Of a stretch of 64,000 nucleotides of DNA, positions 1-64,000 are shown piece by piece. The stretch is from assembly GCF_000423725.1 (NCBI RefSeq), contig NZ_AUIN01000018.1, positions 1-64,000 on the forward strand, written 5' to 3'. The position numbers and the translations under genes are program-made. The notes under the pieces were generated by a model. That model worked only from the letters and a program-made list of their open reading frames with translations. It ran no database searches and had not been told where the DNA came from. Source of the stretch: Streptococcus devriesei DSM 19639 (GTDB taxonomy: Bacteria; Bacillota; Bacilli; Lactobacillales; Streptococcaceae). Each line of letters starts with the position of its first letter. Position 1 is the first letter of the stretch.

Positions 1-374
1 GGACAAAAATCGGTAAATCGTCATGAAATGGCGATTTCGATTTTCCTCGCTCTCCTATTTTAAGGCTCAGGTAGAAATCATCCACTGGATAATTTCTATC
101 CCACCTCCGCACAGTTTATTAGCTCAAAAGGTCTGGGAGACCTTTTGAGAGTGATAATAAAGCTAACTAAGTTAGCTTCAAATATCCGCTATCACTTGCG
201 TAGCAAGGGATAAGGACTTCCAATTAGCAGTGGTTCATTGGTGCTAAAGCATCTAATGAACTGTGCAGGGGTAAGACTAAGTCGGCTAAGCCAACAAGTC
301 TTACTCCCAACCACTGCGTTAAATATGTGATACTTCATAAATTGAAAGAGTTTGGGACTTTTGGCCCAAACTCT
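1..374. repeat. Intergenic multi-hairpin repeat, family R2, elaborated copy (truncated by window start)
   Basis: No gene is seen here. The stretch is a chain of hairpins: 6-44 (AAATCG/CGATTT), 72-98, 123-149 (12-bp perfect stem CTCAAAAGGTCT), 161-177, 190-212 (TATC-CTTGC/GCAAG-GATA), 234-260, 271-302 and a last one at 347-374 (AGAGTTTGGG). Blocks at 1-20, 101-121, 187-224 and 310-320 match the simpler copy at 38275-38458. The extra hairpins lie between those shared blocks, so this copy is an expanded version. The last hairpin lies just downstream of pyrD and probably serves as its terminator. I infer a non-coding dispersed element. Confidence 0.75.
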
Positions 375-385
375 TCTTGAAAAAA

Positions 386-1321
386 TTAGTCGATATAGGT
401 CAGCTTGCCACGGAAATCTTCTAAGCTGTCATAACCTTTGGCAGCCATGATGTCTTTTAGTTCTTTGGTAATGCGTTCAAAGACTTCCGGGCCTTCCTGA
501 TGAAGGGCAGTTCCGATTTGGACCATGCTGGCACCGCAGAGAATATGCTCAAAGGCATCGCGGCCGGTTTTGACACCGCCTGTTCCGATAATTTGAATAG
601 ACGGGTTGAGGCGCTTGTAAAAGGCATGGACATTTGCCAAGGCTGTTGGTTTGACATAGTCACCGCCAAGTCCGCCAAACCCGTTTTTAGGCTTGATAAC
701 AACTGCTTCATCTTCAATGACTAGGCCATTGCCGATAGAATTGATACAGTTAACAAAGGTTAAAGGATATTTATTGAAAATAGCGGCTGCCTGATCAAAA
801 TGCACAATATCAAAATAGGGCGGCAGTTTAATTCCCAAAGGTTTTGTAAAATAAGAGAAAACTTCTGAGAGAATTTGGTCAGTCGTTTCAAAATCATAAG
901 CAATCTGCGGTTTGCCGGGAACATTTGGGCAGGAAAGATTGAGCTCGATCAAGCCTTGATAGTCAGAAGCTTGGACCGCTTTTAAGATGGTATGGGTCTC
1001 TTCAGGAGACATACCAACGAGGGAAAGAAAATGATTTTTACTGTCAGGCTCTTGCTGCAGCTCAATGACATAGTCTAGATAATACTGGAAGCCTTTGTTA
1101 GGCAGTCCCATGGAATTAATAGAACCCAGAGCTGTGTCTGCATAGCGTGGTTCAGGGTTGCCGGCACGTTCTTTGAGTGTTCCTGTTTTGGTGACAAAAG
1201 ATCCTGCAGCCGAATCTTCAATCGCTTTTAATTCCTCGCGTGTCATGCAGTAGACACCTGCGGCATTCATAAGACAGTTGTCAAAGGTAAAGGGACCAAT
1301 TGTTGTATGAGTTGAAACCAT
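386..1321 (-). CDS. pyrD: Dihydroorotate dehydrogenase A (class 1A, fumarate-linked)
   Basis: This cytosolic flavoenzyme oxidises dihydroorotate to orotate in pyrimidine synthesis; class 1A enzymes use fumarate as acceptor. The 311-residue length is typical. The active-site cysteine sits in [12 protein letters not shown] at about residue 130, where class 1B and class 2 enzymes have serine. FMN-binding glycine motifs ([16 protein letters not shown]) are near the C terminus. I start at ATG 1321 because GGAGG lies just upstream; the open frame runs 19 codons further without a better site. It is a single-gene unit on the minus strand, and its likely terminator is the hairpin at 347-374. Confidence 0.95.
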
Positions 1322-1589
1322 AGAGCCTCCAAAAAGATGAATTTTTTCTATTGTAACACTAGATATGGGCAGCGGCAAGCTTATTTGAAAATATTCTTAT
1401 GGTTTTATGGCTTCCTTATTGATGTCGGCTTTTTTTATTATCCCTATTTTTCGGGGGGAATTGTGTTTTTTTCATAGACTATACAGTTATGTTAAATTCA
1501 GTCAAATGGCTCTGATTCAGAAACATTAAATGTTAAAATCATTTTTTAAGTTATGATAAATGCGGACCATTAATTGAATAGGATTGCTT

Positions 1590-1752
1590 ATGTTTTTAGA
1601 GAAATATCGACGCTATATATTTTATAAGTTATATACTCTTAGCTTTATTGTGTGTATTGATTCCCAACAATGACATCAAGTTAATTATATTTACTTTGCT
1701 CATATTGCGATCTCTTTTTGTTATTGTCATATACTTAAAAAGTAATAGGTGA
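1590..1752 (+). pseudogene. Frameshifted small membrane protein, possibly bacteriocin immunity
   Basis: An ATG at 1590 with a weak GGATTGC upstream opens a hydrophobic frame (MFLEKYRRYIFYKLYT) that stops early. A second frame from about 1640 continues as a hydrophobic segment (LALLCVLIPNNDIKLIIF) and ends at 1752 in a basic tail (LKSNR). One base of shift would join them into a roughly 54-residue two-helix protein. It lies beside a bacteriocin leader relic, so an immunity role is plausible, but this rests on context only. Confidence 0.4.
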
Positions 1753-1765
1753 TAATAATTAAGCT

Positions 1766-2058
1766 CAGACTGAAGAAAAAGTCTATTTTCTCAAAAAGTA
1801 ATATTTTGTTATGATACCTTCCTTAGGTAGCACGGACGGTAGCGACTTCCTTCGGAATTCCATACCTAGATTTTGAGCCTAGGTCTCAAAATCTCCGAGA
1901 GGCAAAAACTCTATGTTTCTGCCTCTTTTGCTACATCGGAAGGTATCAGGGTTAGGGTTCTTTCATTCTCTATATCATCTTATAAAAAATGAAAAGAGAT
2001 ACTATTCTATGATAAAATTTTAGAGAGAATTTAGTTTTGGAAGTTTGTCTACAACCTG
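1766..2058. mobile_element. MITE-like repeat R1, copy 1 (uninterrupted)
   Basis: This 293-bp non-coding element recurs at 46206 and 47486 at about 90% identity. Its ends are imperfect inverted repeats (CAGACTGAAGAAAAAGT against CAGGTTGTAGACAAACT on the other strand), and AGCT flanks it on both sides (1762-1765 and 2059-2062), which looks like a target duplication. Inside, a perfect stem GATACCTTCC/GGAAGGTATC closes a multibranch with arms AGATTTTGAG/CTCAAAATCT and GAGGCA/TGCCTC. No transposase is encoded, so movement would need an enzyme supplied elsewhere. Confidence 0.75.
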
Positions 2059-2091
2059 AGCTATTAGATCAATATTTAAGCATGGGATTCA

Positions 2092-2238
2092 ATGGCGTTT
2101 GATAATTTCGAAGCAGCGGATGTGGATTATCTGTCCATTGTTGATGGCAGGCTAACCTACTTAGCCCATGAATTTTATGATAGGAGATTAATATGGAGTA
2201 CTTTATCGTTGGAGCAATTACAGCACTTGTTGTTATAA
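2092..2238 (+). pseudogene. Relic of a double-glycine-leader bacteriocin
   Basis: The first 19 codons read MAFDNFEAADVDYLSIVDG, which matches the leader of the intact peptides at 22172 and 43909 (MAFDNFEAVG, VAFDNFETAG). The frame then gives GRLTY instead of Gly-Gly plus a Gly-rich peptide, and ends after 48 residues. A further fragment reading WIGTALIQAGAY then stop, at about 2277-2315, could be the remains of the mature C terminus. The R1 element ends about 30 bp upstream and may have removed the promoter. Confidence 0.55.
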
Positions 2239-2270
2239 CACTCCTAAATCTAATGAATCGTAAAAAATAA
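2193..2270 (+). CDS. 25-residue single-span membrane peptide
   Basis: A short frame, MEYFIVGAITALVVITLL then NLMNRKK, preceded by TAGGAGA at a good distance (SD 2181-2187, ATG 2193). It has one hydrophobic helix and a basic tail. It resembles in design the 31-residue peptide at 23098-23193, which also lies beside bacteriocin genes. It may be a bacteriocin immunity or helper peptide, or a small toxin. Function is not recognised. Confidence 0.45.
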   Translation: MEYFIVGAITALVVITLLNLMNRKK

Positions 2271-2514
2271 TAAATTGGATTGGTACTGCACTAATCCAAG
2301 CAGGTGCCTATTGAATTCATTAAAAGTATCATTTATCTCTTTGAGATGTTTTTTATTTCTTCAAGAGGCTAATGTCATTTTAAATCTTTGGTCGTTTGCT
2401 TCTGAAACAGGAGATTTCAATCTTTTTCGAAAATGTAGTAGATTTTTTCACGATATTTTTGTAAAATAAAACAGTAAACTATTTGACATTGGTCAAAAAT
2501 AAAGGAGAACATTA

Positions 2515-3207
2515 ATGGTAAAATTAGTATTTGCTCGTCACGGTGAATCAGAGTGGAACAAGGCTAACCTTTTCACTGGCTGGGCTGATGTTGACCTTTC
2601 AGATAAAGGAACCCAGCAGGCGATTGATGCCGGTAAATTGATCAAGGAAGCAGGAATTGAATTTGACCTTGCCTTCACATCAGTTTTGACACGTGCCATC
2701 AAAACAACTAACCTAGCTCTTGAATATTCTGATCAGCTTTGGGTACCGGTTGAAAAATCATGGCGCTTGAATGAACGTCACTACGGTGGTTTGACTGGTA
2801 AAAATAAGGCTGAAGCCGCTGAACAATTCGGTGATGAACAAGTTCACATCTGGCGTCGTTCTTATGATGTTTTGCCGCCGGCTATGGCTAAAGACGACCA
2901 ATACTCTGCCCATACAGACCGCCGTTATGCAAATCTTGATGATACGATTGTTCCGGACGCTGAAAACCTGAAGGTAACGCTTGAACGTGCTCTTCCATTC
3001 TGGGAAGATAAAATCGCTCCGGCACTTAAAGACGGTAAAAATGTTTTCGTTGGTGCACACGGTAATTCGATTCGTGCCCTTGTTAAACATATTAAACAAT
3101 TGTCAGATGATGAAATTATGGGTGTTGAAATTCCTAATTTCCCACCATTGGTATTTGAATTTGACGAAAATCTGAACGTGACTGCTGAGTACTACCTCGG
3201 AGAATAA
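2515..3207 (+). CDS. gpmA: 2,3-bisphosphoglycerate-dependent phosphoglycerate mutase
   Basis: Interconverts 3- and 2-phosphoglycerate in glycolysis through a phosphohistidine. The RHGESEWN motif near residue 8 holds the catalytic histidine; ERHYGGL near residue 90 and GAHGNS near residue 183 complete the active site. The 230-residue length is normal for the family. ATG 2515 follows AAAGGAG closely. An inverted repeat TTTGAC-N4-GTCAAA (2482-2497) lies just before the SD and may be an operator or a hairpin. It is monocistronic, with a terminator right after. Confidence 0.97.
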
Positions 3208-3235
3208 TTTTTGGATTGTTTGTTTAAAGAAAAAG

Positions 3236-3267
3236 AAATGAGATTGGCTGAGTTCCAATCTCATTTT
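3236..3267 (+). terminator. Terminator of gpmA
   Basis: Stem AAATGAGATTGG / CCAATCTCATTT with a 7-base loop, 28 bases after the gpmA stop. The leading A run and following T-rich tract suggest it could work in both directions. Confidence 0.8.
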
Positions 3268-3457
3268 CTATAGGCAGGATTCGATTTATTTGCCAATCGG
3301 CCGTAAACCTAAGACAGCTGTCGTAAACTTGCCTCTGCTCAGTTCCTGTCTTGCTTTTTCTTTGCAGGAATTTTGCTCTGTTTGAAGAAAAGTCATAAGT
3401 TTTCAGCTAAATTATGATAAAATAAAAGACGTAGTTTCATAAAAAATAGGAGGAAAA

Positions 3458-5536
3458 ATGGTACGTAAACTCAAGAAACCTAAGAAGAATCAGTCCAGAA
3501 CCTTTGTTCTTATCTCAAACAGAATCAATCTCCTATTTTTCTTTATTGTAGCTCTGTTTACAATCTTGCTGTTACGATTAGCACAGATGCAGATCTACGA
3601 CGCTAAATTTTACAAGGCCAAGTTAACAGAATCAACGAATTATACGATTAAGACATCAAGTCCCAGAGGTCAGATTTATGACGCTAAGGGCGTTCCTCTG
3701 GTTGAAAATGAGGTCAAAGAAGTTGTTGCTTTCACCAGAAGCAATACGATGACTGCCGAAGACATCAAAAAGAATGCTCAAAAGTTGGCAGGCATGGTTA
3801 CGCTGACGGAGAGTAAGGTCACTAAGCGTCAGAAAAAAGATTATTATTTAGCGGATCCTAAGATCTATCAAAAAGTGGTTAAGAAGCTGCCGGATAAGAA
3901 AAAATATGATAATTTCGGCAATAATCTGAAGGAATCAGATATCTATGCCAATGCGGTCAAGGCTGTTCCGGACAGTGCGATTAATTATTCTGAAGATGAA
4001 GAAAAGATTATCTATATTTTCAGTCAGATGAATGCGACATCGGTCTTTAACACGGCCTCCTTGACAACGGGAGATTTGACAGCCGAACAAATTGCTGTGC
4101 TGGCTACCAGCAAGTCAGATTTGGAAGGTATTTCTGTGAAGACGGACTGGGAGCGTAAGGCCGATAAAAATTCAATTACCTCTGTTATCGGTAAGGTTTC
4201 CAGCCAGAAAACCGGCCTGCCTGCTGAGGAAGCAAGTGACTATGTCAAAAAAGGCTATTCGCTGAATGACCGTGTCGGAACTTCTTACTTAGAGAAGCAG
4301 TACGAAGATTATCTGCAGGGCAGCCGAACTATTCAGTCTATTAAAGTCAATAAGGAAGGCAAGATTGTCAGCAATAAAACCACTGCCAAGGGTACCAAAG
4401 GAAAAAATTTGAAACTAACCATTGATCTGGAGTTTCAAAAGGGTGTTGAACAAATTCTCAATAAATACTTTAAATCAGAATTAGCTGCCGGAAATACTAA
4501 GTATTCTGAAGGTGTCTATGCGGTTGTTTTAAATCCTGATACAGGCGCAGTCTTGTCGATGGCCGGTTTGGAGCATGACCTGAAATCAGGAGAGCTTTCA
4601 TCCAATGCGCTGGGAACCATTACAGAGGTTTTCACACCCGGTTCTGTGGTTAAGGGAGCTACTTTAACTGCCGGCTGGGAAAATGGTGTCTTATCAGGCA
4701 ATCAGGTCATCAATGACCAAGCCATCCAGTTTGCAGGTTCTAACCCCATCAAATCCTGGTTTACCAATGGCTCAATTCCTCTGACTGCCAGCCAGTCTTT
4801 GGAATATTCGTCCAATACCTACATGGTTCAGCTGGCCTTAAAACTGATGGGACAGGATTACCACAGCGGTATGACCCTGTCATCAGATGGCTATGAGAGT
4901 GCCATGGAAAAGCTGCGGACGGCCTACGCTCAGTACGGTCTCGGTGTGGCAACTGAAATTGACCTTCCGGGTGAATCAAAAGGCTATACACCGGATAAGT
5001 TTGATGCTGCCAATGTCTTGACAGAGTCATTCGGTCAGTTTGACAACTATACGGCCATGCAGCTGGCTCAGTATGCTGCTACTGTCGCTAACGGCGGCAA
5101 GCGGATTGCCCCCCATTTAGTTGAAGGGATCTATGACAACAATAAGACCGGCGGCTTGGGTAAATTGGTTCAGTCTGTTGATACCAAGGTCTTAAATGAA
5201 GTACCGATTTCCAGTGATAACATGGCCATCATCAAAGACGGCTTCTATAATGTTGTTAATGGCGGCAGTTATGCGACTGGTAAGACTCTTGCCAACGGTG
5301 CCAGTGTTCCGATTTCAGCTAAAACAGGGACAGCCGAAGCTTATGTTACGGGCGAAGACGGCAAATCTGTCTATACATCTAATCTGAACGTTGTAGCCTA
5401 TGCGCCCAGCAACAATCCGCAGGTCGCGGTAGCCGTTGTTTTGCCGCATGAAACAGACCTGCACGGGACAACCAGTCATGCCATTACGCGGGATATTATC
5501 AATCTTTATCAGAAAATGAATCCGATGAAACAGTGA
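3458..5536 (+). CDS. pbp2b: Penicillin-binding protein 2B (class B transpeptidase)
   Basis: Division-associated DD-transpeptidase that cross-links peptidoglycan at the septum and is a beta-lactam target. It has a cytosolic basic N terminus, one membrane span at about residues 22-44, a dimerisation region ([16 protein letters not shown]) and a C-terminal transpeptidase domain with SVVK (about 394), SSN (about 451) and KTGT (about 621). The 692-residue length fits the family. ATG 3458 follows AGGAGG. recR starts 10 bases after the stop, so the two are probably co-transcribed. Confidence 0.96.
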
Positions 5537-5546
5537 GGAAAAAAGA

Positions 5547-6146
5547 ATGCTTTACCCAACTCCCATAGCCAAATTGATTGAAAGCTTTACCAAGCTGCCC
5601 GGAATTGGGATTAAAACGGCGACACGTTTAGCTTTTTATACAATTGGTATGAGTGATGAGGATGTTAATGATTTTGCCAAAAATCTTCTGGCTGCTAAGC
5701 GGGAGCTGACCTATTGTTCGGTCTGCGGCAATCTGACCGATGATGATCCTTGCAGTATTTGTACAGACGACAGCAGGGACAGTTCAACTATTCTCGTGGT
5801 AGAAGACAGCAAGGATGTGTCAGCCATGGAAAAAATTCAGGAATACCATGGGCTCTATCATGTTTTGCATGGGCTTATCTCTCCGATGAATGGTATTGGT
5901 CCGGATGACATTAATCTGAAAAGCCTTTTGACACGCTTGCGGGATAATAGTGACATTACTGAAGTTATTATTGCCACCAATGCAACAGCAGATGGAGAAG
6001 CAACTGCTATGTATATTTCCAGAGTGCTAAAGCCGGCAGGCATCAAAGTAACCCGTCTGGCCCGGGGCTTAGCGGTGGGATCGGACATTGAGTATGCTGA
6101 TGAGGTAACCCTCCTGCGCGCCATTGAAAATAGGACAGAACTATAA
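5547..6146 (+). CDS. recR: Recombination mediator RecR
   Basis: Works with RecO and RecF to load RecA on gapped DNA. The 199-residue protein shows the N-terminal helix-hairpin-helix ([14 protein letters not shown]), a four-cysteine zinc site (CSVCGN at about 54 and CSIC at about 66) and a Toprim domain (VVEDSKDV, then DGEATAMYI). It follows pbp2b with a GAGG-type SD, an arrangement common in streptococci. Confidence 0.97.
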
Positions 6147-6221
6147 ATGAACTCTGCCTGACAGATGCTGCACGCGATTTTCTTCGAGCGTATCGCTGCC
6201 TATCAGCAGATTTTAAAGATG

Positions 6222-6247
6222 GGACGACAAATTTGTTGTCCTTTTTC
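6222..6247 (+). terminator. Terminator after recR
   Basis: Stem GACGACAA / TTGTTGTC followed by CTTTTTC, about 75 bases after the recR stop and before the ddl promoter region. Confidence 0.75.
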
Positions 6248-6359
6248 TTTTTGCTGACTGACTGCTAAAAACTCTTTTTCCTTTTCAATATCTTTTGAAA
6301 AGGTACCTTATTTATGATATGATAATTGAGAAATGAATGAAAAATAGAAAAGGTAATTT

Positions 6360-7406
6360 ATGTCAAAAGAAACACTGGTTTTATTGTATGGCGGCCGTTC
6401 TGCTGAGCGTGACGTTTCAGTGCTCTCGGCTGAGAGTGTGATGCGGGCGGTGAATTATGACAAATTCTTGGTCAAAACCTATTTCATCACTCAAGAAGGT
6501 GACTTTATAAAGACTCAGGAGTTTAGCAGCAGGCCCCAAGACTCAGAAAAATTAATGACCAATGAAACAGCTGTACTTTCTCAAAAAATCAAGCCTAGTG
6601 ATATTTATGAAGAGGGAGCTGTTGTTTTTCCCGTCCTTCACGGACCGATGGGCGAAGACGGCTCTGTTCAGGGCTTTTTGGAAGTTTTGAGGATGCCTTA
6701 TGTAGGAACAAATGTACTGACTTCAAGTGTAGCCATGGACAAGATTACCACCAAGCAAGTCTTAGAAAGTGCGGCTATTCCTCAGGTTGCCTATGTGAGC
6801 TTTATTGAAGGGGAAGATTTGGAGGCCAAGCTGGCTGAGGCTGAGACCAAATTGACTTACCCTGTATTTGTCAAACCGGCTAATATGGGCTCCAGTGTGG
6901 GGATTTCTAAGGCTACTCAGCAGGCAGAGCTGAGAGCAGCTATTGAGCTTGCTTTGAAATATGACAGCCGCATTTTAATTGAACAGGGCGTTGATGCGCG
7001 TGAGATTGAAGTCGGTATTTTGGGAAACAGCGCTGTGCAGACAACCCTGCCGGGAGAAGTTGTCAAAGATGTGGCTTTCTATGATTATGAAGCTAAATAT
7101 ATTGACAATAAGATTACCATGGCTATTCCGGCAGCTGTTGATGACAGTACCGCTGCAAAAATGCGCTCCTACGCTGCCACGGCTTTCAGAACTTTAGGGG
7201 GCTGCGGTTTATCACGCTGTGACTTCTTTTTGACAGCCGAGGGAGATATTTTTCTCAATGAACTCAATACCATGCCTGGCTTCACCCAGTGGTCCATGTA
7301 CCCGCTGCTTTGGGAGAATATGGGACTTGCTTATCCGGATTTAATTGAAAAGCTGGTTCAATTGGCAAAAGAAATATTTGCCAAGCGGGAGAGCCATTTG
7401 ATTTAG
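6360..7406 (+). CDS. ddl: D-alanine--D-alanine ligase
   Basis: ATP-grasp ligase making D-Ala-D-Ala for peptidoglycan precursors. The 348-residue protein has the N-terminal [10 protein letters not shown] motif, the ATP-grasp core ([12 protein letters not shown] at about 172, [13 protein letters not shown]) and the Mg-binding end [13 protein letters not shown] at about 300. It is full length. Its last 253 bases and the first half of its terminator are repeated downstream at 8236-8506, after about 0.8 kb of foreign DNA, so this copy now lacks an intact terminator. murF, its pathway partner, lies further downstream. Confidence 0.97.
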
Positions 7407-7424
7407 CATGAAAAAAGCACCAGA
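7154..7424 (+). repeat. Direct repeat, upstream copy (ddl 3' end and half terminator)
   Basis: A 271-bp segment, TGCAAAAATGCGCTCC to AAAGCACCAGA, recurs at 8236-8506 with 7 differences (about 97% identity). The differences are mainly synonymous third-base changes, as expected between strains rather than after a fresh copying event. The copy stops in the middle of the ddl terminator hairpin. Confidence 0.9.
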
Positions 7425-7425
7425 A

Positions 7426-7640
7426 TCCGTTATGGGGACAGGGCATCATGCCGGAAGCTACAGGGGAAATGCTCCGCCATGCCTTTGAGGATATCGGCAT
7501 GACGAAGGTCTGGTGCGGCTACTTATGAAGGCAACACGAAGTCAAAGCGGGTTCAGGAAAAGGTCGGCTTTAAGTATCGGTGGACTACGTGTTGACGCTC
7601 CGTTGATGCATGAGAAACGGATGATCCATGTAATGCCATG
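7426..7640 (+). pseudogene. Broken GNAT N-acetyltransferase fragment
   Basis: One frame reads GIMPEATGEMLRHAFEDIG then TKVWCGYL and stops. A one-base shift gives YEGNTKSKRVQEKVGFKY, the acetyl-CoA-site region typical of RimJ-type GNAT enzymes, and another shift gives VDAPLMHEKR. The N-terminal half is missing. At least two frameshifts mean it cannot be functional. It is part of the foreign block between the ddl repeats; codon use (CCG, GGC) differs from the neighbours. Confidence 0.8.
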
Positions 7641-7665
7641 ACGAAGGAAGAGGGGCTTGCAAAAA

Positions 7666-8133
7666 ATGAATCGGGTTTTGCAGGAGGAAAACGAAATATG
7701 CGTAGAATGCTATGCTGAAGAAAATAGAATAACACCATTATTAAATCCGGTGGATTGCTTAAGAAATCATACACAATATATTTGTGGTACTTGTGGGCGG
7801 TGCATTTGCATAGAGCATGATCCCAAACGTGGATCGCAACGGTGGAACTTCCCTTTTAAGTCATTAGAAATTGCAAAATTATATTTGCGCACCGCTGATT
7901 ATTGCTGTAAAAAGCCATGTGGTATTTATGAAATCAAAAATCAAGGCGGTAGAAACTCATATAAAATCTTTGCGGATATTGAGGATTTGGAAATATATTT
8001 GAAAAAGAACAAGGGGAAGACGTGTGAAAGCATGAGGCCTGTTTTCATTTTCGAAAGATACACAGAATATGGAAACACGCAGGTAAGGAAATTGACTGTT
8101 GACGAGGTAGAGAGATATATGTCAGAACGATAG
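7666..8133 (+). CDS. Cysteine-rich hypothetical protein in foreign block
   Basis: A 155-residue protein with paired cysteines (CVEC at about 12, CGTCGRC at about 42, CC near 88) that suggest a zinc site near the N terminus, and a C-terminal half without clear motifs. I recall close relatives scattered in clostridia and other Firmicutes, with no known function. ATG 7666 has AGAGGGG upstream at a long spacing; an in-frame TTG at 7678 is an alternative start. It sits between a broken acetyltransferase and a duplicated ddl end, so it arrived by transfer. Confidence 0.7.
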   Translation: MNRVLQEENEICVECYAEENRITPLLNPVDCLRNHTQYICGTCGRCICIEHDPKRGSQRWNFPFKSLEIAKLYLRTADYCCKKPCGIYEIKNQGGRNSYKIFADIEDLEIYLKKNKGKTCESMRPVFIFERYTEYGNTQVRKLTVDEVERYMSER

Positions 8134-8235
8134 ATTCCAGTTTCACAAGGAGAACGCAATATGTACGCACAGGCAGCGATAAAACAGAATACCTTACTCC
8201 GCGTAACGGTGCATACGGCATCGTTATGAGGGGTG

Positions 8236-8506
8236 TGCAAAAATGCGCTCCTACGCTGCCACGGCTTTCAGAACTTTAGGGGGCTGTGGCTTATCACGCT
8301 GTGACTTCTTTTTGACAGCCGAGGGAGATATTTTTCTCAATGAGCTCAATACCATGCCCGGCTTCACCCAGTGGTCAATGTATCCGCTGCTTTGGGAGAA
8401 TATGGGACTTGCTTATCCGGATTTAATTGAAAAGCTGGTTCAATTGGCAAAAGAAATGTTTGCCAAGCGGGAGAGCCATTTGATTTAGCATGAAAAAAGC
8501 ACCAGA
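8236..8506 (+). pseudogene. Duplicated 3' end of ddl (ancestral tail)
   Basis: Second copy of the ddl C-terminal 81 codons, open from an internal ATG at 8243 to the stop at 8488. It has no SD and lacks the ATP-grasp core, so it is not a ligase. Unlike the first copy it continues into a complete terminator, so I infer this is the original chromosomal 3' end, displaced when the foreign block and a new ddl end came in. Confidence 0.85.
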
Positions 8507-8531
8507 GGTGGGATGCCCCTCCGGTGCTTTT
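8495..8531. terminator. Intact ddl/folT bidirectional terminator
   Basis: Stem AAAAGCACCagAGG / CCTccGGTGCTTTT with A and T runs on either side. It is placed to end ddl (plus) and folT (minus). The upstream ddl copy keeps only the left arm. Confidence 0.8.
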
Positions 8532-8539
8532 CTTGTTAT

Positions 8540-9103
8540 TTATTTAGAGATGCTTACTAGCTTACGCAGTTCCGGGATGCGCTGCAGCTGTGGAATGATA
8601 AGCATCGTCAGCACTATTCGAATCGGAATTTCAAAGATTTTTAACCAACGGCCGGCAATGTACTGGGCGATGATAGGTGTTCCGTAGTAGATTTGAATTA
8701 AGAGCGGTGTAAAGATGAACGTTCCAATCAGCATAACCACTGCTGTTGCGATACCGACATGGATCCAGTCTTTTTTATTTTCCCAATCGAGGGATTTACC
8801 ATAGAAGAAGTAACCGTAGAAAAATCCTTGAACGGCCTCCACCAAGGTCCACCAAATAATAAAGTTTCCAGTTCCGCCGGACAGATTGTCCACAATGTCA
8901 TACAGTCCAAGTGTGATAAAGGACCAAACAGGACCTGCTACCATCCCAATCATGGTGTTGACAATAAATGTCAGACTAACAACTAATTGTTGGGGGATGA
9001 TGGAAATTGAAAACTTTCCGACAATAAAACTAAGGGCAATCAGCATGGTTAGTGTCACCAAGCGCTGCACACTTAACTTGGGAAGTGAAAAAATATTTTT
9101 CAT
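8540..9103 (-). CDS. folT: Folate-specific ECF transporter S component
   Basis: A 187-residue membrane protein with about six hydrophobic segments, the form of ECF substrate-binding subunits, which share the EcfT/EcfA energising module encoded elsewhere. The N-terminal region (LTMLIALSFIVGKFSI) and the central PVWSFITLGLYDIVDN segment fit the folate group. The strongest evidence for substrate is the tetrahydrofolate riboswitch directly upstream. ATG 9103 follows AAGGAG, which the leader can mask. Confidence 0.92.
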   Translation of the reverse strand: MKNIFSLPKLSVQRLVTLTMLIALSFIVGKFSISIIPQQLVVSLTFIVNTMIGMVAGPVWSFITLGLYDIVDNLSGGTGNFIIWWTLVEAVQGFFYGYFFYGKSLDWENKKDWIHVGIATAVVMLIGTFIFTPLLIQIYYGTPIIAQYIAGRWLKIFEIPIRIVLTMLIIPQLQRIPELRKLVSISK

Positions 9104-9246
9104 GAAAAAAGGCTCCTTAAACTAAATTTGGAGCTGTTTAATCAAGATTTCTTGAAAACAGCGGATGCAATGATTCACCGCGCCTGAGGCTTCGTTGTGT
9201 GACGACATCCCATTCACACACACTTAACGCGAATCATTTACTCTGT
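9104..9246 (-). promoter_or_regulatory. Tetrahydrofolate (THF) riboswitch and expression platform
   Basis: Read on the minus strand, 9246-9158 closely matches the S. mutans folT THF riboswitch as I remember it: ATGATTCGCGTTAAGTG, then GGGATGTCGTCACACAACG, then GGTGAATCATTGCATCCGC. The ATGATTC/GAATCAT pairing and the GTGTG/CACAC arm are both visible. Downstream, CTGTTTTCAAGA/TCTTGATTAAACAG forms one hairpin and GCTCC/GGAGC another that would cover the folT SD (AAGGAG), so control is probably of translation; a short T run after GGAGCC leaves termination possible. An extended -10 (TGGTATAAT) lies at 9273-9278 on this strand. Confidence 0.93.
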
Positions 9247-9445
9247 GCAGGAGAAATATTTCCTACCCTGTGATTATACCATAAGTCCTTCTGCAAATAT
9301 AGTCCAAAAGCAGTGAAATATGCTATAATGATATGGATACTGGTCTGGTATCCGATGATAACAATAAGAGCAGATATGATTTCAAAAATGAGCAATGAAA
9401 GCCGGCTAAGAAATTGTACTGTTTCATCATAATAAGGAAAATAAA

Positions 9446-10816
9446 ATGAAAGTTACCCTACATGAAGTTGCCAAGGTGGTTGGCGCTAAAAATAGCATTT
9501 CGGATTTTGATGACGTTCCCCTGCGACAGGCTGAATTTGACAGCCGAAAGATAGAAGCAGGAGACCTGTTTGTGCCGCTCAAGGGGGCGCGTGACGGCCA
9601 CGACTTTATTGAAACAGCTTTTGCAAACGGGGCAGCAGCAGTTCTTTCAGAAAAAAAGTTAGATGACAGCAGACCTTATCTTTGGGTTGATGACTGTTTG
9701 ACAGCCTTTCAGGTTCTGGCCCAATATTATCTGGAAAAGATGCGTGTTGATGTCATTGCAGTAACGGGATCAAACGGTAAAACAACGACCAAAGATATGA
9801 TCGCAGATATTCTGGCAAGCACCTACAAAACCTATAAGACCCAAGGCAATTACAATAATGAAATCGGCCTTCCTTATACTGTTTTGCATATGCCTGATGA
9901 TACCGAAAAAATCGTCCTTGAAATGGGACAGGATCGTCTCGGAGATATTGCGCTTTTATCTAATTTGGCTCATCCGCATATCGCTGTGGTGACCTTGATC
10001 GGTGAGGCCCATTTAGAATTTTTTGGCAGCCGTGAAAAGATTGCTGAGGGAAAGATGCAGATTACGCAAGGAATGGACGGTCATGGTATTTTGCTTGCAC
10101 CGGCAGATAAGATTATCAACCCTTTTCTGCCGGATAATCAAAAAGTTATTCGTTTTGGCCCTGATGCAGATATTTATGTGACAGAATTGGAAGAGCACAA
10201 AGATTTTCTGACTTTTGCTACGAATTTTTTGGAAGAGAAGGTTACATTGCCTGTCACCGGTAAGTATAATGCTGCTAATGCCATGATTGCCGCTTATGTC
10301 GGAAAGCTACTGAATGTTTCGGAAGAAAAGATTATTGCTGCCTTGTCTGACCTTCAATTAACGCGCAATCGCACAGAATGGAAAAAGGCTGCCAATGGGG
10401 CAGATATCCTTTCAGATGTCTACAATGCTAACCCTACGGCTATGAGGTTAATTTTGGAGACTTTTTCTGCTATTGCAGGCAATGAAGGCGGTAAAAAAAT
10501 AGCTGTTCTGGCAGACATGAAAGAATTGGGACCTGATTCTGTTCAAATGCATACAGATTTGATTACCAGTCTGAATCCCGATGTTTTGGATACCGTTATT
10601 TTTTACGGGGATGATATTGCTGATTTAGCTCAGCTGGCCAGTCAGATATTTCCGCTTGGCAAGGTTTACTATTTCAAAAAAACGAAAGATCAGGATCAAT
10701 TTGAGGAGCTGCTTAAACGGATCAAAGAAATCCTGCAGCCTGAGGATCAGATCCTTCTTAAAGGGTCAAATTCGATGAATTTAGGTCAGGTCGTAGAATT
10801 TTTGGAAGCAGATTAA
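9446..10816 (+). CDS. murF: UDP-N-acetylmuramoyl-tripeptide--D-alanyl-D-alanine ligase
   Basis: Adds D-Ala-D-Ala, the product of Ddl, to the UDP-MurNAc-tripeptide. The 456-residue protein has the Mur N-terminal domain (QAEFDSRKIEAGDLFVPLKG), the P-loop TGSNGKTTTKD at about 111, the central NYNNEIGLP motif and the C-terminal VYNANPTAM segment. ATG 9446 has a modest AAGGAAA SD. An extended -10 (TGCTATAAT) lies at about 9322-9330. Confidence 0.97.
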   Translation: MKVTLHEVAKVVGAKNSISDFDDVPLRQAEFDSRKIEAGDLFVPLKGARDGHDFIETAFANGAAAVLSEKKLDDSRPYLWVDDCLTAFQVLAQYYLEKMRVDVIAVTGSNGKTTTKDMIADILASTYKTYKTQGNYNNEIGLPYTVLHMPDDTEKIVLEMGQDRLGDIALLSNLAHPHIAVVTLIGEAHLEFFGSREKIAEGKMQITQGMDGHGILLAPADKIINPFLPDNQKVIRFGPDADIYVTELEEHKDFLTFATNFLEEKVTLPVTGKYNAANAMIAAYVGKLLNVSEEKIIAALSDLQLTRNRTEWKKAANGADILSDVYNANPTAMRLILETFSAIAGNEGGKKIAVLADMKELGPDSVQMHTDLITSLNPDVLDTVIFYGDDIADLAQLASQIFPLGKVYYFKKTKDQDQFEELLKRIKEILQPEDQILLKGSNSMNLGQVVEFLEAD

Positions 10817-10882
10817 TTGCTGCTTCAACTTCATTCGGGCGGCAGTCCAGCTTGATGATAGAAGGCTTTTTTGGAGAAAAAA

Positions 10883-12067
10883 ATGAATTTAATAAAAGAA
10901 GAATGGCGCTTTTTCTTAGAAAATAACACTAAAGTTTACCAATGTTTTTATACTATTGCACTTATAGCTGTCGTTTATACATACTCTTTTAAACGTTATA
11001 TGGTAGACGATATTTATGTAGAGCTTACCTTGTTTTCTTTGCTGCTAAGCCTTGTGACCTTTATCTGGCATCTTTATTTACATAAGTGGTCAAAGGGAAG
11101 CTTATTTGCAGTAACTGCAGTAGGTATCTGCTTGGTTTTGCTGCCTTCTGAATTTTATTTGATAGATTTTGCTCCGGACTTCTCCTTGCTGTCTTTCTTT
11201 TTGCTGTCCGTTTCAGTGGATCCTAAACAGCCCAATCTGGTGACTATTGTTTTTTATGCTAAAATACTTTTGGCAATAGGAGTTTTGCTGTTTTATATTA
11301 ACGGCAAAATACCAGATGCCACTCTTTACAGGCCTGCAAAACATCTGCTTCGCCATTCTTACGGTTTTATGCATCCCAATTCTTTGAGTATGTTTGTTAT
11401 GAGCTTGTTTTATGACTTTTCGCTCATGCGTAAGAAGACAGTGCCGCTGTCTGAAGTGCTCTGGCTGATTATGCTTGGGCTGTTAGTTTACTCAATAACG
11501 GATTCAAGGACAGGTCTTCTTATTTTTACAGTTATTCTTGTGACTTCCTTGCTTAAAAAACAATTGCTGAGATATAAGGTATCAGGAAAGCTTGTATTTC
11601 AGTCAATCCTCGCTGTCTTTGTGCTTGGTACCTTACTTTCCTATTTCTACCAGCCTGAGTCGTCTGTGTTTCATTCTTTAAATTCAATGTTCTCCGGCCG
11701 TTTAAGAAATGCTCACGCTTATATCAAGGCCTACGGTTTTAGACTTTTGCCTAGGCGGGTTCCGGATTTGCACTATGCCAACGGAGCCAGAATTTTTAAT
11801 GAAAATTACTATGTTGACTCTCTCATGCGTCAAGGAATCTTGGTTTATCTGCTGTTTCCTGTCATGATAGGGCTTCAGACCTTGAAGAAGCGCTTTACGC
11901 TTTATCATTTCATCTTTATTTTGTCAGCTTTTTTGACAGCTATGATTGAAGACTATGGTGTTAGCCTTGGTATCTGTACGATCTTACTGTTTAATTACTT
12001 TGGTCTTCCCGATGAAAAATCCGGCAGCTCAGAAAACCTTGAAGAGTATAGCAGGCCGGAGATTTAA
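10883..12067 (+). CDS. Polytopic membrane protein, Wzy/O-antigen-polymerase-like
   Basis: A 394-residue protein with about ten hydrophobic segments and a large loop (about 265-320) before the last spans, the layout of Wzy-type polysaccharide polymerases. Motifs such as SYGFMHPNSLSMF and TDSRTGLLIF are typical of that group. I start at ATG 10883 with GGAG at 10873-10876; an upstream in-frame TTG overlaps that SD. It may polymerise a surface glycan, but no glycosyltransferases are nearby, so the substrate is unknown. Confidence 0.7.
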   Translation: MNLIKEEWRFFLENNTKVYQCFYTIALIAVVYTYSFKRYMVDDIYVELTLFSLLLSLVTFIWHLYLHKWSKGSLFAVTAVGICLVLLPSEFYLIDFAPDFSLLSFFLLSVSVDPKQPNLVTIVFYAKILLAIGVLLFYINGKIPDATLYRPAKHLLRHSYGFMHPNSLSMFVMSLFYDFSLMRKKTVPLSEVLWLIMLGLLVYSITDSRTGLLIFTVILVTSLLKKQLLRYKVSGKLVFQSILAVFVLGTLLSYFYQPESSVFHSLNSMFSGRLRNAHAYIKAYGFRLLPRRVPDLHYANGARIFNENYYVDSLMRQGILVYLLFPVMIGLQTLKKRFTLYHFIFILSAFLTAMIEDYGVSLGICTILLFNYFGLPDEKSGSSENLEEYSRPEI

Positions 12068-12108
12068 GACACCGGCGCAAGCGCTTATAGAAGATAAAAA
12101 GAAAGTAT

Positions 12109-12789
12109 ATGATGAAGGCATTTTTAACCTCCCAGAAAACACAGCCGCCTGAGATTTCTCTTTTGTGGTATCTTGTAATGATGGCTGTATTGCTTGTATT
12201 GATTTATATTTCTGTTAAGTCTTATCGAAATCCCATCTATGTCAGGGCTTTTAAACTGCTGCAGGCTGTGCAGCTGACAGCTCTTTATACCTGGTATGTG
12301 TTTGCGGACATCCCGCTTTCTAACAGTCTGCCGCTCTATCATTGCAGGCTGGCTATGTTTGCCCTTTTGCTCCTGCCTGATGGGACAAAGCTCAAGCAGT
12401 ATTTTGCCTTGATGGGGGCAAGCGGAGCTATTTTTGCTTTGGGATACCCTGTCATGGACGCCTATGATTTTCCCCATATCACAGCTTTTTCGTTTATTGC
12501 CGGCCATTATGCTCTGTTGGTCAATGGTTTGGTTTATTTGCTTAATCATTATGACAGTCAGCTTCTCAGTCGGTTCAGAATCAGCAGTTATACTTTGGGT
12601 CTCAATCTTTTTTTGATCTTTGTCAATAAAGTGACAGGCGGCAACTATGGAATTTTACGCGATACCCCTTTTATCACTCAAAGCGCTTTATGGGTAAGAT
12701 ATTTAGCGGTTTCTCTGGTTTTAATTGCCATGCTGCTGCTGATTGATGAGATTTTCAAAAGGGTTAAGAAAAGGGAATTTGTTCTTTAA
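12109..12789 (+). CDS. YwaF/TIGR02206-type integral membrane protein
   Basis: A 226-residue protein with six or seven hydrophobic segments. The LPLYHCRLAMF motif at about 83 and the GNYGILRDTP segment near 187 are characteristic of the YwaF-like family, whose function is unknown. It starts 41 bases after the Wzy-like gene without a clear promoter, so it is probably co-transcribed. The SD is weak; a second ATG follows immediately. Confidence 0.75.
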   Translation: MMKAFLTSQKTQPPEISLLWYLVMMAVLLVLIYISVKSYRNPIYVRAFKLLQAVQLTALYTWYVFADIPLSNSLPLYHCRLAMFALLLLPDGTKLKQYFALMGASGAIFALGYPVMDAYDFPHITAFSFIAGHYALLVNGLVYLLNHYDSQLLSRFRISSYTLGLNLFLIFVNKVTGGNYGILRDTPFITQSALWVRYLAVSLVLIAMLLLIDEIFKRVKKREFVL

Positions 12790-12802
12790 AGAGTTTATTC
12801 AG

Positions 12803-12837
12803 CAGAAGAGTTGGCTAAAATGGCTCTTCTGTTTTTT
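12803..12837 (+). terminator. Terminator after YwaF-like gene
   Basis: Stem CAGAAGAG / CTCTTCTG followed by six T. Confidence 0.8.
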
Positions 12838-12861
12838 ACAGCAGCTGAGACCTAAAGATAA

Positions 12862-12890
12862 TTGAAAAAAAGCTGAAAATTAAGTATACT
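12862..12890 (+). promoter_or_regulatory. Promoter for prfC
   Basis: TTGAAA, 17-base spacer, TATACT, about 95 bases before the prfC start. Confidence 0.65.
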
Positions 12891-12985
12891 AATAGGGTTG
12901 GTATGCTGGACATAAGAGAGAGTGTCATAAAAACAACTCTGATAAGCATCAAAGAATTGTATACGATTAACTAAAAAGAGGACCT

Positions 12986-14530
12986 ATGAATTTACAAGAA
13001 GAAATCAAAAAACGCCGAACCTTTGCTATTATCAGTCACCCGGATGCGGGGAAAACGACCATTACGGAACAGCTTCTTTACTTTGGCGGTGAAATCCGTG
13101 AAGCAGGAACTGTCAAGGGTAAAAAAACAGGTACTTTTGCTAAATCGGATTGGATGGACATTGAAAAGCAGCGCGGCATTTCTGTAACGTCATCTGTTAT
13201 GCAGTTTGACTATGCCGGCAAACGTGTCAATATCCTTGATACACCGGGGCATGAGGATTTCTCAGAGGATACTTACCGGACACTTATGGCCGTAGATGCG
13301 GCTGTCATGGTTGTGGATTCGGCTAAGGGGATTGAGGCACAGACCAAAAAACTGTTCGAAGTTGTTAAACATCGCGGCATTCCGGTCTTTACCTTTATAA
13401 ACAAATTGGACCGTGATGGCCGGGAACCGCTCGATCTCTTAGAAGAATTAGAAGACGTGCTTGGTATCGCCAGCTATCCTATGAATTGGCCGATCGGGAT
13501 GGGGAAATCTTTTGAAGGCCTTTATGACCTGTATAATAAGCGTTTGGAGCTCTACAAAGGTGATGAACGTTTTGCGGATTTTGACAAAGGAGCAAAGCTT
13601 TTTGCTAATAACCCCTTTTATGAGCAGGTCTTAGAAGATGTTGAATTGCTGCAGGAAGCCGGCAATGAATTTTCAGAAGAAGCCATCTTAAAAGGAGAGC
13701 TGACACCTGTCTTCTTTGGTTCTGCCCTGACTAATTTCGGTGTTCAGACCTTCTTAGATTCCTTTTTAGAATTTGCCCCGGAACCGCACGGGCATAGAAC
13801 GACTGAAGGAAAGCTGATTGATCCGCTCGATCAGGACTTTTCTGGCTTTGTCTTCAAAATCCAAGCCAATATGGATCCTAGGCACCGTGACCGGATTGCT
13901 TTTGTTCGCATTGTTTCAGGCGAATTTGAACGCGGCATGTCAGTGAACCTTAGCAGGACCGGAAAGAGTGTCAAACTGTCAAATGTTACTCAATTCATGG
14001 CTGAAAGCAGGGAAAATGTAACGAATGCTGTTGCCGGTGATATTATCGGGGTTTATGATACAGGTACTTACCAAGTTGGTGATACCCTGACCGTCGGCAA
14101 AAATAAATTTGAATTTGAACCGCTGCCGACCTTTACGCCGGAATTGTTCATGAAAGTAGCAGCTAAAAATGTTATGAAGCAAAAGTCCTTCCATAAAGGA
14201 ATCGAGCAATTGGTTCAGGAAGGAGCTATTCAGCTCTATAAAAATTATCAGACGGGTGAATACATGCTGGGAGCGGTCGGCCAGCTGCAGTTTGAAGTTT
14301 TCAAACATCGGATGGAGAACGAATACAATGCAGAAGTTGTCATGACATCAATGGGTAAAAAGACTGTCCGCTGGATTAAGGAAGAAGACCTGGATGAGCG
14401 CATGTCTTCCAGCCGCAATATCTTGGCGCGTGATCGCTTTGATCAGCCCGTCTTTCTCTTTGAAAATGACTTTGCCCTGCGCTGGTTTGCTGATAAATAT
14501 CCGGATGTTGAGCTGGAAGAAAAGATGTAA
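12986..14530 (+). CDS. prfC: Peptide chain release factor 3
   Basis: GTPase that recycles RF1/RF2 from the ribosome after termination. The 514-residue protein has G1 (SHPDAGKTT), the switch region [11 protein letters not shown]3 ([12 protein letters not shown]) and G4 (NKLD), followed by EF-G-like domains. ATG 12986 follows AAAGAGG. It is monocistronic. Confidence 0.97.
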
Positions 14531-14846
14531 AAAACTCTTGCAGGGCTAAAATCATTGCTTATTCTGACCGGACAAGCCATAGTTAAGAACTGATATACTC
14601 AGTTCTTTTTTGTTAAATGCAAATTTGAGCTGACAAAGTCCCAACGGCTGCCAGTCTTGACTGTTTAAAACTGTTGATTTTTGCTTTTTTAGAGAAGGCA
14701 AAAGAGGTTTATTCAGTTTAGGTCATGTAACAATAACGAGGCTGATAAGCAGTCTTACAGTTTATAGATGTATTTTTAATTTATACAACATTTTTGCCTA
14801 TTATGATATAATGATTCAAGAAAAAATAATTTGAGAAAGGAGCAAA
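14531..14846. other. Intergenic stretch between prfC and the Rrf2 regulator
   Basis: Apart from the terminator at 14584-14611 I see only AT-rich DNA, with a plausible -10 (TATGATATAATG) at about 14802-14813 for the downstream regulator. No repeat family member or small gene is supported. Confidence 0.5.
14584..14611 (+). terminator. Terminator of prfC
   Basis: Stem AAGAACTGA / TCAGTTCTT with a 5-base loop and a T run. Confidence 0.85.
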
Positions 14847-15320
14847 ATGAAACAGTCCGTACAATTTAGCGATGCCATTCATATCATGGTTTATGTGTCC
14901 TGTATCAATAATCCTGATTTTTTAAAAAGTGAAATGATTGCAGCCAGCGTTCAAACCAATGCTTCCAATGTTCGAAAAATCATGGGCAATCTGAGAAGAG
15001 CCGGTTTGATTGTCAGTCAGCGCGGCAAAGCTCAGCCTAGGCTGGCAAAAGACAGTACAGAGATTACCTTATTAGATATTTTTGAAAGCCTGCCGGCCAA
15101 TAATGCCTTGCTGCAGGTAGACAGAAATACCAATGCCGACTGTATCATTGCCAGCGGTGTTAAAGAGGTCTTGACTATCAAATACCAAGAAATACAAGAA
15201 GCAGCTGAAAAGGCAATGGCTGAGATTACCTTATCCGATATTATGGCTGATTTTTCGCAGATTGCTGTGCAAAGGTATCCTCATTTTGCTGAGGAATTAA
15301 GCAAATTTTTGCCTGATTGA
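14847..15320 (+). CDS. Rrf2-family transcriptional regulator
   Basis: A 157-residue protein with an N-terminal winged helix (SVQTNASNVRKIMGNLRRAG) and the Rrf2 wing (LIVSQRGKAQPRLAKD). It has only two cysteines (about 19 and 99) and no three-cysteine cluster, so it is unlikely to bind an Fe-S centre as IscR or NsrR do; it resembles the YwnA type. ATG 14847 follows AAAGGAG. Targets are not evident. Confidence 0.85.
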   Translation: MKQSVQFSDAIHIMVYVSCINNPDFLKSEMIAASVQTNASNVRKIMGNLRRAGLIVSQRGKAQPRLAKDSTEITLLDIFESLPANNALLQVDRNTNADCIIASGVKEVLTIKYQEIQEAAEKAMAEITLSDIMADFSQIAVQRYPHFAEELSKFLPD

Positions 15321-15393
15321 GCTGCAAAGCTGAACCGATTGCCAGCTTTAGAAGTCTTGGCAAGCAAGCGGTTCACAATCAGCCTAAATAAAA

Positions 15394-15432
15394 GAGAACC
15401 GATATAGTTTCAAGCTATGTCGGTTCTTGCTT
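15394..15432 (+). terminator. Terminator after Rrf2 regulator
   Basis: Stem AGAACCGAtATAG / CTATgTCGGTTCT followed by a T-rich tract. Confidence 0.8.
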
Positions 15433-15560
15433 TTGTCATTTTATACTGCTGAAACAGGTGAACACAGTAGTGTCTGTTTTTTAAACAATGTCTTAATCAA
15501 GGCTCATGAAATGTGATAAAATAATAGGAAGTAAAAAGAAAAAGGGGACTATCTGTTTTG

Positions 15561-16130
15561 ATGTCAAAAGAACGTTTAACTGCTTTTACCGATGCTGTTC
15601 TGGCTATCATTATGACCATTTTAATTTTGGAGCTGGAAAAGCCCGCTGCAATATCTTGGTCAGCTTTTTGGGATCTGCGGATGAATTTTTTTGCCTATAC
15701 GGTTTCTTTTTTCTGGCTGGGTGCGATGTGGGTCAATCTCCACCAATCCTGGCATGAGGTGGAAAAAATAACCAATAAACAGGCTTGGCAGTCGCTTTTC
15801 CTGCTGTTTTTCGCATCATTTTTCCCTTATGCCACCAGCATTGTAGCGACTCATTTTGAGAGCAGTGTGGCTCAAGGCTTTTATGGTTTAGTTGTTCTTT
15901 TGGTCAGCTTTTCCAACGTTTGGATGTATAATGGTTTGGCTCATATCAGCAGCAGTCCGCAGGCCAAACACTTTGCTATCGGCCATAATCGGGCCATGGT
16001 TTATGATATCACTGTCAAGCTTATTGGGTTGGCGCTCAGCCTGACGGTTTATCCGCCGGCGATGATGTATTCAGTTGTAGCTGCGGCCTGTTTTGTCGTT
16101 GGACCGCTCTCAGAGCGCTTCAAACGATAA
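15561..16130 (+). CDS. TMEM175/DUF1211-family membrane protein, putative K+ channel
   Basis: A 189-residue protein with about five or six hydrophobic segments. The N-terminal helix carries RLTAFTDAVLAIIMTILILE, the FSD-type signature of the TMEM175 family (here FTD), some members of which conduct potassium. ATG 15561 has AAAGGGG upstream; an adjacent TTG at 15558 is also possible. LtrA follows after 123 bases. Confidence 0.85.
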   Translation: MSKERLTAFTDAVLAIIMTILILELEKPAAISWSAFWDLRMNFFAYTVSFFWLGAMWVNLHQSWHEVEKITNKQAWQSLFLLFFASFFPYATSIVATHFESSVAQGFYGLVVLLVSFSNVWMYNGLAHISSSPQAKHFAIGHNRAMVYDITVKLIGLALSLTVYPPAMMYSVVAAACFVVGPLSERFKR

Positions 16131-16253
16131 TCATCGGTATCTTGGGCTGCTGGCAAACCAAGGCAGAGAGCAAAGCAAACCTTGACTGCCAAATGGCTCA
16201 GCTGTATGCTTTTGCCTTGAAAGGATGACGTATTAAACGATTTAGGAGGATTT

Positions 16254-17390
16254 ATGGCTGCACTTATTAAGCACAAAAAAGTTGAACTGACAGAACTCTT
16301 TTACGATTTGGTTTTTGTCTATGGAATCAGCAAGGAAACGGCTCTGATTCATCATGTTCATGGGGGAATTGTTCCTTTTGCGTCCTTTTGGGCCTTTGCC
16401 ATCGGTATGGTGATCATGATTAATTCATGGATGGTTCAGACTGTTTTTACCAACCGTTTCGGTAAAAATTCACTGACCAATATTTTATTTATGTTTGCGC
16501 AGATGAGCATGCTGCTGATTTCCTTAACCTCGGTAACAGGTAACTTTACCCATCGGAACTTTCTTTATTTTTACGGACCCTTTGCGGTTATTTCTTTTTT
16601 GCTTTTGCTGCAGTACGTTACCGAGTATTTTAAGACTGACAATCCGGCAGATAAAGCCTTGATTGTACGCTTTTTTTATATTTTAAGCAGCCGTTCGCTG
16701 GGCTTGCTGCTTGCCTTATTTCTCCCTTACAGGCTGGGTTTAATCGTTGCTGCAGTCAGTGTGATTGCAACATGGATTTTGCCGGGGATTCTGGCAAACA
16801 ATAAAACGGAAGTCATCAACGAACGGGTTACTCCTGTCAGCTTTCCCCATCTAGCTGAGCGGCTGTCTCTTCTTGTTATCATCACTTTTGGTGAAATGAT
16901 TATCGGCATTGCAGATTACTTTGCACCCGATCACCTTAGTTTGTCATCTTTCTTGATTTTTATGATTGTTGCCAGTCTTTTTATGGTTTATATCGTGGAG
17001 ATTGACCACATGCTGGATTTGGAAACACAGGAATATGCTGTTAATAGTTTGATTTACTGGCACTATCCTATCTTTTTTGGATTGAGTTTTGTAACGGTGT
17101 CGCTTGGTTTTTTGGAGCATCAGGAAGCTCAAAACCGTTTTGCTGTCTGCTTGATTTATCTGGGCATTTTTCTGCTGCTGCTCGGCATTTACGGCATCCA
17201 AAAATTCAATAAAACCAGTCATAGCTTCACCAGGTCTTTAATGATTGCTCTTCTGGGAGTGCTGGCAGCAGGCTTTTTACTCAGCTGGCTGATGACAGCA
17301 GACAGTCAGCTGCTTATTGTCATTTTATTTACAGTCAGTTTGGTTTTAGCTGCATTGCTGGTCAGATTCAACCTCTCCAGACAAGCTTAG
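16254..17390 (+). CDS. Low-temperature-requirement A (LtrA) family membrane protein
   Basis: A 378-residue polytopic protein beginning with KKVELTELFYDLVFVYGI, the LtrA family signature, and carrying the conserved FGEMIIGI segment near residue 210. About ten hydrophobic segments are visible. Biochemical function of the family is not settled. ATG 16254 follows AGGAGG. Confidence 0.88.
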   Translation: MAALIKHKKVELTELFYDLVFVYGISKETALIHHVHGGIVPFASFWAFAIGMVIMINSWMVQTVFTNRFGKNSLTNILFMFAQMSMLLISLTSVTGNFTHRNFLYFYGPFAVISFLLLLQYVTEYFKTDNPADKALIVRFFYILSSRSLGLLLALFLPYRLGLIVAAVSVIATWILPGILANNKTEVINERVTPVSFPHLAERLSLLVIITFGEMIIGIADYFAPDHLSLSSFLIFMIVASLFMVYIVEIDHMLDLETQEYAVNSLIYWHYPIFFGLSFVTVSLGFLEHQEAQNRFAVCLIYLGIFLLLLGIYGIQKFNKTSHSFTRSLMIALLGVLAAGFLLSWLMTADSQLLIVILFTVSLVLAALLVRFNLSRQA

Positions 17391-17450
17391 CAGTAAAGAT
17401 TTTAAATGAGAAATTTTCAGTTCATTTGCCCGTACTTTTTTTGCTATAAT

Positions 17451-17600
17451 AGAAGCGGTATAAAAACACATTGCAGTTGGTAGTCTGTAAGCATCGTGAG
17501 ATGTCAGTAACCTTCCCTCCAAGGTCGTCCCATACCATTTACAATATTATTAACTGAAAAGGAATCAACCTTTTTGGTTTCTTAGTTTGGAGGGACTGGC
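17451..17600 (+). promoter_or_regulatory. yjdF-type riboswitch leader with SD sequestration
   Basis: A roughly 150-base leader follows an extended -10 (TGCTATAAT, 17442-17450). GGTAT at about 17457 can pair with ATACC at about 17532 to close an aptamer-like fold. CCCTCCAA (17515-17522) is an exact complement of TTGGAGGG (17587-17594), which contains the SD of the next gene. Leaders of this gene family include the yjdF riboswitch, reported to respond to azaaromatic compounds. The assignment rests on the downstream gene and visible pairing, not on a covariance-model hit. Confidence 0.78.
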
Positions 17601-18029
17601 ATGAAAATGACAGTTTATTTTGACGGTGCCTTTTGGGCTGCCCTGATAGAATACGCTGATGTTAAAGGGCAGTACAAGGCTTTTCGCTATGTTTTTGGTA
17701 AGGAACCCAAAGATGAAGATATCCTTGCTTTTATTTATCGAGATTTGGGAAAATGGCAGAGCAGGTATGATCATATCAATACACATGTGAGTGCAGACAG
17801 CTCAGCTCTTTCTCCAAAGAAAAGCAATCCCAAGCGCATGCAGCGAGAAATGAATAAGGCAAAAAGAAAGCCTGTAACTTCAACTAAAGCGCAAATGGCT
17901 ATGCAGGAGATTCATGACAGCCTGAAAAAGGAGCGCAGATTGCAAAGCAAAGAGGAGCGCGATGCTGCAAAAGCTCTTAAATATCAGCAAAAGCAAGAAA
18001 AGCGCCGTCAAAAGAAAAAAGGACACTGA
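17601..18029 (+). CDS. yjdF: YjdF-family protein (DUF2992)
   Basis: A 142-residue protein starting MTVYFDGAFWAALIEY, with the family's FGKEPKDEDILAFI segment, and ending in a very basic, Lys/Arg/Gln-rich tail (from about 75) that could bind nucleic acid. Function is not established; its riboswitch links it to handling of azaaromatic compounds. ATG 17601 follows GGAGGG, which the leader can mask. Confidence 0.88.
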   Translation: MKMTVYFDGAFWAALIEYADVKGQYKAFRYVFGKEPKDEDILAFIYRDLGKWQSRYDHINTHVSADSSALSPKKSNPKRMQREMNKAKRKPVTSTKAQMAMQEIHDSLKKERRLQSKEERDAAKALKYQQKQEKRRQKKKGH

Positions 18030-18351
18030 TGTGTCTTAAATAAAGGGCCGAGACAGATGTTTCGGCTTTTTATTTATTGACAAGTGGATAAAAAGGTTCT
18101 TCTACTGATGAGTATGCTGAAAAAGAGTGCGGCAAAAGCGTACAGAGGTTTTAGTCTTGCTTGTTATTGGTGAGATTAGGTCAAACAATATTTCAATTAT
18201 ATTACATTTATATTGCGTTATATTTCTTTTGTGTTACAATAAAGATGTAAAAAGTAATCTTAAGACGTGCTTACTTTTAAAAATCAGCTAGGCAGCTCCG
18301 TTAAACGGCAGGGATCCTTGCTGAAACTCAAGTGGATAGAAGGAGAAAATC
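18030..18351 (+). other. Intergenic region upstream of the SH3-repeat protein
   Basis: Contains the yjdF terminator and then an AT-rich promoter region: TTGCGT at about 18213 and TACAAT at about 18235 are candidate elements. The transcript leader has a short CCGT/ACGG hairpin near 18298-18309 before the AAGGAG SD. No further gene is seen. Confidence 0.5.
18047..18073 (+). terminator. Terminator of yjdF
   Basis: Stem GCCGAgACA / TGTtTCGGC followed by a T-rich run. Confidence 0.75.
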
Positions 18352-20154
18352 ATGAAAAGAAATTATTTAGATCATCAGGCACAGCGTTTTTCAATCCGTA
18401 AATATTCGTTTGGAGCGGTTTCTGTTCTTATTGGCTGTCTCTTGTTTCTGGGTGCTCAAAATATTTCTGCAGATGAAGTGACAAGTCCGCTTTCAACAGC
18501 TGAAACCACGGTGACTCAGCCAGCTGTTTCTGAAACTGAAGCTAATCAAGACAGTCAGGCAGCATCAGTTGCTGCTGTTCAGCCTGAAAATGAACCTGTC
18601 AGGACAGCTGAAGCAGAAACCAGCAGGCAAACAGCAGAGGTTCCTGCAGCTAACACGAGCACTGCTGTCAGCCCCGCTCCTGAAAATCCTTCTGCTGTCT
18701 CCTCAAAACCAGTCAGCGAAGCCAAAGCTTCTGCTGTGACAAGCGAGGTTAAACCTGCTGCTCAGACAGTAGAAAAGCCTGCTCCTGTAAGCAGCAAGTC
18801 TGCGGTCAGCACTCCAGCTCGCACTAGCAGTAAGGTCAGTGTCAAAGCAGTTCAGCAGCCTGTGAAAAAAACGACAGTCGCTTCAGCAGTTTCTCTTGCG
18901 CTCCAAGGCAACTATACCTTTAAAAAACAAACGCCCGTCAAAAATCAACCTAAAATGTCCAGTACAACCCAGTTCTTCTTTAATGCGGGAGATAAGGTCT
19001 ATTATGACAAAGTTCTGAATACTGACGGACATCAATGGTTAAGTTATATTTCCTACAGCGGCACTCGCCGCTACGCTCCAATCGGGGTAACGTCTTCTGT
19101 ACCTGCAGTGCCAAAACCTGCAGATACGAAACCATCTCTTCCGGCTTCCGGAACTTATCATTTTACCAAGCAGGCAGATGTGAAAAATCAGCCTAAAATG
19201 TCCAGTCCGACCCAATTCTCCTTTTATAAGGGTGACCAAGTTTATTATGATAAAGTTCTGACTGCGGATAATCACCAATGGATTAGCTACATTTCTTACA
19301 GCGGTATCCGCCGCTATGTGGTTATTGCTTCACTGACCTCACCAGCCAAACCGCAGCCAAAACCGGCAGCTCCGCAAGCAGCCGGCAGCATTAACATTCA
19401 AAATAAGACCGCTCAGCAGTTTGATGTTCTGATTTCTAAGGTTTCAAGCAATCAAACCATTAAAGAAGTCAGAGTTCCTGTCTGGTCAGACCAAAGCGGT
19501 CAGGATGATATTGTTTGGTATAAGGCAGCCAAAGCAGCAGATGGCAATTATAAGGTTACTGTAAAAATCAGCGAACATAAAAATAACACTGGTAAATATC
19601 ATGTTCACCTCTACTACCTGCTGGACAGCGGTCAGCAGATTGGCGTCGGAACTGCTGCAACGACTATTGAAACAGCTAAGCCATCTCCATCAGCACCGGC
19701 TAAGTCAACTCTTCCGGCTTCCGGAACATATACTTTCACAGCCAAGACAGATGTTAAAAATGAAGCCAGAATGTCCAGCCCAACCCAGTTCTTCTTTAAT
19801 AAGGGAGATAAGGTCTTTTATGACAAGGTCCTAGAAACTGACGGCCATCAATGGCTCAGCTACGTATCCTACAGCGGTATTCGCCGCTATGCTCCAATAG
19901 CTGTACTTTCATCAAAGAATAGCGGCCAATCCAGTCAGCCGGCACCAGCAAAACCAAATCTTCCTGCTCAAGGTACCTATACCTTTACCAAGGAAGTCAG
20001 TGTGAAAAATGCAGCTAAAATGTCCAGCCCAACCCAATTCACATTTAGAGCAGGTGAAAGCATTAATTACGATAAGGTTCTGACCGCAGATGGTCATCAA
20101 TGGCTCAGCTATGTATCTTACAGTGGTATTCGCCGCTATGTTCTCTTTGCTTAA
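18352..20154 (+). CDS. Secreted cell-wall protein with four SH3-like repeats and one Bsp-like domain
   Basis: A 600-residue exported protein. A YSIRK-type signal (RFSIRKYSFGAVSVLIG, about 12-28) ends near ISADEV. An Ala/Ser/Thr/Pro-rich linker runs to about 180. Then come about 60-residue SH3-like modules near 182-245 and 263-325, a GBS Bsp-like domain near 343-440, and two more modules near 455-520 and 538-600. Each SH3-like module ends in QWLSY(I/V)SYSG-RRY. There is no LPXTG motif, C-terminal membrane anchor or catalytic domain, so it probably binds the wall through its repeats. In position it matches the S. mutans 40-kDa cell-wall protein gene. Confidence 0.85.
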   Translation: MKRNYLDHQAQRFSIRKYSFGAVSVLIGCLLFLGAQNISADEVTSPLSTAETTVTQPAVSETEANQDSQAASVAAVQPENEPVRTAEAETSRQTAEVPAANTSTAVSPAPENPSAVSSKPVSEAKASAVTSEVKPAAQTVEKPAPVSSKSAVSTPARTSSKVSVKAVQQPVKKTTVASAVSLALQGNYTFKKQTPVKNQPKMSSTTQFFFNAGDKVYYDKVLNTDGHQWLSYISYSGTRRYAPIGVTSSVPAVPKPADTKPSLPASGTYHFTKQADVKNQPKMSSPTQFSFYKGDQVYYDKVLTADNHQWISYISYSGIRRYVVIASLTSPAKPQPKPAAPQAAGSINIQNKTAQQFDVLISKVSSNQTIKEVRVPVWSDQSGQDDIVWYKAAKAADGNYKVTVKISEHKNNTGKYHVHLYYLLDSGQQIGVGTAATTIETAKPSPSAPAKSTLPASGTYTFTAKTDVKNEARMSSPTQFFFNKGDKVFYDKVLETDGHQWLSYVSYSGIRRYAPIAVLSSKNSGQSSQPAPAKPNLPAQGTYTFTKEVSVKNAAKMSSPTQFTFRAGESINYDKVLTADGHQWLSYVSYSGIRRYVLFA

Positions 20155-20161
20155 TAACAGG

Positions 20162-20210
20162 CCTCCGGAAAGCAGCGCAGTAAAGACGGCGTCACTTTCC
20201 GGAGGTTTTT
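20162..20210 (+). terminator. Terminator after SH3-repeat protein
   Basis: Stem CCTCCGGAAAG / CTTTCCGGAGG enclosing a long loop, followed by five T. Confidence 0.85.
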
Positions 20211-20346
20211 GTTTTGAAAACGTGTTATTGCTCCATTCTAAAATAAAAAACTATCAATTTATGCTATTTATGTTATAATAATTAGGTTGCACATACTAAT
20301 AAGTTTAATGAGGCAGCTTCGCACTGCCTTTTAGAAAGAGAAACCA

Positions 20347-21906
20347 TTGAAATTTACAGAATTAAACCTAACAGAAGACATTCTTTCGGCTGTTGAAAAA
20401 GCCGGCTTTACTGAGCCCTCACCTATCCAAGAATTGACTATTCCTCTGGCTTTGGAAGGAAAAGATGTTATTGGTCAGGCTCAGACAGGAACCGGGAAAA
20501 CAGCGGCTTTTGGCCTGCCGACTTTAAATAAGATTGATATTGCCAGCAACTTGGTGCAGGCGCTTGTAATTGCTCCGACACGTGAGCTGGCTGTTCAAAG
20601 TCAGGAAGAGCTGTTTCGTTTTGGCCGTGAAAAAGGTGTTAAGGTGCGTTCGGTTTACGGCGGCTCCAGCATTGAAAAGCAGATTAAGGCTCTGAAATCA
20701 GGTGCCCATATTGTTGTCGGTACGCCGGGACGCCTGCTCGACTTAATTAAACGCAAAGCACTTAAACTGAATCATGTTGAAACCTTAATCCTTGATGAAG
20801 CCGATGAAATGCTTAATATGGGCTTTTTAGAGGATATTGAGGCAATTATCTCCCGGGTTCCGGAAACACGTCAGACCCTCTTGTTTTCAGCAACCATGCC
20901 GGAGGCTATTAAGCGCATCGGCGTGCAGTTTATGAAAAATCCAGAGCATGTCAGAATTGCCGCTAAGGAACTGACAACCGATCTTGTTGACCAATATTAT
21001 GTCCGTGTCAAGGAACAGGAAAAGTTTGATACCATGACGCGTCTCATAGATGTGGAGCAGCCTGACCTTGCGATTGTATTTGGCCGGACCAAGCGCCGAG
21101 TGGATGAGCTGACCCGCGGTTTGAAATTGCGCGGCTACCGTGCAGAAGGTATTCACGGTGATTTGGACCAGGGGAAACGCCTGCGTGTTCTTCGTGATTT
21201 TAAAAATGATACGCTTGATATTTTGGTGGCGACAGACGTTGCTGCACGCGGACTTGATATCTCGGGCGTCACTCATGTCTATAATTATGATATTCCTCAG
21301 GATCCGGAAAGCTATGTTCACCGTATCGGCCGTACGGGCCGTGCCGGCAGACACGGGCAGTCCATTACCTTTGTTTCGCCAAATGAAATGGGCTACCTGC
21401 AAATCATTGAAAATCTGACCAAAAAACGCATGAAAGGGATGAAACCAGCTACTGCAGAGGAAGCCTTTCATGCTACTAAGAAAGTTGCTCTTAAGAAAAT
21501 TGAACGTGATTTTGAAGATGATAATATTCGTTCTAATTTTGAAAAATTCACAGATGATGCTCAGAAATTAGCTGCTGAATTTTCATCGGAAGAGCTGGCG
21601 CAGTATATCCTGACTCTGACCGTTCAAGATCCGGAAATGATGCCTAAGGTCGAAATTGCCAGAGAAAAACCGCTGCCCTTTAAATTTGGCGGCGGCAAGG
21701 GCGGAAGCGGACGCCGTCGTGATGACCGCCGCGGCAGCCGTCGTGATTACGGTGACAGCCGCAATCGTGACAGAAGCCGCCGTGAATTCAAGCGGGTATC
21801 CAACAAGAACCGCAAGGATTTTGAAAACAAGGGCAACAAACGTCCGCATCGTACTTCCAGCGAAAAACAAAGCGGCTTCACTATCCGCAACAAAGGTGAC
21901 AGATAA
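20347..21906 (+). CDS. cshA: DEAD-box RNA helicase CshA
   Basis: ATP-dependent RNA helicase of the RNA-degradation and cold-adaptation type. The 519-residue protein shows the Q motif (TEPSPIQE), [18 protein letters not shown] (LDEADEML), [13 protein letters not shown] and HRIGRTGR. The C terminus from about 440 is Arg/Gly/Asp-rich and basic, as in CshA. The start is TTG 20347; it reads KFTELNL and no ATG is placed better. SD is AGAAAGAG. Confidence 0.93.
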
Positions 21907-21913
21907 CCCTTCA

Positions 21914-21951
21914 AACTCTCCTGAAACATGTGTTTCAGGAGAGTTTTTTTT
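21914..21951 (+). terminator. Terminator of cshA (first of two copies)
   Basis: Stem AACTCTCCTGAAACA / TGTTTCAGGAGAGTT followed by eight T. Nearly the same hairpin recurs at 23559-23596, on the other side of the bacteriocin island. Confidence 0.9.
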
Positions 21952-22171
21952 GAAAAATTTAAATAAAGGTAGTGGTTTAAGAAAAATTGTCAGAAAATTT
22001 TCTCTCTTTTTGTGCTTCAGTATCAATTTGATTAAATAGGCCAAATTACTATTGAATCAGAAATAATTAAGGATTAGAATGTACGTATAGTTTTTACAAG
22101 GAAATATTTCCTTGTAAAATTAAAAAAACTTGTAAGTTGATAAGCTTACTGTGAAATTTTAGGAGGATTTT

Positions 22172-22417
22172 ATGAATACAACATTAGACTCAATGGCCTT
22201 TGATAATTTTGAGGCAGTAGGTCAAACTGAGCTTTCAGAAGTTGATGGTGGGGGATATGTCATAGCTGCACTTGCTGGGATTGCAGTTGGAGTTGCTGCG
22301 GTAGCAGCTGCACCAGAAACAGCTGGCTCTTCTATTGGAGTTGGAGTTAAAGCTGGTGTTCCCGTAGCTCTTGCAGGATTGGCAATTCATTGTCCGGGAC
22401 TTCCAGCTTGGGTCTAA
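22172..22417 (+). CDS. Double-glycine-leader bacteriocin-like peptide 1
   Basis: An 81-residue precursor. The leader MNTTLDSMAFDNFEAVGQ then TELSEVDGG ends in Gly-Gly at residue 27, the cut site of ComA/NlmT-type peptidase transporters. The 54-residue product is strongly hydrophobic and rich in Gly and Ala with GxxxG spacing and a single Cys near the end, like class II bacteriocins. ATG 22172 follows AGGAGG. A perfect 28-bp palindrome (about 22094-22121, half TTTTACAAGGAAAT) lies upstream and may be regulatory. No transporter is in the window. Confidence 0.85.
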   Translation: MNTTLDSMAFDNFEAVGQTELSEVDGGGYVIAALAGIAVGVAAVAAAPETAGSSIGVGVKAGVPVALAGLAIHCPGLPAWV

Positions 22418-22437
22418 TGTGGTAAGGAGTTGTTTTT

Positions 22438-22671
22438 ATGAACTCATTAGCGTTTGAACGATTTGAAAATTTAAAATCAGACCAACTTTCTGAAATTGAT
22501 GGAGAAGGATATATCTTGGCTGCACTTGCTGGGATTGGGGTTGGAGTTGGAGCGGCATTAGCCGCACCGGAAACAGGTGGTACTTCTATTGCAGTTGGGG
22601 TAAAGTACGGTGTTCCTGCAGCCCTCGCAGGTCTGGCAACTCACCTTCCAGGACTTCCAGCTTGGATCTAA
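22438..22671 (+). CDS. Bacteriocin-like peptide 2 with altered leader end (Gly-Glu)
   Basis: A 77-residue paralogue of peptide 1, 20 bases downstream with its own AAGGAG SD. The mature regions are clearly homologous (both have AALAGI, APET, GVK and GLPAW). The leader ends ...LSEIDGE instead of ...LSEVDGG, so the residue before the expected cut is Glu and the double glycine is lost. Either processing is impaired or the peptidase tolerates it. The pair may act as a two-peptide bacteriocin or be a tandem duplication. Confidence 0.82.
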   Translation: MNSLAFERFENLKSDQLSEIDGEGYILAALAGIGVGVGAALAAPETGGTSIAVGVKYGVPAALAGLATHLPGLPAWI

Positions 22672-22689
22672 AAGATAAGGAGTGATTTT

Positions 22690-22860
22690 ATGTCTTTAAA
22701 AAAATTACAGCATCTATTATTAGACAGTTTACCTTTTATGCTGTTAATTCCTATAATCTTTCCTTTTAAATATATGAATCTTATTATTTTTATTGTGATG
22801 TTGATTCAGAGTTTCGCTGGTATCATGATTATGGCAAAAATAAAGCATTCTGAGAATTAG
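22690..22860 (+). CDS. Small membrane protein, probable bacteriocin immunity
   Basis: A 56-residue frame with ATG 22690 behind AAGGAG, 18 bases after peptide 2. It has two hydrophobic segments around FPFKYMN and a short charged C terminus (KIKHSEN). Size, position and topology fit small immunity proteins; I do not recognise the family. Confidence 0.65.
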   Translation: MSLKKLQHLLLDSLPFMLLIPIIFPFKYMNLIIFIVMLIQSFAGIMIMAKIKHSEN

Positions 22861-22873
22861 GAAGAACAATGTC

Positions 22874-23014
22874 ATGGAAAGATTTTCTGGACTTCTATTG
22901 ATGCTGGTTCTCTGTGCTTTAGCAGTTATTTCTTACCGCAGTAAACATATTATTGTTTCATTTATTTGCCTGTTTCTTTTTCTCGGCCTTTGTATCTACA
23001 GTATTTTACACTAA
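22874..23014 (+). CDS. 46-residue hydrophobic peptide in bacteriocin island
   Basis: Frame from ATG 22874 with two hydrophobic stretches (LLLMLVLCALAVIS and IIVSFICLFLFLGLCIY) joined by YRSKH. A GGAAGAA tract at 22860-22866 could serve as SD. Another small putative immunity or accessory protein. Support is position and composition only. Confidence 0.45.
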   Translation: MERFSGLLLMLVLCALAVISYRSKHIIVSFICLFLFLGLCIYSILH

Positions 23015-23017
23015 AAA

Positions 23018-23089
23018 ACAGAAGCAGCAGGTATTATTAACGGTGCCGTTGCAAGCGGAAGTTGGTATTTAATAACGGGAGGCGATTGA
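23018..23089 (+). pseudogene. Fragment of a bacteriocin C terminus
   Basis: A short open stretch reads TEAAGIINGAVASGSWYL, Gly/Ala-rich like the mature parts of these peptides, but has no start codon or leader. Probably a relic of a third peptide gene. Confidence 0.35.
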
Positions 23090-23097
23090 GATTAATT

Positions 23098-23193
23098 ATG
23101 AAGTATATTGCACTTATAATCATCGGTGCTATATCAGCAATTGTCGGGCAAATTATTTTGAAGAAAAGAAATAAAAACATGGTAACAAAGTGA
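23098..23193 (+). CDS. 31-residue single-span membrane peptide
   Basis: ATG 23098, MKYIALIIIGAISAIVGQII then a basic tail (LKKRNKN). GGGAGG lies 14 bases upstream, a long spacing. It resembles the peptide at 2193-2270 in length, single helix and basic end, and both sit next to bacteriocin relics, so they may be members of one immunity or helper family. Confidence 0.45.
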   Translation: MKYIALIIIGAISAIVGQIILKKRNKNMVTK

Positions 23194-23391
23194 TGAAGTC
23201 TTCTCCTATCGGAGGTTTTGTCGCTACTTTCTTGATGATTTTGTGGCAGTGGATATCGCTTATCTTTCTGAATCAGACGGAGGCGGTTTGATACTTGGTA
23301 TTACGAGTGCTACCGTAGGTGGTGTAATTCGTGCTGTGCTTCTGGCAGATTTGCAGGACTTGCAATCACAGCCCCTATCTCTTGGCTATAA
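23194..23391 (+). pseudogene. Frameshifted bacteriocin precursor
   Basis: One frame gives a leader-like DDFVAVDIAYLSESDGGG followed by LILGITSATVGGVI. The expected C terminus FAGLAITAPISWL, then stop at 23391, is in another frame, so at least one indel separates them. That C terminus matches the peptides near 43.5 kb (LAITTPISPI, SIHTPISWL). No proper start codon is seen for the leader. Confidence 0.65.
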
Positions 23392-23558
23392 TTTCCTATC
23401 AAGAATACTGGAATTAAATGGGATGCTTAAACAATTAATAGTATTTCATACTTTGCCTAAGAATCCGTTATCCCCGCCTGCATCATGGTGTTGGGGGATT
23501 TTTTAGGATCTCAGTTATTTTGCAAAATAAGAGCAATAAGTGTGACAGATAAAAAATC

Positions 23559-23596
23559 AACTCTCCTGAAACAAAATGGTTTCAGGAGAGTTTTTT
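23559..23596 (+). terminator. Second copy of the cshA-type terminator
   Basis: Stem AACTCTCCTGAAACaaaatGGTTTCAGGAGAGTT plus six T. The arms are the same as at 21914-21951; only the loop differs. It closes the bacteriocin island. Confidence 0.85.
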
Positions 23597-23742
23597 ATGT
23601 TTGGACTATCTTGCTAAGCGCTGCAGTCTGGATTTTTGATGGTTTGAAAATTTAGGCTGGCGAAACTCGTTCACGTTTAGCCCTCTGCTTTTGTGAGTGC
23701 ATTTTTTCTAAAATTTTTCTGGAAAAGATGTACCCAATTAAG

Positions 23743-23758
23743 AAAGAAAACGCTTTAT
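23743..23758 (+). promoter_or_regulatory. Candidate CcpA (cre) site
   Basis: AAAGAAAACGCTTTAT fits the catabolite-response consensus (core AAACGCTTT) and lies about 40-50 bases before the PTS operon, next to a -10-like TATGATAG. Glucose repression of the operon is inferred. Confidence 0.55.
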
Positions 23759-23796
23759 TTAGTGATATGATAGATTTAGAAAATATCTCGGGATAA

Positions 23797-24279
23797 ATGA
23801 TAAAAGGAGGGATTAAACTGTTAAGTAAACAATTAAAAACAGCCTTTATTCAGTTGGATATTGAGGTAAATAATTTTGAAGAAGCTATTCGGGAATCCAT
23901 GCTGCCTCTAAAAGAAGATGCTGCCATTTCGCAGCAATATATTGATGAAGTGATTAAAATTTATCATGAAACAGGTCCTTATATTGTACTCACAAGACAT
24001 GTTGCTCTGCCTCATGCTCCGGGACATTTGGGGGCCAAAAAGGTGGCAATTGGCTTTACAAGGCTTAAGCATCCTGTCATGTCAGGTAACAAGGACAATG
24101 ATCCGGTGAAATTTTTATTTCCGCTCAGTGCTCCTGATAGCCACTCCCATATTGCATTGCTGTCAGAACTGGCAGATCTGCTTGGGGACCCTGATTTTCT
24201 GGAAGAGATGGCTGTTGTAGAAAATTCTGAGGAGTTTATTACATTTTTAGAAGAATACGAAGGAGGCCAAAATGTATAA
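23797..24279 (+). CDS. PTS EIIA, ascorbate/mannitol-type
   Basis: Phosphocarrier domain that passes phosphate from HPr to EIIB. The phosphorylatable histidine lies in LTRHVALPHAPGH at about residue 70-78, the EIIA-2 signature. The start is unclear: ATG 23797 precedes the only strong SD (AAGGAGG, 23804-23810), which is well spaced for CTG at 23818. Translation may therefore begin at CTG (or ATT 23812), giving about 153 residues. It overlaps the IIB gene by 8 bases. Confidence 0.85.
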   Translation: MIKGGIKLLSKQLKTAFIQLDIEVNNFEEAIRESMLPLKEDAAISQQYIDEVIKIYHETGPYIVLTRHVALPHAPGHLGAKKVAIGFTRLKHPVMSGNKDNDPVKFLFPLSAPDSHSHIALLSELADLLGDPDFLEEMAVVENSEEFITFLEEYEGGQNV

Positions 24280-24556
24280 AGCTTTAGTAGCGTGCCGTGC
24301 TGGTGTTGGTTCCAGCTTGATGCTGAAAATAAAAGTAACAGAAGTTATCAATGAAAATAATCTTCCTGTTGAAGTAGAGCATTCGTCTTTGGATGGTGTT
24401 CCAGGATTTGACGGTGATTTTATAATCACTCTAGTGGATGTGGCAGAAGAATTGCGTGAACAAGGCGTTAAGCAGACTGTTATCGGCATGACGAGTGTTG
24501 TTGATAAAAATGAAATAAAAGAAAAATTAGAAGCCGCCCTAAAAGAAAAAAATTAA
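24272..24556 (+). CDS. PTS EIIB, ascorbate (SgaB/UlaB) type
   Basis: A 94-residue EIIB with the phosphocysteine loop ACRAGVGSSLMLK at about 7-19, typical of ascorbate-type IIB. It lies between IIA and IIC with an AAGGAGG SD inside the end of the IIA gene, so the three are translated as one unit. Confidence 0.9.
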   Translation: MYKALVACRAGVGSSLMLKIKVTEVINENNLPVEVEHSSLDGVPGFDGDFIITLVDVAEELREQGVKQTVIGMTSVVDKNEIKEKLEAALKEKN

Positions 24557-24577
24557 GACGTAAAGGAGAAAGTGATT

Positions 24578-25840
24578 ATGAAATTCATCATTAGTTTTTT
24601 AAGTACGCCTGCTGTTTTATTGGGGCTGGTTGCTATGATTGGTCTGTTGGCACAGAAAAAACCAATGACAGATGTCTTGTGCGGGACTTTTAAAACGATT
24701 ATTGGTTTTTTGGTGTTCAGTGCGGGCGGAACTTTAATGACAACAGTTCTGCAAAATTTTAATACGCTCTTTCAAACAGGCTTTAAAATTACGGGTGTTA
24801 TTGCCTCTCCGGAAGCAGCAACAGCTTTAGCTCAGACTTCATTTGCTTTAGCTACTAGCTGTACTCTTATTTTAGGTTTTGTTATGAACCTGATTATTGC
24901 CCGTTTGACACCTTTTAAAAATATTTTCTTTACGACAGGTCACAGCCTTTTCTTTGCCTGCGTTCTAACACTGATCTTTAAGGCTCATCATTTCTCTGAT
25001 TTAGCCACTATTTTGCTCGGCGGTACACTGTTGGGATTCTTTTCAGCCTTTCTGCCGCAACTTTGCCAGCCGTTTATGAGAAAGATTACTGGCAGTGACG
25101 CTGCTGCTATCGGCCACTTTAACATGATCGGTTACGCTCTTTCAGGTTATATTGGAAAACTGTTTAAAAAACATGAAAAAAATTCGACAGAGAATATCAA
25201 CTTTCCTAAGTGGCTGTCCTTCTTTCGTGATTTTCTGATGGGCGTTGCCGTTATCATGCTGGTATTGTTCTATGTATCCGTTATCGCTGCCGGTAAAGGA
25301 GCAACTGACAAATTAGCCGGAGGAGCTCATTGGCTGGTATTTCCTTTTGTTCAAGCTTTTACCTTCACTGCAGGAATGTCCATTTTGATGACAGGAGTTA
25401 GAATGTTCTTGGCTGAGATAACTGCTGCCTTTGTGTCTATTTCTGAAAAATTCATTCCAAATTCTCGTCCAGCTCTAGATGTGCCAACAGTCTTTCCTTA
25501 TGCCCCTACGGCTGTCATTGTAGGCTTCTTATCTTCTTATACAGCAGGTTTATTAGCTGTTTTAGTCATGGCCGCCTTGAAATTTCCGGTTATTATTATT
25601 CCGGCAGCTCACATCTGTTTCTTTTCTGGCGGAACAGCAGGTGTGTTTGGAAATTCCACCGGAGGGTGGCGAGGAGCTATTCTCGGCTCCTTTGTTGTTG
25701 GTTTATTGCTGGCTTTCTTGCCGGTTGTCCTTTACCCGCTATATGGTTCTTTAGGCATTGAAGGTTCGACTTTCCCAAATGTAGACTATAATGTGACAGG
25801 AATTTTGCTTCATAAATTACTGAGTCTGTTTGGAATGTAA
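24578..25840 (+). CDS. PTS EIIC, ascorbate (SgaT/UlaA) type
   Basis: A 420-residue permease with about eleven hydrophobic segments. The N terminus (STPAVLLGLVAMIGLLAQKK) and the GGTAGVFGNSTGGWRGA motif near residue 350 mark the UlaA/SgaT family. I start at ATG 24578, nine bases after AAGGAG. The catabolic genes that follow are not the usual L-ascorbate set (no UlaG/D/E/F), so the substrate is probably another sugar acid or sugar. Confidence 0.9.
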   Translation: MKFIISFLSTPAVLLGLVAMIGLLAQKKPMTDVLCGTFKTIIGFLVFSAGGTLMTTVLQNFNTLFQTGFKITGVIASPEAATALAQTSFALATSCTLILGFVMNLIIARLTPFKNIFFTTGHSLFFACVLTLIFKAHHFSDLATILLGGTLLGFFSAFLPQLCQPFMRKITGSDAAAIGHFNMIGYALSGYIGKLFKKHEKNSTENINFPKWLSFFRDFLMGVAVIMLVLFYVSVIAAGKGATDKLAGGAHWLVFPFVQAFTFTAGMSILMTGVRMFLAEITAAFVSISEKFIPNSRPALDVPTVFPYAPTAVIVGFLSSYTAGLLAVLVMAALKFPVIIIPAAHICFFSGGTAGVFGNSTGGWRGAILGSFVVGLLLAFLPVVLYPLYGSLGIEGSTFPNVDYNVTGILLHKLLSLFGM

Positions 25841-25898
25841 TGATTTAACTTGACAAGATTTCTTGTTAAGTTTTTTTAGAAGAAAGAAGGGATTGAGT

Positions 25899-26519
25899 GT
25901 GAATACAAAAACAGTGACAGATTATATTAGCGCAATAGAAGAAAACTATCAGTATTTTCTCAAAAATGTGGTTCTTGAGGACTTAGAAAAGGCTGCCAAT
26001 TTAATTTTGCTTAGTAAAAAAGCAGGAGGGCGGGTCCATGTTACCGGCATAGGAAAACCCAGCCACATTGCTCAATATATTTCGGCCCTGCTTTCATCAA
26101 CAGGGACGAAAGCTTATTTTTTAGATGCTACTGAGACTGTCCATGGTTCAGCCGGTCAGGTTGAAGAGGGAGATGTTGTTATTGCTATTTCAAACAGCGG
26201 GGAAACTTTGGAATTAAAAGCCGCTATTTCAGCTCTGAAAAATATTGGTGCCAAATTAATTGGCGTCAGCGGTGGGAGAGATTCGTGGCTGGAAAAACAA
26301 TCAGATGTTTTTTTATATGCTGGTGTTATGAGCGAAGGAGATTCAACTAATAAACCGCCAAGATTATCTATTTTAGCAGAAGTAACAGTTTTGCAATGCC
26401 TATCAATCTTGCTTCAAGAAGCATCAGACTTAACAATGGAAAAATACTACAAGTGGCACCCAGGAGGACAGCTAGGCGATTCAGTCAGAAAACAATTAAA
26501 AACGGAGGATCAGTCATGA
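25899..26519 (+). CDS. SIS-domain sugar-phosphate isomerase (KpsF/GutQ-like, no CBS)
   Basis: A 206-residue protein with a single SIS domain (VHVTGIGKPSHIAQYIS, SNSGETLELK) ending in KWHPGGQLG, a signature of arabinose-5-phosphate isomerase relatives. It lacks the CBS pair of KdsD/KpsF. GTG 25899 is the best start (AGAAGG upstream); TTG 25893 is close by. It presumably interconverts the aldose and ketose forms of the imported sugar phosphate. Confidence 0.82.
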   Translation: MNTKTVTDYISAIEENYQYFLKNVVLEDLEKAANLILLSKKAGGRVHVTGIGKPSHIAQYISALLSSTGTKAYFLDATETVHGSAGQVEEGDVVIAISNSGETLELKAAISALKNIGAKLIGVSGGRDSWLEKQSDVFLYAGVMSEGDSTNKPPRLSILAEVTVLQCLSILLQEASDLTMEKYYKWHPGGQLGDSVRKQLKTEDQS

Positions 26520-27418
26520 AGATTAAGGGGCTTATTACAGCAATGGTCACTCCTTTAGATGAAAATGGCATTAATGAAGCTGCGACTTGCCGCTTGGTTA
26601 ACCGTCTCATCGAAAAGGGGGTAGACGGACTCTTTATCCTAGGAACGAACGGGGAGTTCTATGCTCTAAGTAAGGAAGAAAAGGAGAAACTGGTTGCTCT
26701 TGTTGTTAAGGAAGCAAGAGGACGTGTCCCAGTTTTTGCAGGTTCGGGTGGTATTTCCACTGCTGAGGTTATTGCCAATTCAAATCGATTTGCAGAACTG
26801 GGAATAGATGCGGTGTCAATAATCACTCCTTTTTTGGTAGCATTGAGCGACAGAGAATTGATAAATCACTATGAACAAATCGCCCATGCTCTTTCGCTGC
26901 CGATTATTCTCTATAATATTCCCGCAAATACGGGCAATAATATTTCAGAAAATGTTTATCAAAAATTGCTGGAAATTCCGTCTATTATTGCCATTAAGGA
27001 TAGCAGCGGAGATTTACAGCAGCTAAAAGCTTATATAGAAAATAATTATCGGGATGATTTTGCTGTTTTAGTTGGGTCTGATTCTAAAATTTTAGCAGGT
27101 CTGCAACTGGGGGCTGATGGAGCTGTGGCAGCGACATCAAATGTTCTGACAAGAACGGATGTTGGCATTTATAATTCTTTTATGAACAATGAGCTGGAAA
27201 AAGCTTTAAAACTGCAAAACAGTATTGAAGATTTTCGACGTCTTCTAAAATTATCAACTGTGCCTAGTGTCCTGAAATATTCCATGAATTTAATAGGCTA
27301 TCAGGTTGGTTCTCCGAAGCTGCCGGTTTTACCGCCTCCAGCAGAATTTCACGATGAGATAAAAAAGATTTTGAATACCTATAAGGCTGTTGAAAAACTT
27401 GAATTTACAAAGGAGTAA
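26516..27418 (+). CDS. DapA/NanA-superfamily class I aldolase
   Basis: A 300-residue (beta/alpha)8 lyase or synthase of the dihydrodipicolinate synthase family. Visible are FILGTNGEFYAL (about 39), the catalytic tyrosine in ILYNIPANTG (about 133) and the Schiff-base lysine in IAIKDSSGD (about 160). ATG 26516 overlaps the preceding stop (ATGA), so it is translationally coupled to the isomerase. Context favours a keto-deoxy-sugar-acid aldolase over lysine synthesis. Confidence 0.85.
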   Translation: MKIKGLITAMVTPLDENGINEAATCRLVNRLIEKGVDGLFILGTNGEFYALSKEEKEKLVALVVKEARGRVPVFAGSGGISTAEVIANSNRFAELGIDAVSIITPFLVALSDRELINHYEQIAHALSLPIILYNIPANTGNNISENVYQKLLEIPSIIAIKDSSGDLQQLKAYIENNYRDDFAVLVGSDSKILAGLQLGADGAVAATSNVLTRTDVGIYNSFMNNELEKALKLQNSIEDFRRLLKLSTVPSVLKYSMNLIGYQVGSPKLPVLPPPAEFHDEIKKILNTYKAVEKLEFTKE

Positions 27419-27421
27419 GTG

Positions 27422-28057
27422 ATGAAAAAATTAGCAGTATTAAATCGAATTCATGAAGAAAAGGTTATGGCAATTGTCCGTGTTGATACACTGGAGCGGG
27501 CTAAGGAGATAGCTGAGGGCTGCTTAGAAGGCGGAGTTTCTATTTTGGAAATCAGCTATACGAACAACAATGCCGGAGAAATAATAGAAAAGCTGCACGC
27601 TATTTACGGTGATGATTTGCTGCTTGGAGCGGGAACTGTTTTAGACAGTGAAACGGCTAGAGAGGCCATGATAAAAGGTGCACAGTTTATTATTGCACCT
27701 AACTTTAACAGCAGTGTTGCCAGCATTTGTAACAGATATCATATTCCGTATATGCCGGGATGTTTTTCCCTTTCTGAGGTAGTTGATGCCCTGACAGCAG
27801 GAGCTGATATGATTAAGGCTTTCCCGTCTTCTGCTTTTTTTGGACCTCAAATTGTCTCAGCTATTAAGGTGCCTTTGCCTTATGTTCCAATATTATCATC
27901 AGGCGGCGCTAACACAGACAATATCGTAGATTGGCTGGAGCAAGGGGTTGATTGTCTTGGCATTGGAACCCTGTTAACCAAAGGAAGCAAGGCAGAAATC
28001 GCTGAAAATGCTGGAAAAATAAGAGCAATTGTCTCTAACTTTAAAAATAAATCTTAA
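27422..28057 (+). CDS. KDPG/KHG-type aldolase (Eda family)
   Basis: A 211-residue class I aldolase. ILEISYTNNNAGE (about 42) holds the catalytic Glu region, GAGTVLD the phosphate region, and DMIKAFPSS (about 132) the Schiff-base lysine. Such enzymes cleave 2-keto-3-deoxy-6-phosphogluconate or its epimers to pyruvate and glyceraldehyde-3-phosphate. ATG 27422 comes 3 bases after the previous stop, with AAGGAG in the previous gene. Confidence 0.88.
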   Translation: MKKLAVLNRIHEEKVMAIVRVDTLERAKEIAEGCLEGGVSILEISYTNNNAGEIIEKLHAIYGDDLLLGAGTVLDSETAREAMIKGAQFIIAPNFNSSVASICNRYHIPYMPGCFSLSEVVDALTAGADMIKAFPSSAFFGPQIVSAIKVPLPYVPILSSGGANTDNIVDWLEQGVDCLGIGTLLTKGSKAEIAENAGKIRAIVSNFKNKS

Positions 28058-28070
28058 TGAGGAAAGAGTT

Positions 28071-30164
28071 TTGATAGATCAAAGAACTAGAAGAGTGATT
28101 GAAAAACTTATCGAAAAAAACTGTATCTCTAAAAATACACTTTTAAGCAAACTCTCATTAACAAGCAACCAATTAAACTATGCCATCGAAAAACTGAATG
28201 CTATTTTTATTGAAAATCACAAACCGGTCATTCAAATAAAAAATGATCTCATCTTTTTATCCTCCCAAAGCTCTCAGTTTTCCATTGATTTTCTGCAAAA
28301 TGATAAGATATTTAAAAACTATGACTTAAACACAGCAGAACGAAAAAGATATATTCTGTTCATGCTTTATTATTATGTTAATGATTTCTTATCTGTTAAT
28401 CATTTTTTAAGTTCAATGTCAATCAGCAAGTCTACCTTCATGAATGATTTAAAAAAATTAGAAGATGATCTAAAGCAGAAGAGTATAAAAATTGAGTATT
28501 CTAGAAAAATTGGTTATCATCTTGTTGGGCTTGAGTCGGAAATAAGGTATTATGTCTTAGAATGTATTTTGAAGGACTTGAACACTCAAGAGCTTGATTT
28601 CTTCTATCGGTATTTTGTAGTTAATGAGAAAATACTCTGCAAAGATAATTTAAGGCTGAAGATCACTAAGCTTTTAAAAAAATATGGATTGCAGCTACCT
28701 GAAAGCAGATCAAATGAACTTTACTATTCAATTTTACTCAATATTCCAAGGATGACAGCTAAGGGGCTATTTCAGTATGATGAAGCGGATTTGGCCCTAA
28801 TAAAAGAGCTCAAAGAGTATCAATTGTCCGGCGAATTATTGAAAGAGCTGAATATTGAAAATCAATATGCCCAGATGTTTGTGGCCAGTCTAATATTAAG
28901 TTCAGGAAATGGGGATCCCCATGCACATTTTTCAGATCAAGGACTGATACATTTTGTAGCAGATCAGTGTTTAATGCGTTTTGAATCTATCATGGGGATT
29001 GAAATTGATAATAAAAAGTTTGTTTATGAGCAGCTCTACACCCACATAAGACCTGCTTTTTACCGAGTGCTGTTTGACTTGCCGACAGTCAATGTTCTTC
29101 ATGAAAAAATTGTTCAGGAATATTACCATATTTACCAAATTACTAAAGAAGTGATGCAGTTTTTTAAACCGATATTCGGCAAAGAGATTCCTGAGCAGGA
29201 GGTATCTTTCATTACACTTTACTTTGCCATTATTCTTCAAGATTATTCGCTGAAGGCAACTCATTATAAGGCGGTAATTGTCTGCCAAAGCGGGATAGGA
29301 AGCTCAGTTATATTAGAAAAAGAGTTGAAAACACTGTTTCCGGCAATCATTTTTTTAGGTCCTTATTCGGTAAGTGATTTAATGCAGTTACAAGAAGAGT
29401 TTCAACTTATTTTTACGACTGTTTCCAACTTGCAATTTGCAAAATTTCACAAGCCTGTCTATAAGGTTAATCCTGTTATGACGGATGAAGAAAGAGCTCA
29501 GCTTGTCAGAGATGTTAATGGTAATGAAAGTTTGCGAACCAGAGATTTGCAATCCTTAATGACGATTATTAGAAGCCATACGAAGATAACGGATGAACAA
29601 TCTCTGGAAAAGGAGCTGACAAGATTTATGTCCCAGCAATCATCAGCGGAGCTTCCTTTTGAGGTGAAAAAAGTTTCTAAAACTCTGGGGTTAATGGAAT
29701 TATTAAGGGCTGAGAATATTTTGGTCCAGAAAAATAAGGTTTCTTGGCAAAAGTCAGTTAAGCACTTAGGCGATATTTTGTATCAAACAGACTGTATTGA
29801 GCACAGCTATACCAACACAATTATGGATCATTTACATCAATATGGGCCTTTCATGGTTATTTCTGAAGGAGTTGCTTTATTGCATGCTAAACCTGAAGAC
29901 GGCGTAAAAAAATTGGGTGTAGCCCTATCTGTTTTTCAAAATGATCTTGATTTTCTTGGAAGGTCAGTTTCTTTACTATTTATGCTGGCTGCGGTTGATA
30001 CTTATCAGCACATTGGAGTTATTGAAAATATTATAAAAATTTGTGAGAGCGAATCACTCCTGCGTGATCTAAAGAAGTGTCGCACCAACTTAGAGGTTTA
30101 TCACACCCTGCAGGAATTTTTGTCAGTAAATGACAAGGGAATCTTCAAAACTGCGGACATTTAG
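28071..30164 (+). CDS. PRD-containing transcriptional regulator (MtlR/LicR type)
   Basis: A roughly 697-residue PTS-responsive activator: N-terminal helix-turn-helix segments, two PRD domains (about 190-400), an EIIB-like domain with CQSGIGSSVILEKEL (about 405) and a C-terminal EIIA-like domain with EGVALLHAKPEDG (about 615). The start is TTG 28071 behind GAGGAAAG. It is the last gene of the operon and probably controls it according to phosphorylation by HPr and EIIB. Confidence 0.88.
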   Translation: MIDQRTRRVIEKLIEKNCISKNTLLSKLSLTSNQLNYAIEKLNAIFIENHKPVIQIKNDLIFLSSQSSQFSIDFLQNDKIFKNYDLNTAERKRYILFMLYYYVNDFLSVNHFLSSMSISKSTFMNDLKKLEDDLKQKSIKIEYSRKIGYHLVGLESEIRYYVLECILKDLNTQELDFFYRYFVVNEKILCKDNLRLKITKLLKKYGLQLPESRSNELYYSILLNIPRMTAKGLFQYDEADLALIKELKEYQLSGELLKELNIENQYAQMFVASLILSSGNGDPHAHFSDQGLIHFVADQCLMRFESIMGIEIDNKKFVYEQLYTHIRPAFYRVLFDLPTVNVLHEKIVQEYYHIYQITKEVMQFFKPIFGKEIPEQEVSFITLYFAIILQDYSLKATHYKAVIVCQSGIGSSVILEKELKTLFPAIIFLGPYSVSDLMQLQEEFQLIFTTVSNLQFAKFHKPVYKVNPVMTDEERAQLVRDVNGNESLRTRDLQSLMTIIRSHTKITDEQSLEKELTRFMSQQSSAELPFEVKKVSKTLGLMELLRAENILVQKNKVSWQKSVKHLGDILYQTDCIEHSYTNTIMDHLHQYGPFMVISEGVALLHAKPEDGVKKLGVALSVFQNDLDFLGRSVSLLFMLAAVDTYQHIGVIENIIKICESESLLRDLKKCRTNLEVYHTLQEFLSVNDKGIFKTADI

Positions 30165-30246
30165 GCAGTAAGACTTTAAATATCAATAGTCTGATTTACC
30201 ATAAAATAAAGGACTTGAAACAATTATCAAGTCCTTGTTCTGTTCC

Positions 30247-31245
30247 TTATTTAGTATGTTTTGCGATATAATCCAGCTTTTCCTGCCGTGTTTTGCGTTT
30301 GAACTTGGCTTCAGCGCTCATGGCTGCATTTTTATGATTGAAAGTCTCATGATAGAGGAGTTTGACGGGAAGTCTGGATTTAGTGTACTTGGCGCCTTTG
30401 CTGGCATTGTGCGTGGCTAAGCGTTTGTCCAAATCGGTTGTATAGCCGGTGTAGAGGCTGCCGTCAGCACACTCAAGGACATACATATAAGCTCTGTGAT
30501 TCTTGCCAAAGTAAATATGATGAATCTCGTCGGTATAATCGCCATTATCCTTATGGACAATCAAAGGCGGCAAAAATTTCATACCATCGGGGGAGCCGTC
30601 TTTAATCGCTTCAATCAGCAGCATATTGGCATCTTTATTAGCCTTAGGATAGACAAACTGGATGCGCTTTGGCGCCAGCTTGTATTTTTTCAAAGTATCA
30701 ATGATTTCAAGAAAGCGATCAGGACGATGCACAATCGCCAGCCGCCCCTTGGTTTTAAGCGCCTGCTGGCTGATGCGGCAAATCTCGTCAAGATTAGTTG
30801 TGATTTCATGGCGAGCTAAAAGGTAGTGCCTGCTGGCATTCTTTTTAGATGTCTCGCTTGCTTTAAAATAAGGCGGATTGCAAAGGATGAGATCGACTTT
30901 GGAGCGGGGAACATGGGTCATGAGATTTTTTAAGTCGTCGTTAATCATGCTGACTTGATTTTGCAGCTGGTTGAGTTCGATTGAGCGCTGGCCCATATCA
31001 GCCAGACGTTTTTGAATTTCAATTTCAACAATTTTAGCCTTGGTTTTAGTTGAAGCAAATAGTCCGACGGCTCCGTTGCCTGAGCAAAGGTCCACAATCA
31101 GACCTTTGGATGGAAATTTTGGAAAACGAGAGAGCAGAACACTGTCAATAGAATAAGAAAAGACGTCTTTATTTTGAATAATTTTGACATCGGTAGAAAA
31201 GAGCTGATCAATCCGCTCTTTTTTCTTTAAAAGAGGAGTTTTCAT
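30247..31245 (-). CDS. Fused tRNA1(Val) A37 N6-methyltransferase and GIY-YIG domain
   Basis: A 332-residue protein. Residues 1-about 245 are a TrmN6-like methyltransferase with the SAM site [15 protein letters not shown] and the catalytic [10 protein letters not shown]. Residues about 250-332 form a UPF0213-type GIY-YIG domain ([28 protein letters not shown]). In other streptococci I recall these as two neighbouring genes; here no stop separates them. ATG 31245 has no SD and lies 7 bases after an extended -10 (TGCTATAAT), so the mRNA may be leaderless. Confidence 0.85.
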
Positions 31246-31441
31246 AGGACTTATTATAGCAAAAAAATAATGCCTTGTCTGTCGCTTCAATCTGTCACGG
31301 GTGTCGAAATTCTTGTCATACGCAATAGTTTTTCAGAAGTCTGACAAATAGTTTAACGATAAATCAAATGGCAGCTCTGGAATAATTCTTCTGTCAAAAA
31401 TGTTAAATTTTGATATAATGAAATCATTACTGTGTTATCAA

Positions 31442-31551
31442 AATTGAACACGGGCTAAAAGCGTCGAGAAAAAGACAGCCTGCCTTATGCGCAAGCGCAT
31501 GGCGTCAGCCTCCTATTTTCTTCTCGCTTTCTTCACGCCCTTTGTATCTTA
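31442..31551 (+). repeat. Structured repeat RA, copy a
   Basis: 110-bp element with fixed ends ATTGAACACGGGCT and ACGCCCTTTGTATCTTA. Inside, AGC..GAGAA pairs with TTCTC..GCT, then conserved AAAAAGA faces TCCTATTTT, and ATGCGC-AA-GCGCAT forms the tip. Stems differ from copies b and c, but each still pairs. Confidence 0.85.
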
Positions 31552-31554
31552 TGT

Positions 31555-31667
31555 AATTGAACACGGGCTAAAATCCTAGTAAAAAAGATAAACGTCCTTG
31601 TGTCTTAGCGGCACAGCGTCCGTTTCCTATTTTTATACGGATTTGAAACGCCCTTTGTATCTTAATT
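31555..31667 (+). repeat. Structured repeat RA, copy b (tandem with copy a)
   Basis: Same ends as copy a, starting three bases after it. Outer stem ATCC..GTA pairs with TAC..GGAT, the middle stem AAACG with CGTTT, and the tip TGTG with CACA; the AAAAAGATAA and CCTATTTTT blocks are kept. It ends just before the plsC SD, so it may form part of that gene's leader. Confidence 0.85.
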
Positions 31668-31682
31668 AAAGGAGAATTTTCA

Positions 31683-32435
31683 GTGCTTTACACGTATCTG
31701 CGCTCTTTGCTGGTCTTTTTAATTTGGGCAGCTAATGGCAACATTCATTATCATCATCGCAATAAGCTCCTGCCTCAAGATGAAAATTATGTTTTAGTGG
31801 CGCCTCACCGCACACTGTGGGATCCGATTTTTATAGCTTTTGCAGCTCGTCCCAAGCAATTTATTTTCATGGCTAAAAAGGAACTCTTTGGCAATCGTGC
31901 TTTTGGCTGGTGGATTCGAATGTGCGGAGCCTTTCCTATTGATCGGGAAAATCCGGGAACGGAAGCTATTCGCTATCCTGTGAAAATGCTTAGAAAGAGT
32001 GATCGTTCTCTTATTATGTTTCCAAGCGGCAGCCGCCATTCTTCTGATGTTAAGGGCGGCGCTGCAGTCATTGCTAAAACCAGTAAGGTTAAAATCATGC
32101 CGGCAGCTTATGCCGGGCCCACTTCAATTAAAGGGCTGCTTAAGCACGACAGGATTGATGTAGCTTTTGGCAACCCTATTGATATTTCGGATATTAAGCG
32201 GATGAATGACGAAGGAATTGAGACGGTTTCACGTCGCATTGAGAAGGAATTTGCTCAGATAGATGCAGAAACGGCAACCTTTAAGGATGACAGCCGTCCG
32301 AGCTGGTGGAGCCTGATTTACCGCATACCTGCTATGCTTTTGGTGATTGTGATATTGGGCTTAACCTACCTGTTTTCTTGGTTTGCCAGCTTTGTCTGGA
32401 ATCCGGAAAAACATCGGGAAAAAAATCTGAAATAA
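31683..32435 (+). CDS. plsC: 1-acylglycerol-3-phosphate O-acyltransferase
   Basis: Makes phosphatidic acid at the membrane. The 250-residue protein has an N-terminal hydrophobic segment, the HX4D motif (HRTLWDP at about 42), FPSGSRHSS (about 114) and a C-terminal membrane span. The start is GTG 31683 behind AAAGGAG. Two structured repeats fill the space upstream. Confidence 0.93.
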   Translation: MLYTYLRSLLVFLIWAANGNIHYHHRNKLLPQDENYVLVAPHRTLWDPIFIAFAARPKQFIFMAKKELFGNRAFGWWIRMCGAFPIDRENPGTEAIRYPVKMLRKSDRSLIMFPSGSRHSSDVKGGAAVIAKTSKVKIMPAAYAGPTSIKGLLKHDRIDVAFGNPIDISDIKRMNDEGIETVSRRIEKEFAQIDAETATFKDDSRPSWWSLIYRIPAMLLVIVILGLTYLFSWFASFVWNPEKHREKNLK

Positions 32436-32440
32436 AGTAA

Positions 32441-32470
32441 AAAAACTTACCCTAAGCAGGTAAGTTTTTT
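32441..32470 (+). terminator. Terminator of plsC
   Basis: Stem AAACTTACC / GGTAAGTTT flanked by A and T runs. Confidence 0.85.
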
Positions 32471-32487
32471 CTGTATTCTGCGAATAA
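32471..32487 (+). promoter_or_regulatory. Candidate ComX (SigX) promoter of comEA
   Basis: TGCGAATA (32479-32486) matches the streptococcal com-box TACGAATA at seven of eight bases, with a T-rich tract upstream (the plsC terminator tail) and the comEA start 20 bases downstream. Late-competence genes of this type use this alternative sigma factor. Confidence 0.75.
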
Positions 32488-32505
32488 AGAAGTAAGGAGG
32501 GTGAC

Positions 32506-33168
32506 ATGGTAGAGGAAATTCTGGATAAATGTAGAGAAAACAAGTGGCTCCTTACAGCAGTCGCTGTTTTTGCTGCCTTGGGACTGAGTTTTTATTTTCT
32601 TTCTTCAAATGGAAAAGCAGATAAAAATAATTGGTCACATTCACAGGAACAGACCTTCTCGGCAACGACTTTGTCAGTCCGTTCGCAAAATAAGAAGAAA
32701 TCTCAAGCATCTTCAACAATGATGGTCGATGTCAAAGGTGCCGTAAAGAACCAAGGGGTGTACAGTTTGCCGGCCGGCAGCCGTGTTAATGACCTTATTG
32801 AGAAGGCCGGCGGTTTTTCTGAAAAAGCAGACCGTAAGTCAGTCAATCTTGCGCAAAAGCTGCAGGATGAGGCTGTTATTTACGTTGCATCAATCGGGGA
32901 AAACATCAGTGTTGTTGGCAATCCTCAGAAAGAAGCAGCTAATCAGGGTGCTAGTTCTCAGTCAGCTGCACACGATAAGATTAATCTAAACACGGCCAGC
33001 CTTGCTGATTTGCAAACGATATCCGGTATCGGTGAGAAACGGGCACAGGACATCATTGATTATCGTGAGACCAATGGCGGCTTTCAGTCCATAGAAGACT
33101 TAAAAAATATTTCCGGTATTGGAGATAAAACCTTTGAAAAGCTGAAGGATTTGGTGAGTGTTGATTAA
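32506..33168 (+). CDS. comEA: Competence protein ComEA
   Basis: Membrane-anchored DNA receptor for transformation. The 220-residue protein has a membrane span at about 17-35, an SLBB-like domain (VDVKGAVKNQGVYSLPAGSR, about 77-96) and a C-terminal double helix-hairpin-helix (INLNTASLADLQTISGIGEK) that binds DNA. ATG 32506 follows AAGGAGGG. It overlaps comEC. Confidence 0.95.
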   Translation: MVEEILDKCRENKWLLTAVAVFAALGLSFYFLSSNGKADKNNWSHSQEQTFSATTLSVRSQNKKKSQASSTMMVDVKGAVKNQGVYSLPAGSRVNDLIEKAGGFSEKADRKSVNLAQKLQDEAVIYVASIGENISVVGNPQKEAANQGASSQSAAHDKINLNTASLADLQTISGIGEKRAQDIIDYRETNGGFQSIEDLKNISGIGDKTFEKLKDLVSVD

Positions 33169-35392
33169 AATGTTACCGCTAAAGCCTATTTATCTGGCTT
33201 TTTTGACTGTTCTTATTTATTTTTTAATCTATCGTTTTTCGTTCATAACAGCTCTTTTGACCTGTTTAAGCGGTATTTTCCTCATTAGCCAGTATGACCG
33301 AAAAACCTGCTTAAGAACTTTCTTCTTCCTATTGTTTTTTGGATTTTATTTTTACTTGTCTTGTCAAAAAATAGAATCTGACTATCAAAATGCTCCTAAA
33401 CGGGTTGAGGAGCTCAGAATTATTCCGGATACTATCAGTATTAATGGCGACAGCCTTAGTTTTCAAGGCAAATCAGGACATCGCATCTATCAAGCCTTTT
33501 ACACCTTAAAATCTCAAAAAGAGAAGCGTTACTTTGAGAATCTCAGACAGACAAGCGTTATCAAGGTTGCTTCCGATGTGACTGAAGCTGACAGTCAACG
33601 GAATTTTGACGGTTTTGATTATCGCAGCTACTTAAAAACACAAAAAATCTACCGCCTAGTCAATATTAAAAAAATAGAAAGTGTGATACCTGAGCAAGGC
33701 TTGTCTTTGGTTGAGAGGCTGCATGAATGGCGGCGCCGGGCTTTGGTGTTTATCCAGCAAAAATTTCCAGCTCCAATGCGCCATTATATGACCGGCCTGC
33801 TTTTTGGCTATTTGGACAAGTCTTTTGATGAAATGAGTGATATTTATTCCAGCTTAGGCATTATCCATCTCTTTGCCCTATCAGGTATGCAAGTTGGCTT
33901 TTTTATCGGTAATTTTCGCTACCTGGGTCTGCGTTTAGGCGTGAGACGGGATTATATGAACTGGCTGCAGCTGCCTTTTTCTGTCATCTATGCCGGGTTA
34001 ACAGGTTTTTCAGTATCTGTTGTCCGCAGTCTGCTGCAGAGTAACCTGTCTAACTTTGGTTTTACAAAGATGGACACTTTTGCAGTGACCGTATTTACCA
34101 TGTTTGTTATCATGCCGCACTTTCTCTTAACAGCAGGCGGAGTGCTCAGTTTTGCTTATGCTTTTATTTTAAGCATGATCGATTTTCAGCATTTGTCTCA
34201 GCCCAAGCGATGGGGTGCTCAGATGCTGACAGTGTCTTTGGGTGTTTTGCCGCTTCTGATGTGGTATTTCAGCAGTTTTCAGCCTCTGTCAGTCTTTTTA
34301 ACAGCGCTTTTTTCCCTTGTGTTTGATGGTCTTATCCTGCCGGTTTTAACCATCGTTTTCTTTTTATCACCTTTTATATTATTGACAAATGTTAATTTAT
34401 TTTTCATCGTTTTAGAGCGGCTCATTCTTTATATTAACCAGATCTTCAGCCGTCCGTTTGTTCTGGGAAAACCGTCTTTATTACTGTTAGTGCTTATTTT
34501 GCTGACTCTGGCACTGCTGCATGATTATCGAAAGAAAAAGCCGCTAGCTGCTGTATTGACTGCTTTTCTTGCTTTATTATTTTTGACTGCAAAAAATCCC
34601 TTGACTAATGAGGTTACCATGGTTGATGTCGGACAGGGAGACAGTATTTTTTTACGAGATATAAAAGGGAAGACAATTCTAATTGATGTAGGAGGCCGAG
34701 TGTCTTTTGCTAAGCCGGCTGAGTGGCAGCAGCGTGTGAGCGATGCTAATGCTGAGCGAACCCTGATTCCTTATTTGAAAAGCCGCGGTGTCAGTAAAAT
34801 TGATCAGCTGGTTCTCACACATACTGATGCTGACCATATAGGCGATATGGAAACTGTCGCAAAAACATTTAAAATCGGGCAAGTTTTGGTTAGCTCCGGC
34901 AGTCTGACCAAGGCTGATTTTGCAGCTAAACTAAAAAAGATGCAGCTTAAAGTAGCTGTTCTTAAGGCTGGAGACCGGCTTCCTATTATGGGCAGTCAGC
35001 TGCAGGTACTTTATCCTTTTAAAACGGGAAATGGCGGTAATAATGATTCGCTAGTCCTCTATGGCAGGCTCTTAAATTTGAGTTTTCTTTTTACAGGTGA
35101 CTTGGAAAAAGAAGGGGAAGAACGATTGCTTGGAGCCTATCCCAATCTGACGGCTGATGTTTTAAAGGCAGGGCATCATGGATCCAAAGGCTCTTCTTCT
35201 GTTAAGTTTTTAAAGCAGATCAGGCCTAGAGTAACCCTTATTTCTGCAGGAAAAAACAATCGCTACAAGCACCCGCATCAGGAGACTTTGAGGCGTTTGA
35301 TTAAAATTAAAAGTCAGATTTATCGGACAGACCAGCAGGGTGCTCTTCGTTTTAAAGGAATCCGATACTGGACGCTTGAAACGGTGAAATAA
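33158..35392 (+). CDS. comEC: Competence channel protein ComEC/Rec2
   Basis: Polytopic protein that carries single-stranded DNA across the membrane. About 744 residues: N-terminal membrane spans, an extracellular OB-like region, the ComEC/Rec2 core (IIHLFALSGMQVGFF at about 230), further spans, and a C-terminal metallo-beta-lactamase-like domain (VDVGQGDSIFL, THTDADHIGD). Start is uncertain among GTG 33158, TTG 33161 and ATG 33170; AAGGAT at 33145-33150 favours one of the first two, inside the end of comEA. Confidence 0.94.
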   Translation: MLIKMLPLKPIYLAFLTVLIYFLIYRFSFITALLTCLSGIFLISQYDRKTCLRTFFFLLFFGFYFYLSCQKIESDYQNAPKRVEELRIIPDTISINGDSLSFQGKSGHRIYQAFYTLKSQKEKRYFENLRQTSVIKVASDVTEADSQRNFDGFDYRSYLKTQKIYRLVNIKKIESVIPEQGLSLVERLHEWRRRALVFIQQKFPAPMRHYMTGLLFGYLDKSFDEMSDIYSSLGIIHLFALSGMQVGFFIGNFRYLGLRLGVRRDYMNWLQLPFSVIYAGLTGFSVSVVRSLLQSNLSNFGFTKMDTFAVTVFTMFVIMPHFLLTAGGVLSFAYAFILSMIDFQHLSQPKRWGAQMLTVSLGVLPLLMWYFSSFQPLSVFLTALFSLVFDGLILPVLTIVFFLSPFILLTNVNLFFIVLERLILYINQIFSRPFVLGKPSLLLLVLILLTLALLHDYRKKKPLAAVLTAFLALLFLTAKNPLTNEVTMVDVGQGDSIFLRDIKGKTILIDVGGRVSFAKPAEWQQRVSDANAERTLIPYLKSRGVSKIDQLVLTHTDADHIGDMETVAKTFKIGQVLVSSGSLTKADFAAKLKKMQLKVAVLKAGDRLPIMGSQLQVLYPFKTGNGGNNDSLVLYGRLLNLSFLFTGDLEKEGEERLLGAYPNLTADVLKAGHHGSKGSSSVKFLKQIRPRVTLISAGKNNRYKHPHQETLRRLIKIKSQIYRTDQQGALRFKGIRYWTLETVK

Positions 35393-35621
35393 AGATAAAA
35401 CTGCTGCCGGTGCTCTAATGGTGTCTTTGTTGATTGAAGCCGATTTTACTGGTAAATGTGCTGCCGGATTTTTAATCATAACTGATCTTGTAGGAAGAAG
35501 TGGCTTTTGAATATTCTGTGACAGGCTTGCTGCGTCCCGAGTAGGGAAATGGAGGTGTTCTTGTTTTCCTGCTGAAATTGTGGTATTCTGATAGAGTAAA
35601 AAATAGTAAGGGAGTTTACCT

Positions 35622-36218
35622 ATGTTTACAGCTTATAAAAAATTCTGGACGAACTATGTCAATTTTACAGGCCGAACCAGCCGAACTGATTATTGGTGGG
35701 CAGTCCTGTGCAATGTCTTGCTTGTAATGCCTTTCGCTTCTGCGATTACATCTATCTATTATTTAAATTATTATGAATATATGGGAAGGCTTTACAATGG
35801 AGACATTGATTCCTTAGCGATTGATACGACACCAAATCTTTTTACTGTTGATATTATTATTCTTACAGTTATTGTTCTTCTCTTTTATTTGGCCATTTTA
35901 GTACCGAATTTAGCTATTTCTGTTCGCCGCTTGCGTGATGCTGGTTTTCACTGGTCACTTATTTTTATTCCAGTAGGAGCAGCAGTATTCTCATTGCTCA
36001 TGCTTGTGCCTTTCTTGCGTGCTATTGTATTTGTTCTTGTTGGGTTCGCAAATATTTTCTATACTATTTTGCTGTGTCAACCGACAAAACCTTATCAGGC
36101 ACCTGCACAGCCTGTGCAGCCAGTACAACAAGCGCCTCAGCAAGGACAACAAGTACAGCGGCCAGTAGCACAGCCGACTGCACCTGTTCAGCCGCAGGCA
36201 CCAACCAATCAGCAATAA
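35622..36218 (+). CDS. DUF805 membrane protein with Pro/Gln-rich tail
   Basis: A 198-residue protein with about four hydrophobic segments, starting FTAYKKFWTNYVNFTGRTSR, the DUF805 signature; LAISVRRLRDAGFHW at about 100 is also typical. From about 155 the tail is a low-complexity Pro/Gln/Ala/Val stretch, unusual for the family. Function unknown. Confidence 0.85.
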   Translation: MFTAYKKFWTNYVNFTGRTSRTDYWWAVLCNVLLVMPFASAITSIYYLNYYEYMGRLYNGDIDSLAIDTTPNLFTVDIIILTVIVLLFYLAILVPNLAISVRRLRDAGFHWSLIFIPVGAAVFSLLMLVPFLRAIVFVLVGFANIFYTILLCQPTKPYQAPAQPVQPVQQAPQQGQQVQRPVAQPTAPVQPQAPTNQQ

Positions 36219-36238
36219 TAAGTATAAGAATTTTAATG

Positions 36239-36268
36239 AGACTTGGAGCAGTTTGCCCAAGTCTTTTT
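36239..36268 (+). terminator. Terminator of DUF805 gene
   Basis: Stem AGACTTGG / CCAAGTCT followed by five T. Confidence 0.8.
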
Positions 36269-36474
36269 ACTTTTTGTCTGAAAAGTTTGAGCAGCAGGCA
36301 GTTTTGTCTGCTGAACGTTCATAAACTGTCAATAAAGCAGGCTTTGAACAAATAAGGCTGAACTAGCAGTCTGAATAGGGAGCCCCAAATCTTTGTCTCA
36401 GTACGTTTTGGAGTTTTTTCTTCTGTCTTTAGCTGAAGGTCATACTCCTCGCAATTTTCTGCTATAATAAGAAT

Positions 36475-37512
36475 ATGATTGCTATGGAAATGATTGAAAG
36501 CTTAAAAAAGGAAAAGCTTGCTCCGATTACTGTTTTAACCGGTGAAGATTTTGGGCAGTACAGCCAGATGAAAGAACTCTTTTTAAATCAGATTGGTTTT
36601 GAACCCAGTGATTTGAATTATTCTTATTTTGATATGGCTGAAACGGCTTATCAGGATGCTGAAATGGATTTGGAGAGTCTGCCTTTTTTCGCTGATGAGA
36701 AAATAGTCATTTTTGATAATGTTGCCGATATTACAACGGCTAAAAAGTCTTATCTTGATGATAAAGAATTGAAGCGCCTGGAAGCTTATTTAGCCAATCC
36801 TCTTGCGAGTACAAAGCTGATTCTTTGTGCGTCCGGGAAGCTGGATGGCAAGAGACGTTTAGTGAAATTGCTCAAGCGAGATGCTCAGATTTTTGAAGCC
36901 AATCCTTTAAAGGAAGCGGAACTTCGAACCTATTTTCAAAAGCGGGCCCATAAGGAAGGTCTGGTTTTTGAGTCTGGTGTTTTTGAAGAGCTGCTTGCCA
37001 AGTCAGGTTTTGATTTTAGTGAGGTAAACAAGAATCTGACCTTCCTGAAGTCCTATAAAGCAGGCGGCCGGATAACCAGCCAAGACATCCGTCAGGCCAT
37101 TCCTAAAACGCTGCAGGATAATATTTTTGATCTGACCCAGCTGGTTTTGTTGGGGAAGGTAGATGAGGCGCGTGATTTAATTCGTGATTTGCGGCTGCAG
37201 GGAGAAGATGAAATCAAATTGATTGCTGTTATGCTGGGACAGTTTCGTATGTTTACTCAGGTTAAATTACTGGGCAGTCAGGGGAAAACAGAACAGCAGA
37301 TGGTAGCGGAATTATCTGACATTATAGGCAGAAGGGTCAATCCTTATCAGGTTAAATTTGCTGTCAGAGACAGCCGCAGCCTGCCGCTGTCTTTTCTTAA
37401 AAAGGCCATGGTCTATCTTATTGATGCGGATTATCAAATTAAAAGAGGTGTCTATGATAAGGACTATTTGTTTGATATGGCAATTCTGAAGATGGCGCAT
37501 GAAAAGCAGTGA
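36475..37512 (+). CDS. holA: DNA polymerase III subunit delta
   Basis: Clamp-loader subunit that opens the sliding clamp. The 345-residue length and the segments ITVLTGEDFGQYSQMK, LPFFADEKIVIFDN and LFDMAILKMA fit HolA. ATG 36475 has no SD; an extended -10 (TGCTATAAT) ends 6 bases upstream, which puts the expected transcript start at the A of the ATG. ATG 36484 has no SD either. Confidence 0.93.
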   Translation: MIAMEMIESLKKEKLAPITVLTGEDFGQYSQMKELFLNQIGFEPSDLNYSYFDMAETAYQDAEMDLESLPFFADEKIVIFDNVADITTAKKSYLDDKELKRLEAYLANPLASTKLILCASGKLDGKRRLVKLLKRDAQIFEANPLKEAELRTYFQKRAHKEGLVFESGVFEELLAKSGFDFSEVNKNLTFLKSYKAGGRITSQDIRQAIPKTLQDNIFDLTQLVLLGKVDEARDLIRDLRLQGEDEIKLIAVMLGQFRMFTQVKLLGSQGKTEQQMVAELSDIIGRRVNPYQVKFAVRDSRSLPLSFLKKAMVYLIDADYQIKRGVYDKDYLFDMAILKMAHEKQ

Positions 37513-37584
37513 GCAGAATAGTTGTAAGCTCTATCATTTTACGATATGATGATGGTGTATTAAAAAAGAAAAGAGGTAATTGAT

Positions 37585-38196
37585 ATGGCAATTATTTTAC
37601 CAGATCTTCCTTACGCTTACGATGCTTTGGAACCTTATATTGACGCGGAAACAATGACTCTTCATCATGATAAACACCACGCGACCTATGTGGCAAATGC
37701 TAATGCAGCTCTTGAAAAACATCCAGAAATTGGTGAAAATTTAGAAGTGCTTTTGGCTGATGTTGAACAAATTCCAGAAGATATCCGTCAGGCTCTGATT
37801 AACAACGGCGGCGGTCACCTTAACCACGCGCTTTTCTGGGAACTTCTTTCACCGGAAAAAACAGAAATTACTGCAGAAGTAGCAGCAGCAATTGATGAAG
37901 CTTTCGGCTCGTTTGAAGCCTTTAAGACAGCTTTCACTCAGGCAGCAGCAACACGCTTTGGTTCAGGCTGGGCGTGGCTCGTTGTGAATGCAGAAGGCAA
38001 GCTTGAAGTAATGTCAACAGCCAACCAAGATACCCCGATTTCACAGGGATTGAAGCCAATTTTAGCTCTTGACGTTTGGGAACATGCTTATTATCTCAAG
38101 TATCGCAATGTCCGCCCGGATTACATCAAAGCTTTCTTTGACATTATTAATTGGAACAAGGTTGCTGAACTTTATGCAGCAGCTATCGCAAAATAA
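37585..38196 (+). CDS. sodA: Superoxide dismutase, Mn/Fe family
   Basis: Converts superoxide to peroxide and oxygen in the cytosol. The 203-residue protein shows the metal ligands in [10 protein letters not shown] (about 27), [10 protein letters not shown] (about 81) and [13 protein letters not shown] (about 163-167). ATG 37585 follows AGAGGT. Its last 40 bases are repeated at about 38493-38533, beyond an inserted intergenic repeat. Confidence 0.97.
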
Positions 38197-38221
38197 TTTT
38201 TAATAGATTAATTGGCGACAC

Positions 38222-38254
38222 GACCAAAGGAGAACGATAATTTCTCCTTTGGCC
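38222..38254 (+). terminator. Hairpin after sodA
   Basis: Stem GACCAAAGGAGAA / TTCTCCTTTGGCC. No T run follows on the plus strand, so its activity as a terminator is uncertain. Confidence 0.5.
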
Positions 38255-38274
38255 GTTAGTCAGTCCTCTAGAGT

Positions 38275-38458
38275 GTGGGACAAAAATCGGTAAATCGTAA
38301 TGACATTACGATTTCGATTTTGTCGTCCCACCTCCGCACAGTTGATTAGGATGGCCGCTATCACTTGCTTAGCAAGGGATAAGGACCTCCAATCAACCAC
38401 TGCGTCAAACTGCTATATCTTAAATAGTAAAAGAGGAAGGACTTTTGTCCCAGCCTCG
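38275..38458. repeat. Intergenic repeat R2, simple copy
   Basis: About 184 bp. The left part folds as GTGGGAC-AAAATCG...CGATTTTGTC-GTCCCAC with a variable tip (TAATG/CATTA). The second part pairs CGCA..GTTGATT with AATCAAC..TGCG around an inner TATC-CTTGCT/AGCAAG-GATA hairpin. The ends GGGACAAAA and TTTTGTCCC are inverted repeats. The framework matches 1-374, where extra hairpins are inserted. Confidence 0.8.
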
Positions 38459-38492
38459 TGTGACATCGAGCGTTTAGCCGATGGAACTGAGG

Positions 38493-38533
38493 AGTGGAAG
38501 AAGGTTGCTGAACTTTATGCAGCAGCAAAATAG
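38493..38533 (+). pseudogene. Duplicated sodA 3' tail
   Basis: The segment matches sodA from TGGAACAAGGTTGCTGAAC to the stop, with a 6-base gap near the end (codes for [10 protein letters not shown]). Only the last dozen or so codons are present, followed by a clear terminator. It looks like the original gene end displaced by the R2 insertion. Confidence 0.75.
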
Positions 38534-38553
38534 TTTTTCGCCATTATTTAGCA

Positions 38554-38586
38554 GGGACTGAGGCATTTTACCTCAGCCCCTTTTTA
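38554..38586 (+). terminator. Terminator beyond the duplicated sodA tail
   Basis: Stem GGGaCTGAGGc / CCTCAGcCCC followed by five T. Probably the ancestral sodA terminator. Confidence 0.8.
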
Positions 38587-38766
38587 TTATTCATAATAGG
38601 TGCCGAAGTCAGCAGTAACAGATGTTGATTTAATGTTTTTCTGAGCACAGTTGCATGGAGTGAAACTTTTGCCTGATTAAAAGCAGCTGAAATACTAAAG
38701 AAATTTTTTTAATAGTCTTGTCATTTCACTGTCAGTCCTTTATAATGGTAGGGTCAGGAGAAAATT

Positions 38767-39828
38767 GTGAATCGAAAAAAATTAATTGTATCAGTACTTG
38801 TTCTTGCTTTAGCAGTATTATTGGGTAGTTTTTTCTTTCAATCTAAAAATATCATGAAGCAAAACCGGTCTTCCTCAACAAAAACCTCATCCAGTCTCAG
38901 TGAAACCAGTGAAATAAAAAATGGCAATGAGGAACAGAAAACTTCCCCCAAGGTCGTTGAAAAAACAGCAGAAGAAAAACAAGCGGTCATGGATGCTGAT
39001 GCAGCAACGATGGACGCTATCGGACTGCGCTATGACTACGCTAATTTGACCCTTCCTCAAGTCGTTCAGACATACTTGAACGAAAGGGGAATTGACCATT
39101 CCTGTGTTGCTTTTTCCTATAAAAATACAGCCAGCGGTGAAGTGATTGCCATGAATGAAGCGCAGCCAATGACTGCGGGTTCAACTTATAAGCTGCCTTT
39201 GAATATGCTGGCAGTGGATGCTGTGAAAAAAGGAGAACTTTCTTTAGAGCAGCCTTATGATATTACGGACCTTGAGTATGAATATATCGGCGAATACCAG
39301 GCTTACCGCAACCAGTTTGGTGATGATATGACCATTCCTGAAATGCAGGAGTACTCACTGATTTATTCCGAAAACACCCCTGCCTATGCCATGGCTAAGG
39401 CACTTGGAGGCTTTGATAAAGTTTATCCGATGTTTAAACGCTATGGCAAGTCTAAAGGCGACGTCAAAACGATTGATCAAGAGGGCAATAAAACGACAAC
39501 AGACTATTATATTCAGGTTTTAAGCCACCTTTGGCAGCACCAGGATAAATACGCTGACATCCTTGGCTATTTGGGACAGTCTTTCCCAGGACTTTACTAT
39601 GAAACCTATCTTCCCGATATAGATATTCGCCAAAAACCGGGTTATGTCCGTGAAGCCCTCAATATTGATGCTGTTGTTTATGAAAAAACACCTTATCTGA
39701 TTGCGCTTTACACCGCCGGTCTGGGAGGAACTACTCCTGAAAACGATGAAATCAACGATGTCGGCTATTCTCAGCTCTGCCAATTGACCTATATTATCAA
39801 TGAATGGCATCGTGTCAATCGCAATTAA
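38767..39828 (+). CDS. Exported serine hydrolase, class A beta-lactamase-like fold
   Basis: A 353-residue protein with an N-terminal membrane anchor (about 5-25) and a Ser/Thr-rich spacer. The catalytic STYK lies in MTAGSTYKLPLNM (about 141) and SEN in YSENTPAYAM (about 205). The usual KTG triad is not clear; the nearest is EKTPYLIALYT. Such proteins are often cell-wall-related hydrolases and not true beta-lactamases. Start is GTG 38767 behind AGGAGA. Confidence 0.78.
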   Translation: MNRKKLIVSVLVLALAVLLGSFFFQSKNIMKQNRSSSTKTSSSLSETSEIKNGNEEQKTSPKVVEKTAEEKQAVMDADAATMDAIGLRYDYANLTLPQVVQTYLNERGIDHSCVAFSYKNTASGEVIAMNEAQPMTAGSTYKLPLNMLAVDAVKKGELSLEQPYDITDLEYEYIGEYQAYRNQFGDDMTIPEMQEYSLIYSENTPAYAMAKALGGFDKVYPMFKRYGKSKGDVKTIDQEGNKTTTDYYIQVLSHLWQHQDKYADILGYLGQSFPGLYYETYLPDIDIRQKPGYVREALNIDAVVYEKTPYLIALYTAGLGGTTPENDEINDVGYSQLCQLTYIINEWHRVNRN

Positions 39829-39834
39829 CAGACA

Positions 39835-39870
39835 AAGCCTCAGCTGCTCGCAAGCAGCCGAGGTTTTTTA
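39835..39870 (+). terminator. Terminator of serine hydrolase gene
   Basis: Stem GCCTCaGCTGCT / AGCAGCcGAGG followed by six T. Confidence 0.85.
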
Positions 39871-39879
39871 TAACAGCTT

Positions 39880-39987
39880 AATCATCGTTACCAAAAGATT
39901 GAAACCGGCAAAGTTATGGCAGATATCAATGATTCTTGGCGAAGGACGGTTGCGTTTTTCAAAAAATATTTAGAAGAACAGCTGTGA
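39880..39987 (+). pseudogene. C-terminal relic, possibly of an alpha/beta hydrolase
   Basis: A 35-codon open stretch ends VMADINDSWRRTVAFFKKYL plus EEQL, resembling the last helix of dienelactone-hydrolase-like enzymes. There is no start codon or upstream domain. The rest of the interval to 40199 is AT-rich DNA with no other clear feature. Confidence 0.4.
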
Positions 39988-40199
39988 TATTAAATGTTTC
40001 AGCATTTTATGAGTTTCACTCCATTATTAATTGAGTATTCAATGAGAAAATGGTAAACTGATTTTGAAAACGGGTACATCATTTAAAAGGGAGGACGGTT
40101 AATGGTTTAATATATTAATGAAAAACGCTCTTGCTAATTGCATGTTACTGTTGCTTTGTTTGTTAATAAGGTTATGTCACATGGAAAGGAACAAAAATC

Positions 40200-42026
40200 A
40201 TGGTCTCATTAAAATCAGGAACCTATAAGGTGGTTGCAGAAGGCTATGAAGGCAATACAACACCTTATGAGGTTGTTATTAAAGATGGCAAACTTTCAGA
40301 GATTAATCCTCAAAAAGAAGTTATCCCGGATAGTTTAGAGGATACTGTTATTAAGCGTTTAACACAGCAGATGATTGGAGAGCAGACCCTTGAGGTTGAT
40401 GCGATTTCCGGTGCGACTTCAACGTCCAAAGGTTTGGTTAAAGCTGTTGGTGAGGTGATTGCTCAGGCCGGCGGTAACCCTGATGAGTATCATCAGTCAG
40501 TCTCTGGCTCTGTCAGCAATTCCGAAGAAGCTGCAGCAGTTTCAAAGGCCGGCACTGCAGATGATTACAGCGAGTGGCGAACAGCGCCTGAAAAGATTGA
40601 TAAGGAAATAAACACCGATTTTCTGATTATCGGGGCAGGGATTTCAGGATTGGCAGCTGCAGTTCAGGCAGGTGAGCTGGGACTGAAGACAACTGTTCTT
40701 GAAAAAATGCCCTTTGTTGCCGGCAATGGCGGCGGTGTCGAAGGGATTTTCGGCATCAACACTAAAATGCAAAAGGCAGCAGGCATTCACGCCAATAAAG
40801 AAGAAATCATTGCGCGTGAAGCTGAGCTGGGGCAATACCGTGTAGACGGCTCTTTCTGGGTTGATCTTGTCAATAATTCGGCCGACAATATTGACTGGCT
40901 GGTGGATCATGGTGTTCAGCTGACGTCTGTGGATGACTACCACGGAACTTGCCAGTTTCCGACCTTCCATTGGTACAAGGGCGGTTTTGCCTCTGTCGGC
41001 TATGTTCCTTATATGAAAGAACATGCTGACAAACTGGGTGTCGAATTTCTGCTGGAAACCAGTGCACAGGGACTGATTTATGAAGATGGTGCAGTCCGCG
41101 GTGCTTATGCTAAAAATAAAGACGGCATTTTGAAAATCAATGCTAAGGCGACCTTGGTTGCTACAGGCGGTGTGGGTCACAGTGAAGAGCTGATTGCAAA
41201 GCAAGGCTGGCAGACAGAAAACCTGCATTACTGCTCCATGCCAAGTAATACTGGTGACGGTTATAAGATGGCCATGTCTCTGGGTGCCAAGGACATGCTT
41301 TTGGAATCACCGGAGTTTATGATGAACTATATCATGGCGCTGCCGCACGAAGGTGTACACCTTTATATTGATCCTATCAATGGCTTTATGGCTCTGCCAT
41401 CCGGCGGTCCTGTTGTATGGGTAAACCAAGAGGGCGTACGGCTGGTCAATGAAAATGTTAAGAAATATAATCTGCTCTATCAAAGAATGGCTATCCACTC
41501 AACCAAAAATACCTATCAGATTTTCAATCAGGCTATTTATGATAAGATTACCGAAGGGGTTGAAAATGCTCAGGAAATTTTGGCAGAAGCTGTTCGGACC
41601 AATGACGGCAATTCTTTGTATAAAGAAGACCGCATTGAAGATTTAGCACAGCATTTTAACCTGCCCAAAGATACAGTGGCTGATACGATGAAACGCTACA
41701 ATCACTATTGTCACCAAGGCAAGGATGAAGAGTTCAACAAGGATGCGGACATGCTGATTCCGATTGAAGAAGGACCGTTTTATATCGCTCGGCTGGATCC
41801 GTCAAATCTGATTGGTATTGGCGGTGTCGGTTCTAACCGTAAATTTGAAGTTATTGATGAGAAGTTTGAAAAAATTCCCGGCCTTTACATTTCAGGAATG
41901 GACAGCACCATGCAGTACCGCAGTGTTTATACCATTACCTTGGGCGGTTCCGCCTGCGCTCACAATGTTAATTCAGGGCGCCACGCTGCCATGAATGCAA
42001 AAGACTACATTGTTAATGAATTCTAG
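40200..42026 (+). CDS. FMN-binding/FAD-dependent fumarate-reductase-like flavoprotein
   Basis: A 608-residue two-domain reductase. Residues 1-about 95 are an FMN_bind domain with the flavinylation motif SGATSTSKG (about 66-74). From about 138 comes a FAD_binding_2 domain (DFLIIGAGISGLAAAVQAGE; later PSGGPVVWVNQEGVRLVNE; GIGGVGSNRKFEV near the end), as in fumarate and urocanate reductases. ATG 40200 follows AAAGGA. No signal peptide is in frame, although a hydrophobic frame lies just upstream in another phase (40118). Confidence 0.88.
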   Translation: MVSLKSGTYKVVAEGYEGNTTPYEVVIKDGKLSEINPQKEVIPDSLEDTVIKRLTQQMIGEQTLEVDAISGATSTSKGLVKAVGEVIAQAGGNPDEYHQSVSGSVSNSEEAAAVSKAGTADDYSEWRTAPEKIDKEINTDFLIIGAGISGLAAAVQAGELGLKTTVLEKMPFVAGNGGGVEGIFGINTKMQKAAGIHANKEEIIAREAELGQYRVDGSFWVDLVNNSADNIDWLVDHGVQLTSVDDYHGTCQFPTFHWYKGGFASVGYVPYMKEHADKLGVEFLLETSAQGLIYEDGAVRGAYAKNKDGILKINAKATLVATGGVGHSEELIAKQGWQTENLHYCSMPSNTGDGYKMAMSLGAKDMLLESPEFMMNYIMALPHEGVHLYIDPINGFMALPSGGPVVWVNQEGVRLVNENVKKYNLLYQRMAIHSTKNTYQIFNQAIYDKITEGVENAQEILAEAVRTNDGNSLYKEDRIEDLAQHFNLPKDTVADTMKRYNHYCHQGKDEEFNKDADMLIPIEEGPFYIARLDPSNLIGIGGVGSNRKFEVIDEKFEKIPGLYISGMDSTMQYRSVYTITLGGSACAHNVNSGRHAAMNAKDYIVNEF

Positions 42027-42281
42027 ATGCCAAAAAGAAAGGAAAGGGGTCAGGGTAAAATTTTGCCGCTTTTTCCGTATATTAGGCAGAGCAGCTTGCT
42101 GAATTTTTAAGGGATTGCTTGTCCTGCCAGTGATTATCAATCGTGCTAAGGCAGGAGACAAAATCAAACATCTGTCAAGTTAGCGATTTTTATAGCAATC
42201 TTGTTGATTGCAGCGGTTTATGGGTGACGGCGGAGCCAAACAGGTGTGTCTGCTCCGCTCTCATTGTTAGATTTAGGGGTT

Positions 42282-43145
42282 ATGATGAAAAAACGTCACA
42301 AGGTTCACACCGGTCTAAGACTGAGCCTTTTAATAATTGGCTTACAGTTATTAAGTGTGGTTATCAGCATCAATTTTGGACGAACTGTGAACGAGCAAAG
42401 AATACTGTTTATTGTTCTTTTTATCTTAGTATGGATTCTTGTAATATTCCTTTTAAGGAAGTATTCGAAATTCATTGCAGCCAAAAGATTTGTTGCGGCC
42501 ATTGCAGTCGTTTATGTCTTGCTTTATGGTGCTTTGTTTATGACTATGATGACAGATTCATCACCCAAGCCGATTCAGGGCAATAATCTGGCGACCATGA
42601 ATTATACTAAGGATCTTTTTGCCAAGGGTTATCCTCATATGGAAGATGTTCTCAAAAAGGCGAAAGTTTCTTCTAATCGCTATAAGGAAATCTACCGGTT
42701 TGAAAACAAAGATTCGGCCTGTGTCATCTATTATGCACCTGCTCCAAAATCAGTTAAAAAAGGCCCTTCCCAAGCAAAAAATCCATTCTATCTATGCCCA
42801 AAACTGGAAAGTACTGAAATGTATAAAAAGAATGGGAAATACTATTACATTGGCAAAAGAAATCTGAACTGTTCATTTCATAAGAAATACTCCGATGAAA
42901 AGACGCTGCGATCAGATCTGCAGGGATCTCTGAAAAAGAAAGGGACATTTCCGGAATTTCAATCGGTTTATGCCTGGGGATGTTCTGCCTATCCGAATAT
43001 GGAAAATGTTTCGATAGCAGGAAAAAAATGCAGGAAGGTCATTCCGCTGGCTGGGAAAGATGGAAGCACACTTTATTTTTGGCTGATTGATGGCATCTGT
43101 GTTAAGACCAATCCGGCTTCCGTAACTATCCGGGGCATGAATTGA
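42282..43145 (+). CDS. Hypothetical membrane protein with Cys-containing C-terminal domain
   Basis: A 287-residue protein that I do not recognise. Three hydrophobic segments occupy about 10-95; the remaining 190 residues are polar, basic and probably outside, with four or five cysteines (CVIYYAP, YLCPKL, NCSFHKK, WGCSAY, GICVKT). Starts at ATG 42282 or 42285 behind AGGGGT. A GCGGAGC/GCTCCGC hairpin lies upstream (about 42230-42257). Confidence 0.65.
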   Translation: MMKKRHKVHTGLRLSLLIIGLQLLSVVISINFGRTVNEQRILFIVLFILVWILVIFLLRKYSKFIAAKRFVAAIAVVYVLLYGALFMTMMTDSSPKPIQGNNLATMNYTKDLFAKGYPHMEDVLKKAKVSSNRYKEIYRFENKDSACVIYYAPAPKSVKKGPSQAKNPFYLCPKLESTEMYKKNGKYYYIGKRNLNCSFHKKYSDEKTLRSDLQGSLKKKGTFPEFQSVYAWGCSAYPNMENVSIAGKKCRKVIPLAGKDGSTLYFWLIDGICVKTNPASVTIRGMN

Positions 43146-43243
43146 GCTGTTTGGGTAAAATATCATAACTCCCTAATAACTGCTGCATAAACACTGCCTA
43201 TTAAGGTAAAACCAGTTAAAGGGCTGCTGATTGACTGTTCACA

Positions 43244-43280
43244 AAAACAGGTACTCCAAAGATGAAGTACCTGTTTTTTT
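43244..43280 (+). terminator. Terminator after hypothetical membrane protein
   Basis: Stem AACAGGTACT / AGTACCTGTT with an A run before and seven T after. Confidence 0.85.
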
Positions 43281-43299
43281 ATCTAATGCTGAAATTGAA

Positions 43300-43327
43300 A
43301 GAGTTTGAGACTTTTGTCCCAAACTCT
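43300..43327. repeat. Solo R2 end module
   Basis: AGAGTTTGAGAC-TTTT-GTCCCAAACTCT nearly repeats 347-374 and is flanked on the left by the same GAAATTG. The rest of the R2 element is absent. The interval 43328-43463 has no further gene. Confidence 0.65.
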
Positions 43328-43463
43328 GGATTCATTTTTTATCATCCACTGCACTTGACAGAGTGCCCAAATAACTGATGTTACAGCACTGACAATAATA
43401 TCAAATGCTATTAACTGTTTAAGCAATAGCATTTGAATTAATCTCAGTTATTCTTCACAGAAA

Positions 43464-43637
43464 TTATAACCATGAGATAGGGGTGTGAATAGAATATCCG
43501 GCAAATCCGGCTAAAAGTCCGCCGATTATGGCACCGCCGATTGTCATCATCCAGCTGCCTGAAAAACTATAGCATAGCAGACCAAGTCCCAATGCTCCAA
43601 AAACGAGCCCAACTAATCCTAAAATTACAGATTGCAT
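43464..43637 (-). CDS. Bacteriocin-like peptide without a double-glycine leader
   Basis: A 57-residue hydrophobic peptide. Its C-terminal half (GGAIIGGLLAGFAGYSIHTP then ISWL) aligns with the ends of the leader-bearing peptide next to it (GGLGGLAITTPISPI) and of the relic at 23391. The N terminus is MQSVILGLVGLVFGALG with no leader. ATG 43637 is chosen because GGAG lies 9 bases upstream; the ATG 9 bases earlier abuts that SD. It may be a partner peptide exported another way, or an immunity protein derived from the bacteriocin. Confidence 0.7.
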   Translation of the reverse strand: MQSVILGLVGLVFGALGLGLLCYSFSGSWMMTIGGAIIGGLLAGFAGYSIHTPISWL

Positions 43638-43657
43638 TCTGATCATCTCCGATTCAT

Positions 43658-43909
43658 TTAAATTGGTGAAATAGGGGTTGTGATTGCCAATCCTCCTAAG
43701 CCGCCAGCGACCGCACCACTGATAGCGCCGCCCCAAATACCTGTAGCGTCGGCACCAGAGCCTGCGGCTAGCAAACCGCCGCCAAGGCCGCCAAGAACTG
43801 CACCGGCAGCTCCAAGAGCCCAGCCTCCGCCTTCAACATTCTCAAGGTAATCATTTCCTGCTGTTTCAAAGTTATCAAAAGCTACTGTGTCTAATGTTAC
43901 TGTGTTCAT
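43658..43909 (-). CDS. Double-glycine-leader bacteriocin precursor
   Basis: An 83-residue precursor with leader TVAFDNFETAGNDYLENVEGG; the cut after Gly-Gly would release a 56-residue peptide very rich in Gly and Ala with several GxxxG motifs, ending AITTPISPI. ATG 43909 follows AGGAG. The partner peptide starts 20 bases after the stop, so the two form an operon. No export or regulator genes are adjacent. Confidence 0.87.
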   Translation of the reverse strand: MNTVTLDTVAFDNFETAGNDYLENVEGGGWALGAAGAVLGGLGGGLLAAGSGADATGIWGGAISGAVAGGLGGLAITTPISPI

Positions 43910-44166
43910 AAAAATTCTCCTTTAATTTTTATTTTTATATTTGCCGCTTTATTTCAGCTGACGGTACTTACTTTAGCGGAATTATTTTCAGTTGGCAATG
44001 AATTTAAGATTTTTTAATAAAATAAAAATAGTAATGAGATAATGAGATATTGTGAAAATTATTCTGACAATTCACAGCAAAACTCAATTATAATCAACTC
44101 TGCTTCCAAAATATAGTCTTTAGAGACTATTCTTAGGTGACAATAGGCAGTGACTTTTTTGTACTC
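43910..44166 (-). other. Promoter region of the 43.9-kb bacteriocin pair
   Basis: AT-rich, gene-free DNA. It should hold the promoter for the minus-strand bacteriocin operon, but I could not identify a convincing ComE/BlpR direct repeat by eye. Confidence 0.4.
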
Positions 44167-44220
44167 AAAAAGCTCTATAACTTCTGTACCTACAGCAATT
44201 ATAGAGCCGATTTTTTTATG
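44167..44220. terminator. Bidirectional terminator of queA
   Basis: Stem GCTCTATAA / TTATAGAGC with A runs on one side and T runs on the other; placed directly after the queA stop (minus strand). Confidence 0.75.
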
Positions 44221-44228
44221 TTTAGCCT

Positions 44229-45257
44229 TTACTTAACAAACATGGCATCGCCGAAACTAAAGAAACGGTAGTGTTCGTCAATGGCATGCTGGTAAGCGTC
44301 CAAGACAAACTGACGTCCGGCGAAGGCAGATACGAGCATGACCAGTGTTGATTTTGGCAGGTGGAAGTTTGTAGAAAAGGCATCAACAATCTTAAATTGG
44401 TAGCCCGGTTTGATAAAAATATCGGTCCAACCGGAGTCAGCTTGGATGTGGCCGTCAAATTTGTTGCCGATGGTTTCAAGAGTGCGAATCGACGTTGTAC
44501 CAACAGCCACAATGCGGCCGCCCTTTGCTTTGACATCTTTTAACGTCTGGGCGGCTTCTGCGGACAGACTGTAAAATTCTGAATGCATCTGATGCTCTTC
44601 CACATTGTCAACTGAAACAGGGCGGAAGGTTCCAAGTCCCACATGCAGGGTCAGGTAAACGAGTTTTACCCCTTTGGCTTTGATTTTAGCCAGCAGCTCT
44701 TCTGTAAAATGCAGTCCTGCTGTCGGTGCTGCTGCAGAACCGTTTTCTTTGGCATAAACGGTTTGATAGCGGTCACGATCGGTCAATTTTTCATGGATAT
44801 AAGGCGGCAGGGGCATCTCCCCTAAGCTTTCTAAAACTTCCAGAAAAATGCCATCGTAAGAAAATTCAACGATGCGGCCGCCGTGTTCTAATTCTTTTAT
44901 GATAGTTGCTTTTAAACGGCCATCGCCAAAAGAAATTCGGCTGCCGACTTTCAAGCGCTTGGCCGGCTTAGCAAGGACATCCCATTGGTCACCCTGCGTA
45001 TTTTTCAACAGCAGCAGCTCAACATGTCCGTGTGTTTCAGCTTTTTCTCCGTGCAGCCGGGCAGGAAGCACGCGCGTATCATTCATAACCAAGGCATCTC
45101 CCGGATTCAATTCATCAATAATGTGATCAAAATGAGTGTCTTTCATCGTTTTGCTTTTATGGTCGATAACTAAAAGTTTGGAGCTGTCGCGCTGTTTGAG
45201 CGGTGTTTGGGCAATTAAATGTTCGGGTAAGTCAAAATCAAAATCAGTCGTATTCAT
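44229..45257 (-). CDS. queA: S-adenosylmethionine:tRNA ribosyltransferase-isomerase
   Basis: Makes epoxyqueuosine in tRNA from preQ1-modified tRNA and SAM. The 342-residue protein begins [20 protein letters not shown] and contains the family motifs [18 protein letters not shown] and [14 protein letters not shown]. It is monocistronic on the minus strand with ATG 45257. Confidence 0.96.
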
Positions 45258-45470
45258 AGTATTCCTCTAATAATCACTTTTTCAGCCTTACCATTATAAC
45301 ACGAGATAGCTTTTCAGTCATCATTGTAAATTGTATTGTAATGATTTTAGATGAAAGGTATAATAATATTATCTATAAAAAACATGTCATAAAAACCTGC
45401 GGTCAACAAAGTTTAACAGATTGCCGGTTTATTTCAAATTGCAGTCAAGAAAAACGGTTGGGAGTTATCT

Positions 45471-46151
45471 ATGGAAAAGGAACAAAACTTTTCAAAGCGC
45501 TTGAATATTCTGCGCGCAGGGGTTCTGGGAGCAAATGACGGCATCATTTCTATTGCCGGTGTGGTTATCGGGGTTGCCAGTGCCACAGCTGATTTATGGA
45601 TTATTTTTTTATCAGGTCTCTCAGCTATTTTGGCGGGGGCTTTCTCCATGGCAGGGGGAGAATATGTCAGTGTCAGCACTCAAAAGGATACGGAGCAGGC
45701 AGCTGTCGCGCGTGAGCAAAATTTACTGAAGAGCAACCCAGCTGCTGCCAGAAAATCTCTCTACAATGTTTATCTGGCTAAGGGTGAGTGCGAAACATCA
45801 GCAGAACTTTTAGTTAACAAGGCTTTTCTCAACAATCCCATCAAAACGCTGGTTGAGGAAAAATATGGCATTGAGTTTGGTGAATTTACCAATCCCTGGC
45901 ATGCTGCCATGTCGAGTTTCATCTCTTTTATCATTGGCTCTTTATTTCCTACTGCAGCGATCATGCTTTTTCCGGAGCACATTCGGATTATTGCTACGGT
46001 TGCCGTTGTAGTCGTGGCCCTGCTGATTACCGGCTATGTCAGTTCCCGTCTGGGAGATGCTCCGGTCGGACCTGCCATGCGCCGCAATGTTTCCATCGGT
46101 CTTTTGACCATGCTTGCAACCTATCTCATTGGCCAGCTCTTTTCGCTTTGA
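45471..46151 (+). CDS. VIT1/CCC1-family transporter (putative iron/manganese)
   Basis: A 226-residue membrane protein with five hydrophobic segments. NILRAGVLGANDGIISIAGV and SMAGGEYVSVSTQKD are hallmarks of the VIT/CCC1 family, which moves Fe or Mn out of the cytosol. ATG 45471 has a weak SD (GGGAG at about 45461). A terminator hairpin and R1 copy 2 follow. Confidence 0.88.
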   Translation: MEKEQNFSKRLNILRAGVLGANDGIISIAGVVIGVASATADLWIIFLSGLSAILAGAFSMAGGEYVSVSTQKDTEQAAVAREQNLLKSNPAAARKSLYNVYLAKGECETSAELLVNKAFLNNPIKTLVEEKYGIEFGEFTNPWHAAMSSFISFIIGSLFPTAAIMLFPEHIRIIATVAVVVVALLITGYVSSRLGDAPVGPAMRRNVSIGLLTMLATYLIGQLFSL

Positions 46152-46205
46152 TGAGGTATGCTGACTGTTTTTCTAATCTGTGACCAAAGGCTGCTGTCTT
46201 GGTTT

Positions 46206-46613
46206 CAGACTGAAGAAAAAGTCTATTTTCTCAAAAAGTAATATTTTATTATGATACTTTCCTTAAGTAGCACGGACGGTAGCGACTTCCTTCGGAATTC
46301 CATACCTAAGTTCAAGATACAAAGGGCGTCTGCGGATAAAGGCAAAATAGGGAGTTCGACGCGGAATCGTTAAGATTCTAGGCGGACTTATCTTTTTGCC
46401 ACAATCCGCAGCCCGTGTTCAATTAAGATTTTGAGTCTAGGTCTCAAAATCTCCGAGAGGCAGAAACAGTGAGTTTCTGCCTCTTTTGCTACATCGGAAA
46501 GTATCAGGTTAGTTTTTGATAGATTCTATATCATTTTACAAAAATGAAAAGTGATACTATTCTATGATAAAATTTGAGAGAAAATTTAGTTTTGGGAGTT
46601 TGTCTACAAACTG
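46206..46613. mobile_element. MITE-like repeat R1, copy 2, interrupted by an RA element
   Basis: Matches copy 1 along its length. Its closing stem is GATACTTTCC/GGAAAGTATC, where copy 1 has GATACCTTCC/GGAAGGTATC, a compensated change. An RA repeat (46311-46424) interrupts it next to the AGATTTTGAG arm. It is flanked by two versions of one terminator hairpin: GACCAAGgcTGCTgtCTTGG to the left (46182-46201) and GACCAAGacAGCAgtCTTGG to the right (46615-46634), the latter followed by T residues. Confidence 0.8.
46311..46424 (-). repeat. Structured repeat RA, copy c (nested in R1)
   Basis: On the minus strand the ends read ATTGAACACGGGCT and GACGCCCTTTGTATCTT. The outer stem is TGCGGAT/ATCCGCA, the next GGC/GCC, then AAAAAGATAA facing CCTATTTT, and the tip GAATC/GATTC. 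Stem sequences are unlike those at 31.4 kb while loops and ends are shared. Confidence 0.85.
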
Positions 46614-46694
46614 AGACCAAGACAGCAGTCTTGGTCTTTTTTGCTAGTAAAAGCAATCAAATCGGAATACTTTAATTGTTAATGTCTATAAGAC

Positions 46695-46740
46695 TTGACA
46701 CTAATTGGTCTATACCATATAATAATTGTATAGACCAATT
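46695..46740 (+). promoter_or_regulatory. nagB promoter with two NagR-type operators
   Basis: TTGACA (46695-46700), a 17-base spacer and TATAAT (46718-46723) form a full consensus promoter. AATTGGTCTATACCA (46703-46717) fills the spacer and TTGTATAGACCAATT (46726-46740) covers the start point; both carry the GGTCTA-type core of GntR-family NagR/DasR sites and are inverted relative to each other. Repression relieved by amino-sugar phosphates is inferred. Confidence 0.85.
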
Positions 46741-46755
46741 GTGGAGGAGAACACC

Positions 46756-47457
46756 ATGAAACTAATCATCGTTAAAGATCAAACACAAGGGGGCAAACAG
46801 GCCTTTGAGATTCTGCAAAGAGAGATAGAAGCCGGAGCTAAAACCTTGGGCTTGGCAACAGGCAGCACACCTCTGGAACTTTACCGTGAGATGCGGGATT
46901 CTCACATCGATTTTTCGGCTTTAGTATCTGTCAATCTTGATGAATATGTAGGACTGTCGCCTGATGATGAGCAGTCTTATGCCAGATTTATGAAAGAGCA
47001 TCTGTTTGAGGCTAAACCTTTTCACAAGACCTATCTGCCCAATGGAAAAGCAGATGATTTAGTCCAAGAAACGGAGCGCTATGAGCAGATCATTGCTGAC
47101 AATCCTATTGATCTTCAAATTCTGGGAATCGGCCGCAATGGCCATATCGGTTTTAATGAGCCGGGCACCGCTTTTGACAGCACAACCCATGTTGTCAATT
47201 TAAGTCCAAGTACCATTGAAGCCAACAGCCGCTTTTTTGAAAAGCCGGAGGATGTCCCGACACAGGCTATTTCCATGGGTATTGCCTCTATTATGAAGTC
47301 TAAAAAAATTATCCTCATGGCTTACGGCAGTCAAAAGGCTGATGCTGTTGCTCAGATGGTTAAAGGGCCGGTTACGGAAGCTCTGCCGGCCAGCATCCTG
47401 CAGAATCACCCTGATGTAACGCTGATTTTGGATGAGGCAGCAGCCGGCAAGTTATAA
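46756..47457 (+). CDS. nagB: Glucosamine-6-phosphate deaminase
   Basis: Converts glucosamine-6-phosphate to fructose-6-phosphate and ammonia. The 233-residue protein has [11 protein letters not shown] (about 35), NLDEYVGL and [14 protein letters not shown] (about 120). I start at ATG 46756 behind GGAGGAG; the frame extends 10 codons upstream into the operator. It is monocistronic. Confidence 0.97.
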
Positions 47458-47463
47458 TAAAAA

Positions 47464-47487
47464 TAAGGAGCTGACAAGCTCCTTTTA
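47464..47487 (+). terminator. nagB terminator, first copy
   Basis: AAGGAGCTgacAGCTCCTTTT-type hairpin (AAGGAGCT..AGCTCCTTTTA). The identical 24 bases recur at 47865-47888, so R1 copy 3 lies between two copies of the terminator. Confidence 0.85.
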
Positions 47488-47864
47488 GACTGAAGAAAAA
47501 GTCTATTTTTTCAAAAAGTAATATTTTGTTATGATACTTTCCTTAGGTAGCACGGACGGCAAAACCAAACGCCAAGGCTATAGCTCTTGACTAGGTTTTG
47601 CATTAGATTGCCGTTAGAAATAGTATCGATTTCTAACGGCAATCGTCATAGCGACTTCCTTCGGAATTCCATACCTAGATTTTGAGCCTAGGTCTCAAAA
47701 TCTCCGAGAGGCAGAAACTCAATGTTTCTGCCTCTTTTGCTACATCAGGAAGTATCAGATTAGGCTTCGCTCATTTCTATATCATCTTACAAAAACGAAA
47801 AGTGATACTATTCTATGATGAAACTTTAGAGAGAATTTAGTTTTGGGAGTTTGTCTACAACCTG
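47486..47864. mobile_element. MITE-like repeat R1, copy 3, with an 89-bp insert
   Basis: Matches copies 1 and 2. Between CACGGACGG and TAGCGACTTCC, contiguous in the other copies, lies an insert (47560-47648) made of two hairpins: GCAAAACC..GGTTTTGC and a perfect 15-bp stem ATTGCCGTTAGAAAT. The element is bracketed by 24-bp direct repeats that are whole terminators. The rest of the interval to 47940 holds no gene. Confidence 0.8.
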
Positions 47865-47888
47865 TAAGGAGCTGACAAGCTCCTTTTA
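47865..47888 (+). terminator. nagB terminator, second copy
   Basis: Exact 24-base copy of 47464-47487 on the far side of the R1 element. It may also end the minus-strand ABC operon. Confidence 0.85.
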
Positions 47889-47940
47889 TGCTGTAATGAA
47901 TCTATGTGCTCGATAGATGACTGTTTCAGACCTATTATAG

Positions 47941-48612
47941 TTATCCTTTTTCCAGGACGCCGTCGTTAAGATGATAAATGTCATCTGCGAAATCTTGCAG
48001 GCGGCTGTCATGGGTTACAATGACAATAGCTTTATTACCTTGGTGGGCCAGATCAGCTAGAAGTTTACCGACTTCTTTAACCCGCTCACTATCCAGTGCA
48101 GCAGTCGGTTCATCGGCGAGAACTACCTCGGGCTGAGTGTAAAGTGCACGAGCGATGGCTAAGCGCTGACGCTGACCGCCAGAGAGCTGGTCAGGGTATT
48201 TGTTTTTTAACTCGTAGATATCAAGCTGTTGGAGGAGCTGTGTCAGGGCATCTGAGCTGATATTTCCCTCTTTTTTGATACGATCAACCAGCTGAAACTG
48301 CTCCATAGCCGTCAAATAAGGAACCAGACTGTAGTTTTGCAGAACAAAACCAATCTTATTGAGGCGCAGATTATCCCGCTGCTTAGGCGTCAGCTTGAGC
48401 ATATCCTGACCATTGATTGAAATGCTGCCCTTATCCGGTGTCTGCAAGCCGCCTGCAATAGTCAAGAAGGTACTCTTACCAGACCCGGACGGTCCCAGTA
48501 CCAGAACAAGTTTGCCCTTATCAACGCTGAAATCTAGGTCTTTAAGGACGTGAACACGGGCACTGTCTTTCCCAAAGTATTTATTGATCTGTTTTAGTGT
48601 TAATACTGCCAT
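47941..48612 (-). CDS. ABC transporter ATP-binding protein (LolD/MacB type)
   Basis: A 223-residue ATPase with Walker A GPSGSGKST (about 40), Q loop FVLQNYSLVPYL, signature LSGGQRQRLAIARAL (about 138) and Walker B VVLADEPTAALD. It is encoded directly after its FtsX-like permease (1-base gap) and is the second gene of a two-gene exporter operon. Substrate unknown; such pairs often handle antimicrobial peptides or lipids. Confidence 0.92.
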   Translation of the reverse strand: MAVLTLKQINKYFGKDSARVHVLKDLDFSVDKGKLVLVLGPSGSGKSTFLTIAGGLQTPDKGSISINGQDMLKLTPKQRDNLRLNKIGFVLQNYSLVPYLTAMEQFQLVDRIKKEGNISSDALTQLLQQLDIYELKNKYPDQLSGGQRQRLAIARALYTQPEVVLADEPTAALDSERVKEVGKLLADLAHQGNKAIVIVTHDSRLQDFADDIYHLNDGVLEKG

Positions 48613-48613
48613 G

Positions 48614-49672
48614 CTAACCTCCGATGATGCTTGTAGGATCGATTTTAGCGGTGATGCGAATCGGGATGAGTGATCCCAGAAGAGCCATAACGATCATACC
48701 GACTGATACCAGAGACAAGAGATCGATCTGGAAGGACATAGGAACACTGTTAGGGATAACCATGGCAGTTACAACTGTCAGACCAATCCCGATGACAAGT
48801 CCAACCAAAGTTAATAAGAAGGACTGAGCCAGTGTAGCACCCATCAAACGCCCGGCGGGAATCCCTTGAGCTCTAAGAACAGAGTAGTTGTTAATCTTCT
48901 GGATGGTAATAATATATAGGAAGACCGAAATGATAACTAAGGAGATAATCATCAAGAAAGCAATCATAAAGATGAATGTCTTATTTTGCGCCGAATATCC
49001 TGGCAGTTTTTGAATCATGGCATCGATTGTGTAGGATTTGACACCGTTCCTGTCAATCTTTAGGTTGGCACCCTTAGAGATGATGGCACTGGCCGCAAAA
49101 TCTTTCGTTCCTTTGAGGGTTTGCCAGTCTGAGAGCTGTCCGTAAACAACGGGAGAAATATTGAGCTTGGCTCCCTTGGTAAATCCAACAATCGTGAACG
49201 TTTTATTATAGCCGTTGAGTTTGATGCTGTCACCAACATCATAACCGTCCTCAGCCAGAGAATCATCGACAACAACCTCGTAATTCTTTTTAAAGAGGCG
49301 TCCTTTGGAAATAGCCATGTCTTGGGCAATGAACTGATCTTCCTCAATCCCGACAAAATTTGCAGCCTTTTTATCAGCGCCGTTAGCTGTCAAAATGACA
49401 GTCGTTTCACCAATTTGCGCTTTATCCTCATCTTGACTGTAAGGACTTACCTGATCCTTAGTCAAGAGTGACTGACGCAAGGTTGTGTTGGCATTATCGT
49501 TGAGCAGGATGCTTTTGACCTTCCAAGACTCAATAGCTGCAGTGTTTTCATGAGCCAGCCCCAAAGCGAGACTAGTCATGATAAAGATGAGATAGGTAAC
49601 GAGGGTAATCATGGCAATAACCATCCCATAACGAACTTTCTCATGTTTCATTTCTTTTAAGGCGAGAAACAT
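48614..49672 (-). CDS. ABC transporter permease (FtsX domain)
   Basis: A 352-residue protein with one N-terminal span (about 15-38), a periplasm-facing MacB-like domain and three C-terminal spans (about 233-345), typical of DevC/MacB-like permeases. ATG 49672 follows AGGAGG. It partners the ATPase downstream. A palindromic operator lies over its promoter. Confidence 0.9.
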   Translation of the reverse strand: MFLALKEMKHEKVRYGMVIAMITLVTYLIFIMTSLALGLAHENTAAIESWKVKSILLNDNANTTLRQSLLTKDQVSPYSQDEDKAQIGETTVILTANGADKKAANFVGIEEDQFIAQDMAISKGRLFKKNYEVVVDDSLAEDGYDVGDSIKLNGYNKTFTIVGFTKGAKLNISPVVYGQLSDWQTLKGTKDFAASAIISKGANLKIDRNGVKSYTIDAMIQKLPGYSAQNKTFIFMIAFLMIISLVIISVFLYIITIQKINNYSVLRAQGIPAGRLMGATLAQSFLLTLVGLVIGIGLTVVTAMVIPNSVPMSFQIDLLSLVSVGMIVMALLGSLIPIRITAKIDPTSIIGG

Positions 49673-49702
49673 AAATAACCTCCTATTTGTGTCAATAGAG
49701 TA

Positions 49703-49731
49703 ACTATACTACTATGACAAGGGCTTGTCAA
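49703..49731 (-). promoter_or_regulatory. ABC operon promoter with palindromic operator
   Basis: On the minus strand TTGACA (49731-49726), a 17-base spacer and TATAGT (49708-49703). The palindrome TGACAAGGGCTTGTCA (49715-49730; arms TGACAAG/CTTGTCA) overlaps the -35 box, so a dimeric repressor probably controls the exporter. No TetR- or MarR-type gene is adjacent; the nearest regulator is the LytTR gene. Between 49740 and 49960 I see nothing further. Confidence 0.7.
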
Positions 49732-49996
49732 AAAGTTTGCAGACAAATTAAAAATAAACGATTTCTGTGTTTAAAGGAGCTAGGCAGTGGCTGTTTTATA
49801 CAGCATTTAAGAGGCTGAAATATCGGACTTACAGCCCATTCTAAAAGGTTTAGCAAGATCATCATAAATGGCATCTGCACTGTTTTAGCTATCCAGTTAC
49901 AAAAAGCCTGTAATTCAGTTGCCCTATCCTGTATCTTAGTAGCTGCGGGATTTTTTTGCTGCTGCGGCTGTGCTATAATGAATGGCAGGTGATACT

Positions 49997-50446
49997 ATGA
50001 AATTAACAATCAAGCAAGACCCGTCTGTTAAAGATACAGCTGTTCATCTGACTTACGGGCAAAAAGATGAATTGGTCAGACGTATTCTTCGTTTTTTAGA
50101 GTCTGTTGATAAGCAGCTCAGCTGTTATCTGGATGGTGAAGAATATCTGGTTAACGTGTCTGATATCTACTATATTGAAAGTGTTGATAAAAAGACCTTT
50201 ATCTATCTGAACCAAGCGGTTTACCAGACCGACTTGCGTCTTTATCAGCTGAATAGCGACCTAGAGTCGTATGGTTTTGTACAGATCAGCAAATCCTGTC
50301 TGCTCAACATTGATCGGCTGGCAAGTATGCGTCCGCTCTTTAACAGCCGCATGGAAGCAACTTTGAATAATGGCGAAAAATTGATTGTCAACCGCAGTTA
50401 CTTGCAGGCTGTCAAGGAAACGTTAAGAGGAGGAGAGGACAGATGA
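49997..50446 (+). CDS. LytTR-domain transcriptional regulator
   Basis: A 149-residue protein: a short N-terminal region and a LytTR DNA-binding domain from about 45 (VNVSDIYYIESVDKKTFIYL, FVQISKSCLLNIDRL, LNNGEKLIVNRSYL). It lacks a receiver domain. With the DUF3021 membrane protein overlapping it by 4 bases, it forms a LytTR regulatory pair like S. mutans HdrR/HdrM and BrsR/BrsM, where the membrane protein restrains the regulator. ATG 49997 is preferred to ATG 49982, which lies only 3 bases from the -10 (TGCTATAAT). Confidence 0.87.
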   Translation: MKLTIKQDPSVKDTAVHLTYGQKDELVRRILRFLESVDKQLSCYLDGEEYLVNVSDIYYIESVDKKTFIYLNQAVYQTDLRLYQLNSDLESYGFVQISKSCLLNIDRLASMRPLFNSRMEATLNNGEKLIVNRSYLQAVKETLRGGEDR

Positions 50447-50826
50447 AAAAATGGTTTATCAATGTTTTTGCAACCACAGGACTGTCCCTGCTTTTGGTCG
50501 CCTTAGTAGCGCTCTGTCTGGGAGCACATTGGCTGTATCTGGTCTCTATTTTTCAGGTACTCCTCTTAAATATCCTCATTCATCTCACGATATTAGCAAC
50601 ACGTCAGCTAGCTTTGACTTCTTTTCTTTGGCAAGCCTTGCTGGATATAGCAGTGATAGAGGGCTTGACCGGCCTTTTGGGACTTGTTTTCAATTGGAAT
50701 CAGTGGCTGATGCTGGTTCTGATTGGGTTGATCATGTATGCCGTGTCTCAGATTTTGGATCTTTTTGATCTCAATCAGGAAGCAAAGGAAATCAATGACC
50801 TGATTCAAAAACGTCAGCACCGTTAA
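50443..50826 (+). CDS. DUF3021 membrane protein, probable LytTR inhibitor
   Basis: A 127-residue protein with four hydrophobic segments and a polar C terminus (LFDLNQEAKEINDLIQKR). In LytTR systems this family acts as a membrane-bound inhibitor of the regulator. It starts within the end of the LytTR gene with GGAGGAG as SD. Confidence 0.85.
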   Translation: MKKWFINVFATTGLSLLLVALVALCLGAHWLYLVSIFQVLLLNILIHLTILATRQLALTSFLWQALLDIAVIEGLTGLLGLVFNWNQWLMLVLIGLIMYAVSQILDLFDLNQEAKEINDLIQKRQHR

Positions 50827-50841
50827 AAGAGCGGAGGGTTT

Positions 50842-51699
50842 ATGGTTACTAACTCTAAATTAAAACTGTGGTCTTTTATCCTGATGATTTATGGTCTTTG
50901 CTTTGCCTGCCGTATTTTGGAATACCTTGTTTTGCGGACCGATCAGACAGTCTGGGGTGAGGCTTTTGTTCATAAATTAGCTGGGATCGCAATTCTCTTT
51001 TGGGCAGCTAAAAGCCGTGGTTTCAGTCTGCGGCAGCTGGGATTTTCTAAACGAGGTATTGGGAAGGATCTCTTAAGAGGATTGATTTTTAGCCTTGCTG
51101 TTTTTGCTTTGGCTTATGGTGCAGAAATTGCTGCTCTGACTGGCCGAGGGAAATTCCAAGGGTTAGAGGTCTATGTCAGTATTTTTAATATAGATAAAAA
51201 TATTGAAAAAGAGGCAGCTCCCATTTTCTTTTTGCTTTGCATAGCTGGCAATATCATTAATGTCATTATGGAAGAAGGTATCTTTCGCGGACTTTTTCAA
51301 AGACTGCTGGAAGAAAAGTATCGTTTTATCATGGCTGCTGTTTTGTCCTCAATCCTCTTTGGCCTTTGGCATGTGATGGCTCCTATCAGAAGTTTGATTG
51401 ATGGTGAGACAACGCTGGTGCAAACAGTTGTTCAGACGATAGTGTATATCACAGCCTCTGCTTTAGTAGGATTTACTTTTGCACTTATGACTAAACTGAC
51501 CGGCAGTCTCTATATGGCGATGATGGCGCATTTTATCAATAACAGCAGCGTCAATCTGCTGCATGTGTTGTCAGAATCCGGCAGTGATGAACTGATGGCA
51601 GTGAGAGTGGCTGTTGCTCAAAGCTTAAGTTTATTGCTGGTTCTAGTCTGGTATAGCCATATTCAAAAACGTCACAGAAAGGAAGTAAAAAGCACATGA
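50842..51699 (+). CDS. CPBP-family intramembrane protease (Abi)
   Basis: A 285-residue polytopic protein with the CPBP motifs EEGIFRGLF (about 143), FGLWHVM (about 173) and HFINNSS (about 232), the catalytic Glu and His residues of Rce1-like proteases. It lies 15 bases after the DUF3021 gene and overlaps the next by 4 bases, so one operon is likely. In streptococci such proteins often accompany bacteriocin or peptide loci. Confidence 0.88.
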   Translation: MVTNSKLKLWSFILMIYGLCFACRILEYLVLRTDQTVWGEAFVHKLAGIAILFWAAKSRGFSLRQLGFSKRGIGKDLLRGLIFSLAVFALAYGAEIAALTGRGKFQGLEVYVSIFNIDKNIEKEAAPIFFLLCIAGNIINVIMEEGIFRGLFQRLLEEKYRFIMAAVLSSILFGLWHVMAPIRSLIDGETTLVQTVVQTIVYITASALVGFTFALMTKLTGSLYMAMMAHFINNSSVNLLHVLSESGSDELMAVRVAVAQSLSLLLVLVWYSHIQKRHRKEVKST

Positions 51700-52670
51700 A
51701 GATTTTAGTTGTCGGTTTAGGCGTTATCGGGGCAACTTACGGTTATTTATTTGAAAAGGCAGGTCATCAGGTTGAGCACTATATTCGTGACAGCAGCAGT
51801 CGAACAAAGCTTGCTGTTCTGGACGTAGACCTCTTAGACGGCAGAAAAAGTAAGACAGGCTTACATGTGCAGGATCTTTACCATGTCCAAAAACAAAGTC
51901 AAAGAGCCTATGATTTTATTTTTGTCAGTCTCCCTGAAGGAAAGATTAGGGAAGCTATCGATTACCTGCAGGAAAATCAGATTTCCGGTAAGATTTTGCT
52001 GGCGTGTGGGATTTGGCAGGATAGGCATTCCTTAGATGAGCTGATGAAAGGACGTGACTATATTCTGGGCTATCCCGTAGCTGGGGGACGAATTTCTGAC
52101 AAGCAGCTGACTGCCTGTGTCTTTGATCATTTTATGCTGGAAGAAAAGGGCAAAGCGAGGATTTCCAACTATACGGATTTAGAAAAACTCTTTTCCAGCT
52201 GTCAGATCCAGCTGGAAAAGCCTTACGATATGCTGGAGTGGATTTGGCTGCACATGGCCATTAATGCCGGTGTTATCTCCACCATAGCTGCTCATGCCGA
52301 TCTTAAGAATCCCAGTCAAGCAGCTGAAAATATGATTAGCTCAACTCAGTCGCTTTCTCAAGCTGTCAGAGCTATTCGTGAAACTGCTAAAATTGTAAAG
52401 AGCAGAGGGGTAAATTTGAAGTACTATCGGAACGAATTGCTGCCCTACCGACTGCCAGTCTGGCTTTCTGCACCGCTTATGAAACGCATGTTTGCTAAAA
52501 ATATTCTGAGCCGCACGATTATAACCCTGCATAACAATCTGCCCGACTTGTTTTTTGTATGTCAATGCCTCTATGATCTCGGCAAAAAGAAGCAGGTAGC
52601 GGCACCGACCTTTTATAAAACTTATAAAGAAGCTTTGCAAAAGGTGAGCGGCAATAAAATCGAATTTTGA
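51696..52670 (+). CDS. ApbA/PanE-like 2-dehydropantoate reductase family protein
   Basis: A 324-residue protein with an N-terminal NADP-binding fold (ILVVGLGVIGATYGYLFEKA) and a C-terminal helical domain. It belongs to the ketopantoate reductase superfamily, but the usual KxxxN and substrate motifs are weak, so the substrate may differ. Its ATG overlaps the CPBP stop. Confidence 0.82.
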   Translation: MKILVVGLGVIGATYGYLFEKAGHQVEHYIRDSSSRTKLAVLDVDLLDGRKSKTGLHVQDLYHVQKQSQRAYDFIFVSLPEGKIREAIDYLQENQISGKILLACGIWQDRHSLDELMKGRDYILGYPVAGGRISDKQLTACVFDHFMLEEKGKARISNYTDLEKLFSSCQIQLEKPYDMLEWIWLHMAINAGVISTIAAHADLKNPSQAAENMISSTQSLSQAVRAIRETAKIVKSRGVNLKYYRNELLPYRLPVWLSAPLMKRMFAKNILSRTIITLHNNLPDLFFVCQCLYDLGKKKQVAAPTFYKTYKEALQKVSGNKIEF

Positions 52671-52671
52671 G

Positions 52672-52701
52672 AGCTGGTTAATACGTTAATCAGCTTTTTT
52701 A
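52672..52701 (+). terminator. Terminator of the LytTR operon
   Basis: Stem AGCTGgTTAA / TTAAtCAGCT followed by six T. Confidence 0.85.
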
Positions 52702-52744
52702 TTGATGCTGACAGCTGTCGGGCAGCAAGGTTTATAAAATGGAA

Positions 52745-52775
52745 AAAGGAGCTGGGTTCAGCTCCTTTTCGTATA
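52745..52775 (+). promoter_or_regulatory. Hairpin and candidate com-box before coiA
   Basis: Hairpin AAGGAGCT/AGCTCCTTTT (52746-52769) is followed at once by TTCGTATA (52768-52775), six of eight bases of the ComX box TACGAATA, 20 bases before the coiA start. The same order (terminator-like hairpin, T run, box) occurs before comEA. Confidence 0.6.
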
Positions 52776-52794
52776 ACTAAGTAGGAGGTCATTT

Positions 52795-53727
52795 ATGTTA
52801 GCAGCATTTGATGAAGAAGGAAAGCTTGTGAATCTGGCTGAAGCCGTTCCTCGCAAACAGCATTTTACCTGCCCGGCTTGTGGGGAGGCAGTGCGCCTTA
52901 GGCACGGCTCCGTTATGCGGCCGCACTTTGCTCACATTAGTCTTCAAAACTGCCGATTCTACAGTGAGAATGAATCAGCAGAACACTTGGGTTTAAAAGC
53001 GGAGCTTTATAAAAGTTTTTCGGCATTTTCTTTAGTTGAAGTAGAAAAGCTGCTGCCTGAATTAGGGCAGATAGCAGATCTTATGGTCAATGAAAAGTTA
53101 GCGTTGGAAGTTCAATGCAGCCGCTTGTCTAAGGAACGCTTGCATGAGCGAACACAAGCCTACCTAGAACATGGCTGTCAGGTCCGCTGGCTGCTGGGGG
53201 AAAAGCTTTGGCTGGACAGAACGCTGACCAGCCTTCAGCGAGATTTACTCTATTTTTCAGCCAATATGGGCTTTCACCTCTGGGAGTTAGATTTGGACAG
53301 GCGCTGCCTGCGTCTGAAATATCTCATTTATGAAGATTGGCACGGACATGTTCATTATCTGGTAAAAGAGTGCCCTTTTGACGATAATCTTTTGACTTTT
53401 CTGCGCCTGCCTTTTATTAAACAGAAGATGGCTTCCTATTATGTCAAAATGGATCAGCAGCTCCTGACTTATATTCAAAGGCAGCTGGCAGGACGCAATC
53501 CTCATTGGCTCAAAAGACAAGAAGCTGCTTATTTAAAAGGAACTAACCTGCTCAGCCTAGATGTGGCGGCTTTTTATCCGCAGGTCAGACCGCTTGAAAG
53601 CGAAACTGGTTTTTGCCAAATTACTCAAGATTTATCAAACTTCTATACAGCCTTTTTCCAATATTATCGCAGCCAAGAAAATAAAAGCATTCAAAGACTC
53701 TATCCGCCGGCTTTTTATGAAAAATAA
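52795..53727 (+). CDS. coiA: Competence protein CoiA
   Basis: A late-competence protein needed for recombination of incoming DNA. The 310-residue protein has an N-terminal zinc-type motif (CPACGEAVRLRHG, then RPHFAH) and the nuclease-like core (EVQCSRLSKERLHERT at about 101). ATG 52795 follows AGGAGG. In the S. mutans order as I recall it pepF comes next; here a PTS locus intervenes. Confidence 0.94.
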   Translation: MLAAFDEEGKLVNLAEAVPRKQHFTCPACGEAVRLRHGSVMRPHFAHISLQNCRFYSENESAEHLGLKAELYKSFSAFSLVEVEKLLPELGQIADLMVNEKLALEVQCSRLSKERLHERTQAYLEHGCQVRWLLGEKLWLDRTLTSLQRDLLYFSANMGFHLWELDLDRRCLRLKYLIYEDWHGHVHYLVKECPFDDNLLTFLRLPFIKQKMASYYVKMDQQLLTYIQRQLAGRNPHWLKRQEAAYLKGTNLLSLDVAAFYPQVRPLESETGFCQITQDLSNFYTAFFQYYRSQENKSIQRLYPPAFYEK

Positions 53728-53812
53728 ACAATCTTTTAACAGATTATTGTGGAAGAAATTTAACTGTTAAGAACGTCATTTTTCTTTTAAAATAAAGACA
53801 GAGGTGGTCTGT

Positions 53813-55696
53813 ATGAAACGATGGCAAACTATTTTACAATTATTATCCAAAGATGAGTTTACGACAGCAGAAAGTTTAGCTGCCAAGTTAGAAGTCAGCA
53901 GCAGAACTGTTCGAAACGATATTGCCTGGCTGAATAAGGATTTAAAAAAATATGGAGCAGTCATTCTTGCTAAGTCAAGAAAGGGATTTCTTTTGCAAAT
54001 TACGGATGAAGAAGCCTATTCTTATTTCTTTAACAGATTAAAAAATCAAGATTTAGTCAGTGAAGATAACCGAGTACAGCAGTTGTTGGAATATTTGTTA
54101 ATGGCAGCTGATGCGGTAAAAATAGAAGATTTGTGTGATATTTTTTTCGTCAGCCGCTCCACTGTTAAAAATGATTTAAAAAAAGTCCGAAAAAGATTGC
54201 AGAAATATGGTATTTACCTTGACTATCGGGCTAATCAAGGATTGAAAGTCATCGGCAATGAGCAACAGCTGCGCCTTTGTCTGGCACGTTCAAAAATGGA
54301 GGATTCTGTTCAATTTGGCAAACAAAATGATAGTTTGGAAATAATTAAAAGGATTATTCAAAGACAAGCCGATAAATATAGATTTGGAATCTCTGATTTT
54401 TCGATTAATAATTTAGCTATTCATATTTATATTGCCCTGAAGAGACTTCAGTCTGGAAGGGTGATTGAGCTGATAGACAGTGCCAAAAAAGAGGTTGCAC
54501 AAAGTGCAGATCTTGACATGGCTTTAGCCATTGTTGATGATTTGGAGACTGTATATAATGTCCAGTTTCCACAAAGTGAGATTTATTATCTGCTTTTACA
54601 TCTGTCCAGTAAAAAAATTATTAGTCTTGATTCGCTGACTGCCAATACCGTTGTTAGTGATGATATTTATAAAATGGTATTAACAATGCTTGAGCAGGTT
54701 AACCTTGTCTTTAAAATTGACTTTAGATATGATTTAGAATTAATTACTTTGCTGTCACTTCATCTAATTTCTTTTCAAGTCAGAATCCTTCATGATTTAT
54801 CATCATATAACCCTATGATGGATGAGATTAGGCATCATTATACTTTGGCTTATAACATGGCAACAATCGCCTGTGAGAAACTAGAGGAAAAATATCATAA
54901 AAAAATAACATTAGATGAAATTGCCTATATTGCTCTTCATTTTAATGTCGCTCTGGAGAAAAAACGGACTAAGAAAAAGGAGAAGGTTCTAATTGTTTGT
55001 GGGGAAGGCCGGGCCAATTCAGAATTACTAGTCTATCAGGTTCAAAAACATTTTGGGAACCAGTTGACTATTGCCGGTACCATCAATTTGTTTCAGCTGG
55101 AGAAGGTCAATTTTAAGCAGATTGATTATGTTCTAAGTACCGAGGTGATTACACAAAAAATTCCGATTCCTATTATTGAGATTAACAGTTTATTGGCAGA
55201 AGAAGAAGTTGAGCAAGTCAGTCAAAAGTTAAAAAATGTTCATGGACATCAGTTTATTAATTATTTTAAGCCAAACTTATTTTTTAAAATTCCGGCACAT
55301 CAGCAAAAAACGGCTGCTTTAAGTTATTTATGTGAGGCTATAGGCCGGCAAATTTCCTTGCCGAATGGTTTTTATCAGTCAGTATTGGACAGAGAAAACA
55401 TCGGACATACTGCCTTTGGCAACGGCGTGGCTATACCGCACCCCATAAAGCCCATAGGTCAGCAAAGTTTTATTGCTGTTGGCATTTTAGATAAAAAAAT
55501 CCTTTGGGACGAAGAAGATGTTCAGCTCATATTTTTATTGTCAATGAAGGAAAATGGTGATGAAAATATGCAGGATCTATATAAGATTCTCAGTAGAATT
55601 ATTAGCAGCAAAGCTTATGTCAATCAAATTATTAAAGCTGGGACGTTTATTGAGTTTAAAGAACTTATTATCAAAATTGTAGAGAGCATGAGTTAG
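53813..55696 (+). CDS. PRD-domain regulator of the fructose-type PTS (MtlR/LicR type)
   Basis: A 627-residue regulator with N-terminal helix-turn-helix domains (TAESLAAKLEVSSRTVRNDI and a second near 95-120), two PRDs (about 175-385), an EIIB-like domain (VLIVCGEGRANSELL) and a C-terminal EIIA-like domain with the histidine in FGNGVAIPHPIKP. ATG 53813 follows GAGGTGG. It lies just upstream of the PTS genes and should control them. Confidence 0.88.
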   Translation: MKRWQTILQLLSKDEFTTAESLAAKLEVSSRTVRNDIAWLNKDLKKYGAVILAKSRKGFLLQITDEEAYSYFFNRLKNQDLVSEDNRVQQLLEYLLMAADAVKIEDLCDIFFVSRSTVKNDLKKVRKRLQKYGIYLDYRANQGLKVIGNEQQLRLCLARSKMEDSVQFGKQNDSLEIIKRIIQRQADKYRFGISDFSINNLAIHIYIALKRLQSGRVIELIDSAKKEVAQSADLDMALAIVDDLETVYNVQFPQSEIYYLLLHLSSKKIISLDSLTANTVVSDDIYKMVLTMLEQVNLVFKIDFRYDLELITLLSLHLISFQVRILHDLSSYNPMMDEIRHHYTLAYNMATIACEKLEEKYHKKITLDEIAYIALHFNVALEKKRTKKKEKVLIVCGEGRANSELLVYQVQKHFGNQLTIAGTINLFQLEKVNFKQIDYVLSTEVITQKIPIPIIEINSLLAEEEVEQVSQKLKNVHGHQFINYFKPNLFFKIPAHQQKTAALSYLCEAIGRQISLPNGFYQSVLDRENIGHTAFGNGVAIPHPIKPIGQQSFIAVGILDKKILWDEEDVQLIFLLSMKENGDENMQDLYKILSRIISSKAYVNQIIKAGTFIEFKELIIKIVESMS

Positions 55697-55784
55697 TATT
55701 TTCCGCTTTTTTCTTGAAAAAGACTGTCTTTTCATTTTTTCTTGGACATGTTTTAATGAATTTACTAGTAAGGAGGCGGATATT

Positions 55785-56231
55785 ATGTTTGAAAGGCATT
55801 TAGTAAATTTTTCTCAAGAAACTTATCAAAATAAGTATCAGGTAATTGAGTCAACGGGGCATCTTCCTAATAAACATATTGATAATGCAGATCTCTATAT
55901 TCAAGATGTCAAAGAAAGGGAAGACGCTGTACCTACTTATATTGGTTTTGGTATTGCTATTCCTCATGCTGTATCAGAAGGTGTCAAGGAACCTTTTGTT
56001 ATTTATCGCAAATTAAAAGAGCCTTTGATTTGGAGTGAGGATAGTGAAAAGGTTTCCCATATCTTCATGATTGGTGTTCCAAAAGACAAGGGGTCCAAGC
56101 AGCATTTGAAAATCATTTCAGAACTAAGTAAGAGCTTGATGAGAGAAGATTATCGCAATCAGCTTCTTCATGCAGAAAATGAAGATAGCGTCTACCGCTT
56201 ATTACAGCAAATAGAAGAGAGGTTATCCTGA
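55785..56231 (+). CDS. PTS EIIA, fructose/mannitol type
   Basis: A 148-residue phosphocarrier with the active histidine in YIGFGIAIPHAVSEGV (about 55-64). ATG 55785 follows AAGGAGG. Its stop overlaps the next start (ATGA-type junction at 56231), so it is coupled to the IIBC subunit. Confidence 0.92.
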   Translation: MFERHLVNFSQETYQNKYQVIESTGHLPNKHIDNADLYIQDVKEREDAVPTYIGFGIAIPHAVSEGVKEPFVIYRKLKEPLIWSEDSEKVSHIFMIGVPKDKGSKQHLKIISELSKSLMREDYRNQLLHAENEDSVYRLLQQIEERLS

Positions 56232-57628
56232 TGAAATTAGTAGCAGTATGCGCCTGTACAGCAGGAATTGCCCATACCTATATGGCTCAAGAAGCTATTG
56301 AGCAAGAATGTCGTAAACGAGGCATTGACTGTAAAGTTGAAACGCAAGGAGGAATGGGCATTGATAATGAATTAACTGAAAAAGAGATTAATGAAGCAGA
56401 TGCGGTTGTTTTAGCTATCGCTATTGGCATTAAAGGAGAGGAGCGCTTTGATAAGCAAAAAGCTGCGGGGAAATGTATTGAGGTTGATCCTTCAAAAGCC
56501 ATTAAAAATATTACAGGTGTTATTGACGACGCAGAAAAACTGACGACCGGCAAACAAAGTAAGGGGATGAAAGATCTAGGCAATACTTTGTTTAAAGCGT
56601 TTAATACTGGGATTTCTTATTTTCTTCCGGTTATCATAGTTGGCGGTATGCTTTTCTCTTTTACCCTGATGACCGGAAAAATTGAACATGGGGAAATCAC
56701 ACCGTCCAATCAGTTTTTTAAAACACTCTATGATATGGGGCAAGCAGGCTTTGCTATGATGGTCCCAGTCTTGTGTGCCTATATTGCCTATGCTATTGCT
56801 GGGAAACCAGCTTTGGCACCAGGTTTTATTCTAGGATATGTGGCTAATAATCCTATAGGAGCTGATAAATTGTCAACTGGATTTTTAGGAGCTATGCTGC
56901 TTGGGGTAATTATTGGATATCTTGTTAAATGGATTAAGACTTGGAAAGTACCTCAAGTGATTCAAGCTGTTATGCCAACGATGATTGTACCACTGATAGC
57001 AACCCTGATTGTCGGAATAGGATATGCTTATATCTTGATTTATCCACTAGATGCTTTTGTCAAGCTTATGGTTAGTGTACTTAGTAGTTTAAATGGCTTT
57101 GGTGCAGCAGCTCTTGGAATCGGAATCGGTGTTTTAGCTGCTTTGGATATGGGCGGCCCCTGCAGTAAAGCAGCTACAGCCTTTACGTTGGCTCTAATGG
57201 CAGAAGGAATCAACGGACCCAATGGAGCATTTAGGCTATGCTGTGCTGTTCCGCCATTAGGTCTGGCTCTCTCGTCTTTAATTATTTCAAGACAAAAGTA
57301 CACAGAAGCTGAAAAGCAATTTGGCATTTCTGCCCTGTTTCTCTCAAGTGCGGGTATTACAGAAGGCGCCATTCCTTTTGCTGCCAAAGATTTTAAACGT
57401 GTTATCGTCTCTATTGTTATTGGAACAGCTGTAGCAGGAGTGCTTGGCATGCTTCATGGTGTTGAATCCATTGTTGCTTTCGGTGGTATTGTTGCCATTG
57501 GCGGTGTAACAAAAGGTGCTCTTTGGTATGTTGTAGATATGCTGATTGGAGCTTTGGTTATTGCAGGTATTTTGCATGTTTGGAAACCTGATCTAGATGC
57601 TGATGGAAATCCAATTATCAAAACTTAA
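56231..57628 (+). CDS. PTS EIIBC, fructose family
   Basis: A 465-residue permease. EIIB occupies about 1-100 with the phosphocysteine loop CACTAGIAHTYMAQEA. EIIC follows with about eight to ten spans, including GISYFLPVIIVGGML, GKPALAPGF and DMGGPCSKAATAF, which are fructose-family motifs. The exact sugar cannot be told; no 1-phosphofructokinase gene is adjacent, so the product may be channelled by genes elsewhere. Confidence 0.92.
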   Translation: MKLVAVCACTAGIAHTYMAQEAIEQECRKRGIDCKVETQGGMGIDNELTEKEINEADAVVLAIAIGIKGEERFDKQKAAGKCIEVDPSKAIKNITGVIDDAEKLTTGKQSKGMKDLGNTLFKAFNTGISYFLPVIIVGGMLFSFTLMTGKIEHGEITPSNQFFKTLYDMGQAGFAMMVPVLCAYIAYAIAGKPALAPGFILGYVANNPIGADKLSTGFLGAMLLGVIIGYLVKWIKTWKVPQVIQAVMPTMIVPLIATLIVGIGYAYILIYPLDAFVKLMVSVLSSLNGFGAAALGIGIGVLAALDMGGPCSKAATAFTLALMAEGINGPNGAFRLCCAVPPLGLALSSLIISRQKYTEAEKQFGISALFLSSAGITEGAIPFAAKDFKRVIVSIVIGTAVAGVLGMLHGVESIVAFGGIVAIGGVTKGALWYVVDMLIGALVIAGILHVWKPDLDADGNPIIKT

Positions 57629-57644
57629 TTTTGAAGTATGAGAA

Positions 57645-57677
57645 AGTACAGGGCGAGCTTATCGCCCTTACTTTTTT
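57645..57677 (+). terminator. Terminator of the fructose-type PTS operon
   Basis: Stem AAGTAcaGGGCGA / TCGCCCTTACTT followed by six T. Confidence 0.8.
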
Positions 57678-57774
57678 ATGATCAGATTAATATATATGAA
57701 ACATGAATTTGCTTTCTTAATACCCGCTTTTTATGTTAAAATGGTTGATAATGACAGCGAAAGAGGGGAAGCAA

Positions 57775-59589
57775 ATGTCTGATAATCGTAAGCATATTGA
57801 GAAAAGATACCAGTGGGATTTAACAACCGTCTTTTCAAAAGATAAGGATTGGGAAAACGAGCATCAAGCACTCGACAGAGAGTTTGAAAAAGCTAAGGCT
57901 AAGGCAGGGCATCTTCTTGATTCCGGCCAGAGCCTGCTGGAGATTACTGAACTTTACCTGGCTTTGAGCCGCCGCTTGGAAAAAGTTTATGTGTATGCTT
58001 CTATGAAAAATGATCAGGATACAACAGTAGCTAAATATCAGGAATTTCAGGCCAAGGCAACTGCTCTGGTGGCAAAATTCAGCCAGACCTTTGCTTTTTA
58101 TGAACCTGAATTCATGCTGCTGTCTGAAGAAAAGTATCAGGATTTTTTGGCAGACTGTCCCCAGCTGACTGACTACAGCCATTTCTTTGAAAAATTATTT
58201 AAGCAAAAAGAGCATGTCCTGTCGCACAAGGAAGAAGAATTGTTGGCTGCGGCTGGTGAAATTTTCGGTTCGGCCGGTGAAACCTTTGAGATTCTGGATA
58301 ATGCCGATATTGTCTTTCCGGTGATTCTGGATGAGAATGGTCAAGAAGTGGAATTGTCACATGGCAATTTCATTACGCTGATGGAATCCAAGGACCGTCA
58401 GGTCCGAAAGGCTGCCTATGAGGCTTATTACAGCGTCTATGAGCAATTTCAGCATACCTACGCCAAAACCTTGGAGACCAATGTCAAGGTTCATAATTTT
58501 AAGGCTGAGACAAGAAAATATAAAAATGCGCGTGAGGCCGCTCTGGCTGAGAATTTTATCCCGGAAAGTGTCTATGATACCTTACTAAAGGCTGTTAACA
58601 GGCACCTGCCCTTGCTTAGACGCTATGTTAAACTTCGCCAGAAAATTTTAGGACTTGATGATCTTAAAATGTATGATATTTACACGCCTTTATCAGAGAT
58701 GGATATGAGTGTCACCTATGATGAAGCCTTGAAAAAAGCCGAGGAAGTACTGGCAGTTTTTGGCAAAGATTATTCAGAACGCGTGCACCGTGCTTTTACA
58801 GAGCGCTGGATTGACGTTCAGGTCAATAAGGGCAAGCGCTCAGGTGCTTATTCCGGTGGGTCTTACGATACCAATGCTTTTATCCTGCTCAACTGGCAGG
58901 ATACGCTGGACAATCTATTTACGCTGGTTCATGAGACGGGACACTCTATCCACTCAGTCTTTACCCGTGAGAATCAGCCCTATGTTTATGGAGATTATTC
59001 CATTTTCCTGGCTGAGATTGCCTCAACAACCAATGAAAACATTTTAACCGAGATGCTTTTAAAAGAAGTGACAGATGACAAGCAGCGCTTTGCCATTCTC
59101 AACCATTATCTTGATGGCTTCAAGGGGACTGTTTTCCGGCAAAGTCAGTTTGCCGAGTTTGAGCAGCGCATCCATCAGGCCGCTCAAGCAGGTGAGGTAT
59201 TAACCAGTGACTATTTGAATAATCTTTATGCCGAGCTGAATGAGAAATACTATGGCTTAGCCAAAGAAGAAAATCCTCAAATTCAATTTGAATGGGCAAG
59301 GATTCCGCATTTCTACTATAATTTCTATGTTTATCAGTACGCAACAGGCTTTGCAGCGGCCAGCTATCTGGCTCAGAAGATTGTTTACGGAAAGCAGGAG
59401 GACAAGGATAAGTACCTGAACTACCTGAAAATGGGCAACTCAGATTACCCTCTTGCAGTTATTGCTCAAGCAGGAGTTGATATGACTAAGGGTGATTATC
59501 TTGATGCTGCCTTTAAGGTCTTTGAAGAACGGCTGACAGAATTGGAAGAATTGGTTGAAAAAGGTATACATCGTAAGGAAGGAATATGA
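57775..59589 (+). CDS. pepF: Oligoendopeptidase F (M3 family)
   Basis: Cytosolic zinc peptidase cutting oligopeptides. The 604-residue protein contains HEXXH as [11 protein letters not shown] (about 394) with the third ligand in [11 protein letters not shown] (about 417). I start at ATG 57775 with AGGGG 8 bases upstream; the frame extends 14 codons earlier, with another ATG at 57751. The next gene overlaps its stop by 4 bases. Confidence 0.95.
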
Positions 59590-60203
59590 CACAAACAACA
59601 TTTATCTGGGATTTTGATGGGACTCTGGTGGAGTCCTATGAAGCCATTCGCGAGGTTTTGATCTTGCTTTATAAGTCCTATGACCTGCCCTTTGATGAGG
59701 ACTGGGTTATGGATTATATTATTAAAGAATCGGTCGGCAGTTTGTTAAGAAAGCTGGCAGCCAAATACCATCTGTCTTTTGACGAAATGCTGGATTTTTT
59801 TAATCGTGAGCAAGAAGTGCGTGACTATATGATCAGCCTCATGCCCTATGCCAAAGAGGTTCTGCAGGAGACCAAGGAAAAGGGTGTCCGGCATTTCATT
59901 TATACCCACAAGGGAGCGACAACGCAATCAGTACTTGAGCGCTTGGGGATTGACCGATTTTTCACGGAGGTCATTACCTCTGCCAATGGTTTTGCCAGAA
60001 AACCTCATCCTCAAGGAATCCGCTATCTGGTGGATAAGTATGATTTGGATAAATCGCAAGTCTATTATATCGGTGACCGCAGGCTGGATGCAGAAGCGGC
60101 GGCAAATGCCGGTGTCCAATCTATCAACCTTCATCAGCCCAACTCAGCTGTCAATCGTAAGATTGAGACTTTGAAAGATTTGCTTCTGCTGGAAGAGCTT
60201 TAA
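59586..60203 (+). CDS. HAD-superfamily phosphatase (phosphoglycolate-phosphatase-like)
   Basis: A 205-residue HAD-IA hydrolase: motif [11 protein letters not shown] (about 9), motif II YTHKG (about 106), the Lys region KPHPQGI (about 139) and motif [14 protein letters not shown] (about 160). It is translationally coupled to pepF. The substrate is not defined. Confidence 0.88.
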
Positions 60204-60207
60204 GAAA

Positions 60208-60236
60208 GAATTCTCTGGGCAGTGCCAGAGAATTTT
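60208..60236 (+). terminator. Terminator of the pepF-HAD operon
   Basis: Stem AATTCTCTGG / CCAGAGAATT followed by T residues; the promoter of the next gene begins at its foot. Confidence 0.85.
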
Positions 60237-60254
60237 TGTTATAATAAAGACATT

Positions 60255-60962
60255 ATGGTTAAAACGTACAGTAAAAATGCCAACCGCAATATGCGCCGGC
60301 CTGTAGTAAAAGAAGAAGTTGTTCGCTTTATGCGTGAACATCAGGCTCAGAATACAGGTTTTCTAAAAAAATTGGAAGATTTTGCACAGTCTGAAAATAT
60401 TCCGATCATCCCGCCGGAAACATCAGCCTATTTTCGGCTGCTGATGCAGGTTCTGCAGCCCAAAAAAATTCTGGAAATCGGGACAGCGATTGGCTTTTCA
60501 GCACTTTTAATGGCAGAGAATGCACCTTCGGCTGGGATTACAACGATTGACCGCAATCCTGAAATGATAGCTTTGGCTAAGGACAACTTTGCCAACTATG
60601 ACAGCCGCAGGCAGATTCGCCTTATTGAAGGTGAGGCTTCAGATATTTTAGCTGAGCTTGACGAGACTTATGATTTTGTCTTTATGGACTCGGCAAAATC
60701 AAAGTATATTGTCTTTTTACCTGCTGTTTTAGAACATTTGGCTGTCGGCGGTCTTGTTGTGCTGGATGATGTTTTTCAAGGGGGCGATGTGACCAAGCCG
60801 ATCGAAGACATTCATCGCAGCCAAAGGGCGATCTATCGAGGTCTGCAGAAATTATTTGACGCAACCCTAACCAATCCCGATCTGACAGCCAGTCTCCTGC
60901 CGATTGGCGATGGTTTGCTCATGATTCGCAAGAACACTAAAGAGGCCAGACTGCCTGATTAA
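60255..60962 (+). CDS. O-methyltransferase family 3 (SAM-dependent)
   Basis: A 235-residue methyltransferase with ILEIGTAIGFSALLMA (about 75), TTIDRNPEM, FVFMDSAKSKY and VLDDVFQGG, as in TrmR/YrrM-like tRNA or small-molecule O-methyltransferases. ATG 60255 lacks an SD and lies 9 bases after TATAAT (60240-60245), so the mRNA leader would be about 3 bases; ATG 60291 is an alternative. prsA follows under its own promoter. Confidence 0.87.
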   Translation: MVKTYSKNANRNMRRPVVKEEVVRFMREHQAQNTGFLKKLEDFAQSENIPIIPPETSAYFRLLMQVLQPKKILEIGTAIGFSALLMAENAPSAGITTIDRNPEMIALAKDNFANYDSRRQIRLIEGEASDILAELDETYDFVFMDSAKSKYIVFLPAVLEHLAVGGLVVLDDVFQGGDVTKPIEDIHRSQRAIYRGLQKLFDATLTNPDLTASLLPIGDGLLMIRKNTKEARLPD

Positions 60963-61023
60963 GTCATCTTTAAGAAATTATGATATAATGAAAGGGTTAA
61001 TGACAAAAAGGAGTTTATTAAGA

Positions 61024-62025
61024 ATGAAAAAACGGACGATTGTTACAGGACTTGTTACCTTACTTTCTGTTGTCACATTGGCAGCCTGTTCCAAGACAAC
61101 ACAAAACAGTAAAATCATTACCATGAAAGGTGACACCATCACTGTCTCAGACTTTTATAATGAAGTTAAAGAGTCAACCGCTTCTAAACAAGCTGTGCTG
61201 TCTCTTGTTGTTTCAAAAGTCTTTGAAAAACAATACGGAGACAAGGTTTCTGACAAAGAAGTGACCAAGGCTTATAACCAAGCAGTCAAATACTACGGTG
61301 ATTCTTTCTCAAGTATTCTGGCTTCTCGCGGCTACACCAAGGAATCCTATAAAAAGCAGATTCGTTCTGAAAAATTATTGGAATATGCTGTGAAAGAAGA
61401 AGCGAAAAAAGATTTGACAGATGCTAACTATAAGGCTGCTTATGAGGATTACAAACCGGAAGTAACGGCTCAGGTTATCCAGCTGGATGATGAAAATAAG
61501 GCCAAATCTGTTTTAGAAGATGCCAAAGCAGACGGTGCAGACTTTGCTAAAATCGCCAAAGATAATACTAAGGGCGACAAGACCGAGTATACGTTTGATT
61601 CAGGCTCAACAGACCTTCCAAGTCAGGTGATGACGGCTGCTTTAGCGCTTGATAAAGACGGCGTGTCTGATGTCATCACAACAGCAGATTCTTCTACTTA
61701 CAAGCCTGTCTATTACATTGTCAAGGTTACTAAGAAAGAAAATAAAAATGCTGACTGGAAAGCTTATAAAAAGCGCCTGAAAGAAATTATCATCAACCAA
61801 AAACTGGCCGATACTAATTTCCGCAATGCTGTTATCGGCAAGGCCTTCAAAAAAGCTAATGTCAAAGTTAAAGACAAGGCGTTCAGTGAGATTCTCTCAC
61901 AATATGCCACAGCAGGCGAAGGTGACTCTTCTGCTTCAACAACGACAACAGCAGCTTCAAGCGATGATGCAACAACAGCTGCCGATGACCAAACGACAAA
62001 TGCTGAAACAACAGCGGCAGAGTAA
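61024..62025 (+). CDS. prsA: Foldase lipoprotein PrsA
   Basis: Membrane-anchored peptidyl-prolyl isomerase that folds exported proteins. The 333-residue precursor has a lipobox TLAAC with the lipidated Cys at 22, an N-terminal chaperone region, a parvulin-like domain (about 140-240) and a Thr/Ala/Asp-rich tail from about 300. ATG 61024 follows AAGGAG; an earlier in-frame ATG at 60988 would spoil the signal peptide. Confidence 0.94.
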   Translation: MKKRTIVTGLVTLLSVVTLAACSKTTQNSKIITMKGDTITVSDFYNEVKESTASKQAVLSLVVSKVFEKQYGDKVSDKEVTKAYNQAVKYYGDSFSSILASRGYTKESYKKQIRSEKLLEYAVKEEAKKDLTDANYKAAYEDYKPEVTAQVIQLDDENKAKSVLEDAKADGADFAKIAKDNTKGDKTEYTFDSGSTDLPSQVMTAALALDKDGVSDVITTADSSTYKPVYYIVKVTKKENKNADWKAYKKRLKEIIINQKLADTNFRNAVIGKAFKKANVKVKDKAFSEILSQYATAGEGDSSASTTTTAASSDDATTAADDQTTNAETTAAE

Positions 62026-62035
62026 TCTGTAAGGA

Positions 62036-62250
62036 TTGACGAATGCTGCAAAAGACAGTATAATTGACCTATCAAGAATTGATTTTTATGCCCTTGCCTC
62101 AGAAAAATAGCGGTTGATGCGAGCTATGCAAAGCGAAAAATCTTGCTGCTTGATTGAAGTTAAATAAAATAAGAAAATAAGAATGACAAGTTCATTGAAT
62201 GAAGGTGGTACCGCGGTTTTTTCGCCCTTCTTGCAGTGGACTTGTTTTTT
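62036..62250 (+). promoter_or_regulatory. T-box leader (alanine class by context) with promoter and terminator
   Basis: Promoter TTGACG (62036), 17-base spacer, TATAAT (62059-62064). The leader has a Stem I closed by ATCAAG (about 62070) and CTTGAT (about 62150) with an inner GATTTTT/GAAAAATC pair. The T-box AAGGTGGTACCGCGG is at 62202-62216. A terminator pairs ACAAGTTCATTG with CAGTGGACTTGT and ends in seven T at about 62250. Uncharged tRNA would block termination. The tRNA identity is inferred from alaS downstream. Confidence 0.93.
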
Positions 62251-62263
62251 TGGAGAAAAGGTT

Positions 62264-62761
62264 ATGAAGAATTTTCAGATTAAACAAAAAATGTGGTCGC
62301 TTGGCGGTAAATTTACTATTACAGATGAGGCTGGTCTGCCCTCTTATGAAGTGGTTGGGAGCTTTTTGCAAATTCCTAAAACCTTTACAATTTACGATAT
62401 GCAGGGCAATCAGGTCAGTCATATTCAAAAGAAAACCTTGTCTTTTCTTCCTAAATTTTATGTGAACCTAAGCGATGGCTCTTCATTTTCCTTGAAAAAG
62501 GATCTGTCGTTTTTCAAACCTCATTACACCATCGAAAATCTGGGTATGGAAATTCAAGGCGATTTTTGGGACATGAATTTTCGTCTCCTAAAAAATGGTC
62601 AGGAAGTTGCCAGTATTTCTCAGGAGTGGCTGCGCCTGACCTCGACATACAATATTAAGGTTTATGATGACCAGTATGCGGATATGGTGATATCACTTGT
62701 CATTGCCATTGACTATGTCAAAGAAATGGAACACAGCGCAGCAAATTCTGCCAGTAATTAA
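62264..62761 (+). CDS. LURP-one-related (YxjI/DUF567) family protein
   Basis: A 165-residue beta-rich protein with the tubby-like LOR pattern: IKQKMWSLGGKFTITDEAG, then FLQIPKTFTIYDMQGNQV, and VISLVIAIDYV near the end. Function in bacteria is unknown. ATG 62264 follows GGAGAAAAGG, 13 bases after the T-box terminator, so it is under alanine tRNA control together with alaS. Confidence 0.87.
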   Translation: MKNFQIKQKMWSLGGKFTITDEAGLPSYEVVGSFLQIPKTFTIYDMQGNQVSHIQKKTLSFLPKFYVNLSDGSSFSLKKDLSFFKPHYTIENLGMEIQGDFWDMNFRLLKNGQEVASISQEWLRLTSTYNIKVYDDQYADMVISLVIAIDYVKEMEHSAANSASN

Positions 62762-62853
62762 ATGTCACTCTAAGACTCTCATCATTAATTTAAGAAAGGA
62801 ATGAAGACAGAGCTAACCTCTGTGAAAACAAGGTAAAGCTCTTGCTATTTTAT

Positions 62854-64000
62854 TATGAAACAATTAACAAGTGCTCAAGTACGCCAAATGTGGCTGGACT
62901 TTTGGAAATCTAAGGACCACGCAATCGAACCGTCTGCTAATCTGGTTCCCGTCAACGATCCGACCCTGCTCTGGATTAATTCAGGAGTCGCAACGCTGAA
63001 GAAATACTTTGATGGGTCAGTAACCCCTGAAAATCCTCGTATTACCAATGCGCAAAAGGCGATTCGGACCAATGATATTGAAAATGTCGGCAAAACAGCT
63101 CGCCATCATACCATGTTTGAAATGCTGGGCAATTTCTCAGTGGGCGATTATTTCCGCGATGATGCCATCAAATGGGGCTTTGAACTTTTGACCAGCCCTG
63201 AGTGGTTCGATTTTCCCAAAGACAAGCTCTACATGACTTACTATCCCGATGATAAGGAGTCATACAACCGCTGGATTGAGGTCGGAGTAGATCCCAGCCA
63301 CTTGATTCCGATTGAGGATAATTTCTGGGAAATTGGTGCCGGGCCTTCAGGACCGGATACTGAAATTTTCTTTGACCGCGGAGAGGACTTTGATCCGGAT
63401 CATATGGGTGTTCGTCTCTTGGCTGAAGATATCGAAAATGACCGTTATATTGAAATTTGGAACATCGTGCTGTCACAATTTAATGCAGATCCTGCTGTTC
63501 CGCGCTCTGAGTATAAGGAACTGCCGCATAAAAACATTGATACGGGAGCAGGTTTAGAACGTCTAGTGGCAGTCATGCAAGGAGCTAAGACCAATTTTGA
63601 AACTGATCTCTTCCTGCCAATCATCCGTGAGATTGAAAAATTATCCGGTAAAACTTACGATCCGGACGGTGACAATATGAGCTTCAAGGTCATCGCTGAC
63701 CACATTCGCTCACTTTCATTTGCTATCGGTGATGGGGCTCTTCCCGGCAATGAAGGACGCGGCTATGTTCTGCGCCGTTTGCTGCGCCGTGCTGTCATGC
63801 ACGGACGCCGCCTTGGTATCAACGAGCCCTTCTTGTATAAACTGGTTCCGACTGTCGGACAAATTATGGAGTCTTACTATCCGGAAATTTTGGAAAAACA
63901 AGATTTTATTCAAAAAATTGTTAAACGCGAAGAAGAAACTTTTGCCCGTACGATTGATGCCGGTTCAGGCCACTTGGATCAATTGCTGGCTGAGCTTAAA
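62854..64000 (+). CDS. alaS: Alanyl-tRNA synthetase (5' part; runs past window end)
   Basis: 382 codons of the class II synthetase are present and the frame is still open at the window edge; full proteins are about 870 residues. It begins [16 protein letters not shown] and shows motif 1 and 2 regions ([35 protein letters not shown]) and [14 protein letters not shown] 62854 has only a distant AAGG (62830). The T-box upstream of the LURP-one gene probably controls both. Confidence 0.95.

Follow-up and report, generated by a model that had tools for sequence, protein, structure and literature searches.

A covarying hairpin repeat at gene starts in Streptococcus: a candidate mobile DNA hairpin

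The plsC locus and the anatomy of the repeat

The window, a stretch of 64,000 nucleotides from Streptococcus devriesei DSM 19639 (contig NZ_AUIN01000018.1, positions 1 to 64,000 of the forward strand), carries two copies of a structured repeat in front of an acyltransferase gene and a third copy on the opposite strand. An earlier note on this DNA had described three such copies; all are present, and their boundaries, as set by a covariance model, lie within four bases of those first proposed. The fixed ends, the facing blocks AAAAAGA and CCTATTTT, the GCGTC motif and the stem and tip pairs described there were likewise all found. The features of the window are as follows.

9157 to 9247, minus strand: THF riboswitch, above the Rfam cut-off
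17450 to 17548, plus strand: azaaromatic (yjdF) riboswitch, above the Rfam cut-off
31414 to 31419, plus strand: -10-like TATAAT, recognised by eye, upstream of plsC
31442 to 31550, plus strand: element copy 1, stem subtype AAAAGCGTCGAG, left end AATTGAACA, right end GTATCTT
31555 to 31663, plus strand: element copy 2, stem subtype AAAATCCTAGTA, head-to-tail with copy 1 across the 4-nt linker ATGT
31668 to 31674, plus strand: Shine-Dalgarno (SD) sequence AAAGGAG of plsC, starting 5 nt past the right end of copy 2 (placement class A, defined below)
31683 to 32435, plus strand: plsC-like acyltransferase gene with a GTG start (PF01553, Acyltransferase), 3' of the tandem pair
46253 to 46505, minus strand: composite multi-hairpin repeat with ends GATACTTTCC..GGAAAGTATC, a separate repeat family that carries copy 3
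46314 to 46424, minus strand: element copy 3, stem subtype GCGGATTGTGGC, within the composite repeat

The placement of the tandem pair before plsC is borne out, the next open reading frame (31683, GTG) being a Pfam Acyltransferase, a match from which it is taken to be plsC. As both copies lie between the -10-like TATAAT and the SD, they presumably form part of the plsC 5' UTR. Among the plsC loci of 25 Streptococcus genomes (about 3.7 kb each), the covariance model matched solely in the window genome, and the loci of the 24 others gave no element match; the site thus appears to have been filled fairly recently. A further locus beyond these 25 (L140) has one element copy before the same gene.

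The element is a structured repeat of about 105-111 bp that folds into a single rod of five helices, its reference structure being drawn from one copy (L066). The 5' half reads 5'-AATTGAACACGGGCT, helix 2, TGTG, AAAAAGATA, helix 4, TCCTAG and the tip hairpin, which is followed in the 3' half by TTCGTC, helix 4', TCCTATTTT, CTTTG, helix 2' and ACGCCCTTTGTATCTT-3'. Three internal loops are conserved, a 4x4 loop AGAT/CCTA, CCTAG/CGTC and TGTG/CTTT, as is a single bulged A near the outer end, where the ends pair as GAACA/TGTATC. Copy 1 follows this plan, with P1 formed by GAACA/TGTATC around one bulged A, then GGGC/GCCC and a 4x4 loop AGAC/CCTA, AGAC standing where the majority of copies have AGAT. 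The claim that the stems pair in each copy held for the rod as a whole, which is the same in all three, and is weaker for the helix next to the tip of copy 1 (AGCC..AGCC), which is poorly paired; sister copies such as L010 pair there (AGCCT/AGGCT). On their own strands, copies 1, 2 and 3 fold with z values of -1.83, -3.13 and -3.52, and on the opposite strands with -2.63, -2.79 and -6.30, the opposite strand being better by z in two of the three.

In six elements of the same genome (L005, L006, L011, L026, L043 and L044), the sequence breaks off at GCCCTT and a long module of several hairpins follows, running from CGACACTTCG.. to ..CTCTGCCGTATCTT and finishing with the same GTATCTT; this is apparently a long form of the element. 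The composite repeat that holds copy 3 occurs at five other loci of this genome (L030, L035, L036, L038 and the diverged L200), all of which have a GACGATTGCC..GGCAATC hairpin module that the window copy lacks, and other streptococci carry versions with changed, still complementary arms. Within it, positions 46278-46307 (minus strand) show a weak Rfam match, 22.3 bits at a cut-off of 72, to SSRC8_2, a small RNA of Streptococcus pyogenes, part of which may derive from the composite repeat.

Pairing in the stems

The central claim of the earlier note, that something keeps these stems paired, is strongly supported. In a structure-free alignment of 56 diverse copies (A1), 90.3% of cells are paired, against 71.8% after shuffling and 36-56% when slid, and 320 cells are double-changed against 92 in shuffles. 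A second, model-aligned set (A2), which leans towards the structure and comprises the best 150 of 184 matches, from 100 of 114 named loci, gives 95.5% paired cells against 72.4% and 1061 double-changed cells against 274. For both A1 and A2 none of 500 shuffles matched the observed covariation score or the observed number of double-changed cells. The ends themselves covary, GAACT occurring with AGTATC, GAACC with GGTATC and GAGC with GCATC, and in some copies GGGC/GCCC is swapped to GCCC/GGGC.

An RNA fold under selection should tolerate G-U pairs far above A-C mismatches on its own strand. Across 56 non-redundant copies, there are 1616 Watson-Crick, 16 G-U and 28 A-C cells, and once a single boundary pair rich in A-C is excluded (columns 16/212 of A2), 16 G-U stand against 17 A-C. 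G-U pairs thus make up about 1% of cells and are no commoner than A-C. The counts of G-U and A-C are 16 and 31 in sense copies, 5 and 15 in antisense copies, and 9 and 11 in dnaJ-proximal copies, the last being 41 rows picked by coordinates. When predicted structures were counted in a single pipeline, SRP RNA (30 of 60 genomes, 17 sequences after redundancy removal) gave 294 Watson-Crick, 56 G-U and 7 A-C, whereas the elements gave 1222, 31 and 19 on the plus strand, with one dubious predicted pair accounting for 15 of these G-U, and 1218, 33 and 16 on the minus strand. A tRNA control gave 420 Watson-Crick and 42 G-U pairs in 21 tRNAs by a counting method that cannot show A-C, so SRP RNA is the control to trust. 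Neither strand is favoured by pairing (31 G-U versus 19 A-C on plus, 33 versus 16 on minus) or by single-copy folds. With G-U scarce and no strand preferred, the pairing pattern suggests that what is constrained is a hairpin of DNA, not a fold of RNA.

These results bear on the candidates that had been offered for the repeat. A small RNA or a ligand- or protein-bound leader is disfavoured by the scarcity of G-U, the lack of a favoured strand and the unrelatedness of the downstream genes tested, and a leader of the riboswitch or T-box type is rejected for its lack of a G-U preference together with the mixed genes downstream. A substrate of a hairpin-acting enzyme fits best among those suggestions. 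In Rfam, positions 31400-31720 gave no match up to E=1, copy 3 gave no element match up to E=1, and a scan of the whole window at gathering thresholds gave no match on the elements.

Distribution and placement at gene boundaries

A blastn search of the same genome with copy 1 returned 24 matches including itself, of which 11 besides the query share at least 91% identity with it, and the covariance model found at least 61 (150 of 1269 candidates scored), numbers in one genome that are beyond chance. Two wider searches extend this to the genus: a pattern made from the ends matched at least 114 stretches, of which the 80 with listed titles are all Streptococcus, and the covariance model, scoring at most 32 candidates per genome, had matches in 116 of 118 Streptococcus genomes. 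Weaker matches in other genera appeared in a family-level scan (29 of 59 genomes, 14 of these Streptococcus) and in an order-level scan (55 of 198 genomes, 27 of these Streptococcus), and six genomes from other Lactobacillales genera have 10-35 matches each. At the 23 of 30 loci from these six genomes that were inspected, the stems differ and the plan is kept, with AGAT opposite CCTA, or a close variant, in an A-rich helix; the outer GA..ATC end is the same in most, and in six the right end lies immediately before an AGGAG-type SD.

Near-identical subtypes are dispersed to unrelated sites, and head-to-tail arrays occur, some of which mix different subtypes. Arrays of three to five units with linkers of 2-4 nt were seen at L138 (4618-5219), L125 (4760-5087) and contig 1 of G178 (52155-52755). 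The ends-based pattern also matched 10 viral contigs. These (L159-L168) each carry one element with near-identical flanks, before an SD and an open reading frame, which in L167, the sole phage contig tested, is a tail tape measure gene.

Placement was scored on 205 copies, namely 55 of the 61 in the window genome, the six others being partial or weak matches, and the best 150 of 184 from 100 of 114 loci. This yielded 135 non-redundant right ends with no further unit after them and 149 left ends; SD calls are motif tests made for the present analysis. Of the right ends, 36 lie just before an SD (class A), 25 just before a start codon with no intervening SD (class B) and 20 beside the stop codon of an opposite-strand open reading frame (class C), with 54 elsewhere. 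A start signal or stop codon is therefore found at 81 of 135 right ends versus 6 of 149 left ends (6 class C, 143 elsewhere). Intergenic positions of the same loci give a background of 2.5% for A, 3.2% for B and 4.2% for C, together about 10%, and, since orthologous sites were counted repeatedly, the boundary counts are not independent events. In class B the SD tends to be on the other side: of 34 such copies, 25 have an SD-like motif no more than 32 nt from the left end, versus 3 of 168 others, counted before deduplication. Genes starting 4-5 nt past a right end and confirmed by Pfam encode a PNP/UDP phosphorylase, HisA, HisE, AlaS, CarB, HisS and a methyltransferase, and the downstream genes among those tested are unrelated to one another. 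Such a right-end bias would follow from adjacent deletions on one side that halt at essential sequence, and a target preference would equally produce it. Some right ends scored as elsewhere adjoin what by eye appear to be the 3' ends of tRNA genes; at L028, L031, L098 and L202 these appear to be antisense tRNA genes, a further boundary class.

One gene with an element between SD and start codon is dnaJ. The set comprises 50 of the 59 genomes searched, made up of the 30 best-scoring loci and 20 picked from the rest; having been chosen largely by score, it leans towards genomes near the query. A start codon was recognised in all of the 50 loci except one, and in 40 of these 49 streptococcal loci, kinship ignored, the element ends 2-5 nt before the ATG. 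A GAAAGG-type SD stands 5' of the element in 37 of the 40, either directly adjacent or 11-18 nt off. The remaining nine loci have no model match, and in two of them (L275 and L276) a right end resembling TATATCTT is present. At this same spot the stem subtype varies between genomes, and the window genome's own dnaJ (L284) has no element. A coding role, or an N-terminal extension of DnaJ through the element, was rejected, as in none of the 40 loci does an open frame reach from the SD to the ATG, and the frames differ.

With the hairpin closed, the spacing between SD and AUG at dnaJ is 8 nt in 17 of 37 loci, 10 nt in one and 19-28 nt in 19. The same rule applied to six element-free dnaJ loci, drawn from seven clean ones with L256 left out, gives 8, 8, 8, 2, 7 and 8 nt, exactly 8 in four of the six. 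Simple bridging fails to explain the 20 of 37 loci whose folded spacing is 10-28 nt. Most loci of the 19-28 nt group have flanks containing GTTC that could pair with the element's left end, and a switch through such pairing is a conjecture. At six loci (L242, L243, L250, L260, L267 and L270), apparent remnants of older units lie upstream of dnaJ, consisting of an SD and only the first 15-25 nt of the element (AAAGGAAC..GTGTTC..GAACAC..TTCC); they could form an SD-sequestering hairpin.

Known repeats, mobility and competing explanations

The BOX elements of Streptococcus pneumoniae and the BOX-type repeats of S. suis are short, modular, intergenic repeats with folded ends that are regarded as parasitic, and those of S. 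suis include modules averaging 115 and 133 nt (PMC3049150). By that description, the present element is a streptococcal repeat of the same general kind. It differs in sequence from BOX and is found in 116 of 118 Streptococcus genomes, whereas other streptococci are reported to have almost none of the pneumococcal repeats, S. suis carrying elements related to BOX (PMC3049150). BOX membership was rejected, as 10 BOX-like places in the loci examined, found by motif, include none that overlaps an element match. RUP, at about 107 bp with folded ends that pair together, is similar in length and end-to-end pairing; it is narrower in range, RUP and SPRITE being reportedly almost confined to pneumococcus and S. 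mitis, and both are set apart by this published description (PMC3049150). REP elements and their RAYT (Y1) systems are palindromic DNA repeats with conserved unpaired tags (PMC3733652); REPs are 20-40 bp, whereas the element is a multi-loop rod of 105-111 bp in a genome without a Y1 transposase. The MRSC-65-2 type of mobile or repeat candidate has an abundant covarying stem with dozens of copies per genome and possibly acts as DNA, and differs (PMC11109978) in its conserved motif (a UYCCGG repeat) and its spread over wide phyla.

The nearest possible prior record is 'sanguinis-hairpin', which like 'ScRE' is tabulated as a Streptococcus candidate motif with RNA status '?' and no Rfam accession (Weinberg et al. 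2010, PMC2864571). So far as a table row shows, the element may be identical to either of these, and we take it as a variant of the streptococcal structured-repeat kind. In the main texts of the open-licence papers searched, no description was found of the element, of its DNA-type covariation or of its splitting of ribosome-binding sites.

We consider it reasonably probable that the element is a MITE-like mobile DNA hairpin, very old and non-autonomous, that can be tolerated in ribosome-binding sites on account of its fold. It has the features of a MITE in the broad sense, being short and non-coding, with folded ends and dispersed near-identical copies at unrelated sites. Movement is suggested by these dispersed subtypes and by the gain at plsC. 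A host or phage recombinase would recognise the folded single DNA strand through its loops and bulge; only copies that still fold would keep moving, and their pairs would be Watson-Crick because the substrate is DNA. In copies whose right end points at a gene start, the hairpin would also form in the transcript, and in those that separate the SD from the start codon its closure would loop the element out and return the spacing to normal. On this proposal, insertion into the initiation regions of dnaJ, alaS, hisS, carB, hisA and hisE would be tolerated and could become fixed. A broader version, which we put forward tentatively and doubt more than we believe, has a selfish DNA hairpin, spread through the order and specialised for regions of translation initiation, the DNA fold serving as the substrate for movement and the mRNA fold restoring SD-AUG spacing, which would hide the element from the ribosome and allow it, throughout Lactobacillales, to invade and be replaced repeatedly where ribosomes bind the mRNAs of essential genes.

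A Y1/RAYT mobiliser was rejected, as PF01797 has no match in the window genome, and the mobiliser may reside in another host or in a phage. Autonomous copies were sought, roughly, as left and right halves lying apart, and nothing convincing emerged; the search returned 39 crude pairs, and those checked, among 20 listed, are complete elements missed by the mask. At 107 isolated copies, there is a small excess of 6-8 nt matches and no fixed register above shuffled pairs for a target-site duplication, and a DDE-type MITE, for which a fixed-length duplication would be expected, was rejected accordingly.

An unlikely alternative is that the transcribed hairpin is a host-useful RNA leader that regulates or stabilises the downstream gene, whether as a 5' stem protecting the mRNA, an attenuator or a protein-binding site, with spread being secondary. 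The sense orientation before an SD or ATG at 61 of 135 right ends, the retention in 40 of the 49 streptococcal dnaJ loci and the ability of dnaJ 5' flanks to pair with the element's left end (GTGTTC/GAACAC) are all as such a leader would have them, and long maintenance at dnaJ would also suit a useful host function. However, G-U is nearly absent without a strand preference, the downstream genes tested are unrelated, 20 of 135 right ends belong to antisense copies against stop codons, and the same dnaJ site holds different subtypes in different genomes.

Selection could instead have favoured the hairpin as a folded spacer that separates SD from AUG, ribosome-binding-site function rather than mobility maintaining it, which we rate as rather improbable. 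Class B placement does have the SD on the 5' side, 17 of 37 dnaJ loci have a folded spacing of exactly 8 nt, and there is a precedent in T4 genes 25 and 38, where a structure between SD and AUG cuts the effective spacing from 22 to 5 and from 27 to 11 nt (PMC3014915). The T4 cases are small structures at single genes, whereas the element is a dispersed repeat of about 105 nt at several genes whose effect is predicted. Against a spacer device, only 25 of 135 right ends are class B, antisense copies are paired as well as sense copies, G-U, which mRNA would tolerate, is rare in dnaJ-proximal copies too, and 20 of 37 dnaJ loci have no normal folded spacing. Quasi-palindrome template switching, in which arm is copied onto arm, would account for the scarce G-U and A-C intermediates without selection, and such mutational arm correction alone could mimic part of the Watson-Crick covariation, but as an origin for the pattern it is very improbable, since correction should have erased the unpaired AGAT/CCTA loops and bulged A, which are conserved also in most of the other-genera copies inspected.

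If the reading as a mobile DNA hairpin is right, the element would be a clean example of covariation that establishes a structure which is yet not RNA, and the absence from Rfam of a repeat in nearly every Streptococcus genome searched would be explained by its being a structure of DNA. The mobilising recombinase would then be a concrete target to find. The streptococci would also hold a natural, repeated experiment in which a hairpin of about 105 nt is placed between the SD and start codon of housekeeping genes, making it a directly testable question whether the 30S subunit can bridge a large folded insert.
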